Part shown: one piece after another, positions 1 through 41,080 of the stretch
How positions within the stretch are numbered: the stretch's first letter is position 1
Layout: each line of letters opens with the position of its first letter
NCBI GenBank assembly: GCA_937872535.1
Contig: CALMTC010000016.1
Coordinates: 1-41,080 of the forward strand
DNA: 41,080 bases
Direction of reading: 5' to 3'
From: an uncultured bacterium
GTDB lineage: Bacteria > Patescibacteriota > Gracilibacteria > Absconditabacterales > Absconditicoccaceae
Notes under the pieces: model-generated
Told to the model about the DNA's origin: nothing
Databases searched by the model: none
The model's input: only the letters and a program-made list of their open reading frames with translations
Position numbers and translations under genes: made by a program

Positions 1-242
1 CTTACCTCTTCATTATCTTATCCACTAAGTGTAAACTTTTCGCTGCAACAGCACATTGTTTCTTGTATTTTAAAGAATTTTGGGATGCTTCTGTTTATTC
101 TGCGTGGAAGATGAGTTGAAAATAATTATAATAGGTGAAATGAATGTTTGGAGTATCGTGGGAATCTGGTATATCCTTCGAGTGCCTCAGGATGACATCA
201 ATTTGTCAGAATTAAAATTTTTTTAATTAGTTGTAGAAAAAT
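1..242. other. Leading intergenic stretch, no gene seen
   Basis: I see no coding frame with a recognisable product, no tRNA fold and no clear terminator. A TATAAT-like box lies in the AT-rich run near position 130. A short TTCGAGTGCCTCAGGATGACA stretch near 178-198 looks like the dispersed repeats elsewhere in the window. The segment probably holds the promoter of the following tex gene, but I cannot place it. Confidence 0.4.
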
Positions 243-1331
243 ATGAACGAAAAATTGATAGGGCAGGTGATTAAAAAAACGGGGCTTTCGTCCAAGGTGG
301 TGGCGAGTATTATTGCGTTGTTGGATGAGGGGAATACGATTCCGTTTATTGCGAGATATCGTAAGGAGCTGACGGAGGGGGCGACTGATACGCAGCTTCG
401 TGATTTTGATGAGGTGTATTCGTATGCGAAGAATTTGGAGGAGCGTAGACAGGATATTCTTCGCTTGATTTCTGAGAAGGGAATGATGACTCCAGAGCTG
501 GAGAAAGAGATCTTGGCGTGTGAAACTTTGGCGAGATTGGAAGATCTGTATAGACCGTTTAAGGAAAAAAAGAATACAAAAGCGACGATTGCGATAGCGA
601 AGTGACTTCAGCCACTTGCTGATGTGCTGGCTTTGGCTCAGATGAACAAAGAGGATTTTTTGGCTGAGGCAGTGAAGTTTATTAATGATACTGGAGATGT
701 TAAGACCAGCGTGAAAACTGCTGAGGAAGCGATCCAGTGAGCTCAAGATATCGTGGCTGAAAAAGTCAGTGATCATCCAGAATTGCGTGCTTTTGTGAAG
801 AAAAATGAAGAAAAAAATGGTGTGATTATGACAAAACCTACAAAAACTTTTGAAGAAAACTGAGTATATAAAGTTTACAAAAATTATCAAAAACAAATCT
901 GACAGATACCAAGTTATGCATATTTGGCACTGTGCAGAGCTGAAAAAGAAAAGCAACTTTCACTAAATTTCTCTATGAACGAGCCAGCTATCGAACAGCA
1001 AGCTCAGAAAATTTTCGTGCCAACTGATGCGAAATCTAGCTCATCTTATCTGATAGAGGCGATCGCTGATGGGCTCAAAAGATTGCTCTATCCATCGCTT
1101 GAAAGAGAGATCAGATCTGTAAAAAAAGATGAAGCTGATCTGCAAGCTATCAAAGTTTTTGGTGACAATCTCCAACAGCTTTTGCTCGGCTCGCCAGTAA
1201 AATGAATGACAGTCTTGTGACTCGATCCTTGATATCGTACTGGTTGCAAGCTCGCAGTCGTCGATCCTAGTGGGAAATTTTTGGCTAATGATGTGATCTA
1301 TCCGACCTTGGAGAAGAACGGATTTGAGTAA
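243..1331 (+). CDS. tex: Tex protein, N-terminal half (split gene)
   Basis: This is the N-terminal part of Tex, a cytoplasmic RNA-binding S1 protein linked to transcription and RNA metabolism. The start MNEKLIGQVIKKTG and the stretch TIPFIARYRKELTEG are typical of the Tex N-terminal helical domain. The frame crosses several TGA codons read as Gly, the first at 603-605 in AK-G-LQPLA. The protein (362 aa) enters the YqgF/RNase H-like domain (LGLDPGYRTG, AVVDPSGKFLANDVIYP) and then ends at TAA 1329. Normal Tex proteins are about 700-780 aa in one chain. The rest follows in the same frame from 1419. Several in-frame stops lie between (TAA 1329, TAG 1368, TAA 1392), so this is neither a single sequencing error nor a UGA effect. 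Family is certain; whether the half works together with its partner is inference. Confidence 0.9.
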
Positions 1332-1418
1332 GAATTAAAACAAACATTGCTTCGCCTTCGAGTCGGTTAGTGCCGATGAAAAAATCAGAGTAAAAATTTT
1401 ATACTATTAGAAAAAATA

Positions 1419-2933
1419 ATGGTTTCATCAGATGCGTTGGATTTGCTTTTTGGAGGCTCTTCGACAAGCTCAGGGTCCAGTAAGGTAGCGAAGGCTAAGA
1501 AAGAGCCGAAAGAAAAGGTAGTGAAAGCGCCGAGAGAGAAAAATCCCGTAGCAAGTACGGGAGAAAAAAAAGTTTCTAGTACGAAAAAGACTACTAAGAA
1601 AGCTTCGACGAAAGAAGATAGTTTTGATGATTTGGTAAAAAAAATGCCAACGGAGACTTTTCCTAAAAAATCTATGGATTCTGCTTTTGTGTGAGGATCT
1701 GCGAGATTGGAGCAGGCAGAGAAAAAAATTGTTGAGATGATTCAAAAATATGGAGTGAAGCTGATAGCGATAGGAAATGGGACTGCGAGCCGTGAATCGG
1801 AGCAGTTTGTGGCGAAAGTGATTGCGAAACATAAACTGGATTGTGCGTTTTTGGTGGTATCGGAAGCTGGAGCGTCTGTTTATTCAGCTTCTGCACTGGC
1901 AAATAAAGAATATCCAGATCTTGATGTGACTGTCAGAGGTGCGATTTCGATAGCTCATCGTATTCAAGATCCGCTTGCTGAGCTGATAAAGATTGATCCG
2001 AAGTCGATTTGAGTAGGACAGTATCAGCACGATGTCGATCAAAAAATGCTCAAGGAGATGCTTGAGAAAAAAATCGAAGATACTGTGAATCGTGTTTGAG
2101 TCGATGTAAATACTGCTTCTGTACCGCTTTTGACTTATATTTCAGGTCTCAATGCAAAAGCTGCTCAGGCTATTGTCGATTGGCGTGATGAACACTGACC
2201 GTTTGCAGATCGTAAGGCTATCAAAAAAGTGAAATGAGTGGGACCAAAAGCATATGAGCAGGCTATTGGATTTTTGAGAGTGAAAAATAGTAAAGAACCT
2301 CTAGATGCTACTGGAATTCATCCAGAAAGCTATGAAATAATTTACTCGATTCTGGAAAAAGAATTTCAAATCTGAAAGAAAAATCTCGTTCTGCCTTATG
2401 ATCTTGGCTTGGATAGTCGTAAAATAGCTGAATTGGCGTGAAAGTATGGTATCTGAGAAGACACTTTGACTGACAGTATAAACGAACTTGCTCGTCCTGG
2501 TCTTGATCCGAGAAAGGAGTTTGATACTCAGCTTTTCCGCAATGATGTGCTCGATATCAAAGATCTTCAAGTCGGAATGAAACTGACTGGAGTTGTGAGA
2601 AATATTACAGACTTCTGAGCTTTTGTCGATATTTGACTTCACAATGATGGACTGGTTCACAAATCTCAAATGGCTAACTATTATGTCGAAAATCCTATGG
2701 ATGTGGTAGCAGTCTGAAAAACTGTAGAAGTGATAGTCTTGTCTGTCGATTATGATAAAGAAAAAGTAAGTCTGACGATGAGAACTGATTCAGAGAATAA
2801 CCAAAAATCTCCAGCTCCTCAAAGATCTCAGGAAAAATTTCAAGTTTCTCGTTCTGAATCTACTCAAAAAACTCAATCGTCTGATGAAAAACTTGGGGAT
2901 AGTGGAATGCGTGGAAATATTGTGTTTAGGTAG
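1419..2933 (+). CDS. tex: Tex protein, C-terminal half with Lys/Ser-rich leader
   Basis: This 504-residue ORF carries the rest of Tex. It resumes the YqgF domain (KYGVKLIAIGNGTASRES at about residues 110-127), then helix-hairpin-helix segments (YISGLNAKAAQAIVDWR, KVKGVGPKAYEQAIGFLR), and ends with an S1 RNA-binding domain (GVVRNITDFGAFVDIG, DGLVHKSQM) plus a polar tail. About the first 95 residues match nothing in Tex. They are a low-complexity Lys/Ser/Thr leader, and part of it (1457-1484) is a copy of the dispersed TTCGACAAGCTCAGGG repeat translated as GSSTSSGSS. The frame is the same as the upstream half and the gap is 87 nt. The ATG is preceded by TATACTATTAGAAAAAATA, a possible promoter and weak ribosome site. 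It may form a two-chain Tex. Confidence 0.88.
1457..1484. repeat. Dispersed TTCGACAAGCTCAGGG repeat inside tex
   Basis: CTCTTCGACAAGCTCAGGGTCC matches, with a few changes, the intergenic copies at 8206, 9922, 10362 and 20614. Here it is translated in frame within the leader of the second Tex ORF. A 6-bp perfect inverted repeat (CCCGTA..TACGGG) at about 1545-1561 lies in the same insert. Confidence 0.7.
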
Positions 2934-2976
2934 GATTTATTTTCAGTAATCAGAATTAAAAATTTTAGATTTCAAT

Positions 2977-3016
2977 AATGGATTGTCGCCCCGCAGTACT
3001 GCGGGGCAATGACGAT
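2977..3016. repeat. Dispersed GGATTG..CAATGACGA palindromic repeat
   Basis: GGATTGTCGCCCCGCAG followed by TACTGCGGGGCAATGACGA forms a strong GC-rich hairpin (CCCCGCAG with CTGCGGGG) between tex and the prenyltransferase gene. The outer parts recur at 9959-9988 and 11366-11405, and as a remnant at about 12690-12707. It could also stop transcription, but there is no T-tract directly after the stem. Confidence 0.75.
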
Positions 3017-3042
3017 AAAAAAATTTATTTTCTGCTGAATGT

Positions 3043-3879
3043 ATGAAAAAAATACAAAGACTTTTTTCACTTTCTAGACCTAGATTTTGGCTATATGAGC
3101 TGGGGCCGTATGCTATTGGAGTGCTGGCTGGGGCTTTGCAAGTGGCTGATTTACAGGACTGGAGAATTTTTGTCTTTGCAGTTTTTTTTCTGTTTCCAGC
3201 AAATTTATATATCTATGGAATCAACGATATTTTTGACTATGAGACTGATAAACTCAATCCTAAAAAACAAGGATATGAGGATTTGCTCGAACCAAAGCTT
3301 CATGCTTTTGTCTGGAAAGCAATAGGGCTTATGACACTTCCATTTTTATTTTTTCTGGATTGGTCAAACGGTTCACAAATTTTTTGGTTTTTACTGTTTT
3401 TATTTTTCGCATGATTTTATTCTGCTGAGCCAATAAGAGCTAAAACTAAGTCTTTTTTGGACTGATTTTTTAGTGCTGGTCACTATGTGGCGACGGCAGT
3501 GTTTGGCTATGTGCTCGTGAGCGGAGGTGATATTGCTTGGCAGTATGTGATCGCTGGGGTGCTGCGAGCTATGGCTATGCACGCTTATTCTGCGATACCT
3601 GATATCCAGGCTGATCGTGAGGCTCATATGAATACGGTCGCTACGGTGCTTGAAAAAAACTGGACGCTGGTTTATTGTCTGATTCTCTATGGGCTAGCAG
3701 CTATCTTGGTGTTTACCTTTTTGGGGTGGGTAAGCTTGGTGTTAGGTGCTGTCTATGCTGCTATGATGATAGCTAGTTTTTTTACTGACGATCTGATGAA
3801 ACTCTATCGCTATTTTCCATGGCTCAATTCTCTTGTTGGTATGATACTTTTTTTTGTGGTGGCGTTGGTTCATTTATAA
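3043..3879 (+). CDS. UbiA-family prenyltransferase, lycopene elongase-like
   Basis: This is an integral membrane prenyltransferase of the UbiA superfamily (278 aa). The opening LSRPRFWLYELGP and the first Asp-rich motif in PANLYIYGINDIFDYETD, followed by LNPKKQG, closely resemble archaeal and actinobacterial lycopene elongases (LyeJ/CrtEb). Those enzymes add C5 units to lycopene on the way to C50 carotenoids. The second Asp-rich motif is PDIQADREAHMNT. About seven to eight hydrophobic segments follow one another. TGA is read as Gly at 3412 (FFAG-FYSAEP) and again in FLDG-FFSAG. The start fits the TTTATTTTCTG box at 3024-3034. The phytoene desaturase at 6682 supports a carotenoid role, though the two are not adjacent. 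Alternative: another UbiA prenyltransferase, for example quinone or lipid related. Confidence 0.85.
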
Positions 3880-3914
3880 AAGTAAGATTTTCTGCTGTTT
3901 TGAAAATAATTTTA

Positions 3915-3944
3915 TTGACTTTACTCTTAATTTTTGTATATATT
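3915..3944 (+). promoter_or_regulatory. Sigma-70-like promoter
   Basis: TTGACT (3915-3920), an 18-nt spacer and TATATT (3939-3944); TATATA at 3937 gives a 16-nt spacer. It points at a short segment that ends in a strong terminator (3993-4022). Confidence 0.6.
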
Positions 3945-3950
3945 GTGTAG

Positions 3951-4022
3951 CGTAGCGTTATTGAGTTCTTGATTCTGTTAACTTCCAAAGTTCCAGCTAG
4001 TTTTTACTAGCTGGTTTTTTTC
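3951..4022 (+). ncRNA. Candidate small RNA or attenuated leader
   Basis: The segment lies between a good promoter (3915-3944) and an intrinsic terminator (3993-4022). The predicted transcript is about 70 nt with no ORF of note. It sits in the gap between the prenyltransferase and lipoprotein genes. It could be a free-standing small RNA, or a leader that attenuates the lipoprotein gene at 4085. I do not recognise a known RNA family. The call rests on promoter plus terminator only. Confidence 0.4.
3993..4022 (+). terminator. Intrinsic terminator
   Basis: A perfect 8-bp stem, CCAGCTAG (3993-4000) with CTAGCTGG (4007-4014), has a 6-nt loop and a T-tract from 4015. Confidence 0.85.
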
Positions 4023-4084
4023 ATGTTGTTTTTTTTGTCTGGAAAAGTAGAAATTCCTTGTATTTATTTTTATGTTTAAACCAG

Positions 4085-4474
4085 ATGAAAAAATTTTTGT
4101 GATTGTCGTTATTTTTAGTTTTTGGTGTATTGGCTGGTTGTCAAAAAACTGAAGTGGCTATGCACGATAATTTTGCTCAGTGTTTGACTGATAAAAATGT
4201 GAAAATGTATGGGACGGAGCGATGTCCACACTGTAAAGAACAGAAAAAACTTTTTGGAGCTAGTTTCAAAAGAGTTACCTATATTGATTGTGATAAGGAT
4301 TCTATGAAATGTAATTTGGCTGGAGTTGAATGATTCCCTACGCGAATTGGGTTGGATGGTGTAAAACGCGCTGGTACACAACCTCTTGAAGATTTGGCGA
4401 AAAACTATGGTTGTTCACTTGATGAGGCAAGTTATGCAAGTGGGGCTAGTGTTTCTTGATCTACGCAAAATTAA
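4085..4474 (+). CDS. Thioredoxin-like lipoprotein
   Basis: This small secreted lipoprotein (129 aa) has a Lys-containing hydrophobic signal and a lipobox VLAGC (Cys at about residue 19). It is followed by a thioredoxin/glutaredoxin-like fold with the active site YGTERCPHCKEQKKLF and a strand VTYIDCDKD. The CPHC motif and spacing resemble the thioredoxin-like domain fused to VKOR in other bacteria. It is therefore likely a membrane-anchored thiol oxidoreductase acting outside the cytoplasmic membrane. TGA codes for Gly in the signal (KKFLG), at VEG-FPT before the expected cis-Pro loop, and near the C-terminus. A terminator follows at 4503-4529. The cysteine-rich prepilin at 25925 is a possible client, by inference only. 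Confidence 0.8.
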
Positions 4475-4502
4475 ATTTCTCTGAAAAACTTTTTTTGAAA
4501 AA

Positions 4503-4529
4503 CCACCCCTTGATGGGTGGCTTTTTTTT
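4503..4529 (+). terminator. Intrinsic terminator of the lipoprotein gene
   Basis: CCACCC (4503-4508) pairs with GGGTGG (4515-4520), followed by a run of eight T from 4522. Confidence 0.85.
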
Positions 4530-4647
4530 GCAGAAAATAATTTTTATAGGATTGATTGGTGGGCCAGTTTATACTAGTTTTCTAGAATTTTTTTTAAAAC
4601 TCAAGTTTATTAGATGCATTAATTCTCTCATGGATTCAAATTTTTTG

Positions 4648-4669
4648 ATTTTCATGGTGATCGAATTTA
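4648..4669. repeat. TTTCATGGTGATYGAATTT dispersed element, copy 1
   Basis: TTTCATGGTGATCGAATTT overlaps the stop codon of trhO. Near-identical copies occur at about 28838 and 38514, each differing from this one by one or two bases. Confidence 0.55.
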
Positions 4670-5761
4670 GAAAGAACAGCTGTCTATAAGTTCTTCTTTT
4701 TGTGATGTCTGATGAGGGAATGTAATATTTTCTAGTTTTTTATCCAAGTTTTGAGCTATTTCAGCTAGAAACTTTTCTTTGAGTGCTGGGTTATTTTTTA
4801 TCTGAGAACGGATCGTTTTGTAGTCTGTCTCGTCTCGATCGACATTTTTTATCAGTAAAGAACTTTTGGCATTTTTGAAACATTCTTCAGAACAAAAACC
4901 TCAGTGTCTTTTGTATTGTTTTTTACGGCAGATAATGCGGGCATTACATTCTGTGTATCTACAATTTTCACAATTATCGGTTAGTAAATTACTATAAATA
5001 CAGTGTGCTATTTTTTGATGAGTTTCTGAATCTCCGACTGGAGTGCTTACTCTACCATCAAAGGTATAGAGGTTTCCAAGCCACATTCAATCATTGAATG
5101 AGTTTACATATTTGACTACTCAACCATCGAGAGAGTAAAAATTATCGACTCACTCTTCTTTGAGTAAAACAGCAAGTTTTTCACATCTGATTCAACCAGT
5201 ACAGTACATTATTACTTTTTTTCCATCAAGTTTTTCTTTGTAGTTTTTTAATAGTTCTTGAACTTCACGAAAATTATTTGTACCAGCAGGAATTGCTCCT
5301 TTGAAGTGGCCAAGTTTATACTCATAGGTATTTCTCATATCGAGAATTGCATAGTTTTCATCTCCGGTTTCGAGAACTTTTTTGAATTCTTCGATGCCAA
5401 TTTCTTGTCTCGATCTTTCTACTTGAGCTTGGTTTACTTTTTTTCAGAGAGCTACGATTTCTGGGCGATATTTTACTATCATACGATCGAAACAGTGTCC
5501 ATCGACTTTGGTGGCTTTGGTATCTAGATCAACTGGATTTGAAAAAAGTGAATGCTGAGCGAGATAGAGTTTGTAAGCTTCGATCTGACCTATATTTCAA
5601 GTCATGGTCGCGCTGATTCACTCTTCACCGATATAAACTCTTCCTTTCATTCAGATATCATTGCAAAACTGAAAATGCTCAGCTACTTCTTGTTCAGGAT
5701 TCGTCACATCTACAAATTTATAGAATGTTAAAAGGCTAAAAGAAGTTGTTATTTGGGTCAT
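4667..5761 (-). CDS. trhO: tRNA uridine(34) hydroxylase TrhO (rhodanese-like)
   Basis: TrhO (formerly YceA, UPF0176) makes 5-hydroxyuridine at the wobble position of tRNA. The product (364 aa) has the N-terminal acylphosphatase-like part (FYKFVDVTNPEQ, GRVYIGEEGISATMTG), then a rhodanese domain. The rhodanese domain carries YAILDMRNTYEYKLGHFKGA and the catalytic loop MYCTGGIRCEKLA, whose first Cys is the expected active residue. A Cys-rich C-terminal region follows (about six Cys, NCENCRYTECNARIIC and CSEEC). Length and order agree with the family. Several glycines are TGA, including 4901-4903. The stop is TAA at 4667-4669. The start at 5761 is the first ATG matching the family N-terminus. 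It faces away from the unknown gene at 5937. Confidence 0.9.
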
Positions 5762-5878
5762 ATTTTCTGAAACTGTATTTAATATAAAAAAATATTCTGC
5801 TTTATTTCCTTTTACTATAGCCAAAAATGCAGATTTTTCAAGCTTTCTTTGAAATGAATTTATAAGAATGATTTTCTC

Positions 5879-5906
5879 TTGACCTTAGGTTTAAAATATT
5901 TATAAG
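5879..5906 (+). promoter_or_regulatory. Sigma-70-like promoter
   Basis: TTGACC (5879-5884), a 16-nt spacer and TATAAG (5901-5906), 30 nt upstream of the ATG at 5937. The following bases TGTG resemble those after the promoter at 6563-6590. Confidence 0.65.
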
Positions 5907-5936
5907 TGTGGTGCATAAACGCAAAAAAAAAATTAA

Positions 5937-6470
5937 ATGAACAGCAATGGAAATTTTCTTCCTCTGACGGTAGAAGTAGATCGTGATTATTTACAATCTT
6001 TGACCTTAATTGAACTGAAAGAGTGGATGGAAGAAATTGGATCTTTGGGAATATCTTTATCTTCCCAGGATATTGACTTTTTTGAAACTCTTTTGTTGAA
6101 AAAAAAGATTGCAAAGATGAAAAATCTTTGGGCGAAAAAGGAAGAAGACCCTGAACTAATTCTTGCTAATCTGTTGTCAGATTGGGAAAAATGTCATTGT
6201 CCTCAGTTAGGGAGAGTGACCTGGGATAAAAAATTTAATGGTACTCATATCATTATTTTACTTAATCCACAGCAAGGGGGGAATCGAGATCTAAAGGAAA
6301 GGGGGATTGATATTAAGATCTATAATGGAGAACAATATTTCCCTCAATTGTCTCGTATCTTCTCATTTAGGAAGAGCTTGTCTGATAAGAGTTTTCTCCA
6401 GAGAAAAAAAACTTTTCCACATGCTATCAAGAAAATTAATGAACTTTTACCTATTTTACTATGCCATTAA
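5937..6470 (+). CDS. Hypothetical protein, 177 aa
   Basis: I do not recognise this protein. It is soluble in appearance. The N-terminal half is helical and charged (SLTLIELKEWMEEIG, ETLLLKKKIAKMKNLWAKKEED). A Cys-containing segment follows (DWEKCHCPQLGRVTWDKK), then a strand-rich part (GTHIIILLNPQQGG). It has its own promoter (5879-5906) and terminator (6532-6561), so it is a single-gene unit. All nine of its Gly codons are GGN and none is TGA, unlike most neighbours. That could mean recent transfer or chance. Confidence 0.65.
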   Translation: MNSNGNFLPLTVEVDRDYLQSLTLIELKEWMEEIGSLGISLSSQDIDFFETLLLKKKIAKMKNLWAKKEEDPELILANLLSDWEKCHCPQLGRVTWDKKFNGTHIIILLNPQQGGNRDLKERGIDIKIYNGEQYFPQLSRIFSFRKSLSDKSFLQRKKTFPHAIKKINELLPILLCH

Positions 6471-6531
6471 TTTTATTTAATTATTTAGTGCCATTTATTT
6501 AATGTGTTAAATTTATTTTAGCTTCTGTTTA

Positions 6532-6561
6532 CAGCTTCCTGTTTTAGGAAGCTGTTTTTTT
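6532..6561 (+). terminator. Intrinsic terminator
   Basis: CAGCTTCC (6532-6539) pairs perfectly with GGAAGCTG (6547-6554), followed by a T-tract at 6555-6561. Confidence 0.9.
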
Positions 6562-6562
6562 A

Positions 6563-6590
6563 TTGTGAAATAAATCTTTTTTAGTATAAA
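6563..6590 (+). promoter_or_regulatory. Sigma-70-like promoter of crtI
   Basis: TTGTGA (6563-6568), a 16-nt spacer and TATAAA (6585-6590), directly after the preceding terminator. The 5' untranslated region to the ATG at 6682 would be about 85 nt. Confidence 0.55.
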
Positions 6591-6681
6591 TAAGTGTGAA
6601 GAAAGTAGCTTTTATGAAACTTTATGATAAGTTTTTTTTGTGGTTATCAGTATAGAAATTTTTTATTATTTGCATGGGAAG

Positions 6682-8163
6682 ATGAAAAAAATAGGTGTCA
6701 TTGGAGCGGGGTTTGGTGGATTGGCTGCTGCGATAGTCTTGGCTCAAAAAGGTTATCAGGTTACTATTTTGGAGAAAAATAATAGATGTGGTGGTAGAGC
6801 AAATTTACTGGAACACGGTGGTTATAGATTTGATATGGGCCCAAGTTGGTATTTGATGCCAGATGTTTTTGAGCAATTTTTTAAGGATATTGGTGAAAAT
6901 ATTCACGATCATCTTGATCTCAAAAAACTTGATCCTAATTATACTATTTTTTTTAAGGATTTAGATAAAAAAATATCTGTTTCGACTGATGAGAAAAAAA
7001 ATGTTCAAGAATTTGAAAAACTAGAGCCTGGAGTTACTGAGAATTTCAAGCAGTATTTGGAACTTTCTAAGCTGCAATATGAGATTGCTATGGAGTTTGT
7101 TCGTAAGAATTACGATTCGTGGCTTGATTTTTTTTCTCGAAAACTTTTTCTTAAATCTCTGAAGCTGAGAATTTTTACAACGATGTCTACTTATGTCAAA
7201 AAATTTTTCAAATCTGATGAGATGCAAAAAGTAATCCAATATCCTCTTCTTTTTCTTTGAACTTCACCATATGATGCTCCAGCTGTATATAATATCATGT
7301 CTCATGTCGATTTTAACATGGGAGTTTTTTATCCGATGGGGTGAATTCATCAGATTGTTTTAGCTCTGATTCGTATTGCTGAAAAGCATGGTGTGGAAAT
7401 TATTACTGATGCTGAAGTAGAAAAAATCCTTGTGAAAGACTGAAAATCTTATGGAGTTAAATTGATTGATGGAAATCATTTTCACTTTGATGCTGTGGTG
7501 TCAAATGCTGATCTGGTTTACAGTGAAACTCATCTTTTGAAGGACTATCCAGAGTTACAAACTTATCCACAAAAATACTGGGAGGATAAAAAAATTGCAC
7601 CTTCTGCTTTTATTGTCTATCTGGGTGTCGATGGCAAGACTCCTGAAATGTCTCATCATAATTTAATTTTCTGCAAAGATCGAAAAGAAAACTTTGATGC
7701 TATTTTTGGAGAGAAAAAAGTTCCCTCTGACCCGTCGATGTATATCTGTGTTCCTTCTCGTACGGATTCTTCGGTCGCTCCTGAAGGTAAAGAAAACTGG
7801 TTTATCTTGGTGCCGATAGCTCCAGGGCTGGAGTTGGATGAAAATTCTACTGAACTTTATTATGAACAAATTATAAAAACTATTTCAAAAATTTGTAATC
7901 TGCCAGAGCTTTTGACCAGAGTGGAATTTAGACAGATTTTTCAGGTGAAAGACTTTCAGAGAATGTACAATGCTTATCAAGGGACGGCACTTTGATTGGC
8001 TCATACTTTTTTTCAGTCTGTTATTTTTAGGCCAGATAATGTTTCTAAAAAAATTCCGAACTTATTTTTTACTGGAGCTTACAATAATCCTGGAATAGGA
8101 ATGCCTATGTGTTTGCTAAGTGGACAGCTGGTGGCTCAGAGAGTAGAGAAGTTTTTGCAGTAA
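6682..8163 (+). CDS. crtI: Phytoene desaturase family protein (CrtI-type)
   Basis: This is an FAD-dependent carotenoid desaturase (493 aa, normal CrtI length) that introduces double bases pairs of desaturation into phytoene-like substrates at the membrane. The N-terminus is the dinucleotide-binding fold MKKIGVIGAGFGGLAAAIVLAQ, followed by ILEKNNRCGGRA and the CrtI-typical GYRFDMGPSWYLMP. The C-terminus has the FAD-contact motif FFTGAYNNPGIGMPMCLLSGQ. TGA = Gly at 7258, 7342, 7441 and 7993 joins the segments into one chain. I chose ATG 6682 over the in-frame codon at 6640 because the Rossmann strand starts there and GGGAAG precedes it. Together with the prenyltransferase at 3043 it suggests carotenoid synthesis. 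No phytoene synthase is in the window. A related amine oxidase or retinol saturase-like role cannot be excluded. Confidence 0.87.
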
Positions 8164-8205
8164 ATAAATTTTAAAAAAGTTTTTAATTCCCTTTGATCTC
8201 CCTTT

Positions 8206-8270
8206 CCCTTAGACAAGCTCAGGGACTGGGAGGCAGGTAACCAACCACGGTTGGTAAACTCAGGAAATTG
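8206..8270. repeat. Long copy of the CCCTTCGACAGGCTCAGGG repeat
   Basis: CCCTTAGACAAGCTCAGGGA begins a copy that extends through GGGAGGCAGGTAAC and TTGGTAAACTCAGG. It aligns over its whole length with the copy at 20614-20676. The 210-nt gap between crtI and comM (8164-8373) otherwise shows nothing but AT-rich sequence. Confidence 0.75.
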
Positions 8271-8373
8271 AAGTATATGATTTTTGCAGAAAATTATTTT
8301 TTCTTTTTTTTGTCCATAGTTTTCTTTTTTTTGATGAGTAGAGTGGCGAAGTTTATTTCGTCTGAGGAAGAAA

Positions 8374-9915
8374 ATGGTGGTGTCGAAGATAAAAAGTTTT
8401 TCGATGATGGGCTTGGAATGAAATGAGATTGTGGTGGAGGTTTATACGAATAAGTCATTACCAGGAATTGATATTATTTGACTGCCAGATGCATCGGTAA
8501 AGGAAGCGAAGGAGAGGATTAGAGCTACATTTAAGCAGATAGGTTGTGATTTACCACCCAGGAGAATCGTACTGAATCTGGCTCCGTCTGATATTAAAAA
8601 AATGGGAAGTAGTTTTGATTTGCCTATGGCTGTCGGGATTCTTTTGCTTTTACACCAAGATAAAGTGGTCGTTTCTCAAAAGCTGATTGAACAGAGCTTG
8701 TTTTTTGGTGAACTTGGGCTGGATGGTAAAGTGAAGAGAGTAAACTGATTACTACCTTCTGTGATTGCTGGTGTTAAAAACTGATACAAATCTTTTTTTG
8801 TACCCAGAGAAAATCTTTATGAGCTGGAGTATGTGGAGTGAATTTCTTTATATCCTGTCGATGATTTTAGCCAGATATTTACTTTTTTTTGTAAAGGAGA
8901 GTGATTGGAAGTGGTGATGGGTGGGAAAAAAGTTCTTGAATTTGATCATCACTATGGTGAAGATTTTTCTCAGGTAAAATGACATTTAGTGGCTAAGAGG
9001 GCTTTGAGTATCGCTGCGACGGGGCTTCATAATGTGCTAATGATTTGATCTCCTTGAACTTGAAAGACGATGCTTTCAAAGGCGATGCATAGTATTTTGC
9101 CACCGCTTGATTTTTCTGAGATACTCGAGGTTAGTCAGATTTATAGTATCGTTGGTAAACTTTCGGCTGAGTGTCCTTTGATTTCTCGTAGACCGATGAG
9201 ACAGATCCATCATACTGCTTCTAAAGTGTCTATCGTCTGAGGAGGAAAAGCTTTGACTCCATGAGAGATTAGTTTGGCTCACAGGTGAATTTTGTTTTTT
9301 GATGAGTTGCCAGAATTTCCTAGAGAGGTACTCGAGGTTCTCAGGCAACCCTTGGAAGATAAAGTGATGAGCATTTCTCGCGTGACTGGAACGGTTCAGT
9401 ATCCAGCTGAATTTCTTTTTGTGGCTTCGATGAATCCCTGTAAGTGCTGATTTTACAAAGATCTTCAAAAAAATTGTATCTGTAGCCATCGTGAAATTAA
9501 AAACTATCAGTCTAAAATTTCTGGTCCTTTGCTTGATAGAATTGATATGATTCTTGAAATCCCTAGAGAATCTATGGAAGTTTTGATGGATAAAAATCAC
9601 TATTTTGATACTCAGGCTTTGCAAGAGGCTGTCAATTGTGCTTGGCAGACTCAGAAAAAAAGATTTGAGGGTACGGCGATTAGTTCCAATGCTCACATAC
9701 CAGCTGTTTTGATTGATAAATTTATAGAACTTGATGAAAAAGCTGAACAGCTTTTATTTCAATCTACTAAAGCTTTTACTCTTTCTCCGAGGCTGGTTCA
9801 TAGGATTCTGAGGCTTTCTAGAACGATTGCTGATATGGACAATCAAAAAAAAGTCTGACAAGTTCATTTGTCAGAGGCTTTACATTATAGATCGAAGAGC
9901 TTGTTTTTGGATTAA
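8374..9915 (+). CDS. comM: ComM/YifB-family Mg-chelatase-like AAA+ ATPase
   Basis: ComM is a hexameric AAA+ helicase that promotes branch migration during natural transformation. The 513-aa product has the N-terminal domain ([56 protein letters not shown]). Next comes Walker A, GSPGTGKTM at 9046-9069, where all three glycines are TGA. It is followed by [13 protein letters not shown], Walker [10 protein letters not shown], and a Cys-bearing insertion in [17 protein letters not shown]. The C-terminus is [11 protein letters not shown]. The start ATG 8374 is preceded by AGGAAGAAA and fits the family N-terminus. With the pilus genes downstream it fits a DNA-uptake pathway. Confidence 0.92.
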
Positions 9916-9921
9916 GTGTTT

Positions 9922-9988
9922 CCCTTCGACAGGCTCAGGAATTAGAGCTTTTTAGGTGGATTGCCGCACTCCGTTCGTAATGACGATT
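9922..9988. repeat. Two dispersed repeats side by side
   Basis: CCCTTCGACAGGCTCAGG at 9922-9939 is a short copy of the first family. GGATTGCCGCACTCCGTTCG at 9958 followed by TAATGACGA is a copy of the second. They fill the gap between convergent comM and the minus-strand gene ending at 9987. Confidence 0.7.
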
Positions 9989-10304
9989 AGGCTAGTTCGA
10001 GAGCTTGTTCAGGTTTTGCATTTTCTATAAATTTCTTGAGGTTTGCAAAAATTGTATCGACTGTTTGATCGTAGTTTGGAGTATGATTTTTATAAAATTC
10101 AGCTAATTCATCTAGTGTGGCGTTTGATTCTACTAGATTTTCTAGTGCTGTAAAATCTTCTGTAGAAGTGATAAACTGAGTACATTCTTCGATGAGAGAT
10201 TCTGCTATGAAATTTTGGGCTTGGTCTAAAAAATCTGTCATTTCTTCTGCTTGAGGTATGGCTATGTCTAGGAGAAACATATTAAGTTTTTGAGTGATTG
10301 GCAT
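9987..10304 (-). CDS. Small helical hypothetical protein, 105 aa
   Basis: I do not recognise this protein. It is acidic and almost entirely helix-forming (AEEMTDFLDQAQNFIAESL, TALENLVESNATLDELAEF), with no membrane segment, no Cys and no Gly. It ends in the repeat pair next to comM, and a repeat copy lies upstream of its start (10362-10389). Open frame, start codon and AT-rich upstream region suggest a real gene, but with no family to compare, certainty is moderate. Confidence 0.55.
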   Translation of the reverse strand: MPITQKLNMFLLDIAIPQAEEMTDFLDQAQNFIAESLIEECTQFITSTEDFTALENLVESNATLDELAEFYKNHTPNYDQTVDTIFANLKKFIENAKPEQALELA

Positions 10305-10361
10305 TTTTATGACATAGTAAAAATAAAAATTTTATTTCTGGTTTCTTCTCGATTTCCCTTT

Positions 10362-10389
10362 CCCTTCGACAGGCTCAGGGACCGGGAGA
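10362..10389. repeat. Dispersed CCCTTCGACAGGCTCAGGG repeat
   Basis: CCCTTCGACAGGCTCAGGGA followed by CCGGGAG lies between two minus-strand genes. It is identical over 28 nt to the start of the copy at 20614. Confidence 0.8.
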
Positions 10390-10414
10390 AGTTATATCAG
10401 CTTTGTTTTTTAAC

Positions 10415-11320
10415 TTATTTTTTCGTGAAGAAGTCGTATTCTTTGTATTCTGCTGAATTTTCTTGTGGTTTTCCTTTTGCTTTCATAAATTCAAAGTAAG
10501 CTTTGGCAGTCATCAGATAATGATTTTTTAAGAGTTTTGTGGTTTTGGCAGGTTTATTTTTTCGTGATTTTGGACCATTGGTTTCTAGGTATTCTTTGAA
10601 TTTTTCTTGAAGTTTTGGAATATTCTTGATGCGAAAAAGTCGTGAATAACCCAGAGATTTTTTCAGAGTAGATTCATAGTTCGCGCCAGAAAATGAGTTT
10701 TCGAGTTTGCTATTTTTTCTCATAGTCATAAGATGTTCTGTCCAAAACTGTGGTTTGCTGAGGAGTTCTAGATTAGAAAAGTTTTCCAGTTGAGCTTGCA
10801 TCTCACTCATTTGTTTTTCTTGCTGAGCTACTTTTTCTTTGAGCTGATTATTTTCTTCTTTAATTTCATAATTGTTTTCGGGGTTTTTTCCAAGATCACT
10901 TAGATTTTTTTCTAGTTCAGATTTTTTGTTTTTATACTGATCAATAATTGCTTGAATTCAAGCTTTCGCTATTTCATCTGGAGCATCATTTAGCTGTTTT
11001 TCAAAACTAGAAATACTGTCATTCAGAGAGCTTATCTGAGATGCTATGTTTTGAGGATTTGCTTGTTTTCCAGGTTCTCATTCTTTTCCAGCTTTTCACT
11101 TTTCTTGAGGTTTTGTATCGTTGCCTTTTGAGTTGTTTTCTTGTCAAGGCTTTGGAGTTACTGGCTGGGTTTGTGTGTTTCACTGGTCAGTTGATGAGAT
11201 TGTTCGGATGTTCATTGGTTTTTGGTGAACTAAATATTTCTCTTCTCAGTTTAGAAAAAATTTTTTATTTGTCAAAAAATAATTCACTAAAATCATGAAA
11301 AAGTTTTTTCTGATTGCCAT
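10415..11320 (-). CDS. Coiled-coil hypothetical protein, 301 aa
   Basis: I do not recognise this protein. Read with TGA = Gly it runs from ATG 11320. A Gln/Pro/Lys/Gly-rich low-complexity region (about residues 45-95, four or more TGA codons) is followed by a long Glu/Lys/Gln-rich coiled coil (about 95-185, SSLNDSISSFEKQL to KVAQQEKQMSEMQAQ). A basic helical C-terminus follows (SRKNKPAKTTKLLKNHYLM, KAYFEFMKAKGKPQ). The first 30 residues are hydrophobic and basic. ATG 11215 (MNIRTISSTD) is a reasonable alternative start that drops them. It could be a structural or scaffold protein, which is inference only. Confidence 0.6.
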
Positions 11321-11357
11321 TTAGTTCGTTTTTATAAATTTGCCTGATATCTTTAGA

Positions 11358-11406
11358 ATGGATTGTGGATTGCCACATATCACTTCGTTCTATTCGCAAT
11401 GACGAA
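11358..11406. repeat. Dispersed GGATTG..CAATGACGA repeat
   Basis: GGATTGTGGATTGCCACATA is followed by a spacer containing CTTCGTTCTATTCG and then CAATGACGA, matching the copies at 2977 and 9958 at both ends. Confidence 0.7.
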
Positions 11407-11524
11407 TTTTACGGTTTTAATTCTTCCCAATATTTGTTGAGAGTACTATAGTTTTCTAAAGTATCTTGTTTTGATCGGTGTTTTTCGTATATTCTTAGCA
11501 GAATTTTATATTTTTTTGATTGTG

Positions 11525-12628
11525 ATGAAAATAGGAATTGTTGGATTGCCAAATGTTGGTAAATCTACTTTGTTTAATGCTTTGACGAAGTCGTATGCTG
11601 CTGATGCGGCGAATTTTCCGTTTTGTACGATAGAGCCGAATGTTGGAATCGTGAATGTGAAAGATCCTAGAATAGAAAAATTGGCTGAAATATCAAAGAC
11701 TCAGAATCTGATTTATGCGACGATTAAGTTTGTCGATATTGCTGGACTGGTGAGAGGAGCGAGTGAGGGGCAAGGACTTGGAAATAAATTTCTGTCTCAT
11801 ATCAGGGAAGTTGATGCGATTTTGCAGGTGACGAGACATTTTGAAGATGGTGATATTAGCCATGTCGAGGGAAGTATCGATCCCATTAGAGATATCGAAA
11901 TTATTCAGACTGAGCTGATGCTTTCGGATCTGGAACAGCTTGAAAAAACTCTCGATGGATATGCTAAAAAAGCAAAATCTGGTGACAAAGAAGCTATTAA
12001 ATTGACTGAAATTATCAATGTAGTGGTCGCCGGACTTCGCCAGTGAAAACTCGTTATTGACTGTCTGGAAGATTTTTCTGCTGAAGATAAAAAACTTCTT
12101 CAGGGTTATCAACTTTTGACAAATAAGCCATTTATTTATGCTGTGAATGTGGCTCAAAGTGAACTAGGAAAAGCGCCAGCTATCCAAAAAGAGTTTGCAG
12201 AAAAGCTTAAAAAACCGGTAGGCATTGTTTGTGCTCACTTTGAGTCTGAGATGATAGAATTTAGTGCTGATGAGAGAAAAGAGTACCTGTCAGAGCTAGG
12301 ACATGCTCAGCATTTGGATCATATTCCGACGCTGGATGATTTGATTGCTGTGGCCTTTGATACTGTCGGGCTGATGTATTATTTCACGACTTGAGAAAAA
12401 GAGACGAGAGCCTGGACGATACCAAAGTGATCGACTGCACCGCAGGCTGCTGGAGCTATTCATACTGATTTTGAAAAGTGATTTATCAAGGCTGAAGTGA
12501 TCGCTTACGAAGACTTCGTGGCTGATGGCTGATGGGCTGCTGGAAAGGAAAAAGGTCATGTCAAACTTGAATGAAAAGAATATATTGTAAAAGACTGAGA
12601 TATAATGCTTTTTAGGTTCAATAATTAA
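11525..12628 (+). CDS. ychF: Redox-regulated ribosome-binding ATPase YchF
   Basis: YchF is an Obg-family P-loop NTPase that prefers ATP and binds ribosomes. The product is 367 aa, against about 363 for the family. It starts [20 protein letters not shown] (G1), then [16 protein letters not shown], the G3 region [21 protein letters not shown], an HxxH-free helical domain, and the C-terminal TGS domain ([48 protein letters not shown]). TGA is Gly in GLRQG and throughout the TGS domain. The start at 11525 is set by the family N-terminus; an earlier in-frame codon at 11471 adds 18 residues unlike the family. Confidence 0.95.
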
Positions 12629-12630
12629 AA

Positions 12631-12707
12631 AATAATTTTCTGGTAAACCTCCCTAACCCTCCTTCAATAAGGAGGGAATAATGTCGGAAACCTCCTCGCA
12701 ATGACGA
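12631..12707. repeat. Intergenic repeats between ychF and the ABC gene
   Basis: An AATAATTTTCTGG box (12631-12643) is followed by a palindrome (AACCCTCCTTC..AAGGAGGG) and by CTCCTCGCAATGACGAAG, a remnant of the GGATTG..CAATGACGA family. I see no gene here. Confidence 0.55.
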
Positions 12708-12751
12708 AGTTTGTTTTTCTGGTGAATGTTTATTCTCTTCAATAAAAAAAT

Positions 12752-14560
12752 ATGCTCAAAAAAGAATTGGCTTTTTGGAAGAAATTTTTTGGCCCAGCTT
12801 TGCAGTTTAAGTGGTTGTTGATGTGGGTTATTTTTTCTTCGATATTTTTTTGATCTTTGGCTTTTTTCCGATGATATATTTTAAAAATGATTACTGTTTC
12901 TATTGAAACCAAAAATTTAGATCAATTTTTTCTGATTATATGAGTTTTGCTGATTTTGATTGTGCTAAGATTTTTGCTTTTTTATCCATTAAGAAATAAG
13001 AGACAATTATTTGAAAATCGTATTCAACTTTTTTTGTATGAGAAATATTTATCTAGATATATTATTTCTGATAATAATAAAGTAGAATGATTTGGTACTG
13101 GTAAAATGAATAGTATCATTCAAAGATGATGTGATACTTGGAAAAGACTTTTGTCTTTAATTATTGATAAATGATTGCTAGAATTTTTTTCTCTTCTGTT
13201 TATTTTTTTTGGAGTGTTTTTTGTGTTTGGTTGATTTGTTTTTTTGATTGTTTTGTTGTTTTTTGGATTGTCATTTTCTATTTCTTATTATGGGAATGAT
13301 AAGTTGAAAGGTGTGAGAAGACAGAGAAGAGAATATACAACTTTGGCTGATTCTCATATCGTGAGATTGATTATGTCAAAATTTGAAGTTTTGCAGAATC
13401 AAAAAATTTTATTTGAATTAAAACAAGTTGTAGGGATTTTTGATAAAATATTATGATATTCAAGAGAGGAGTCAAAAATGATTTTTTACTCTTGGGATAG
13501 TCAGATTTTTGTGTTTGATTTATCAAGAGTCTGTGTTTATTTGTATGTCGGTTATGGAGTTTTTCTTTGAAATTATATGCTTTCTGACTTGATGCTTATT
13601 GTCCTTTGGATGGGACAGATAAATTCTTGATTAATTGGTATTAATTGAATTATACAACAATATTTTCAAGAAATAATTCAAGTGGAAAAACTTCGAGATA
13701 CATTTGATGATATGCCAAAAATAAAGTGATATGATGAGTGAAAAAAATTCGTTTATAAAAACTGAGATATTGTTTTGAAGGGGATGAATTATTCGTATTC
13801 TGGATCGAAAGATGCAGCGAAGATTTTTGATAATTTATCTCTCAGTATTGCTGGTGGGAAAAAGACGGCTCTGGTGGGGCTAAGTGGATCTGGAAAAACT
13901 ACGCTGATAAAATTATTTGCTGGATATTTGCATGCTGATAGCGGAGAAATTCTCATTGATAAGCAAAAGCTTCCTACTGGTGAAGAGGTGAGTGCAAAAA
14001 CTGTGATGCTGGAGTCGTACTACAATCAGCTGGGCTATTTGACTCAAGAGCCGAGTGTTTTTGATGGTACGATCAGAGAAAATCTAATATACTGAATAAA
14101 AAAACTTCCTACTTCTAAGAGATGACTGTTAGATCTTGATGAGAAAATAAAAAAAGCTCTGAATCAGGCAGAATGTCAGTTTGTATGGGATATGAAAAAT
14201 GGAGTTGATAGTCAGATTGGTGAAAAAGGAGTCAGATTGTCTGGTGGGCAAAGACAGAGATTAGCAATTGCTAAAATATTTTTGAAAGATCCAAAGATAA
14301 TCTTACTGGATGAACCAACTAGTGCGTTGGATAGTTTTAGTGAGGAGAAAGTAAGCGAGGCTCTACATCGTTTGTTTGAATGAAGAACTGTGGTGATCGT
14401 GGCTCATAGATTACAAACTGTCAAAGAAGCTGATGAAATCCTGGTGTTTGAATCGAAAAATGGATACCAGTCAGAGGTGGTAGAAAGATGAACTCATCAA
14501 CAGCTCACCAAGAAAAAGTGAATCTATGCTCGTATGCTGGAGTTGCAAAGTGGATTCTAG
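12752..14560 (+). CDS. ABC exporter, fused permease and ATPase
   Basis: This is a type I (MsbA/MdlB-like) ABC half-transporter, 602 aa, probably acting as a dimer in the cytoplasmic membrane. The N-terminal about 320 residues hold several hydrophobic segments rich in Phe, Leu and Ile. The ATPase domain has Walker [18 protein letters not shown]-loop [14 protein letters not shown], signature [14 protein letters not shown], Walker [14 protein letters not shown] and the switch His in [10 protein letters not shown]. About twenty TGA codons are read as Gly, so the gene looks like fragments under the standard code. The substrate cannot be told; lipids, peptides and drugs are all possible. It stands alone between ychF and the toxin pair, ending at TAG 14558. 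Confidence 0.9.
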
Positions 14561-14576
14561 ACTTGTATAAAATTTA

Positions 14577-14604
14577 TTGACAATCAAACATGTATTGCTA
14601 AACT
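14577..14604 (+). promoter_or_regulatory. Promoter of the antitoxin-toxin pair
   Basis: TTGACA (14577-14582), a 16-nt spacer and TAAACT (14599-14604), 31 nt before the antitoxin ATG. Confidence 0.55.
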
Positions 14605-14635
14605 AACAATAGATTTATATTGTTTTCTTTCTCTT

Positions 14636-14911
14636 ATGCCAGCTATCACAGTGAATCTACCAGAAAAACTTATTGCTCAAGTAAAAAATCTTGCTAAACA
14701 AAAAAAAACTACTCAGAGAGCTATTTTTGAGGAAAGTATTGAACAGTATTCTAAGGAAGCTAGAAAAGCTAAAATGGTAAAAGAAATGAAAGAATATGCT
14801 GAGTATCTTGATTCTGATCCTGCTATGAGAGCTGAGATTCAATTTCTTGTCAATGCAGGGAATAAACAATATTTAGAAATGTTAGAAAGAGTGGAAAATG
14901 GTTGATATTAA
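14636..14911 (+). CDS. Antitoxin of a MazEF-like pair (ribbon-helix-helix type)
   Basis: This 91-residue protein begins MPAITVNLPEKLIAQVKNLA, a strand followed by a helix as in ribbon-helix-helix DNA-binding antitoxins, with a helical acidic C-terminal half likely to wrap the toxin. It overlaps the toxin gene start by 14 nt, the usual sign of a translationally coupled toxin-antitoxin operon. The family probably also represses its own promoter; TTGACA at 14577 lies just upstream. The TGA at 14903 is Gly here, so the protein ends GGY at TAA 14909 rather than at the TGA. The antitoxin subfamily is not certain. Confidence 0.8.
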
Positions 14912-15263
14912 AAAATATGATATCTGGCTTGTTGATTTGGACCCTACTAAATGACATGAGCAGAATGGAAAAAGACCTTGTATTGTATATCAAAATAATC
15001 TTATTTCTACTCAGGGAGTTTCTCAAACATTTTTGGTCATACCACTTACTTCTCAAGGTAAAACAGAATCGCCTGTTACACTTTTTCTTAGTAATTTTGA
15101 AAGATATTGATTATCATTGCCTAGTTTTGCACTGTGTTTTCAGATGAAAGCTGTTGATGTATCATGATTTGTTAAAAAAATTGGGAGTATTGGTGATGCA
15201 AAAACAAAAGAGTTACTCAAAATAAAACTTTTCAATACACTTGATTTTGATGATGATTTCTAA
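14898..15263 (+). CDS. mazF: MazF/PemK-family endoribonuclease toxin
   Basis: MazF toxins cut RNA at short sequence motifs. The 121-aa product begins MVDIKKYDIWLVDLDPTKGH, the hallmark strand with the catalytic-site loop. It continues with EQNGKRPCIVYQNNL and the second conserved region TFLVIPLTSQGK, and ends with a basic helix-strand part. The Gly of the PTKGHEQ loop is encoded by TGA, so a host with the standard code would make only a short fragment. The pair is therefore adapted to the code of this organism. It follows the antitoxin with a 14-nt overlap and ends at TAA 15261. Confidence 0.88.
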
Positions 15264-15379
15264 AAATTTCCATCCGATGCGAAAGGTTTCCGATGAATCG
15301 AAATAAACTCTCATTATTTTTTTTCACTTCACTTAAAAAATAAATACTCATCTTTTATTTTCTGGTTTAAACTCAAAAA

Positions 15380-15820
15380 ATGGCTAGTGCAACTGAATAT
15401 TCACTAAAATATATCAATCTGTATCCTAAGACTGAAAAAGAACTGAGAGCAAAGTTGATGGAAAAACACTATGGAGAAGAGGAAATCGAGAAGACGATTA
15501 CTTATCTCAAACGCAAAAATTATGTCAATGATGAGCTTTATTGTGAACTTTATATCAATTCTCAGTTGATAAAAAAAGGTAAGCCTCTCTATGCTGTAAA
15601 ACAAAAGCTTCTTCAGAAGTGAGTGGATAAAACTCTAGTTAATAAATCTTTGGCTCAGTATAAAGATGAAATTGATGACTGAGTTTCTCAGACTATTGAA
15701 AAACTTATCCAGCAGCGAAAGAAAAAGGGCTTGGAGTGATTTGAAATTATTCAAAAATTGATGATGAGAGGGTATTCTCTGGAGCTTATTAAAAAAGTTT
15801 TGAATAAAAGAGAGGAGTAG
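15380..15820 (+). CDS. recX: RecX-family regulatory protein
   Basis: RecX modulates RecA filaments. The 146-aa product carries the three-helix repeats of the family: EYSLKYINLYPKTEKELRAK, YGEEEIEKTITYLKRKNYVN with the typical DELYCELYI, and LIKKGKPLYAVKQKLLQKG-V. A last repeat is at the C-terminus (KGLEGFEIIQKLMMRGYS). TGA = Gly at 15620, 15680 and 15737 closes the frame. Start ATG 15380 follows a TTTTATTTTCTGG box at 15353-15365. recA is not in the window. Confidence 0.85.
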
Positions 15821-15881
15821 TTTTTGAAATATATATTTTTCAGAATAATAAATTTTTTTATGAAGAATAGATAGCTGAAAT

Positions 15882-15910
15882 TTGACAAAAAAAAAGTTTT
15901 TTGATAGAAT
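15882..15910 (+). promoter_or_regulatory. Strong sigma-70 promoter of the pilus block
   Basis: TTGACA (15882-15887), a 17-nt spacer and TAGAAT (15905-15910) form a near-consensus promoter 30 nt upstream of ATG 15940. Confidence 0.75.
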
Positions 15911-15939
15911 GGAGCTGTTTATTTCTGTTTTCTTTTGCG

Positions 15940-17277
15940 ATGGGAGATCCAAAAGAGTCTCAAACTCCTGAAATAAGCATTGATTTAGATCAACTTATTG
16001 ATGGTTCTAGTAGCGAAAAAAAGTCTGAAAATATGGCTGTTGCTTTTTCTGATAAAAAAAATGATACTGTAAATTTAGCTCATATTACTTTAGAGTCTGC
16101 AAAAAAAGATACTATTGTTTTTTGAGATAGTCGTGATTCTTATGATGTTTGAAGTTTGAAAGTTTCTTATTGGAAGCGAATTTTTTTCTCTTTTTGATTT
16201 TTGGCTGTTACTGTTATTTCTCTCTTGATTCTTATTTTTTATCAACGATATTTTACTGAGGCATCGAAAAACCATGTCAGTGAAAATGCTTTACCAGTGA
16301 TCAATGCTTATAAAAAAGTTTCTCGTTTCGTTGATTTTTATTTGCCTTTTCAGTGATTCACTTACTATAATGACTTGCCTTTTGATAATAAATCTGCTGT
16401 TCTCAGTATTAATGATGTTGTGGGGAGCGATTCTATTAACTATATTGATAAAAAGGATATTTTGACTAAAGCTAGTGGTATTCTAGGCACTCAGCTGGTA
16501 AATATCTATAATGATGTCGATACTACTAAGAAAAAAATCTGAAGAAATGCTTTTTTTAGTAAGGAAATTGAAGATCTGATTATCGACCCAGATGCTTCTT
16601 TGCAAAGATCATTGCTTTCACTCGAAGCAATCAAATTTAGTACAGCACTCAAGATTTTTTCTTATCTTGAAAGCTTTTTGACTCAATTTTCTCAGAGCTA
16701 TGGCTTTTCTTTGCCGACCGTCAGAGTGGCTATTGATGGATTGCTTCGTAGAGGAGAGAAAGATTTGACTGCTTATCTTTTCTACTGTTATTTTAATCCT
16801 TATGAAAATCCTGAAACTTGTACAAAATTTGGTGATTTTGATGCTTCATATCGCTATGCACAAGAGCCTAACTTTGATTCTCGTTTTTTTATTTCACTGA
16901 TGAGGTTTGTAGATCAAAAACTAGAAAATACAGATTTTCCTAGTTTTAATCTTTCATTTCAAAATTTTGATCCAACTTCGAGCAATATTACGATTCAAAT
17001 TCAGATCAATACTTTTCAACAAGATGAACTTGAACTTTTGTCTAAGTGAATTTTTAACCCTCATATTTTTATGGTCACTCATTTGATACAGCTTCTGAAA
17101 CAAAGTCTTATTATTGTTTGAGAAAATATTGATTTAACGAAATTGAAGGTGACTAAAAAAACTTTAAAGATTGGATGAATTGATTTTGTGGTCAATACAT
17201 CATCTTTGACCTTTGCTGTTCCACTTCAAAAGACTACACAAAGAGAGATTTTTGATTATGTGAATGAAGATTTTTAA
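15940..17277 (+). CDS. Bitopic membrane protein next to pilus genes, 445 aa
   Basis: I do not recognise the family. It has about 80 polar, acidic cytoplasmic residues, one strong membrane segment (FFSLFGFLAVTVISLLILIF, about residues 85-105), and about 340 residues outside the membrane with mixed helix and strand. It heads a same-strand run: 17288 (bitopic), pilB, pilC, 21889 (bitopic). The position and single-anchor topology suggest a role like the PilN/PilO alignment subcomplex, but it is larger than those and I see no diagnostic motif. ATG 15940 was chosen because the promoter at 15882-15910 would place transcription start after the codon at 15901. TGA codons occur throughout. Confidence 0.75.
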
Positions 17278-17287
17278 TTTTTTGTAG

Positions 17288-18703
17288 ATGAGAATGAATA
17301 ATCAGAATAAACATATTATTTCATTTATTGAACGATACAAGAGCCAGGAATTAATTTTTAAAATTGTTTGGCCAGTTTGTGTTGTTGTTTTTTTTATTCT
17401 GATTTGACTGAGTTTTTCTGTTTATTTGACGGCGACTGAAATGAATTCTCATTCTGCTGATCTTATCAATGTTTCTTATTATTCTCTTGATCAAGTGAAG
17501 AGTAATAATTCTACAAAAAATATTCTTAAAGATGCTAGAAATTTGCCTGATTTGGTAAGATTGTCTCGTAATGCAGAAGAAGAAAATACTAGATTGAATG
17601 CTTATTTTGATTCGCTTCAACAACCTTATAAGTCTTTTTTACAGTATTTTTTACTACCACCACTGAATATTTGGGAAGATCCTTACACAAAAGCTATTGA
17701 TACGAAGCTTATTTGACAAAGATTTTTGGCTGAAAATCCATTTAGCGATTTGGCTTTACTTGGTCGCTGGAGTGACTTTTTCCGTGTGGTTTGAAATGGT
17801 GAATTTTATAATGAAATTACTGATATCTCAATTTCTCCTCTTCAAGAGCAGGATAATTGATATTTTTCTTTTGAATTAAATGTTTCTTTTCTGGCTCCAA
17901 ATAAACGCGCATTTTTATTTTTGATTAATGATTTGTCGTTTAGTTCTAACAGAGAAAATATTTCTTTGGTTCATGAATTTGTTTATAATCTTCGAGAATG
18001 ACTGAGAATTTCTTATCAAAAAACTCAAACTGGTACGCTTTTGACAGGAAAGAGTCTTGATGATTTTATCGCTCGTTCGCTTATGGATTGGGTTCATGGT
18101 AAGCAAGATATTTCTTTCTTGACTGAGGCTGTTATAGAAAATACTATTAAAAAAACTGTTGAATGTAATAATGAAGATCTTCAATATTGTGCTTTTCTTT
18201 TCAGACAAAAATATCAAACTGTTCCTTCTTTAGCTTATAGTGTGTGAGATTTGAAAAATCCAGATAAAAAACCTTTGTTGAAAAAATTTTTTCAGAGAAT
18301 GGCTCCAGTTATGAATATAAAAAGATTTACTTTTACTCCTCAGAGAAAAACTTTGGGGCAAGCTTCTCAGTCTTATGTTGGGCAGATTCAATTTCAGATT
18401 TTTGGTAGATGACTTATTAAGTCTGATTACGATAGAATTTCTTTGGCTCTTGCGAAACAGTGTTTTTGACCTCAACAAGATTTACCACTTACTGTGCAAT
18501 TGGCTAAAAAAACTGTCGATCAGGCTGTTGTTGACTTGGCTAGTATCAGTACTTTGGATACTACTAAGAATAAAAAACTGCAAGAGCTGACTGATATCCT
18601 TAATAACTATGAACTCACTTTTGATCAGCTTACTTATTACAATAAAACTATAAAAATCTTTGAAATTTTTAGAATGCTGGATGATGGTAGATTGTGTAGA
18701 TAA
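17288..18703 (+). CDS. Bitopic membrane protein next to pilus genes, 471 aa
   Basis: I do not recognise the family. One membrane segment lies near residues 25-47 (KIVWPVCVVVFFILIGLSFS), followed by about 420 extracytoplasmic residues. It begins 10 nt after the previous gene, so both are in one operon. In PilMNOP systems PilN and PilO are adjacent bitopic proteins, and this pair has the same arrangement with much larger outer domains. ATG 17294 two codons on is an equal start choice. TGA codons (for example 17407, 17714, 17792) are read as Gly. Confidence 0.75.
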
Positions 18704-19232
18704 CTTTTTTCTGTAATCTCTAAAATTTATTTTCTGGAAATCGTTTCTTAAAATACAGACGCAATAAATTGCGTCTCTATAGAAAATAATTTTTTGGTCA
18801 ATTTACAAAATTCAAAATCAATACAAATTTTCCAAAACCCTCGCCGGGTGGCCATACTTTTTTGTCATTGCCACAAAAAAGTATGCAAAAAAACTCTAGC
18901 CAACGCAAAATCTCGTCTTTACTCTCTTCCTTACTCCTTGACTACTCACTATGTTTTTTCTTGAGTTTTACCGACTCACCATCAAAGGATCGTCTCGTTT
19001 TTCTTCCTCTATCACGAGGTTGGACCTCAGACAAGGTTGCGTTGGCGTTGATAACGAGTGATCTTTTGCTGGAAAAAAATTTCGAAGAAAAAGAAATTTA
19101 AGGTAACGGTCTCTTTGATAAACTCTGCGAACGGGAGACTTGTTTTTTTTGGAGTAGTTTGTCTGGTTTTCTTTTAAAATGTCAATCTTTTTTTCAGTTA
19201 TCAGAATATAAAATTATAGTATTTTTGAGGTT
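18704..19232. other. Long non-coding gap with inverted repeat
   Basis: This is the longest stretch without a convincing gene. It holds an AAAATTTATTTTCTGG box (18722-18737), a perfect inverted repeat (18853-18885), and a less AT-rich block (about 18840-19140) that can be read as a short open frame at 18862-19101. I do not accept that frame as a gene, because it has no start signal and a serine/leucine-rich composition unlike the neighbours. The block looks like a degenerate dispersed element. A weak hairpin followed by a T-run at about 19109-19150 could end transcription. Confidence 0.5.
18853..18885. repeat. Perfect 13-bp inverted repeat
   Basis: CATACTTTTTTGT (18853-18865) and ACAAAAAAGTATG (18873-18885) are exact reverse complements with a 7-nt loop, CATTGCC. 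Confidence 0.85.
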
Positions 19233-19253
19233 TTGAGTAGAATTCAGTATGAT
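19225..19253 (+). promoter_or_regulatory. Promoter of pilB
   Basis: TTGAGG (19225-19230), a 17-nt spacer and TATGAT (19248-19253), 28 nt before ATG 19281. Confidence 0.55.
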
Positions 19254-19280
19254 ATTTTCTTTATTTTTGATGGTTTTCCA

Positions 19281-20594
19281 ATGTTGACTGTACAAGATTT
19301 TAAACAGAAACTTAATGATGCTATAATTCAGGCTGATGTTATCAAGATTTTTGATAATCTTTTGACGATAGCAGTCGAGGAGGGGGCTTCGGATATTCAT
19401 ATTGAGCCATTTGAAAATTATTCTAGAATTAGGATTAGAATTGATGGTGATTTGATCGAGTTGGTGCAATATCCAAACAATATCCACGAAAGTATTATTT
19501 CTAAATTTAAAATTGAGTCGGGGCAAATGAGACCTGATGAAAAAAGACTGCCTCAAGATGCTAGAGTTTCTACAGTTACTTTGACTAATAAAGAGATCGA
19601 TCTGAGAGCGAATACTTTGCCGACGGTTTGGTGAGAAAAACTTGTGATGAGAATAGTGGATAAGTCAAAAAAAATTCCGCTTATTAACGAACTGGGATTA
19701 GAGTGAATCAATGCTGAGTTGCTTTATAAAAATCTGGCTTATCCAAATGGAATTATCTTAAATACTGGTCCTACTGGATCTGGAAAAACAGCAACTTTGT
19801 ATGCTTGTCTCGATTTTATTAACAAGGTCGATGTGAATATTATTACTTATGAAGATCCAGTGGAAGTCAAACTTTTTGGGCTTAATCAATCTCAAATCAG
19901 AACTGATATCTGATTTACTTTTGCTTCGGGGCTGAGAGCAGCACTGAGACAAGATCCTGATATTATCATGGTCTGAGAAATCCGTGATAAAGAGACACTT
20001 GATATGGCTATGGATGCTGCCATGACTGGTCATCTTGTCTTGTCTACGATTCATACGAACTCTTCTGTCGAAACTATTACGAGAGTTTTCAATCTCGGTG
20101 CGAAGGCTTTTATGCTGGCTGGTACTTTTAATGGAGTCATCGCTCAGCGTCTTTCGAAAAAAATTTGTTCTCACTGTGCTGTTGATATCAATATTAAAGA
20201 TAAGCCAGCATTTCAGTTTGCGAAACAAGCTTTTGCTACGATGGATAGAAAAATGCTTAAAGATGAAATTGTTCGTAGAGGTATCAGTTCTGAACAATGG
20301 ACTAAATTTATCAATGATGGAATCACTTCTTATGGATCTGGTAAAGATCCTCAGAGTGGTGAAACTTGCTCTGTTTGCTGATGAAGTGGTTATAAAGGCA
20401 GAATAGGAATTTTTGAATTTATGGATTATAATGAGGAAGTGAAAAAAATGTTATTGGATGGGAAAAGTGCTTTTGATATTGAAAAATATGCGCTTCAGTA
20501 TGGGATGATTAATCTTGAAAGAGATGGAATATTTAAAGTGATTAAGGGACAAATTTTTATTGACGATGTCTATAAGATCGTAAAACACCATTAA
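19281..20594 (+). CDS. pilB: Type IV pilus assembly ATPase PilB/GspE-like
   Basis: This hexameric secretion ATPase powers pilus extension at the cytoplasmic face. The 437-aa product starts almost directly at the N2 domain (LLTIAVEEGASDIHIEPF) and lacks the usual N-terminal N1 domain; classical PilB is about 560 aa. It has the Arg/Asp-box region (MRPDEKRLPQDARVS), Walker A ILNTGPTGSGKTATLY, EDPVEVKLFGLNQSQ, Walker B with the VGEIRD sequence (TGA = Gly), and the His box MTGHLVLSTIHTN. A zinc tetracysteine is present (CSHC at about residue 295 and CSVCGGSGYKGRIGIFEF). The zinc site and the GRIGIFEF end mark PilB/GspE rather than PilT. pilC follows. Confidence 0.92.
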
Positions 20595-20613
20595 GTAAGT
20601 TCTGAGATATTTT

Positions 20614-20676
20614 CCCTTCGACAGGCTCAGGGACCGGGAGGTAGTTAACTAACAACGATTGGTAAACTTAGGTAAT
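20614..20676. repeat. Long copy of the CCCTTCGACAGGCTCAGGG repeat
   Basis: CCCTTCGACAGGCTCAGGGA continues through CCGGGAGGTAGTTAAC and TTGGTAAACTTAGG, matching 8206-8270 along about 63 nt. It lies between pilB and pilC. Confidence 0.8.
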
Positions 20677-20748
20677 GAAATTCTCTTCATTGAATTCAAA
20701 AACTTTTTCATCGATTATTTACATTTTATTTAAAAAATTTTTATTCTG

Positions 20749-21864
20749 ATGGCAATCTCTCTAGTAAAAAAAACATCACTCAAAGCTGATTTTTTTGAAA
20801 AACTAGTCATTAAGCTTCAATCTCCTGGATTGAAACACAAGACTGTGTTTTTCAGACTTTTGGCTGTAGCTCAAAAAGCTGGACTTGGTGTCAGAGAGTC
20901 GCTTTTTTCTATTTTGAAATCTGAAAGAAATAGTGCTTTGAAAATGATTATTTCGGATTTAATTAAACAGCTGACTCAGTGATTAAGTTTGGCTGAATCT
21001 TTGAGAAATCATGGTTATTTTTTTTCTTCTGAAGAGATAGAACTTGTCAAAGCTGCTGAGTTGACTGGTACGATGCCAGAAACTTTAGATTCTATTGCTC
21101 GTGAACTCGAAAACTATCAAAAAATTATTGCTAGAATTAGGTCTGCTTTGACTTATCCTGCTGTTTTGATTGTTTTTACTTTGATTGCTGTTATTATTTT
21201 ATTGACTGCTGTTGTACCAACAATTGTTTCACTTTTCCCTGATAAAACTGCTTTGCCAGCTGTGACATTGTTTATGATTGGAGCATCAGATTTTATGATT
21301 TCTTATTGGTATTTGGTGCTTGGAACTGTTTTTCTTTTAGTAAGTGCTTTTTCATTTTTATATAAACATTTTTTGCCTTTTACTATTTTTATTGATAAGC
21401 TTACTATTTCTCTTCCATTTCTTTCTGATGCTGTAAAAACTTTTTATCAGTATAGATTTTCAAAATTATTATCAAATTTTTATAAAGCTGGAGTTTCTCC
21501 TATTATTGCCCTAGAGCAGATGAGTAATATTTTTGACAATTATTGGTATAAGAAGAAAATGATTGAAATAAAGGGAGACTTGGAAGCTGGTTTTGGTTTT
21601 TCTGACTCGATGGAAGGCTCAGATCTTTTTGATCCTTTACTGGTTCAGATTATAATGGTTGGTGAAAATACTGGTAATATAGCTGATGTTCTTGCTACTA
21701 TGGGGCGTTTTTATAGAGATATTTTTAGGTCGAAAGTTGATATGCTGATGAGTTTTATAGAGCCATTCTTGATGGCTTTTATTGCTTTGATTGTTGGTGG
21801 AATTATGGCATCTATCTTTTTGCCTATGGCTGATCTGGTTAATGTGATTGGTAAATCGTTTTAG
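20749..21864 (+). CDS. pilC: Type IV pilus inner-membrane platform protein PilC
   Basis: PilC/GspF is the polytopic platform on which PilB works. The 371-aa product has two repeated T2SSF domains, KTVFFRLLAVAQKAGLGVRE in the first and FYQYRFSKLLSNFYKAGVSP in the second. Typical helices are present (ELVKAAELTGTMPETLDSIA, IIMVGENTGNIADVLATM), with three to four hydrophobic segments (about 130-155, 180-205, 345-370). One TGA (20980, QLTQG-LSLAE) is Gly. The ATG directly follows AAAATTTTTATTCTG with no room for a ribosome site, so the message may be leaderless or share the pilB transcript. Confidence 0.9.
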
Positions 21865-21888
21865 GTATTTATTTTTTATTGCTTATCG

Positions 21889-22659
21889 ATGAGGTTTATC
21901 TTGGAATTATTACTTAATATTTATTTTTACATCGGAGTGATAATTTTTGGTTTTATTATTTTTTATTTTGATCTGGGTGATGTGAGCTCATCTTTTCAAG
22001 CTGTGCTTCTTTGACAGGAAAATATCAAAATAGGTACTCATTATGTTCAAAAAAAATCTATTGATAATACTGTTTACGCTCAGACTTTGACTAATATTGC
22101 TTTGTGAGAAAGAAGTCTCGGAGGTATCCAAGGAGCTTATTCTGATGTTTTAGTCACGATTCAAACTATGGAAGTTCTTATTTCTACTGATATTATTGCA
22201 CTTTTAGAATGAGCTACTGAGAGAAGAAAAGTACTTAGTTCTTATAATGGTCAAGTTGATACAGCTCTGGCTAGAAGTCAAGATATGCTGCTTTCTCTTC
22301 AAACTGATGTTACGGAGTATACTAATGAAATGACTGTTTGTGATAATGCTAAGAAAGTTTGAGATACTAATTTTTTTCAATGACTGAGTCAGTATGATAT
22401 TAAAGCTGCTCAAGATGGTATCAATCAATCTATCGAAAATGGTCAATGTGCTACTAAATATAGAATTCTTCTTAATTCTCAAAGAATACTTCTTTCAAAA
22501 CTTGTTTTTTTGAGAGCTTTACTTGTTCAGAAAAATGATTTGATCGTTACTAATGAAGATAATATCATTATTCATCTCGATTTTTTCAAAGATGAATTAC
22601 TCGAAAAACTTATCAATCTGAGAGACCAGCTGAAAAACTATAATGCTGAAACTATATAA
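21889..22659 (+). CDS. Bitopic helical protein after pilC, 256 aa
   Basis: I do not recognise the family. An N-terminal membrane segment (LLNIYFYIGVIIFGFIIFYF, about residues 7-27) is followed by a mostly helical, Gln/Asn/Ser/Thr-rich domain with two Cys (VCDNAKK, GQCATKY) that may form a disulfide. It starts 24 nt after pilC on the same strand, so it is probably part of the pilus operon. It resembles neither a prepilin (no FTLIE-type leader) nor a known minor component. Confidence 0.7.
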
Positions 22660-22756
22660 AAAATTTTTATTCTGCTCTCCTCGCAACGATGAGTTTTTTG
22701 ATTTGCCTGGCGGTCTTTGAGTTTGACGGGAGGTGGTTTTTTCAGTTTTCAGAAAA
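22660..22756. repeat. Repeat-like intergenic segment
   Basis: An AAAAATTTTTATTCTG box follows directly on the stop codon of the preceding gene. CTCCTCGCAACGATGAG and GCCTGGCGGTC..GACGGGAGG follow, of the same style as the dispersed repeats. The segment separates the convergent genes at 21889 and 22757. Confidence 0.4.
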
Positions 22757-23533
22757 TTACTTTTTTTTATGAAAGAAAGTGTAGAGTTTTACTCTGAGGA
22801 GTTCTTTATACTGGATAGAAAGTTGAACGATAGAGAAAATAGTAGTGGTGACTATATAAAGTCCGATACTTGATGGAGAGCTGTAGACGAATGTTCCCAT
22901 CATGAAAACGAAAAAAATATTCATTGATCACATCATTTTGGTCATGTCTGGCATCTGAGCATTGGCTATAGCTGGAGTAGCTGGCTTATTGAGAGTGGTG
23001 AGTTGCATCTGGAAGTACATTCCGATTGCTGCTAAAATAGTGAGGATAATGTTTCAGCTTTTTAGCAGATCTATAGAGAAAAAATTTGTATTGATGTTGG
23101 CTGGATTCGTATAAGCTAGACCAAAAGAGCTGAAAAAACTATAGATCTGAGACTGCATTTCTGCTTGGTCGGTAATGTGTCTTACGACATAAAAAAGTCC
23201 TATAAAAACTGGTATCTGTAAAAGCATTGTAAAACAACCTTTTAATGGTGCCATACCTTGAGTTTTAAATATTTTCATTGTTTCTTCTTGTAGTTTTTGT
23301 GGGTCGTCCGCATATTTTTCTTGGATTTCTTTGAGTTTTGGCTGTATATCGTTCATGTGTTTTTGCATTTCGTTTCCTGCTGCTGTTTGTCTGAGAAGCA
23401 AAAATCTTATCAAAAGTGTCATTAGTATAATGGCGATACCTAGATTTCACTGAAAAATGGCTAGAAAAAGTATGAGAATATTAAAAATAGGACGATACAT
23501 TATTTCTGTGATTAGTAATGATAATGGATTCAT
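22757..23533 (-). CDS. yidC: Membrane protein insertase YidC/Oxa1
   Basis: YidC inserts and folds inner-membrane proteins. The 258-aa product is of the short type without the large periplasmic domain. It has the typical order MNPLSLLITEIMYRPIFNIL, GNLGIAIILMTLLIRFLLLR (whose Arg corresponds to the groove Arg), QKHMNDIQPKLKEIQEKY, PLKGCFTMLLQIPVFIGLFY, and the last segments ending in a basic tail FFHKKK. TGA = Gly at FQG-NLG and KSG-NII. No rnpA, rpmH or jag sits next to it, the usual yidC context. Confidence 0.9.
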
Positions 23534-23609
23534 TTTTTTCAATGAAATGAGTGGTAAATACCCGTAGAATAATGAAAATCTTTTTGAAAACAAATCGAAA
23601 AATTATAAA

Positions 23610-23637
23610 AAAACTACCTCGCTGGTGGGGTAGTTTT
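23610..23637 (-). terminator. Intrinsic terminator between the PH-like gene and yidC
   Basis: AAAACTACC and GGTAGTTTT form a 9-bp stem overlapping the stop codon of the upstream minus-strand gene. It is nearly symmetric and may act both ways. Confidence 0.65.
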
Positions 23638-24241
23638 ATTGATTGTCTTTTTTGATGTAGTCTATGATTACTTCACCAAGCGTTTCTACCAAAATATTGA
23701 ATTTATCGGTATCTGGTGCTGGCGAAATATCTTCGTCTGGCTGGTACTGTCTATGTTTGGTATGAAGCAAAATGTCTGAATGTAACTTGGGATTATTGAT
23801 ATATCAGAATTTATAACTGATTCATGGATCAAGAGAGATAGCTAAATAGCCTCTATTGAGCATAGATGATAGTAGGTTATCTTGCTCGTGACTTACTGTT
23901 TCTATCTTAGGTCGATCAAATGTTTCCATTTTATACTCTGTGAGTCAATTTCGATTGAAAACACTAACTCAATGTGGTGTAATTACTATCGTATCTAAGT
24001 ATTTATTCAGAAGTTCTAGAATCATAGTGATGTAGATTATAAGTCCCATTGAGCCTGCTATGATATCAATTCGATTATTTTTGATATAAAATCAAATTCC
24101 ATAGTATATTCATAGAATTATTGATGTTATAAGACAATATTTTGCGGCAATCCAAAGGTATATCCAGATATCATAGTCGATCATGTGGATTATTTTTTGG
24201 TTACCTGTATATTTTTTGATGATTGCATTTTTCAGAGACAT
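23636..24241 (-). CDS. Membrane protein with PH-like domain, 201 aa
   Basis: The protein has two hydrophobic segments (WIYLWIAAKYCLITSIILGI and IIAGSMGLIIYITMILELL, about residues 25-75). They are followed by a soluble part starting YLDTIVITPHGVSVFNRNG, which resembles the beginning of bacterial PH-like (bPH/YdbS) domains. The remainder is polar. Four or more conserved-looking glycines are TGA. The function is unknown. It lies between rpmE and yidC, with its own terminator at the end. Confidence 0.65.
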
Positions 24242-24289
24242 TGTATATTTTTTTGATACATCAAAAATACGATTTTTGTGGGTTGTCTC

Positions 24290-24532
24290 TTAAGAAGATT
24301 TTTTTGAAGAAGATTTCGCTGCTTCCATTTTTCTCTTTTTTTCTTCAAATTTTTCGAGTCTTCCTTTTGTGATTTGAGTTTTCACAACTCCTTTGTTGTA
24401 TACTGGATGACAAGCTGGACATGTTTCTACTTTAATAGGACCTTTTGCTGTTGTATTTATTGTGAAACTATTTCCACAGATACAGTTTACTTCTACTGCT
24501 TGATTGTATGAAGGGTGAATTCAATTTTTCAT
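24290..24532 (-). CDS. rpmE: 50S ribosomal protein L31
   Basis: L31 is a small zinc-binding protein of the large subunit. The 80-aa product starts MKNGIHPSYNQ, with Gly encoded by TGA where the family has KxxIHP. It has the zinc cysteines CICG (about residues 18-21) and CPACHPVYNKG, then GRLEKFEEKKRK and a Lys/Ser tail slightly longer than usual. Four Cys are present, so this is the zinc-containing (C+) type. It lies 47 nt downstream of ndk on the same strand. Confidence 0.92.
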
Positions 24533-24579
24533 TGCTATTATTTATAATTTTAAAGGTTTTTTCTAAGTTTTTTGAAAGA

Positions 24580-25035
24580 TTATCTTCCAAAAGTTATATG
24601 TTCATCAGCTCTTTTGTGAGAGAAAAGTTCTTCAGGTTTGAAAAATCTTTCTACTTCTACTTCTGCTGCTGTTGCATCTTCTGATGCGTGTACTACATTT
24701 TTTCCAACATAGACTGCAAAGTCTCCTCTAATAGTCCCTGGAAGAGCTTCGGTAGGATTAGTAGCACCTACTGTTCTTCTTACGATTTCTACAGCATCTG
24801 GTCCTTCCCAAACTTGTAAAATAACAGGAGCAGAAGTCATGTAATCTACAATTTCTCCAAAAAAAGACTTACTAAGAAGGTGAGAATAGTGATCTTTTAT
24901 GAGATCATCTCATAAGATTTGCATTTTACAACCTACAAGTTTTAGACCTCTTGTTTCAAACTTATCAGTTATTTTACCACTAATTCCTCTTACGACAGTA
25001 TCAGGTTTTAGAATTACAAGTGTTCTTTGAGTCAT
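24580..25035 (-). CDS. ndk: Nucleoside diphosphate kinase
   Basis: Ndk balances NTP pools by phosphoryl transfer through a phosphohistidine. The 151-aa product begins MTQRTLVILKPDTVVRG, then KITDKFETRGLKLVGCKM and PVILQVWEGPDAVEIVRRTV. It includes GATNPTEALPGTIRGDFAV and the active-site loop NVVHASEDATAAE, where the His is catalytic and family proteins usually read NxxHGSDS. TGA at 24841 is read through in the middle. Length and order are normal. Confidence 0.95.
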
Positions 25036-25206
25036 TTTAGTTTGGGGTTTGGAAAATAAACAGATCTATTCTATACTTTTTTGTTTCTCTTTTTCAATAT
25101 AAAAACCGAGAATATTGACTTTTTTTAGATTCGTGATTGTGAAGATTCTCTATCTCTTCTTGTTCTTGCTAAATATCTAGCTTTTATATGCAGAATTTTA
25201 AATTTT

Positions 25207-25872
25207 TTATATGTTTTCGAGAGAATCAGGTTTTGAAAATTTGATTTCGGAAGTAATGAGAACTGTAATGATGCCATGTAAGAATATTCGTAGGGGAGCT
25301 CGAGCAATAGAGTAGAATAGCAGAGGACTATTTTGGAATTGAGCAGCCAAGATAAGCAGAGAATTGGTATTGAAAATAGTGGGTCATAAAATAGCTGTTT
25401 GAGCTGTCAAAATGGCACTAATAACTGTGAGTGGGATGATGATAATTTTGAGAAAAATTCTAGTATTTTCGTCTGATGGGAGACTGATGTATATTTTTGA
25501 TTTTGAGAAAATGAGTACCATGAGGACTAAGTAAGTGAGTATGATGATTGTGAGTTTGCTGTTTGTTAGGAAAAAATCTAGTTGACCAAAAGTTACACCT
25601 AAGAATGCAATCTGTGAAACTAATGGTTTGATCGCAAAACTGATTGTATCTATGGTGCTTCAGAGAGCTACACAAATGATGGTGAGTAAATAATTTCCTA
25701 AAATAATTCTCATCATTTTGTCTATCCCTATAGCGAATGCAAAAACGAATAAAACTCCAATAAGTCCAGCGATGATGTAGTTCATTACTTCTCGATTCAT
25801 TACATTGAACATTGAAAAAATAAAATTCTGGATATTGTTTGTATTTTTTTCCCGAAATACTATGGGTTGCAA
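25207..25872 (-). CDS. Polytopic membrane protein, 221 aa
   Basis: I do not recognise this protein. About five hydrophobic segments are visible (NYIIAGLIGVLFVFAFAIGI, MRIILGNYLLTIICVALG, KLTIIILTYLVLMVLIF, FLKIIIIPLTVISAIL, RIFLHGIITVLI). TGA = Gly at 25660 joins the two halves. It is divergent from the prepilin gene with 52 nt between starts, so the two share a control region. It may begin at one of several Met codons (25872 or the later MFNVMNREVM). Confidence 0.65.
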
Positions 25873-25885
25873 CTAGGCTATTTTT

Positions 25886-25914
25886 TTGTACAACGACATT
25901 ATTTATTGTATCTT
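25886..25914 (+). promoter_or_regulatory. Candidate prepilin promoter giving a leaderless message
   Basis: TTGTAC (25886-25891), a 17-nt spacer and TATCTT (25909-25914). The expected start of transcription is near 25921, within the TTTTCTGG box and only a few bases before ATG 25925. Confidence 0.45.
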
Positions 25915-25924
25915 ATTTTTCTGG

Positions 25925-26608
25925 ATGAACTTTGCAAATAAAAAAAGTTTTACTTTGATTGAAATTGTTGTAGTAGTTATGCTCTTGGGAGTCGCTTTGA
26001 TTGCTGTTTTTCAATCTCTTAACTATGCTTTTCGTTGATCTGAACAAACAAGATATGAGACTATTGCTTTGAATCTAGCAAGAGAGTGAGTTGAACTTGT
26101 TGGTCAGATAAGAGATAGTAATCGACTTCAGTGGAGCTGAAAAACAGATCTATGTTGGTTGAAATCTGATCCGTATCAAGATTTTGGTGGTATTGGTTGT
26201 GAAAATGATGCTTGGATTCAAAGTGGCTGGTATGCTTTAGTAAATTACAAATTTGCAGATCAAACTGTCTATCGTCTAGATTTTATGACGGGTGCTAGAT
26301 TTGAATTCTCATGATGAATTAATGCCAGTGATTTAAAATTTTCTTTGTGTTTCTTGAATGATGGTTGATGGTCTAGTTGTCCCGATAATTATCCAACTTG
26401 ATCTCAATGAAAATATTGGAGAGCTGTAAGAGTTTTAGGGCTTTATGATAAGGTCTGAACAGGTAATTTTTTATCTTGTCCAACTGGAAATACTGGCCTT
26501 TGCTGAGACTGAACTGCTAAAGAGCTTCGTTTTTGTGTTGTGGTGGGCTATGAATTATTGAGTAGAGGTAAGGTAGAACTTTGTAGTATTCTTACTAATT
26601 TCAAATAA
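25925..26608 (+). CDS. Type IV prepilin-like protein, cysteine-rich
   Basis: The 227-aa product has a short basic leader and the class III/type IV prepilin motif KKSFTLIEIVVVVMLLGVAL. The residue before the cleavage Phe is Ser rather than the usual Gly, but Glu at +5 is present. The N-terminal helix anchors and assembles pilins. The globular part contains eight Cys (DLCW, GCEN, SLCF, SSCP, LSCP, GLCG, RFCV, ELCS), an even number suited to disulfides, and many aromatic residues. Many glycines are TGA. It could be a major or minor pilin. PilB and PilC are 5-6 kb away; no prepilin peptidase is in the window. Confidence 0.85.
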
Positions 26609-26676
26609 GAAAAATTTATATTCTGGTGAATGTTCTTTAAATATATAACATAATAAATTGGTTCTCTCTCTATACG

Positions 26677-26709
26677 AAAATCACCATCCAATTTTCTGGT
26701 GACTTTTTA
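26677..26709 (+). terminator. Possible terminator after the prepilin gene
   Basis: TCACCA (26681-26686) pairs with TGGTGA (26697-26702), followed by CTTTTT. The gap 26609-26867 also holds a TTTATATTCTGG box at 26615-26626 and no gene I can support. Confidence 0.5.
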
Positions 26710-26737
26710 CTATGAATATTTTTTCAGCTTTTTAGCC

Positions 26738-26765
26738 TTGTTTTCATCTGAAAAAATTGTATACT
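26738..26765 (+). promoter_or_regulatory. Candidate typA promoter
   Basis: TTGTTT (26738-26743), a 16-nt spacer and TATACT (26760-26765), about 95 nt upstream of the ATG. Confidence 0.4.
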
Positions 26766-26867
26766 ATATGCAATTTCAAGAAAACTTTTGTTTACTTAAG
26801 TGTGGCTTTGGTTTTCGGGTGATCGTGTTTGCGGTTATACCAGAATTTTTATTTTTACAGAAAAAAT

Positions 26868-28661
26868 ATGGCTTTGAGAAATATTGCAATTATTGCCCAT
26901 GTAGATCATGGGAAAACTACTTTAGTTGATCAGCTTTTGAAACAATCTGGTACAATGAAAGCTGCTGAAGATCAGCACTTGATTATGGATAATAACGATC
27001 AGGAACGCGAAAGAGGAATCACAATTTATGCGAAAAATACAGCAGTTCGCTATGAAGGAGATACAATCAATATCATTGATACTCCGGGACATGCTGATTT
27101 TTGATCTGAAGTGGAACGCGTTCTTCGTATGGTTGATTGTGTGGTTTTGGTAGTGGATGCTTATGAAGGTCCTATGCCTCAGACTAAATTCGTTTTGAAA
27201 AAATCTTTAGAACTTGGTTTGAAACCTATTGTTGTGCTGAATAAAATAGACAAACCTACAGCAAGACCAAAAGAGGTAATAAATATGCTTTTTGATTTGT
27301 TCATTTTGCTTGGAGCAAGTGATGAACAAGCTGATTTTCCAGTAATTTATGCTAGTGCTAAAAATGGATATGCGCTTAAAAATCTTGGAGATGAACCTGT
27401 AGATATGAAACCACTTTTTGAAGCGATCAAAGAGTATGTGAAACCTGCAGCGGATCTTTCTGACAAGCCTTTTCGTATGCAAATTGCTAATTTGGCTTAT
27501 GATGATTTTGTTGGAAGACTTGGGATTGGTCGTGTCTATGAAGGGACGGCAAAAACTGGTCAGCAAGTGACTATTATCTGAAATGATGGAGTTAAAAGAA
27601 CTGGTAAAATCTCAAAAATTTATACAACACTTGGTTTACAGAGAGTAGAATCTCAGGAAGCGAGCTGTGGAGATATAATTACGATTGCTGGAATTCCGAA
27701 TATTTTTGTCTGAGAAACTGTAGGAGCTGGTGATATCGAAGCTTTGCCTACTATTTCTATTGATGAACCGACTCTTCGTATGGAATTTCTCGTTAACGAT
27801 TCTCCGTTTGCTGGTAAAGAAGGAAAATATTTGACTACGAGAAACCTCCAAGAAAGATTGACTAAAGAACTTGAGACAAATGTCGGATTGAAAGTAGATA
27901 TGACTGATAGTAAATTTATTGTTTCTGGAAGAGGAGAACTTCACTTGTCTGTTTTGATTGAATCGATTCGTAGAGAAGGTGGTGAACTCCAGGTTTGACC
28001 TCCAGAGGTTATTTTTAAGATAGAAGATGGAAAAAAACTTGAACCGATAGAAAGTTTGGTGATTAATATTGAAGATCATTTGGCTGGTAGTGTGATAGAA
28101 GCACTTTCAAATCGTAAATGACTCATGACTTCAAATATTTCTGAAAATGGTCTGACTACTATGGAATTCGAGATACCAACCAGATGATTACTTTGATTTA
28201 GATGAGAATTTATTCTTTTGACGAAAGGTGAAGGAATTATGTATTCATCTTTTTCTCACTACGATGATTATAAAGGTGAAATTCAGAAGAGACAGTTTGG
28301 TTCTATGATTTCTGGAAATACTGGTGAAGTGATGAAATATAGTATTTATAAACTTCAGGATCGTGGACCTATTTTTGTTGACCCAGCTCAAAAAATTTAT
28401 GAGGGAATGATCGTGGGTGAACATCTTAAAGGATGAGATCTTGTTATCAATTTGACGGTGAATAAGCAGCTTACTAATGTCAGAAATAGCTGAAACGATG
28501 AAGCTATGCGTTTAGAACCTATTGTTCATTTGACTTTGGAAGATGCGCTTGGTTATATCGGACCAGATGAACTTGTCGAAATCACTCCAAAAAATATTAG
28601 AATGAGAAAAAAATATTTGACTGAAAGCGCTAGAGCTTTGGCTAAAAAAGGGACTAAGTAA
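26868..28661 (+). CDS. typA: Ribosome-associated GTPase TypA/BipA
   Basis: TypA is a translational GTPase of the EF-G class that acts on ribosome assembly and stress responses. The 597-aa product has G1 [11 protein letters not shown], switch [13 protein letters not shown]3 [12 protein letters not shown] (TGA = Gly), and G4 [13 protein letters not shown]. Domain II follows with [15 protein letters not shown], then EF-G-like domains ([50 protein letters not shown]) and the C-terminal domain unique to BipA ([17 protein letters not shown]). Domain order and length are normal. I chose ATG 26868 on family alignment. Confidence 0.96.
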
Positions 28662-28678
28662 GAAATTTTTATAGAAAA

Positions 28679-28708
28679 AGCACCTCGGAAACGAGATGCT
28701 CTTTTTTT
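28679..28708 (+). terminator. Intrinsic terminator of typA
   Basis: AGCACCTCG (28679-28687) pairs with CGAGATGCT (28692-28700) with one mismatch and a GAAA-type loop, followed by seven T. Confidence 0.85.
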
Positions 28709-28828
28709 ATTTTGCTTTTGCGAACTTGTACCGATAGTCTTAGAAATACTTTATACTAGAACTTTTTTATCTTTACCTTCTTCGTTTTACTTGAAGCTAA
28801 AGTGTCCAAAATCACCGGTATGACTAAA

Positions 28829-29650
28829 TTATAAATTTTCATGGTGATTGAATTTATATAGTCCAATGAAAGCTCCGAACCAAATGGCTGGATAGAGTGG
28901 ATTAAACTCCCACCATTTTTTTGCTAGATTTGGTGAATCTTTGTCTTGATGGTGGTTGTTTTGAAACCATTCACCTAGAAGCATAATATCAAGTGGGAGA
29001 CAATTTACAGACTTGTCATTTGTGTCTTCGTAATTTCTGTAGCCATATTTATGACCGCACCAATTAACTAATGCTCCATGAAAAGGATTCATGAGCCAGT
29101 GAATTGGTAAGAGGAGATAAAGATACTCGTGTCCAGAGGGGAGGAATATAAGATAGAATACGGAATAACTTATGCCCCAAGACAATCTAGAAATCAAGCT
29201 TTCCCCCATTTTTTCAAACCAAGACCAAATAGGTCTCTTTGTATCCCATTTTTCGTATTTATCAGGATGATCAGATATTTCGATATAAATTTTTTTTGTA
29301 TGCCACATCATCCCGAATATATCTTTGAAAAAATGAGGAGAGTGAGGATCAGATTTTGTATCGCTAAAATCGTGATGCATGCGATGCATGATACCATAAG
29401 CGCGGGGATTGAGAAAACTAGAACCTTGGAGAATCCAAGAAATTATGAAAAACAGTTTTTCAGTTCGTTTTGACATCACAACAGTGCCGTGAGCACTATA
29501 TCTATGATGAAAAAAACTTTGCATTGCTAAAGCTCCATACCAATGAATAGTAAAAAACAAGCCAATCGGAACTGATATCCAATAGATAGCAATCAATGTG
29601 GGAATAAATAATGCCACTAAAATGTACGGGATTGTAGGTTTTATCTTCAT
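28829..29650 (-). CDS. Membrane fatty acid desaturase (acyl-CoA delta-9 type)
   Basis: This integral membrane di-iron desaturase introduces a double bond into fatty acyl chains. The 273-aa product has the three histidine boxes of the family: HHRYSAHG (about residue 48), HRMHHDFSDTKSDPHSP (about residue 89) and NNHHQD (about residue 236), plus four hydrophobic stretches. No glycine of the roughly fifteen is encoded by TGA, in contrast to neighbours such as typA or comM. This is compatible with recent acquisition from a standard-code donor. It diverges from the gene at 29743. A role in adjusting membrane fluidity is family knowledge; the electron donor is not seen here. Confidence 0.9.
   Translation of the reverse strand: MKIKPTIPYILVALFIPTLIAIYWISVPIGLFFTIHWYGALAMQSFFHHRYSAHGTVVMSKRTEKLFFIISWILQGSSFLNPRAYGIMHRMHHDFSDTKSDPHSPHFFKDIFGMMWHTKKIYIEISDHPDKYEKWDTKRPIWSWFEKMGESLISRLSWGISYSVFYLIFLPSGHEYLYLLLPIHWLMNPFHGALVNWCGHKYGYRNYEDTNDKSVNCLPLDIMLLGEWFQNNHHQDKDSPNLAKKWWEFNPLYPAIWFGAFIGLYKFNHHENL
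28838..28858. repeat. TTTCATGGTGATTGAATTT element, copy 2
   Basis: This copy overlaps the last codons (KFNHHEN) of the desaturase. Related copies lie at 4648 and 38514. Confidence 0.5.
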
Positions 29651-29689
29651 TTTTTTATTTCCTCTTGTTTTTTAGAAGAGGCTTTGCTA

Positions 29690-29695
29690 GTATAC
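29690..29695 (-). promoter_or_regulatory. Possible -10 box of the desaturase gene
   Basis: On the minus strand TATACT lies about 40 nt upstream of the desaturase ATG. A short hairpin (CCTCTT with AAGAGG, 29661-29681) would lie in the leader. Confidence 0.35.
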
Positions 29696-29716
29696 TAAAA
29701 ATTTTTCTATTTCAAA

Positions 29717-29734
29717 TATAATTTATTTTTCTGG
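29717..29734 (+). promoter_or_regulatory. -10 box plus TTCTGG element
   Basis: TATAAT (29717-29722) is followed by TTATTTTTCTGG (29723-29734), 8 nt before ATG 29743. The predicted transcription start falls in the TTCTGG box. Confidence 0.5.
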
Positions 29735-29742
29735 TTTTTACT

Positions 29743-30420
29743 ATGAAAAAAATTCAAATTTCTGATGCACTTTTCCCTTTTTTGAGAGCTGTGAAGGAAA
29801 ATAATAATACTAAATGGCTTCATCTTCATGACGATCTGTATCGTGAGGAACGCAAACTTTTTACTGACTTTGTCGATGCTATATTGGATGAGCTGAAAAA
29901 GCTTAATCCTGAGTTGTTTGGTGAACTAGAGGCTAAAAAGTGTCTGTTTCGTTTCAATAGAGATGTTCGTTTTTGACATGATAAATCTCCTTATAAAACT
30001 AATTTTTCTGCTGTTTTTGCTCTTGAGGGAAAAAAATCTCCGTATGCTAAATTTTATGTGAGTCTTGAGCCAGATGGGAAATCTTTTATAGGTGGTTGAC
30101 TTTATTATCCTGATGCTTCGGTCCTAAAAAAGATTAGGAACTTTATGCTTTCACATCGAAAGACTTATCAAAATATAATTTCTCAGCCAGATTTTTTGAA
30201 AATTTTCTGATCTGTTCAAGGTGAATCTACTAAAACTATGCCTCGTGGTTTTGATAAATCTCATCCTGCTGAAAAAATTATTCGTATGAAAGCTTGGTAT
30301 GTTGGTGTTAATCTTTCTGATAAGGAAGTGATGAACTGAGATATGGTAAAAAAAACTATTGAGTTTTATAAAAAAATACAGACTTTTCTTGAACTTTTGA
30401 ACAAGGCTGTGGAATCTTAA
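29743..30420 (+). CDS. DUF2461 family protein
   Basis: The 225-aa product matches the DUF2461 (TIGR02453) family of uncharacterised cytoplasmic proteins. It has a start with FLRAVKENNNTKWLHLH, the core LFRFNRDVRFGHDKSPYKTN with FYVSLEPDGKSFIGGGLYYP, and a helical C-terminus. The Gly of RFGHDKSP and one of the GGG run are TGA. It is convergent with the zinc-ribbon gene, whose stop lies 5 nt away. No biochemical function is established for the family, and the neighbours do not help. Confidence 0.85.
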
Positions 30421-30424
30421 AAAA

Positions 30425-30880
30425 TTATTCTAGGTTTGGAGAACCACATTGAAAGCAGTATTCAAAATTATATGGATATTGGTTTCAGCAGTTTTTGCAC
30501 ATTGTTTTTAAATTATTTCAACAAAAAACGCAGTAAGTATAATTTTTTCAGTTTTGTTTTTTACAATGATGGCATGTAATAACTGGTTTTGTTGATGTTG
30601 ATTTTGATTTTGATTCTTTTTTCTTGATGGTGACTGGTCTGATTGCTCGATAGAGTGGTAATCAAAGCAGAGGGGTACCGATTGTTATAAATATTATACT
30701 GAGAAGTCGTAAAAAAATATTATTTGTTCTGGATGTTATGTCTTTGATCGTGTAAATAATTGCCATAATCCAGACGAAGCAGAAAAAAATCACTCCAGAG
30801 GTAATCAGGGCATTTGGATTTTGTGTATTTCACACTGTGCTGCTTATTGAATTTATGAAATGAGTGATTCAACCAGTCAT
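30425..30880 (-). CDS. Two-TM protein with C-terminal zinc ribbons, 151 aa
   Basis: This gene is invisible in the standard code because TGA codons split it. It starts MTGGITHFINSIS. Two membrane segments follow (ITSGVIFFCFVWIMAIIYTI and FLRLLSIIFITIGTPLLGLP, about residues 28-85). After a Lys/Ser/Thr linker come four Cys pairs: CHHC (about residue 104), CVFC, CKNC and CFQC, spaced about ten residues apart, which looks like a double zinc ribbon facing the cytoplasm. It starts 30 nt after rel on the same strand and has an ATTTTTATTCTG box just upstream. I do not know its function. Confidence 0.7.
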
Positions 30881-30910
30881 TGGTTTTTGTCTTTGCAGAA
30901 TAAAAATTTT

Positions 30911-33118
30911 TTATGAAGTGGTTTTTTTATGAATTTTGATATTGTTATCTAGTTTTTTAATTTCTTTGAGAAGATGACCTATTTTATTAGGATTTTTGAA
31001 GTAAGACTGGATGTGAAGAGTCACTAGATTGTTGTTATTTTTGATGTTGAGGGCATTGATTGTGATATGAAGATCACTGTAAAGTCATAAAATTTTGAAT
31101 GTTTCTGGGTAATCTGCTTCGATTTCTAGTCGGAGTTCAAATTCATATGAGTTTGATTCTTCTCATTTTCGGTGAGCTTCATAGACTTTTTCATAAGAAA
31201 GTGTGTTCATTGCTTTACAAGAAACTGTGTGAATTTTCATTCATTCTTTATCTGATTTAGCGATAATTTTATTGCTGATTGTCGGTTTACATTCTTGACA
31301 AAGATGATATGTCATCAATTTCTCGTCGATGATTACTACTGATTTTATTTCAGATGGAGTGTTTGTTTTATTCGTCTTACTTAGTTTTGGAGCAGTAGCC
31401 AGAGAAATATTTTTATAATATTTTTGGATAAGTTTGATGTATTTTTCTTCTGGAGAGTCAAATAGTCTCAATAGCATAAGATTGAGTTTTTCTCCTCAGA
31501 GATCAGCTCAAATAAGATCGTCTTTTGCAAAAATCTTTGGAAGATTGTTTTCTATGAGTTTTTTATTGAGGAGGTCGAGAGATTTTCTGAGTTCATTCTC
31601 TTTATCTTTTTGATTGAGATATTTCGTTAGTTTTGCTTTTGCGGTCGGTGTGTGAAGAAAATCTATCCAGTGTTTGGAAGCAGTGTATTTATTTTTTGAA
31701 GTGACAATACTTATCATGTCTCCTGTCTGAAGTCTGTGTCAAATTGGCTTAATGACTCAATTTACTATTCCGTGTTTGAATTTGAGACCGACATCGCTGT
31801 GAATTCTAAATGCAAAATCTAGTAGAGTACTATGGTTTGGAAGCTCAACGATATCTCATTTTGGAGTGTAGATGAATATGTTTTTTTCAAGGAGTTCTAT
31901 ATTGAGTTCATTTTTGAATTCTTCTTTGGTATCAGCAGATTTGTAAGTTTTTACAATTTCTTGGAGTTTTTTGATCCAATTTGTCTGTTTTTCAGACATG
32001 GTGGTAGAGCCTTTATTTTCTGAATATCCAATATGTGCAGCTACTCAAAATTCTGAAATTTCGTCCATTTCTTTTGTCCTTATTTGGATTTCTACTGGAA
32101 AGTTGAACATTCCAAAAATAGTAGTGTGAAGACTTCTATAACCGTTGAATTTTGGAATGGCTATATAATCTTTAATTTTTTTGATAAGAGGAGTAAATTC
32201 TCCGTGAATAATTCACAAAATATTGTAACAGTCAATGACTGAATCTGTTACTATTCTAAATGCCAGAATATCCATTATTTTTCCAAAATCTTCTGTGTGA
32301 TATTTGTTGTCTAGTTTTTCAAAAATTCTGTAAGGGCTTTTTAATCTTCAGCTTACTTCGCTATTTTTTACTCAATTTTTGTGGAGGAGATGTTTGATAA
32401 TCTCTATTCAGTCATGGGCATAATCGATGCTTCCTCCAAATTGATGTTGCATAAAAGATATTACTTTCTCAAAACTTTTTGGTTCTAGATTTCTAAATGA
32501 TCCATTTTCTAGATAAAGTTGATAACGATATAGTCCTAGTCTTTTGGCAATTGGAACAAAAATTTTCATGGTTTCTTGTGCAATTCTATGTCTTTTTTCT
32601 TCTTTTGGATGATAATGTAAGGTTTGAATATTATGAATACGATCTGCTATTTTTACGAAAATTACTCTCAAATCTTTTCCCATTGCTAGAAAAGTTTTTT
32701 TTAAGGTTTCGAGTTGTCTATCTTCTCAAGCATATCTTACTTTTGAAACTTTTACTAATCATTCACAGAGATCGGCTACTTCTTTTCCGAATTTCTTTTT
32801 GATGTCGTCGTAAGAAACTGGTGTATCTTCGATTACATCGTGTAAAATACAAGTTTGAATCGTTTCAATGTCTGGTTTGATGTCCATCAAGAAGAGAGTG
32901 GCTTTGAGTGGATGAACGATGTATGGTTCACCAGAAAGTCTTTCTCCTTCTCCGTGAGATATATGAGCGAATTCATAAGCTTCTTGAATTTTTTCTCCAG
33001 TTGCTGGGTCTTTGCTATATTGAGATGCTAAAAATTTTATTTGATCTACTAAAAACTGAGGATTTTTATCAAAAATTGGCTTATAATCAAAAAAATCTTT
33101 TATTTCTGATAAATTCAT
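30911..33118 (-). CDS. rel: Bifunctional (p)ppGpp synthetase/hydrolase Rel
   Basis: Long RelA/SpoT homologues make and degrade the alarmone (p)ppGpp. The 735-aa product has the HD hydrolase domain with SGEPYIVHPLKAT, ILHDVIEDTPVS and FVKIADRIHNIQTL intact. The synthetase domain (DILAFRIVTDSVIDCYNILG, IAIPKFNGYRSLHTTI) also looks intact. A TGS domain (IFIYTPKGDIVELPNHSTLL), a zinc-finger-like region (CQECKPTISN..VSCKAMN) and a C-terminal ACT domain follow. Both catalytic halves look active, so the protein is probably a lone bifunctional Rel. Many TGA codons are read as Gly. Confidence 0.93.
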
Positions 33119-33267
33119 GCATGAGAATGAAGTGATAAATATGTGAAACTTCTCTCTATTTTTTTTTAATGATTTTTCAACTCTAATCTTTAAGTAAGTC
33201 GTGAAAAAAGTGCTACTGTGATAATTTGTTTATAAAACCATAGAAATGAGTATCTTTGAATCGATAA

Positions 33268-33293
33268 AAAAAGATGCTTTTTCTGCATCTTTT
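33268..33293 (-). terminator. Intrinsic terminator of the 33301 gene
   Basis: AAAAGATGC and GCATCTTTT form a stem with a 7-8-nt loop; T-rich on the minus strand and A-rich on the other side, so possibly bidirectional. The rest of 33119-33267 shows nothing clear beyond rel upstream sequence. Confidence 0.75.
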
Positions 33294-33300
33294 GATTTAA

Positions 33301-35508
33301 TTATACTACTGTTTTGAGTGCTAAATCAAGTTCAGCATCTGTTTTTTCATGAGCTTCAGTGATTGCTTGATTTGTTTTTTTCTCTTTTTCTAGCTTTGTT
33401 TCTTCTAGTAAAGTTTTTAATCATACTGTCGTATTGTTTTCCTTTAGTGGTTCATTTTTTTCCACAGATGTAACAAACTTATCTAATTTTTCTACTTCAA
33501 TTACTTGAGTTTTTTCATCTTTTCCCTCTACAAATGCTTCTATAAATTTTAAGAATTTTTCTTCGTTTGGTTGTTCGTTTTCTTTACCATTGAAAAACTC
33601 CAACATTTCTTTGTATCTATGGGGCAAACCACCTTGATAGGAGTTAATACGTTTTTTGTTTGTTTCTCGAAAATTTTGAAGTCTTTCAAATGAATTCAGA
33701 AGAGAGTAGTTGAGATTTCACTTTTCATTTATATTGTTTTTCTCGATTGTATTTTTTAAGATCGTGAGATAACGATATGATCATGGATTTTTTTCTTCAT
33801 CTATGGTTTCACCCAGATTACAATATTTTTTCATTTTTTCAGTTGGTTTGAAAAAAGTTAATAATCTGCTTCAAGTACTGAATTTATTGAGATGCCTTTC
33901 CAGTTCTTCTTGTGTTTGTTTTTCACTCAGTTTTTTAGGATCGGTCATATCATTTATTTTTTCTGTGATAGCTGTTTCTAGTTTTTCTTGAAATTTAGTT
34001 TGGAAAAATTTTTGGAATTCTTCTCATGCTTCTACATTTTTACCTTCTTCGAGAGTCTTTTCTGCTAATTGGAGGAGAAAATTTTCATCAATGAGTTCTT
34101 CAAATTCAGAGAGAGCATGCATTTTGACTGTAGATGTTTCTGAAAATGAAAAATTTTTACTATCTCGGCTGAATGGATTGGTCATTTTGAGGAGCCCATT
34201 TTTGTCAATATTGATGTTTCAGCTGATGTTGTTAATTTTATCTATTTTGATTCTTTGATTGAATGAACCATCTCATTCTATGTTTCTTTTTTCTACATTA
34301 AGATTTAAAATATCTTTATATGGTCAGGTTTTTTGCTCAATATTTTTTATAAAACCATTTACTGTCATTGGCAATCCTATTGTTTCATAGATATTTTCTA
34401 GGATTTCTTGACCTTCAAATGTTGTATTGTTTGATTCATTGCTTTCTACTCAAGAACTGTAAAAAGTATCTGAATTTTCTTCTTTTTTTTCTGAAGATCA
34501 GACTTTTTTTCTTTTAACTTCTATTCAATTTCAGATTTTTTTTCAGACAAATTTGTTATTTAATTCTATTCAAGTCCTTCCTGATTTTTTCATGAATTGG
34601 CCTACTTCATTTGTTTTTTGTTTAGCATGATTTTCGTCTATTTTTATTGGTTTTGATGTTATCTCCTCTTCATAAACTTCTAAATTTTTTCAGTTATCAT
34701 CTTCTTTTTTATGAGAGTTCTTTTCTTTTTCATTTTCATTAGCTTCTTTTTTAAGATTTTTTTCGATTTCTTTTTGTTTTTTTGCAAGTAGTTTTTCTGT
34801 ATCTTCAATTTTATTATATCCTGCTAGACCTTTTGCAATATCTTTGAAGATTGGATAAATTGTTTTTAATGAATCTATAGTTTCTGTTGGTAATTTTAGT
34901 CTATTTGGTCAGCCATCTATTGCTTGAGCGAAGTCTGCTCTTGAAAAAAAAGCTTGTAGATAACTGAAATCTACTAATGTTACATCTGTTTTGTTTTCTT
35001 TATTGAATTTCTCAAGCTTTTTTTCAATTTCTTTTATCTGTGCTAAGTCAAGATCTGACCTTCGTAGTGTTGCACCTCAGCTGAGCTCGATTGATTCAGA
35101 AAGTTTTTTTGTCGTTACTGATATCAATAGAGCTTTTTTTTCTTTTTCTTTTGAAAAAAGCTCTTTCTCTAGCTGTTCATAGATCGTTTTTTTGCTTTTT
35201 AGGTTATCTTCTACAGCTTTATTGTTTGGATCGATTCATGTTGATACTTTATTTCAAAAAAGTGTTTTGAGATGAGCTATCATAGAGATATCGAAGCTTG
35301 TATGATAATTTTTATTAAATCTTTCTAAATTTGCTCAAAAAACTTTGTCTTTTTTTAATTCTAGACTGTTCATGTTTGTTACTTGTTTGAATTCTTCAGA
35401 TTCAACTTCAACTTTGAAATTTCTGGTAGCTCAATCCAAGTTATTGTAGTTTGAGATTTTTTCTTGGTCGATTGATTCTGGGGTCTCTTTTCAGTTTAAA
35501 TATCACAT
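33301..35508 (-). CDS. Large charged coiled-coil protein, 735 aa
   Basis: I do not recognise this protein, and it is among the longest genes here. With TGA = Gly it runs uninterrupted from ATG 35508 to TAA 33301. It is hydrophilic with no membrane segment or signal, rich in Lys, Glu and Asn. Helical, coiled-coil-like segments lie at about residues 110-200 (DLAQIKEIEKKLEKF) and 240-300 (EKLLAKKQKEIEKNLKKEAN). A Gly/Ser/Asn-rich middle follows, with strand-like stretches (FVGKKIGNGIEVKRK, INNISGNINIDKNG), then an acidic, helical C-terminal third. It has its own terminator. A structural, surface-independent or effector role is open. Confidence 0.65.
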
Positions 35509-35648
35509 TTTTGCATTACTAGGTAGTAAATTTTTATTATTCTAATTGAAAAAATAAAAAAAGTCAAATTTCTGGTTTTTTTCGTGCTTGCAATGTTTTC
35601 TTCAATCATTACTTTTATCTGTGAGATTTATTTTTTACTGTCGTCAGT

Positions 35649-35963
35649 ATGGCAATTTTTTTTGAAATACTTAAGGGATTGTTTTTTCTTAGTAGTGTCG
35701 TGATAGCTGTTTTTTACCTTAATGGAGGGCAAATTTTGACAGTTTTTGGTGTGCAATCAGAGGTTTACGAGATGCTGAAAGTACTTATGATGCCTTGATA
35801 TCTCATTCTATGTGGCTTGATGCTGTGATATATTATTGCTCATTTACGAATAGTCCAGCAAGATGATGATGAGCAACCTCGTCAGGGTATTTATGTGAAA
35901 TCTTTTATTATTGGTATTTTTCTTGGTATTGTTCTTGCTTTGATCTCACTTTTTGTTTCATAA
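35649..35963 (+). CDS. Small membrane protein, 104 aa
   Basis: I do not recognise this protein. Three hydrophobic segments (LKGLFFLSSVVIAVFYL; LKVLMMPGYLILCGLMLGYI; FIIGIFLGIVLALISLFV) flank a short acidic loop (QQDDDEQPRQ). Two TGA codons are Gly. It lies 17 nt before the lipoprotein gene, so the two may be co-transcribed. Confidence 0.6.
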
Positions 35964-35980
35964 TTATCCCATATTATTTC

Positions 35981-36616
35981 ATGAAGTTACAAAAAATTTC
36001 CATCCAATTTTTGTTTAAAAAAATAAACCTGTCTGCGGCAAGAAAGTGCTCATCTTTTATTTTGCTTTTTTTCTTTTTAGTGGCTGGTTGTTCTTCTACT
36101 GAAACGACTCCTACTGAAAGAGTGGTCTCTTTTGATAAGTTTTTTGTTACTGTGCCGGCTCAATTTGTTCCTATGAATCCATCAAGTGTTGATCATATTA
36201 GTTTGAAGGGTAAAATAGCCGCAGTTTTGAAGGTTCGCGGTGATCTTTATGATACTAATTTTATTGTGTCGATTTCTTCACTTGCTCAGCCTATGAATTC
36301 TCGTGAATTTGCTCAGATTTTAGCTATGAAGCTCAAAGATAATCTTTTTGGCTATCGTTATCTTGCTAATGATTCATTGAGTTTTTCTTGTGGTGAAAAA
36401 GATTATCAGTGATATTTCCATACTTTTACAGTAAATGAGAGCTTATTGTCACAGAAAAAACCGACTTATTATTTTGGGCAGTATTATTTTGTAGATAATA
36501 AAAAAGGCTATATTTTATCGTTTAGTAGTAATGTTGATACTGACTTATCTCTTTTTGAGGGTTATGTTTCTGAAATAGGCTGTTTGTCGTGATCTACGAT
36601 AGCTTTTAGAAAATAA
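35981..36616 (+). CDS. Putative lipoprotein, 211 aa
   Basis: A long basic N-region is followed by a hydrophobic signal and lipobox LVAGC (Cys at about residue 37), then a Ser/Thr linker and a globular part with no family I recognise (FDKFFVTVPAQFVPM, KIAAVLKVRGDLYDTNFIVS). It is probably anchored on the outer face of the cytoplasmic membrane. A start at a later Met is possible because the N-region is unusually long. TGA at 36410 and near 36590 are Gly. Confidence 0.7.
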
Positions 36617-36685
36617 CCTTTAAAAAATTGTGCTTTTAGCGAAAATCAGTATAAATACTTTAAGATCTTTATTTTTTGAGAATTT

Positions 36686-37456
36686 ATGATGAATCAATCT
36701 TTTAATCTTATCAATATAGAACCTTCTTCTACGAGTGGTCGACAGATCGTTTCAAAAACTGGAATTGGTTTGCTTATTGGTGTGATGATTTCAGCTTTGA
36801 TTTTTATTATTGTTGGATTTCTTGGTAGTATTTTTCAGATTGTAGATGGACAGACCAATCCACTTCTTCCTTTTATTATGCTTTTGATTGCTTTTGTGAC
36901 GACTTTTATTGGAACTGTGATTGTCGCTTGATTTTATAGTTTGTTTTACGGTAAAAAATATTACGATTCTTCCAAAATGTTTGCACTTTGATTGCTTGCT
37001 GATGTATTTGTTTTTCTTATTTTTTTCCCGGTTTATCTTGTTTACTATAGCGATTTATCAAGCTTGTACTATGTCTTGGCTTTCCATATTTTGTTCTCTG
37101 TTTTTGTGATTCACTCAATGATAGAATTTACTTCAAATCCAAATTATAGTGCTTCTCATCTTATTGGAACGATGATCTGATTTATTTCTGCTGTGACGCT
37201 TTATGCTTTTGTCGATAAATTGGTTCAAGACATGGCTCCAGAAAATAAAAATTATTTTTTAATGCTTATGCCTTCAATATTGGCTTATACTTTGATTCCT
37301 CTTTGGCATGGAATCTGGGAAGTAATTTACTATAAATTTTATGAATCTGGTTCTAACTTTTTTTATTTGCCGTCGCTGAGTGAAGTCACAATGGATGCGA
37401 GTGAACTTGAAACGACTGAGGTTGATGACTCTGAAACTAATGTAAATATTGGATAG
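36686..37456 (+). CDS. Polytopic membrane protein, 256 aa
   Basis: About six hydrophobic segments are visible (TGIGLLIGVMISALIFIIVG; LLPFIMLLIAFVTTFIGTV; LLADVFVFLIFFPVYLVYY; YYVLAFHILFSVFVIHS; ASHLIGTMIGFISAVTLYAF; PSILAYTLIPLWHGIWEV). The C-terminus is acidic. No family is recognised. Three TGA codons are Gly. The gene follows the lipoprotein by 69 nt and precedes another membrane protein by 41 nt. Confidence 0.65.
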
Positions 37457-37497
37457 GCTCTGTTTGTACAAAATATTTATCTTTTTGGTCAGTTAGT

Positions 37498-37872
37498 ATG
37501 CTTTTTTATCATATTGGAGCAGGATTAAAAATTTTTATAGGTGTTTTAATTTTATGGGTTTTGTATGTTTTTGTTAATGTCTATCAGGATTATTTGCCTG
37601 CTTTAGCTTTTGGGTTTTTGGGAATTTTTTTGGCGAGTTGGGGATTGAGCTTTTATTTTTTTCTTTTTTTTCAGAGTTTTTTTGCTAAGAAAACTCTATG
37701 AAGTGTCATGGCTTTGAGTTATAAACTTTCTCTTTTGTTTGGGATTTTTGTACTTATTAATGCTGTTTTGTTCGTTTCTGAAATGTGGACTAAATTTTTG
37801 TGACTTGTATTGTTTGTGATTTTTGTTTTAATTGATGTTTTTGTAAGTAGTGATGAATCTAGAAAATGATAA
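37498..37872 (+). CDS. Small membrane protein, 124 aa
   Basis: Four hydrophobic segments are visible (IFIGVLILWVLYVFVNVY, LAFGFLGIFLASWGLSFYFF, LSLLFGIFVLINAVLFV, LGLVLFVIFVLIDVFV), with no recognised family. TGA is Gly at 37699, 37801 and 37867, the last giving the C-terminus RKG. It overlaps the next gene by 20 nt, which points to translational coupling. Confidence 0.65.
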
Positions 37873-38173
37873 AGCTCTTTTGCTTATAGAATCAAGGCTT
37901 CAAAATGTTTTTGATCCAGAATTTCCTATCGTTGATATCTGGACTATGGGACTGATTTATGCTGTGGATTATCAGCTCGATCAGAAAAAAATTATCATTA
38001 CTATGACTTTGACTTCTCCGGCTTGTCCAGCTGGGGATCAGATTGTTGGTGATATTAAAAATGCTTTGCTCGAAGATTTTCCTGATTTTTATGTCCAAGT
38101 TGATATAACTTTTGAGCCGAATCGAACTTTTGATATGATCAAGGATGACGATCTGAAGAGAATGTTTGAGTAA
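37853..38173 (+). CDS. MIP18/DUF59 family protein (SufT/PaaD-like)
   Basis: The 106-aa product belongs to the MIP18 (DUF59) family that helps deliver or mature iron-sulfur clusters. Motifs are VFDPEFPIVDIWTMGLIYAV and MTLTSPACPAGDQI, with the conserved Cys at about residue 57. It overlaps the preceding membrane gene. A GTG at 37850 directly before the ATG is an alternative start. There are no other suf genes in the window. Confidence 0.87.
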   Translation: MNLENDKALLLIESRLQNVFDPEFPIVDIWTMGLIYAVDYQLDQKKIIITMTLTSPACPAGDQIVGDIKNALLEDFPDFYVQVDITFEPNRTFDMIKDDDLKRMFE

Positions 38174-38175
38174 AA

Positions 38176-38478
38176 TTATTTTTCATTTATTTTAGTCCAG
38201 ACTGAATTTATTTTTTCTAGTACGATTTCTTTCGATTCTTTACCACATACAATGATGAGTTTTTGAGCTGTAGATCATTTTATCATGTTCATTTGGAGAC
38301 CTGTTTCGATGAAATAGGAAAAGTGGAGACGAAAATCTGATGTACCTTTCTGTTGTCTTTGGATAGGTCATGGTATGATTCTCTGAATCTCTGGAATTTT
38401 TTCTATTTCTAAAAGAAATTTTTCAAATTCTTTTAAACAGTGGTGAGGGGTACGAATTTTTTTGAGTGGTGATATCAT
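38176..38478 (-). CDS. Small hypothetical protein, possibly DUF2103-like
   Basis: The 100-aa product needs TGA = Gly in RIIPGPIQR and IKGSTAQKLIIV. The pattern of a helical start, then IIPGPI, FRLHFSYFIETG and KLIIVCGKESKEIV resembles DUF2103, annotated as predicted metal-binding, but I am unsure. It is convergent with the MIP18-like gene (2 nt apart) and divergent from folD. Confidence 0.6.
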
Positions 38479-38509
38479 TTTATTTTTTATACCGATCAAA
38501 TTTTTTCTC

Positions 38510-38533
38510 AATTTTCATGGTGATTGAGTTTAC
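38510..38533. repeat. TTTCATGGTGATTGAGTTT element, copy 3
   Basis: CTCAAT..ATTGAG flank the core, giving a small hairpin followed by a T-rich run. It lies in the gap between the minus-strand gene at 38176 and folD. Confidence 0.55.
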
Positions 38534-38606
38534 TTTTTTGTTGAAAAAAAACTAGGTAATCGTAAGATCTCAACTAATTTTGTGTTTATTTTTTGAGAAC
38601 CAGAAA

Positions 38607-39527
38607 ATGATTTTATTAGAATGAAAAAAAGTAGCTACTGAAATAAAAGAAAATTTGAAAAAATATTTTTCTCCTGCTGAATTTCGTGATAGTTACGTTG
38701 GTATTATTTTGCTCGGTGATGACAAAGCGTCGGCTGTTTATGTTCAGATGAAGAAAAAATTTGGTGAAGAAGTTGGTGTGAATGTGAAAATTTTTGGTAA
38801 TTGTATGCAGGAACAAGCTGATTTTCCTAATGAACGACATTGGTTTCAGAATAAAAATTTTTATGAAATTCATGAGGTTCTTTGAGTAATTCAGATGCTC
38901 AATGCTGATCCAAAATGTTTGTGATTTTTGGTTCAGTTGCCTTTGCCAACTTACTTGCAGGCTCATAAAGCTCAAATTCTGGCTCGTATTTCTCCTCAAA
39001 AAGATCTTGATGGACTTGGAGGCAAACTTTTTGGGCTTTCTACTATTGATTATCTTGATTTTTTGCCCGCTACGCCCAAAGCTGTCTTGAAGCTTCTGAG
39101 CTCGTATGGTTTTTCTGATTTTACTGGGAAAACTGTATTGGTGATAGGGCAGAGCAATCTCGTGGGCAAGCCACTAGCTGTCGAACTGATTAAGCTCGGG
39201 GCTGAGGTGGTGAGCGTCAATGAACATATTTCTCGTGATTTGTTGATCCAATTTTCTCAGCATGCTGATATTATTGTCAGTGCTACTGGGCAGGCCCATC
39301 TGGTTGACCAAAATTTTATTAATTCTACAAAATCCCAGATTTTTGTGGATGTGGGCTATGCTATGAAGGATGGAAAACCAACTGGAGATATGAATGCTGA
39401 GGCTTTGGCTGGGAAGGTGGCTGGTCTAAGTCCTGTCCCTGGTGGAGTTTGACCTGTGACAGTTGCTTGTATTTTTGATAATCTTCGTGTTTTGCTGGAA
39501 AATGATGAAAAACTTCTCGGTATATAA
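38607..39527 (+). CDS. folD: Bifunctional methylenetetrahydrofolate dehydrogenase/cyclohydrolase
   Basis: FolD interconverts 5,10-methylene- and 10-formyl-tetrahydrofolate in one-carbon metabolism. The 306-aa product has SAVYVQMKKKFGEEVGV with the catalytic Lys region, GFLVQLPLPTYLQ, the KDLDG loop, FLPATPKAVLKLL (family has PCTP), and the nucleotide-binding GQSNLVGKPLA (family usually GRS). It ends with LSPVPGGVGPVTVACIFDNL, where the third Gly is TGA. It is slightly longer than the usual 285 aa. Start ATG 38607 gives the typical MILLEGKKVA. Confidence 0.95.
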
Positions 39528-39586
39528 GTAAATATTGAGGAAGTTATGGTTTTTATTTATGTTTATTCATCGTTTACATAAATTGA

Positions 39587-39614
39587 TTGCAATCTGATTC
39601 TCATTTGTTATATT
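39587..39614 (+). promoter_or_regulatory. Promoter of the RRM protein gene
   Basis: TTGCAA (39587-39592), a 16-nt spacer and TATATT (39609-39614), about 39 nt before ATG 39653. Confidence 0.55.
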
Positions 39615-39652
39615 TTAGTGTCCTTCATTTTATGTTCTATTATTCAAATTCA

Positions 39653-39937
39653 ATGCAAGAAGAAGCAACAAAAAAACTTTTTATTGGAAACTTACCTCGA
39701 GGAGTGAGAAGTCATGACTTGGAAGAAATGTTTGCCGCTTATGGTAAAGTAGTATTCGCTAAGGTAGTTCTTGATAAAGAAACAGGTAGAAGTAAAGGTT
39801 ACTGATTTGTAGAGTATGAAACTATCGATGAAGCTAGTAAAGCTAAACAAGAACTAGACGGTGGTGATATCTCAGGAAGACAAATCAGAGTAGACTTTGC
39901 TAAACCAAGAGAAGGTGAAATGACAGCTGCAGCGTAG
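39653..39937 (+). CDS. RRM-type RNA-binding protein
   Basis: This is a single RNA recognition motif protein (94 aa), as in small bacterial RNA-binding proteins of the Rbp type. RNP2 is KLFIGNLP (about residues 9-16) and RNP1 is KGYGFVEY (about residues 47-54), whose middle Gly is TGA. ISGRQIRVDFAKPRE follows. It is a single-gene unit with a promoter (39587-39614) and a terminator (39977-40002). ATG 39632 would add seven residues. Confidence 0.9.
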
Positions 39938-39976
39938 TTAATATAATGCACTATGACCAAACCATTCTAAAAAAAT

Positions 39977-40002
39977 TAGTTCCTTCGGGAGCTATTTTTT
40001 TT
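39977..40002 (+). terminator. Intrinsic terminator with TTCG tetraloop
   Basis: TAGTTCC and GGAGCTA (one G-T pair) close a TTCG loop, followed by eight T. Confidence 0.9.
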
Positions 40003-41080
40003 ATGAAAAAAATTTATTATTCTGGTTTGAATTTTGAATCTGATTGACTAGGCTTGAGATCATTTACTCTTTCTGAATTACTGATGTTTTTCGCGATTGT
40101 ATGAGTTGCTTTATTGATAGTTTCTTTGGGGCTTTGGTCGTTTCAGAAAGCTGGTTTACTTGATAGACCAGGACCAGACATTATTCCCAAAAGAAATCCA
40201 GTACCGACAGCACAGGGGATTTTTTTGACGGGAGGTTTTTTTTTGACGATAGCTCTTTTTTTCCCTGATTATTTTTTTGATCAGCATTTTTTATGATTTG
40301 TCCTTGGCGGAGTTATTATTTTGGCTATTAGTTTGCTTGATACTTTTTTTTCTGTTAATGCTAAAATCAGACTATGAGTGCAGATCTTAGTGAGTTTGAT
40401 TGTGATTGTTGCTTGAAATATTTGATTACCAGAAATAGAACTTTGAAGTATGGTGATAAAAATTCCTTACCTTATTTCTTTGATTTTTAGTGTGCTTTGG
40501 TTTGTTGCATTTATTAATGCTGTGAACTGGTTTGATGGTATAAATGGTTTGGCTAGCTGAGTTTCTAGTGTCGGATTTTTGACGATTCCTTTGCTTATAC
40601 AGTTTGTAGTGTTTGTTCATTACCCTGAGATTGAGGCTCAGAATTATCAGTTTTTGTCTATGATTTCTGATTTATCTCTCGTCTTGTTTATCTTTAGTTT
40701 TTTGTATACGATCGTTGAATTTAAGCCTCGAGGTGTGCTAAGAGATGTTGGTACCATGTTTTATGGCTTGGCTTTAGCTTATTTGTCATTGGTGTGAGGT
40801 GCAAAAATTGGAACAATTCTTGTGGCTTTGTCGCTTGTAATTTTTGATGCTGTGTGGGTTTTTATCAATAGAATTTTTGTGATGAAAAAAAATCCACTTA
40901 AGGGAGATTATACTCATTTGCACTATAGACTTTTGGCTTTGGGATGGACTAGATCTGAGGTGAGATTTTTTGTGTGGATTTATTCTTTTGTTATGATGGT
41001 TTTGATGCTGTTACAGTGAGATAATAGACCTTGAAAAATTATCATTTTATTAATGTCATTTTTGATTTTTTTCTGAGTAA
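40003..41080 (+). CDS. WecA/TagO/MraY-type glycosyl-1-phosphate transferase (truncated by window)
   Basis: This polytopic membrane enzyme transfers a sugar-1-phosphate to undecaprenyl phosphate at the start of cell-envelope glycan synthesis. Motifs are GLLDRPGPDIIPKRNPVPTA, FINAVNWFDGINGLASG (the Asn/Asp-rich catalytic loop, last Gly TGA), and GDYTHLHYRLLALGWT (the His-rich loop). About nine to ten membrane segments are visible. The reading frame is open to the end of the window. The start is uncertain. ATG 40003 lies in the T-tract of the previous terminator, and a TTTATTATTCTGG box sits at 40012-40024, so a later start such as ATG 40084 may be the real one. Confidence 0.85.

Follow-up and report, generated by a model that had tools for sequence, protein, structure and literature searches.

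A GspI/PilV-like minor prepilin with eight cysteines kept and lost in pairs in an Absconditabacterales bacterium

The analysed stretch of DNA (41,080 nucleotides, the window) encodes at positions 25925–26608 a prepilin whose cysteines are kept, gained and lost across its orthologues in whole pairs. The protein is probably a minor pilin of the GspI/PilV class, belonging to a type IV pilus built on a type B platform and standing at or next to the pilus tip, with four disulfides between neighbouring cysteines. The features of the gene are as follows.

25925..26608, + strand: GspI/PilV-like minor prepilin, eight Cys (code 25 translation, N_methyl match, profile, model fold)
25925..25948, + strand: class III leader MNFANKKS, cleavage expected before Phe9 (translation)
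25955..26131, + strand: long N-terminal helix, residues 11–69, with conserved A-x-NLAREG-x-E ... IRD(T/S)N (alignment, model)
26153..26200, + strand: Cys77 and Cys92, putative disulfide 1-2 (paired conservation)
26348..26380, + strand: Cys142 and Cys152, putative disulfide 3-4 (paired conservation, model)
26477..26503, + strand: Cys185 and Cys193, putative disulfide 5-6 (paired conservation, distant relatives)
26534..26584, + strand: Cys204 and Cys220, putative disulfide 7-8 spanning the final beta hairpin (both Cys in 39/39, model)

Read with genetic code 25, in which TGA codes for glycine, the interval is a single open frame of 227 residues, 11 of whose codons are TGA; with table 11 no ORF of at least 60 residues covers it. 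The genome that holds the window (1.25 Mb, 23 contigs) needs this reassignment for its genes, and the code agrees with relatives recorded as candidate division SR1, Absconditabacteria or Gracilibacteria. A scan of 25750–26900 returns one promoter-like site, where 4.2 are expected, and no terminator. The hallmarks of a prepilin looked for in the class III leader test are present, namely a short basic leader, a hydrophobic helix and Glu at +5 of the FTLIE that follows the leader, with Phe at +1; the Pfam N_methyl model is narrowly above its cut-off (21.9 versus 21.2 bits). The Gly usual at -1 of type IV prepilins is absent, and the codon there (AGT, 25946–25948) specifies Ser; Gly at this site is not taken as defining, as the orthologues vary there. 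The first-pass annotation had described a cysteine-rich prepilin with Ser before the cleavage Phe, and this description is correct: eight Cys are present, at residues 77, 92, 142, 152, 185, 193, 204 and 220 of the prepilin, and Ser directly precedes Phe9.

Orthologues were identified with a profile built from a 30-row alignment (A2) and searched in 49 genomes of the family at E 1e-6. The profile has matches in 44 genomes, and in 39 the best match runs along its length and represents the orthologue; bit scores separate orthologues (at least 128) from weaker matches (at most 74). The helix and the C-terminal strands contain most of the invariant residues, and the head between the cysteines is largely variable among orthologues, the Cys pairs being kept. 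Outside the family genomes, a scan of genome contigs with the pilin as a single sequence found no relative, and an alignment-based scan found 56 loci, 30 of which were taken as a close set (L065, whose start is unreadable, was excluded from the alignment) and the other 26 as a distant set. No relatives were found among viral contigs or among plasmids, and a sequence search of the PDB with the pilin gave eight weak matches, mainly to the N-terminal helix of pilins. The distant relatives L066–L093, found in many Patescibacteria, have NLAREG...IRD(T/S)NW in common, often end in (T/Y/F)(N/D)W and often have Glu or Gln at +1; their sequences suggest a minor pilin family spread through the phylum.

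The residue at -1 could be read in 38 orthologues, the N-terminus of the one in G036 being lost at a contig end, and is Gly in 30, Ala in four, Ser in three and Val in one, with at least seven changes on the tree. Ala is also found at this site in two more of the genome's prepilins. The special standing that had been given to Ser at -1 therefore does not hold, and the residue is, as the alignment has it, a sporadic variant. The accessible text of PMC3244431 states that PilD cleaves at glycine or alanine, and a non-exhaustive literature search found no published case of Ser at -1; processing of the Ser(-1) leader is presumed. A single prepilin peptidase gene is detected in the genome, and its Peptidase_A24 score (22.6 bits) falls short of the 26.5-bit cut-off.

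The case for disulfides is built on how the cysteines come and go. Taken in order, the eight Cys columns carry their Cys in 24, 24, 24, 24, 29, 29, 30 and 30 of the first 30 orthologues, and the neighbours 1-2, 3-4, 5-6 and 7-8 show no disagreement at all; other pairings disagree in five to seven sequences, or in one when made between pairs 5-6 and 7-8. With the head divided into four segments, whose borders were set after the pattern in the first 30 had been seen, each of the 156 cells (four segments by 39 orthologues) holds two Cys or none, never one. The numbers of orthologues with two and with none are 28/11, 28/11, 35/4 and 39/0 along the head, the count for segment II including pairs gained elsewhere (G046, G027, G042); gained cysteines in these three genomes likewise come in pairs, and the total in the head is even in all 39 orthologues. 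Six of the 39 have a single additional Cys, located in the membrane helix or the leader, that does not enter the count for the head. Viewed by single columns, a few of the nine divergent orthologues that complete the 39 seem discordant, with Cys shifted by some residues, as for Cys77/Cys92 in G008 and Cys185/Cys193 in G021 and G044, and this discordance is gone in the segment count. On a tree made without the Cys columns, which is rough and has several weakly supported branches, the segments require a minimum of 5, 5, 4 and 0 pair changes, at least 14 together. Because cysteines are gained and lost in whole pairs, the alignment supports four sequential disulfides, 77–92, 142–152, 185–193 and 204–220. 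Disulfide stabilisation of the head had been proposed from the single sequence, with unconserved Cys in orthologues named as the finding that would speak against it; the 39 orthologues instead back the proposal by keeping their Cys in pairs and losing them in pairs. Many distant Patescibacteria relatives have a Cys pair placed similarly to Cys185/Cys193. By a broad pattern, of whose hits at least one (L087) looks spurious, 21 of the 26 in the distant set have a pair of Cys ahead of the final strands, and the number of head Cys is odd in three of the 26.

The cysteine content had also been called unusual for a pilin. At the Cys rate of the window's ORFs longer than 200 residues, a rate taken from a mechanical ORF list, at least eight Cys in 158 head residues have an uncorrected chance probability of ~7e-5, which favours that view; within its own genome, however, the protein stands at the top of an even-numbered continuum and is no outlier. 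The seven N_methyl proteins of the genome contain 4, 6, 8, 6, 4, 2 and 2 Cys, and a PilX/GspK-like gene beside three of the N_methyl genes encodes 4. Since all eight prepilin-like proteins have even Cys numbers, oxidised heads may be general among the pilins of this genome (G000). A search of the genome for VKOR gave no match, which counts against an explanation by disulfides. A lipoprotein-like, thioredoxin-like protein with the motif CPHC is encoded at 4058–4474, with weak Pfam matches below cut-off, and is a candidate extracellular thiol oxidoreductase. No literature on Candidate Phyla Radiation pilins with cysteine disulfides was found in a search that was thin on subscription journals.

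The predicted structure of the pilin (mean pLDDT 91.2, pTM 0.83) has a helix at residues 11–69 and strands at 101–110, 113–120, 140–143, 149–151, 163–175, 199–210 and 214–224. As had been suggested for checking the Cys pairing, the model was inspected, and by its secondary structure Cys204 would face Cys220 in the last hairpin, formed by the strands 199–210 and 214–224. Foldseek of the model against the PDB gave no match with E < 0.001. With VIA-align, the first four rows are the XcpGHIJK pseudopilus model, XcpV-XcpW, EpsI-EpsJ and XcpVWX (Z 6.0, 6.0, 5.9 and 5.5; rmsd 2.2–2.8 Å over 77–107 residues) and the fifth is 6QVF, the Thermus PilA2 (Z 5.3, 104 residues, 3.8 Å), values in the tool's range for what may be a mere common arrangement; unrelated proteins appear from Z 3.6 down, and the type IV pilus chain 8tj2 scores 2.5. 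The matched pseudopilin chains are unnamed in the output, and their small size (81–116 residues) suggests that they are I-type subunits; XcpV corresponds to GspI. The presumed GspI-type pseudopilins (5bw0, 2ret, 5vtm and the model 9a1f) are the best structural matches and have the long helix and antiparallel sheet in common with the pilin, which differs from them in its 227 residues, longer head and four Cys pairs.

The curated sequence models do not place the protein. It scores 19.3 bits with PilV (TIGR02523, cut-off 52.2) and 14.6 with GspI (TIGR01707, cut-off 44.35), and its scores with the ComGE and GspH models are about as low. The pilin is GspI/PilV-like but is not classifiable as PilV or GspI by the curated cut-offs, and the label carries "like" because these equivalog cut-offs are missed; in this phylum pilins have diverged too far to be named from sequence alone. 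For PilA2 of Thermus thermophilus, EpsI and GspI are reported as close structural homologues, PilA2 having an extra subdomain (PMC6561018), which agrees with the I-type reading of the present pilin. PilA2 is the fifth-best structural match, yet it is no sequence match in the PDB search. GspI, GspJ and GspK form the tip complex of the pseudopilus, as given in the available part of PMC7248040, and PilA2 binds ComZ, a proposed DNA receptor at the tip (PMC6561018). The idea of a tip pilin is thereby kept in a reduced form: the folds of the GspI-J type complexes and of PilA2 hint, weakly, at a place near the tip.

A platform of type B is encoded 4 kb upstream of the pilin, in a locus (15380–22659) made up of recX, two unannotated proteins, a PilB-like ATPase, a GspF/PilC-like platform protein and a 256-residue protein, recX (15380–15820) standing directly before the rest.

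15901..18703, + strand: two proteins of 458 and 471 residues, possible alignment subunits by position only (no family above cut-off)
19233..20594, + strand: PilB/GspE-like assembly ATPase in the platform locus (PilB/GspE models below cut-off)
20749..21864, + strand: GspF/PilC-like platform protein, type B (GspF/PilC models below cut-off)

Most family genomes contain four PF00482 half-domains (E 1e-5), equal to two platform proteins; the exceptions are G004 with six, G001 with three, G007, G009, G015 and G029 with two and G006 with one. All five genomes of genus g18 (G017, G025, G034, G038, G041) have no PF00482 platform match, and this genus, judged from these searches, probably has no type IV pili. 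Of the 49 genomes, 39 have close orthologues of the window-type platform (at least 295 bits) and 41 have a platform of a second type (at most 118 bits). The pilin and the window platform are both present in 38 genomes, the pilin alone in G015, the platform alone in G028 and neither in nine (Fisher p 4.8e-8), G015 and G028 being drafts of 240 and 270 contigs. Correlation with the other platform type is weaker (37/2/4/6, p 0.0004), and the window-type ATPase tracks the pilin less closely than the window platform does, with 36 genomes having both, three only the pilin, five only the ATPase and five neither (p 0.005). These p values ignore shared descent, and five of the nine genomes with neither pilin nor window platform belong to the one genus without a platform match. 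The pilin is associated with one of the two pilus platforms. A PilB-like ATPase of the window type is also encoded in four genomes (G006, G007, G009, G029) that have neither the window platform nor the pilin.

The studied gene lies outside any operon with other pilins or a platform. Elsewhere in the genome, at G000:C16:137.3–140.0 kb, four genes resemble FimT/GspH, PilV/GspI, PilW/GspJ and PilX/GspK, labels that follow gene order and appearance, with an N_methyl match in three of the four. Because this cluster already contains a PilV-like gene, the studied pilin is a second, stand-alone PilV/GspI-like protein of the genome. A weaker second profile match is present in 40 of the 49 genomes, and in G000 it is the cluster gene (137901–138524), at 47.5 against 267 bits. 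Its product has a similar helix motif (AKEGLE versus AREGVE) but two Cys, not eight, has Gly at -1 and sits among other minor pilin genes; it has no sequence match in the PDB, and its type co-occurs with the studied pilin as 35/4/5/5 (p 0.011). A larger pilin of 393 residues with six Cys is encoded on G000:C5. It and the studied pilin are both present in 35 genomes, with the studied pilin alone in four, the large pilin alone in one and neither in nine; the large pilin gene and the window-type platform are no more than 5 kb apart in G003, G013, G021, G030, G032, G036, G039 and G046, and not in G000.

Next to the pilin gene and divergent from it lies a conserved neighbour.

25207..25800, - strand: membrane protein of 197 residues, start at ATG

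The two genes adjoin in opposite orientation in 36 of the 39 genomes, with gaps of 65–780 bases; in G011 they are on different contigs, and the neighbour was not found in G019 or G036. Aligned over 22 of 30 loci, the membrane protein gave no Pfam match above cut-off, and Foldseek gave none with E < 0.001. Considered as a pilus partner, it was rejected: it occurs in 46 of the 49 genomes, nine of them without the pilin and five without a platform match (Fisher p 0.5), and it is probably not part of the pilus. Elsewhere in the window, two small overlapping genes at 14636–15263 resemble, on visual inspection, a toxin-antitoxin pair, the second MazF/PemK-like.

For a GspI/PilV-class minor pilin, the following course can be proposed. 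The eight-residue leader would be removed by the one prepilin peptidase detected, and the mature helix would pack into the type IV pilus on the type B platform. The pilin would stand at or beside the tip and link a larger tip pilin, for which the 393-residue six-Cys pilin is the candidate, to the shaft, and four neighbour disulfides would stiffen the head and shield an exposed region of the pilus. In both GspI-GspK and PilA2-ComZ, as described in the relevant parts of PMC7248040 and PMC6561018, an I-type subunit lies beside a larger tip or receptor subunit, and by this analogy the 393-residue pilin would be a better candidate for the tip or receptor than the studied one. That the studied pilin itself acts as adhesin or receptor at the tip, its stapled head binding a host or prey surface or DNA, is unlikely. 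A head that varies between kept Cys pairs is what binding loops would show, adhesins and DNA receptors are found among minor pilins (reviewed in PMC7248040), and Vampirococcus, an Absconditabacterium, attaches to other bacteria (PMC8080830); the invariant residues, however, lie mainly in the helix and C-terminal strands.

A place in the pseudopilus of a T2SS-like secretion system, and not in a surface pilus, is a quite improbable assignment. T2SS pseudopilins are the closest folds, and the window platform scores higher with GspF (212 bits) than with the PilC models (160 and 153), none of them over cut-off, yet the ATPase of the same locus is nearly equal between PilB and GspE (426 versus 413 bits, neither above cut-off), the fold is common to type IV minor pilins such as Thermus PilA2 (PMC6561018), and two pilus systems are reported for Saccharibacteria (PMC12206443). 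That the cysteines serve metal binding or redox chemistry, and not disulfides, is very hard to credit: eight Cys in a genome without a VKOR match would fit it, but they are gained and lost in whole pairs, over the 14 or more changes counted above, while the rest of the head is kept, the pilin has no CxxC, and its Cys are spread over four separate segments.

A parallel for the minor pilin and its platform is offered by the Saccharibacterium TM7x, which has two type IV pili (PMC12206443), as most genomes of the present family have two platform types. The second TM7x locus contains pilB2, pilC2, pilM2N2O2, recAX and one pilin, with no retraction ATPase, and host binding is lowered by loss of pilB2, pilC2, pilA2 or pilX2, but not of pilV2, according to the accessible portion of the same source. 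In the window, likewise, a second platform locus is found beside recX and without a retraction ATPase, the latter being concluded because the window contig has only one T2SSE match. As recX directly precedes the platform locus here, the comparison suggests that the two loci may be the same kind of system. One may speculate further, though doubtfully, that the pilus of this second platform is the counterpart of T4P-2, the host-binding pilus of Saccharibacteria, and carries a disulfide-armoured tip pair dedicated to recognition of host or prey, formed by the studied pilin and the six-Cys pilin, which would be kept and lost together with the platform throughout the family.

In the portion of the Absconditabacteria pilin literature reached by a search thin on subscription journals, no description of the present pilin was found. 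Paired loss of cysteines, as seen in these orthologues, could serve to map disulfides in uncultured lineages. The studied members of the bacterium's group live on other cells, and for the question of how ultrasmall bacteria that depend on a host recognise other cells and hold on to them, the pilin would be a concrete target for structural and binding tests.
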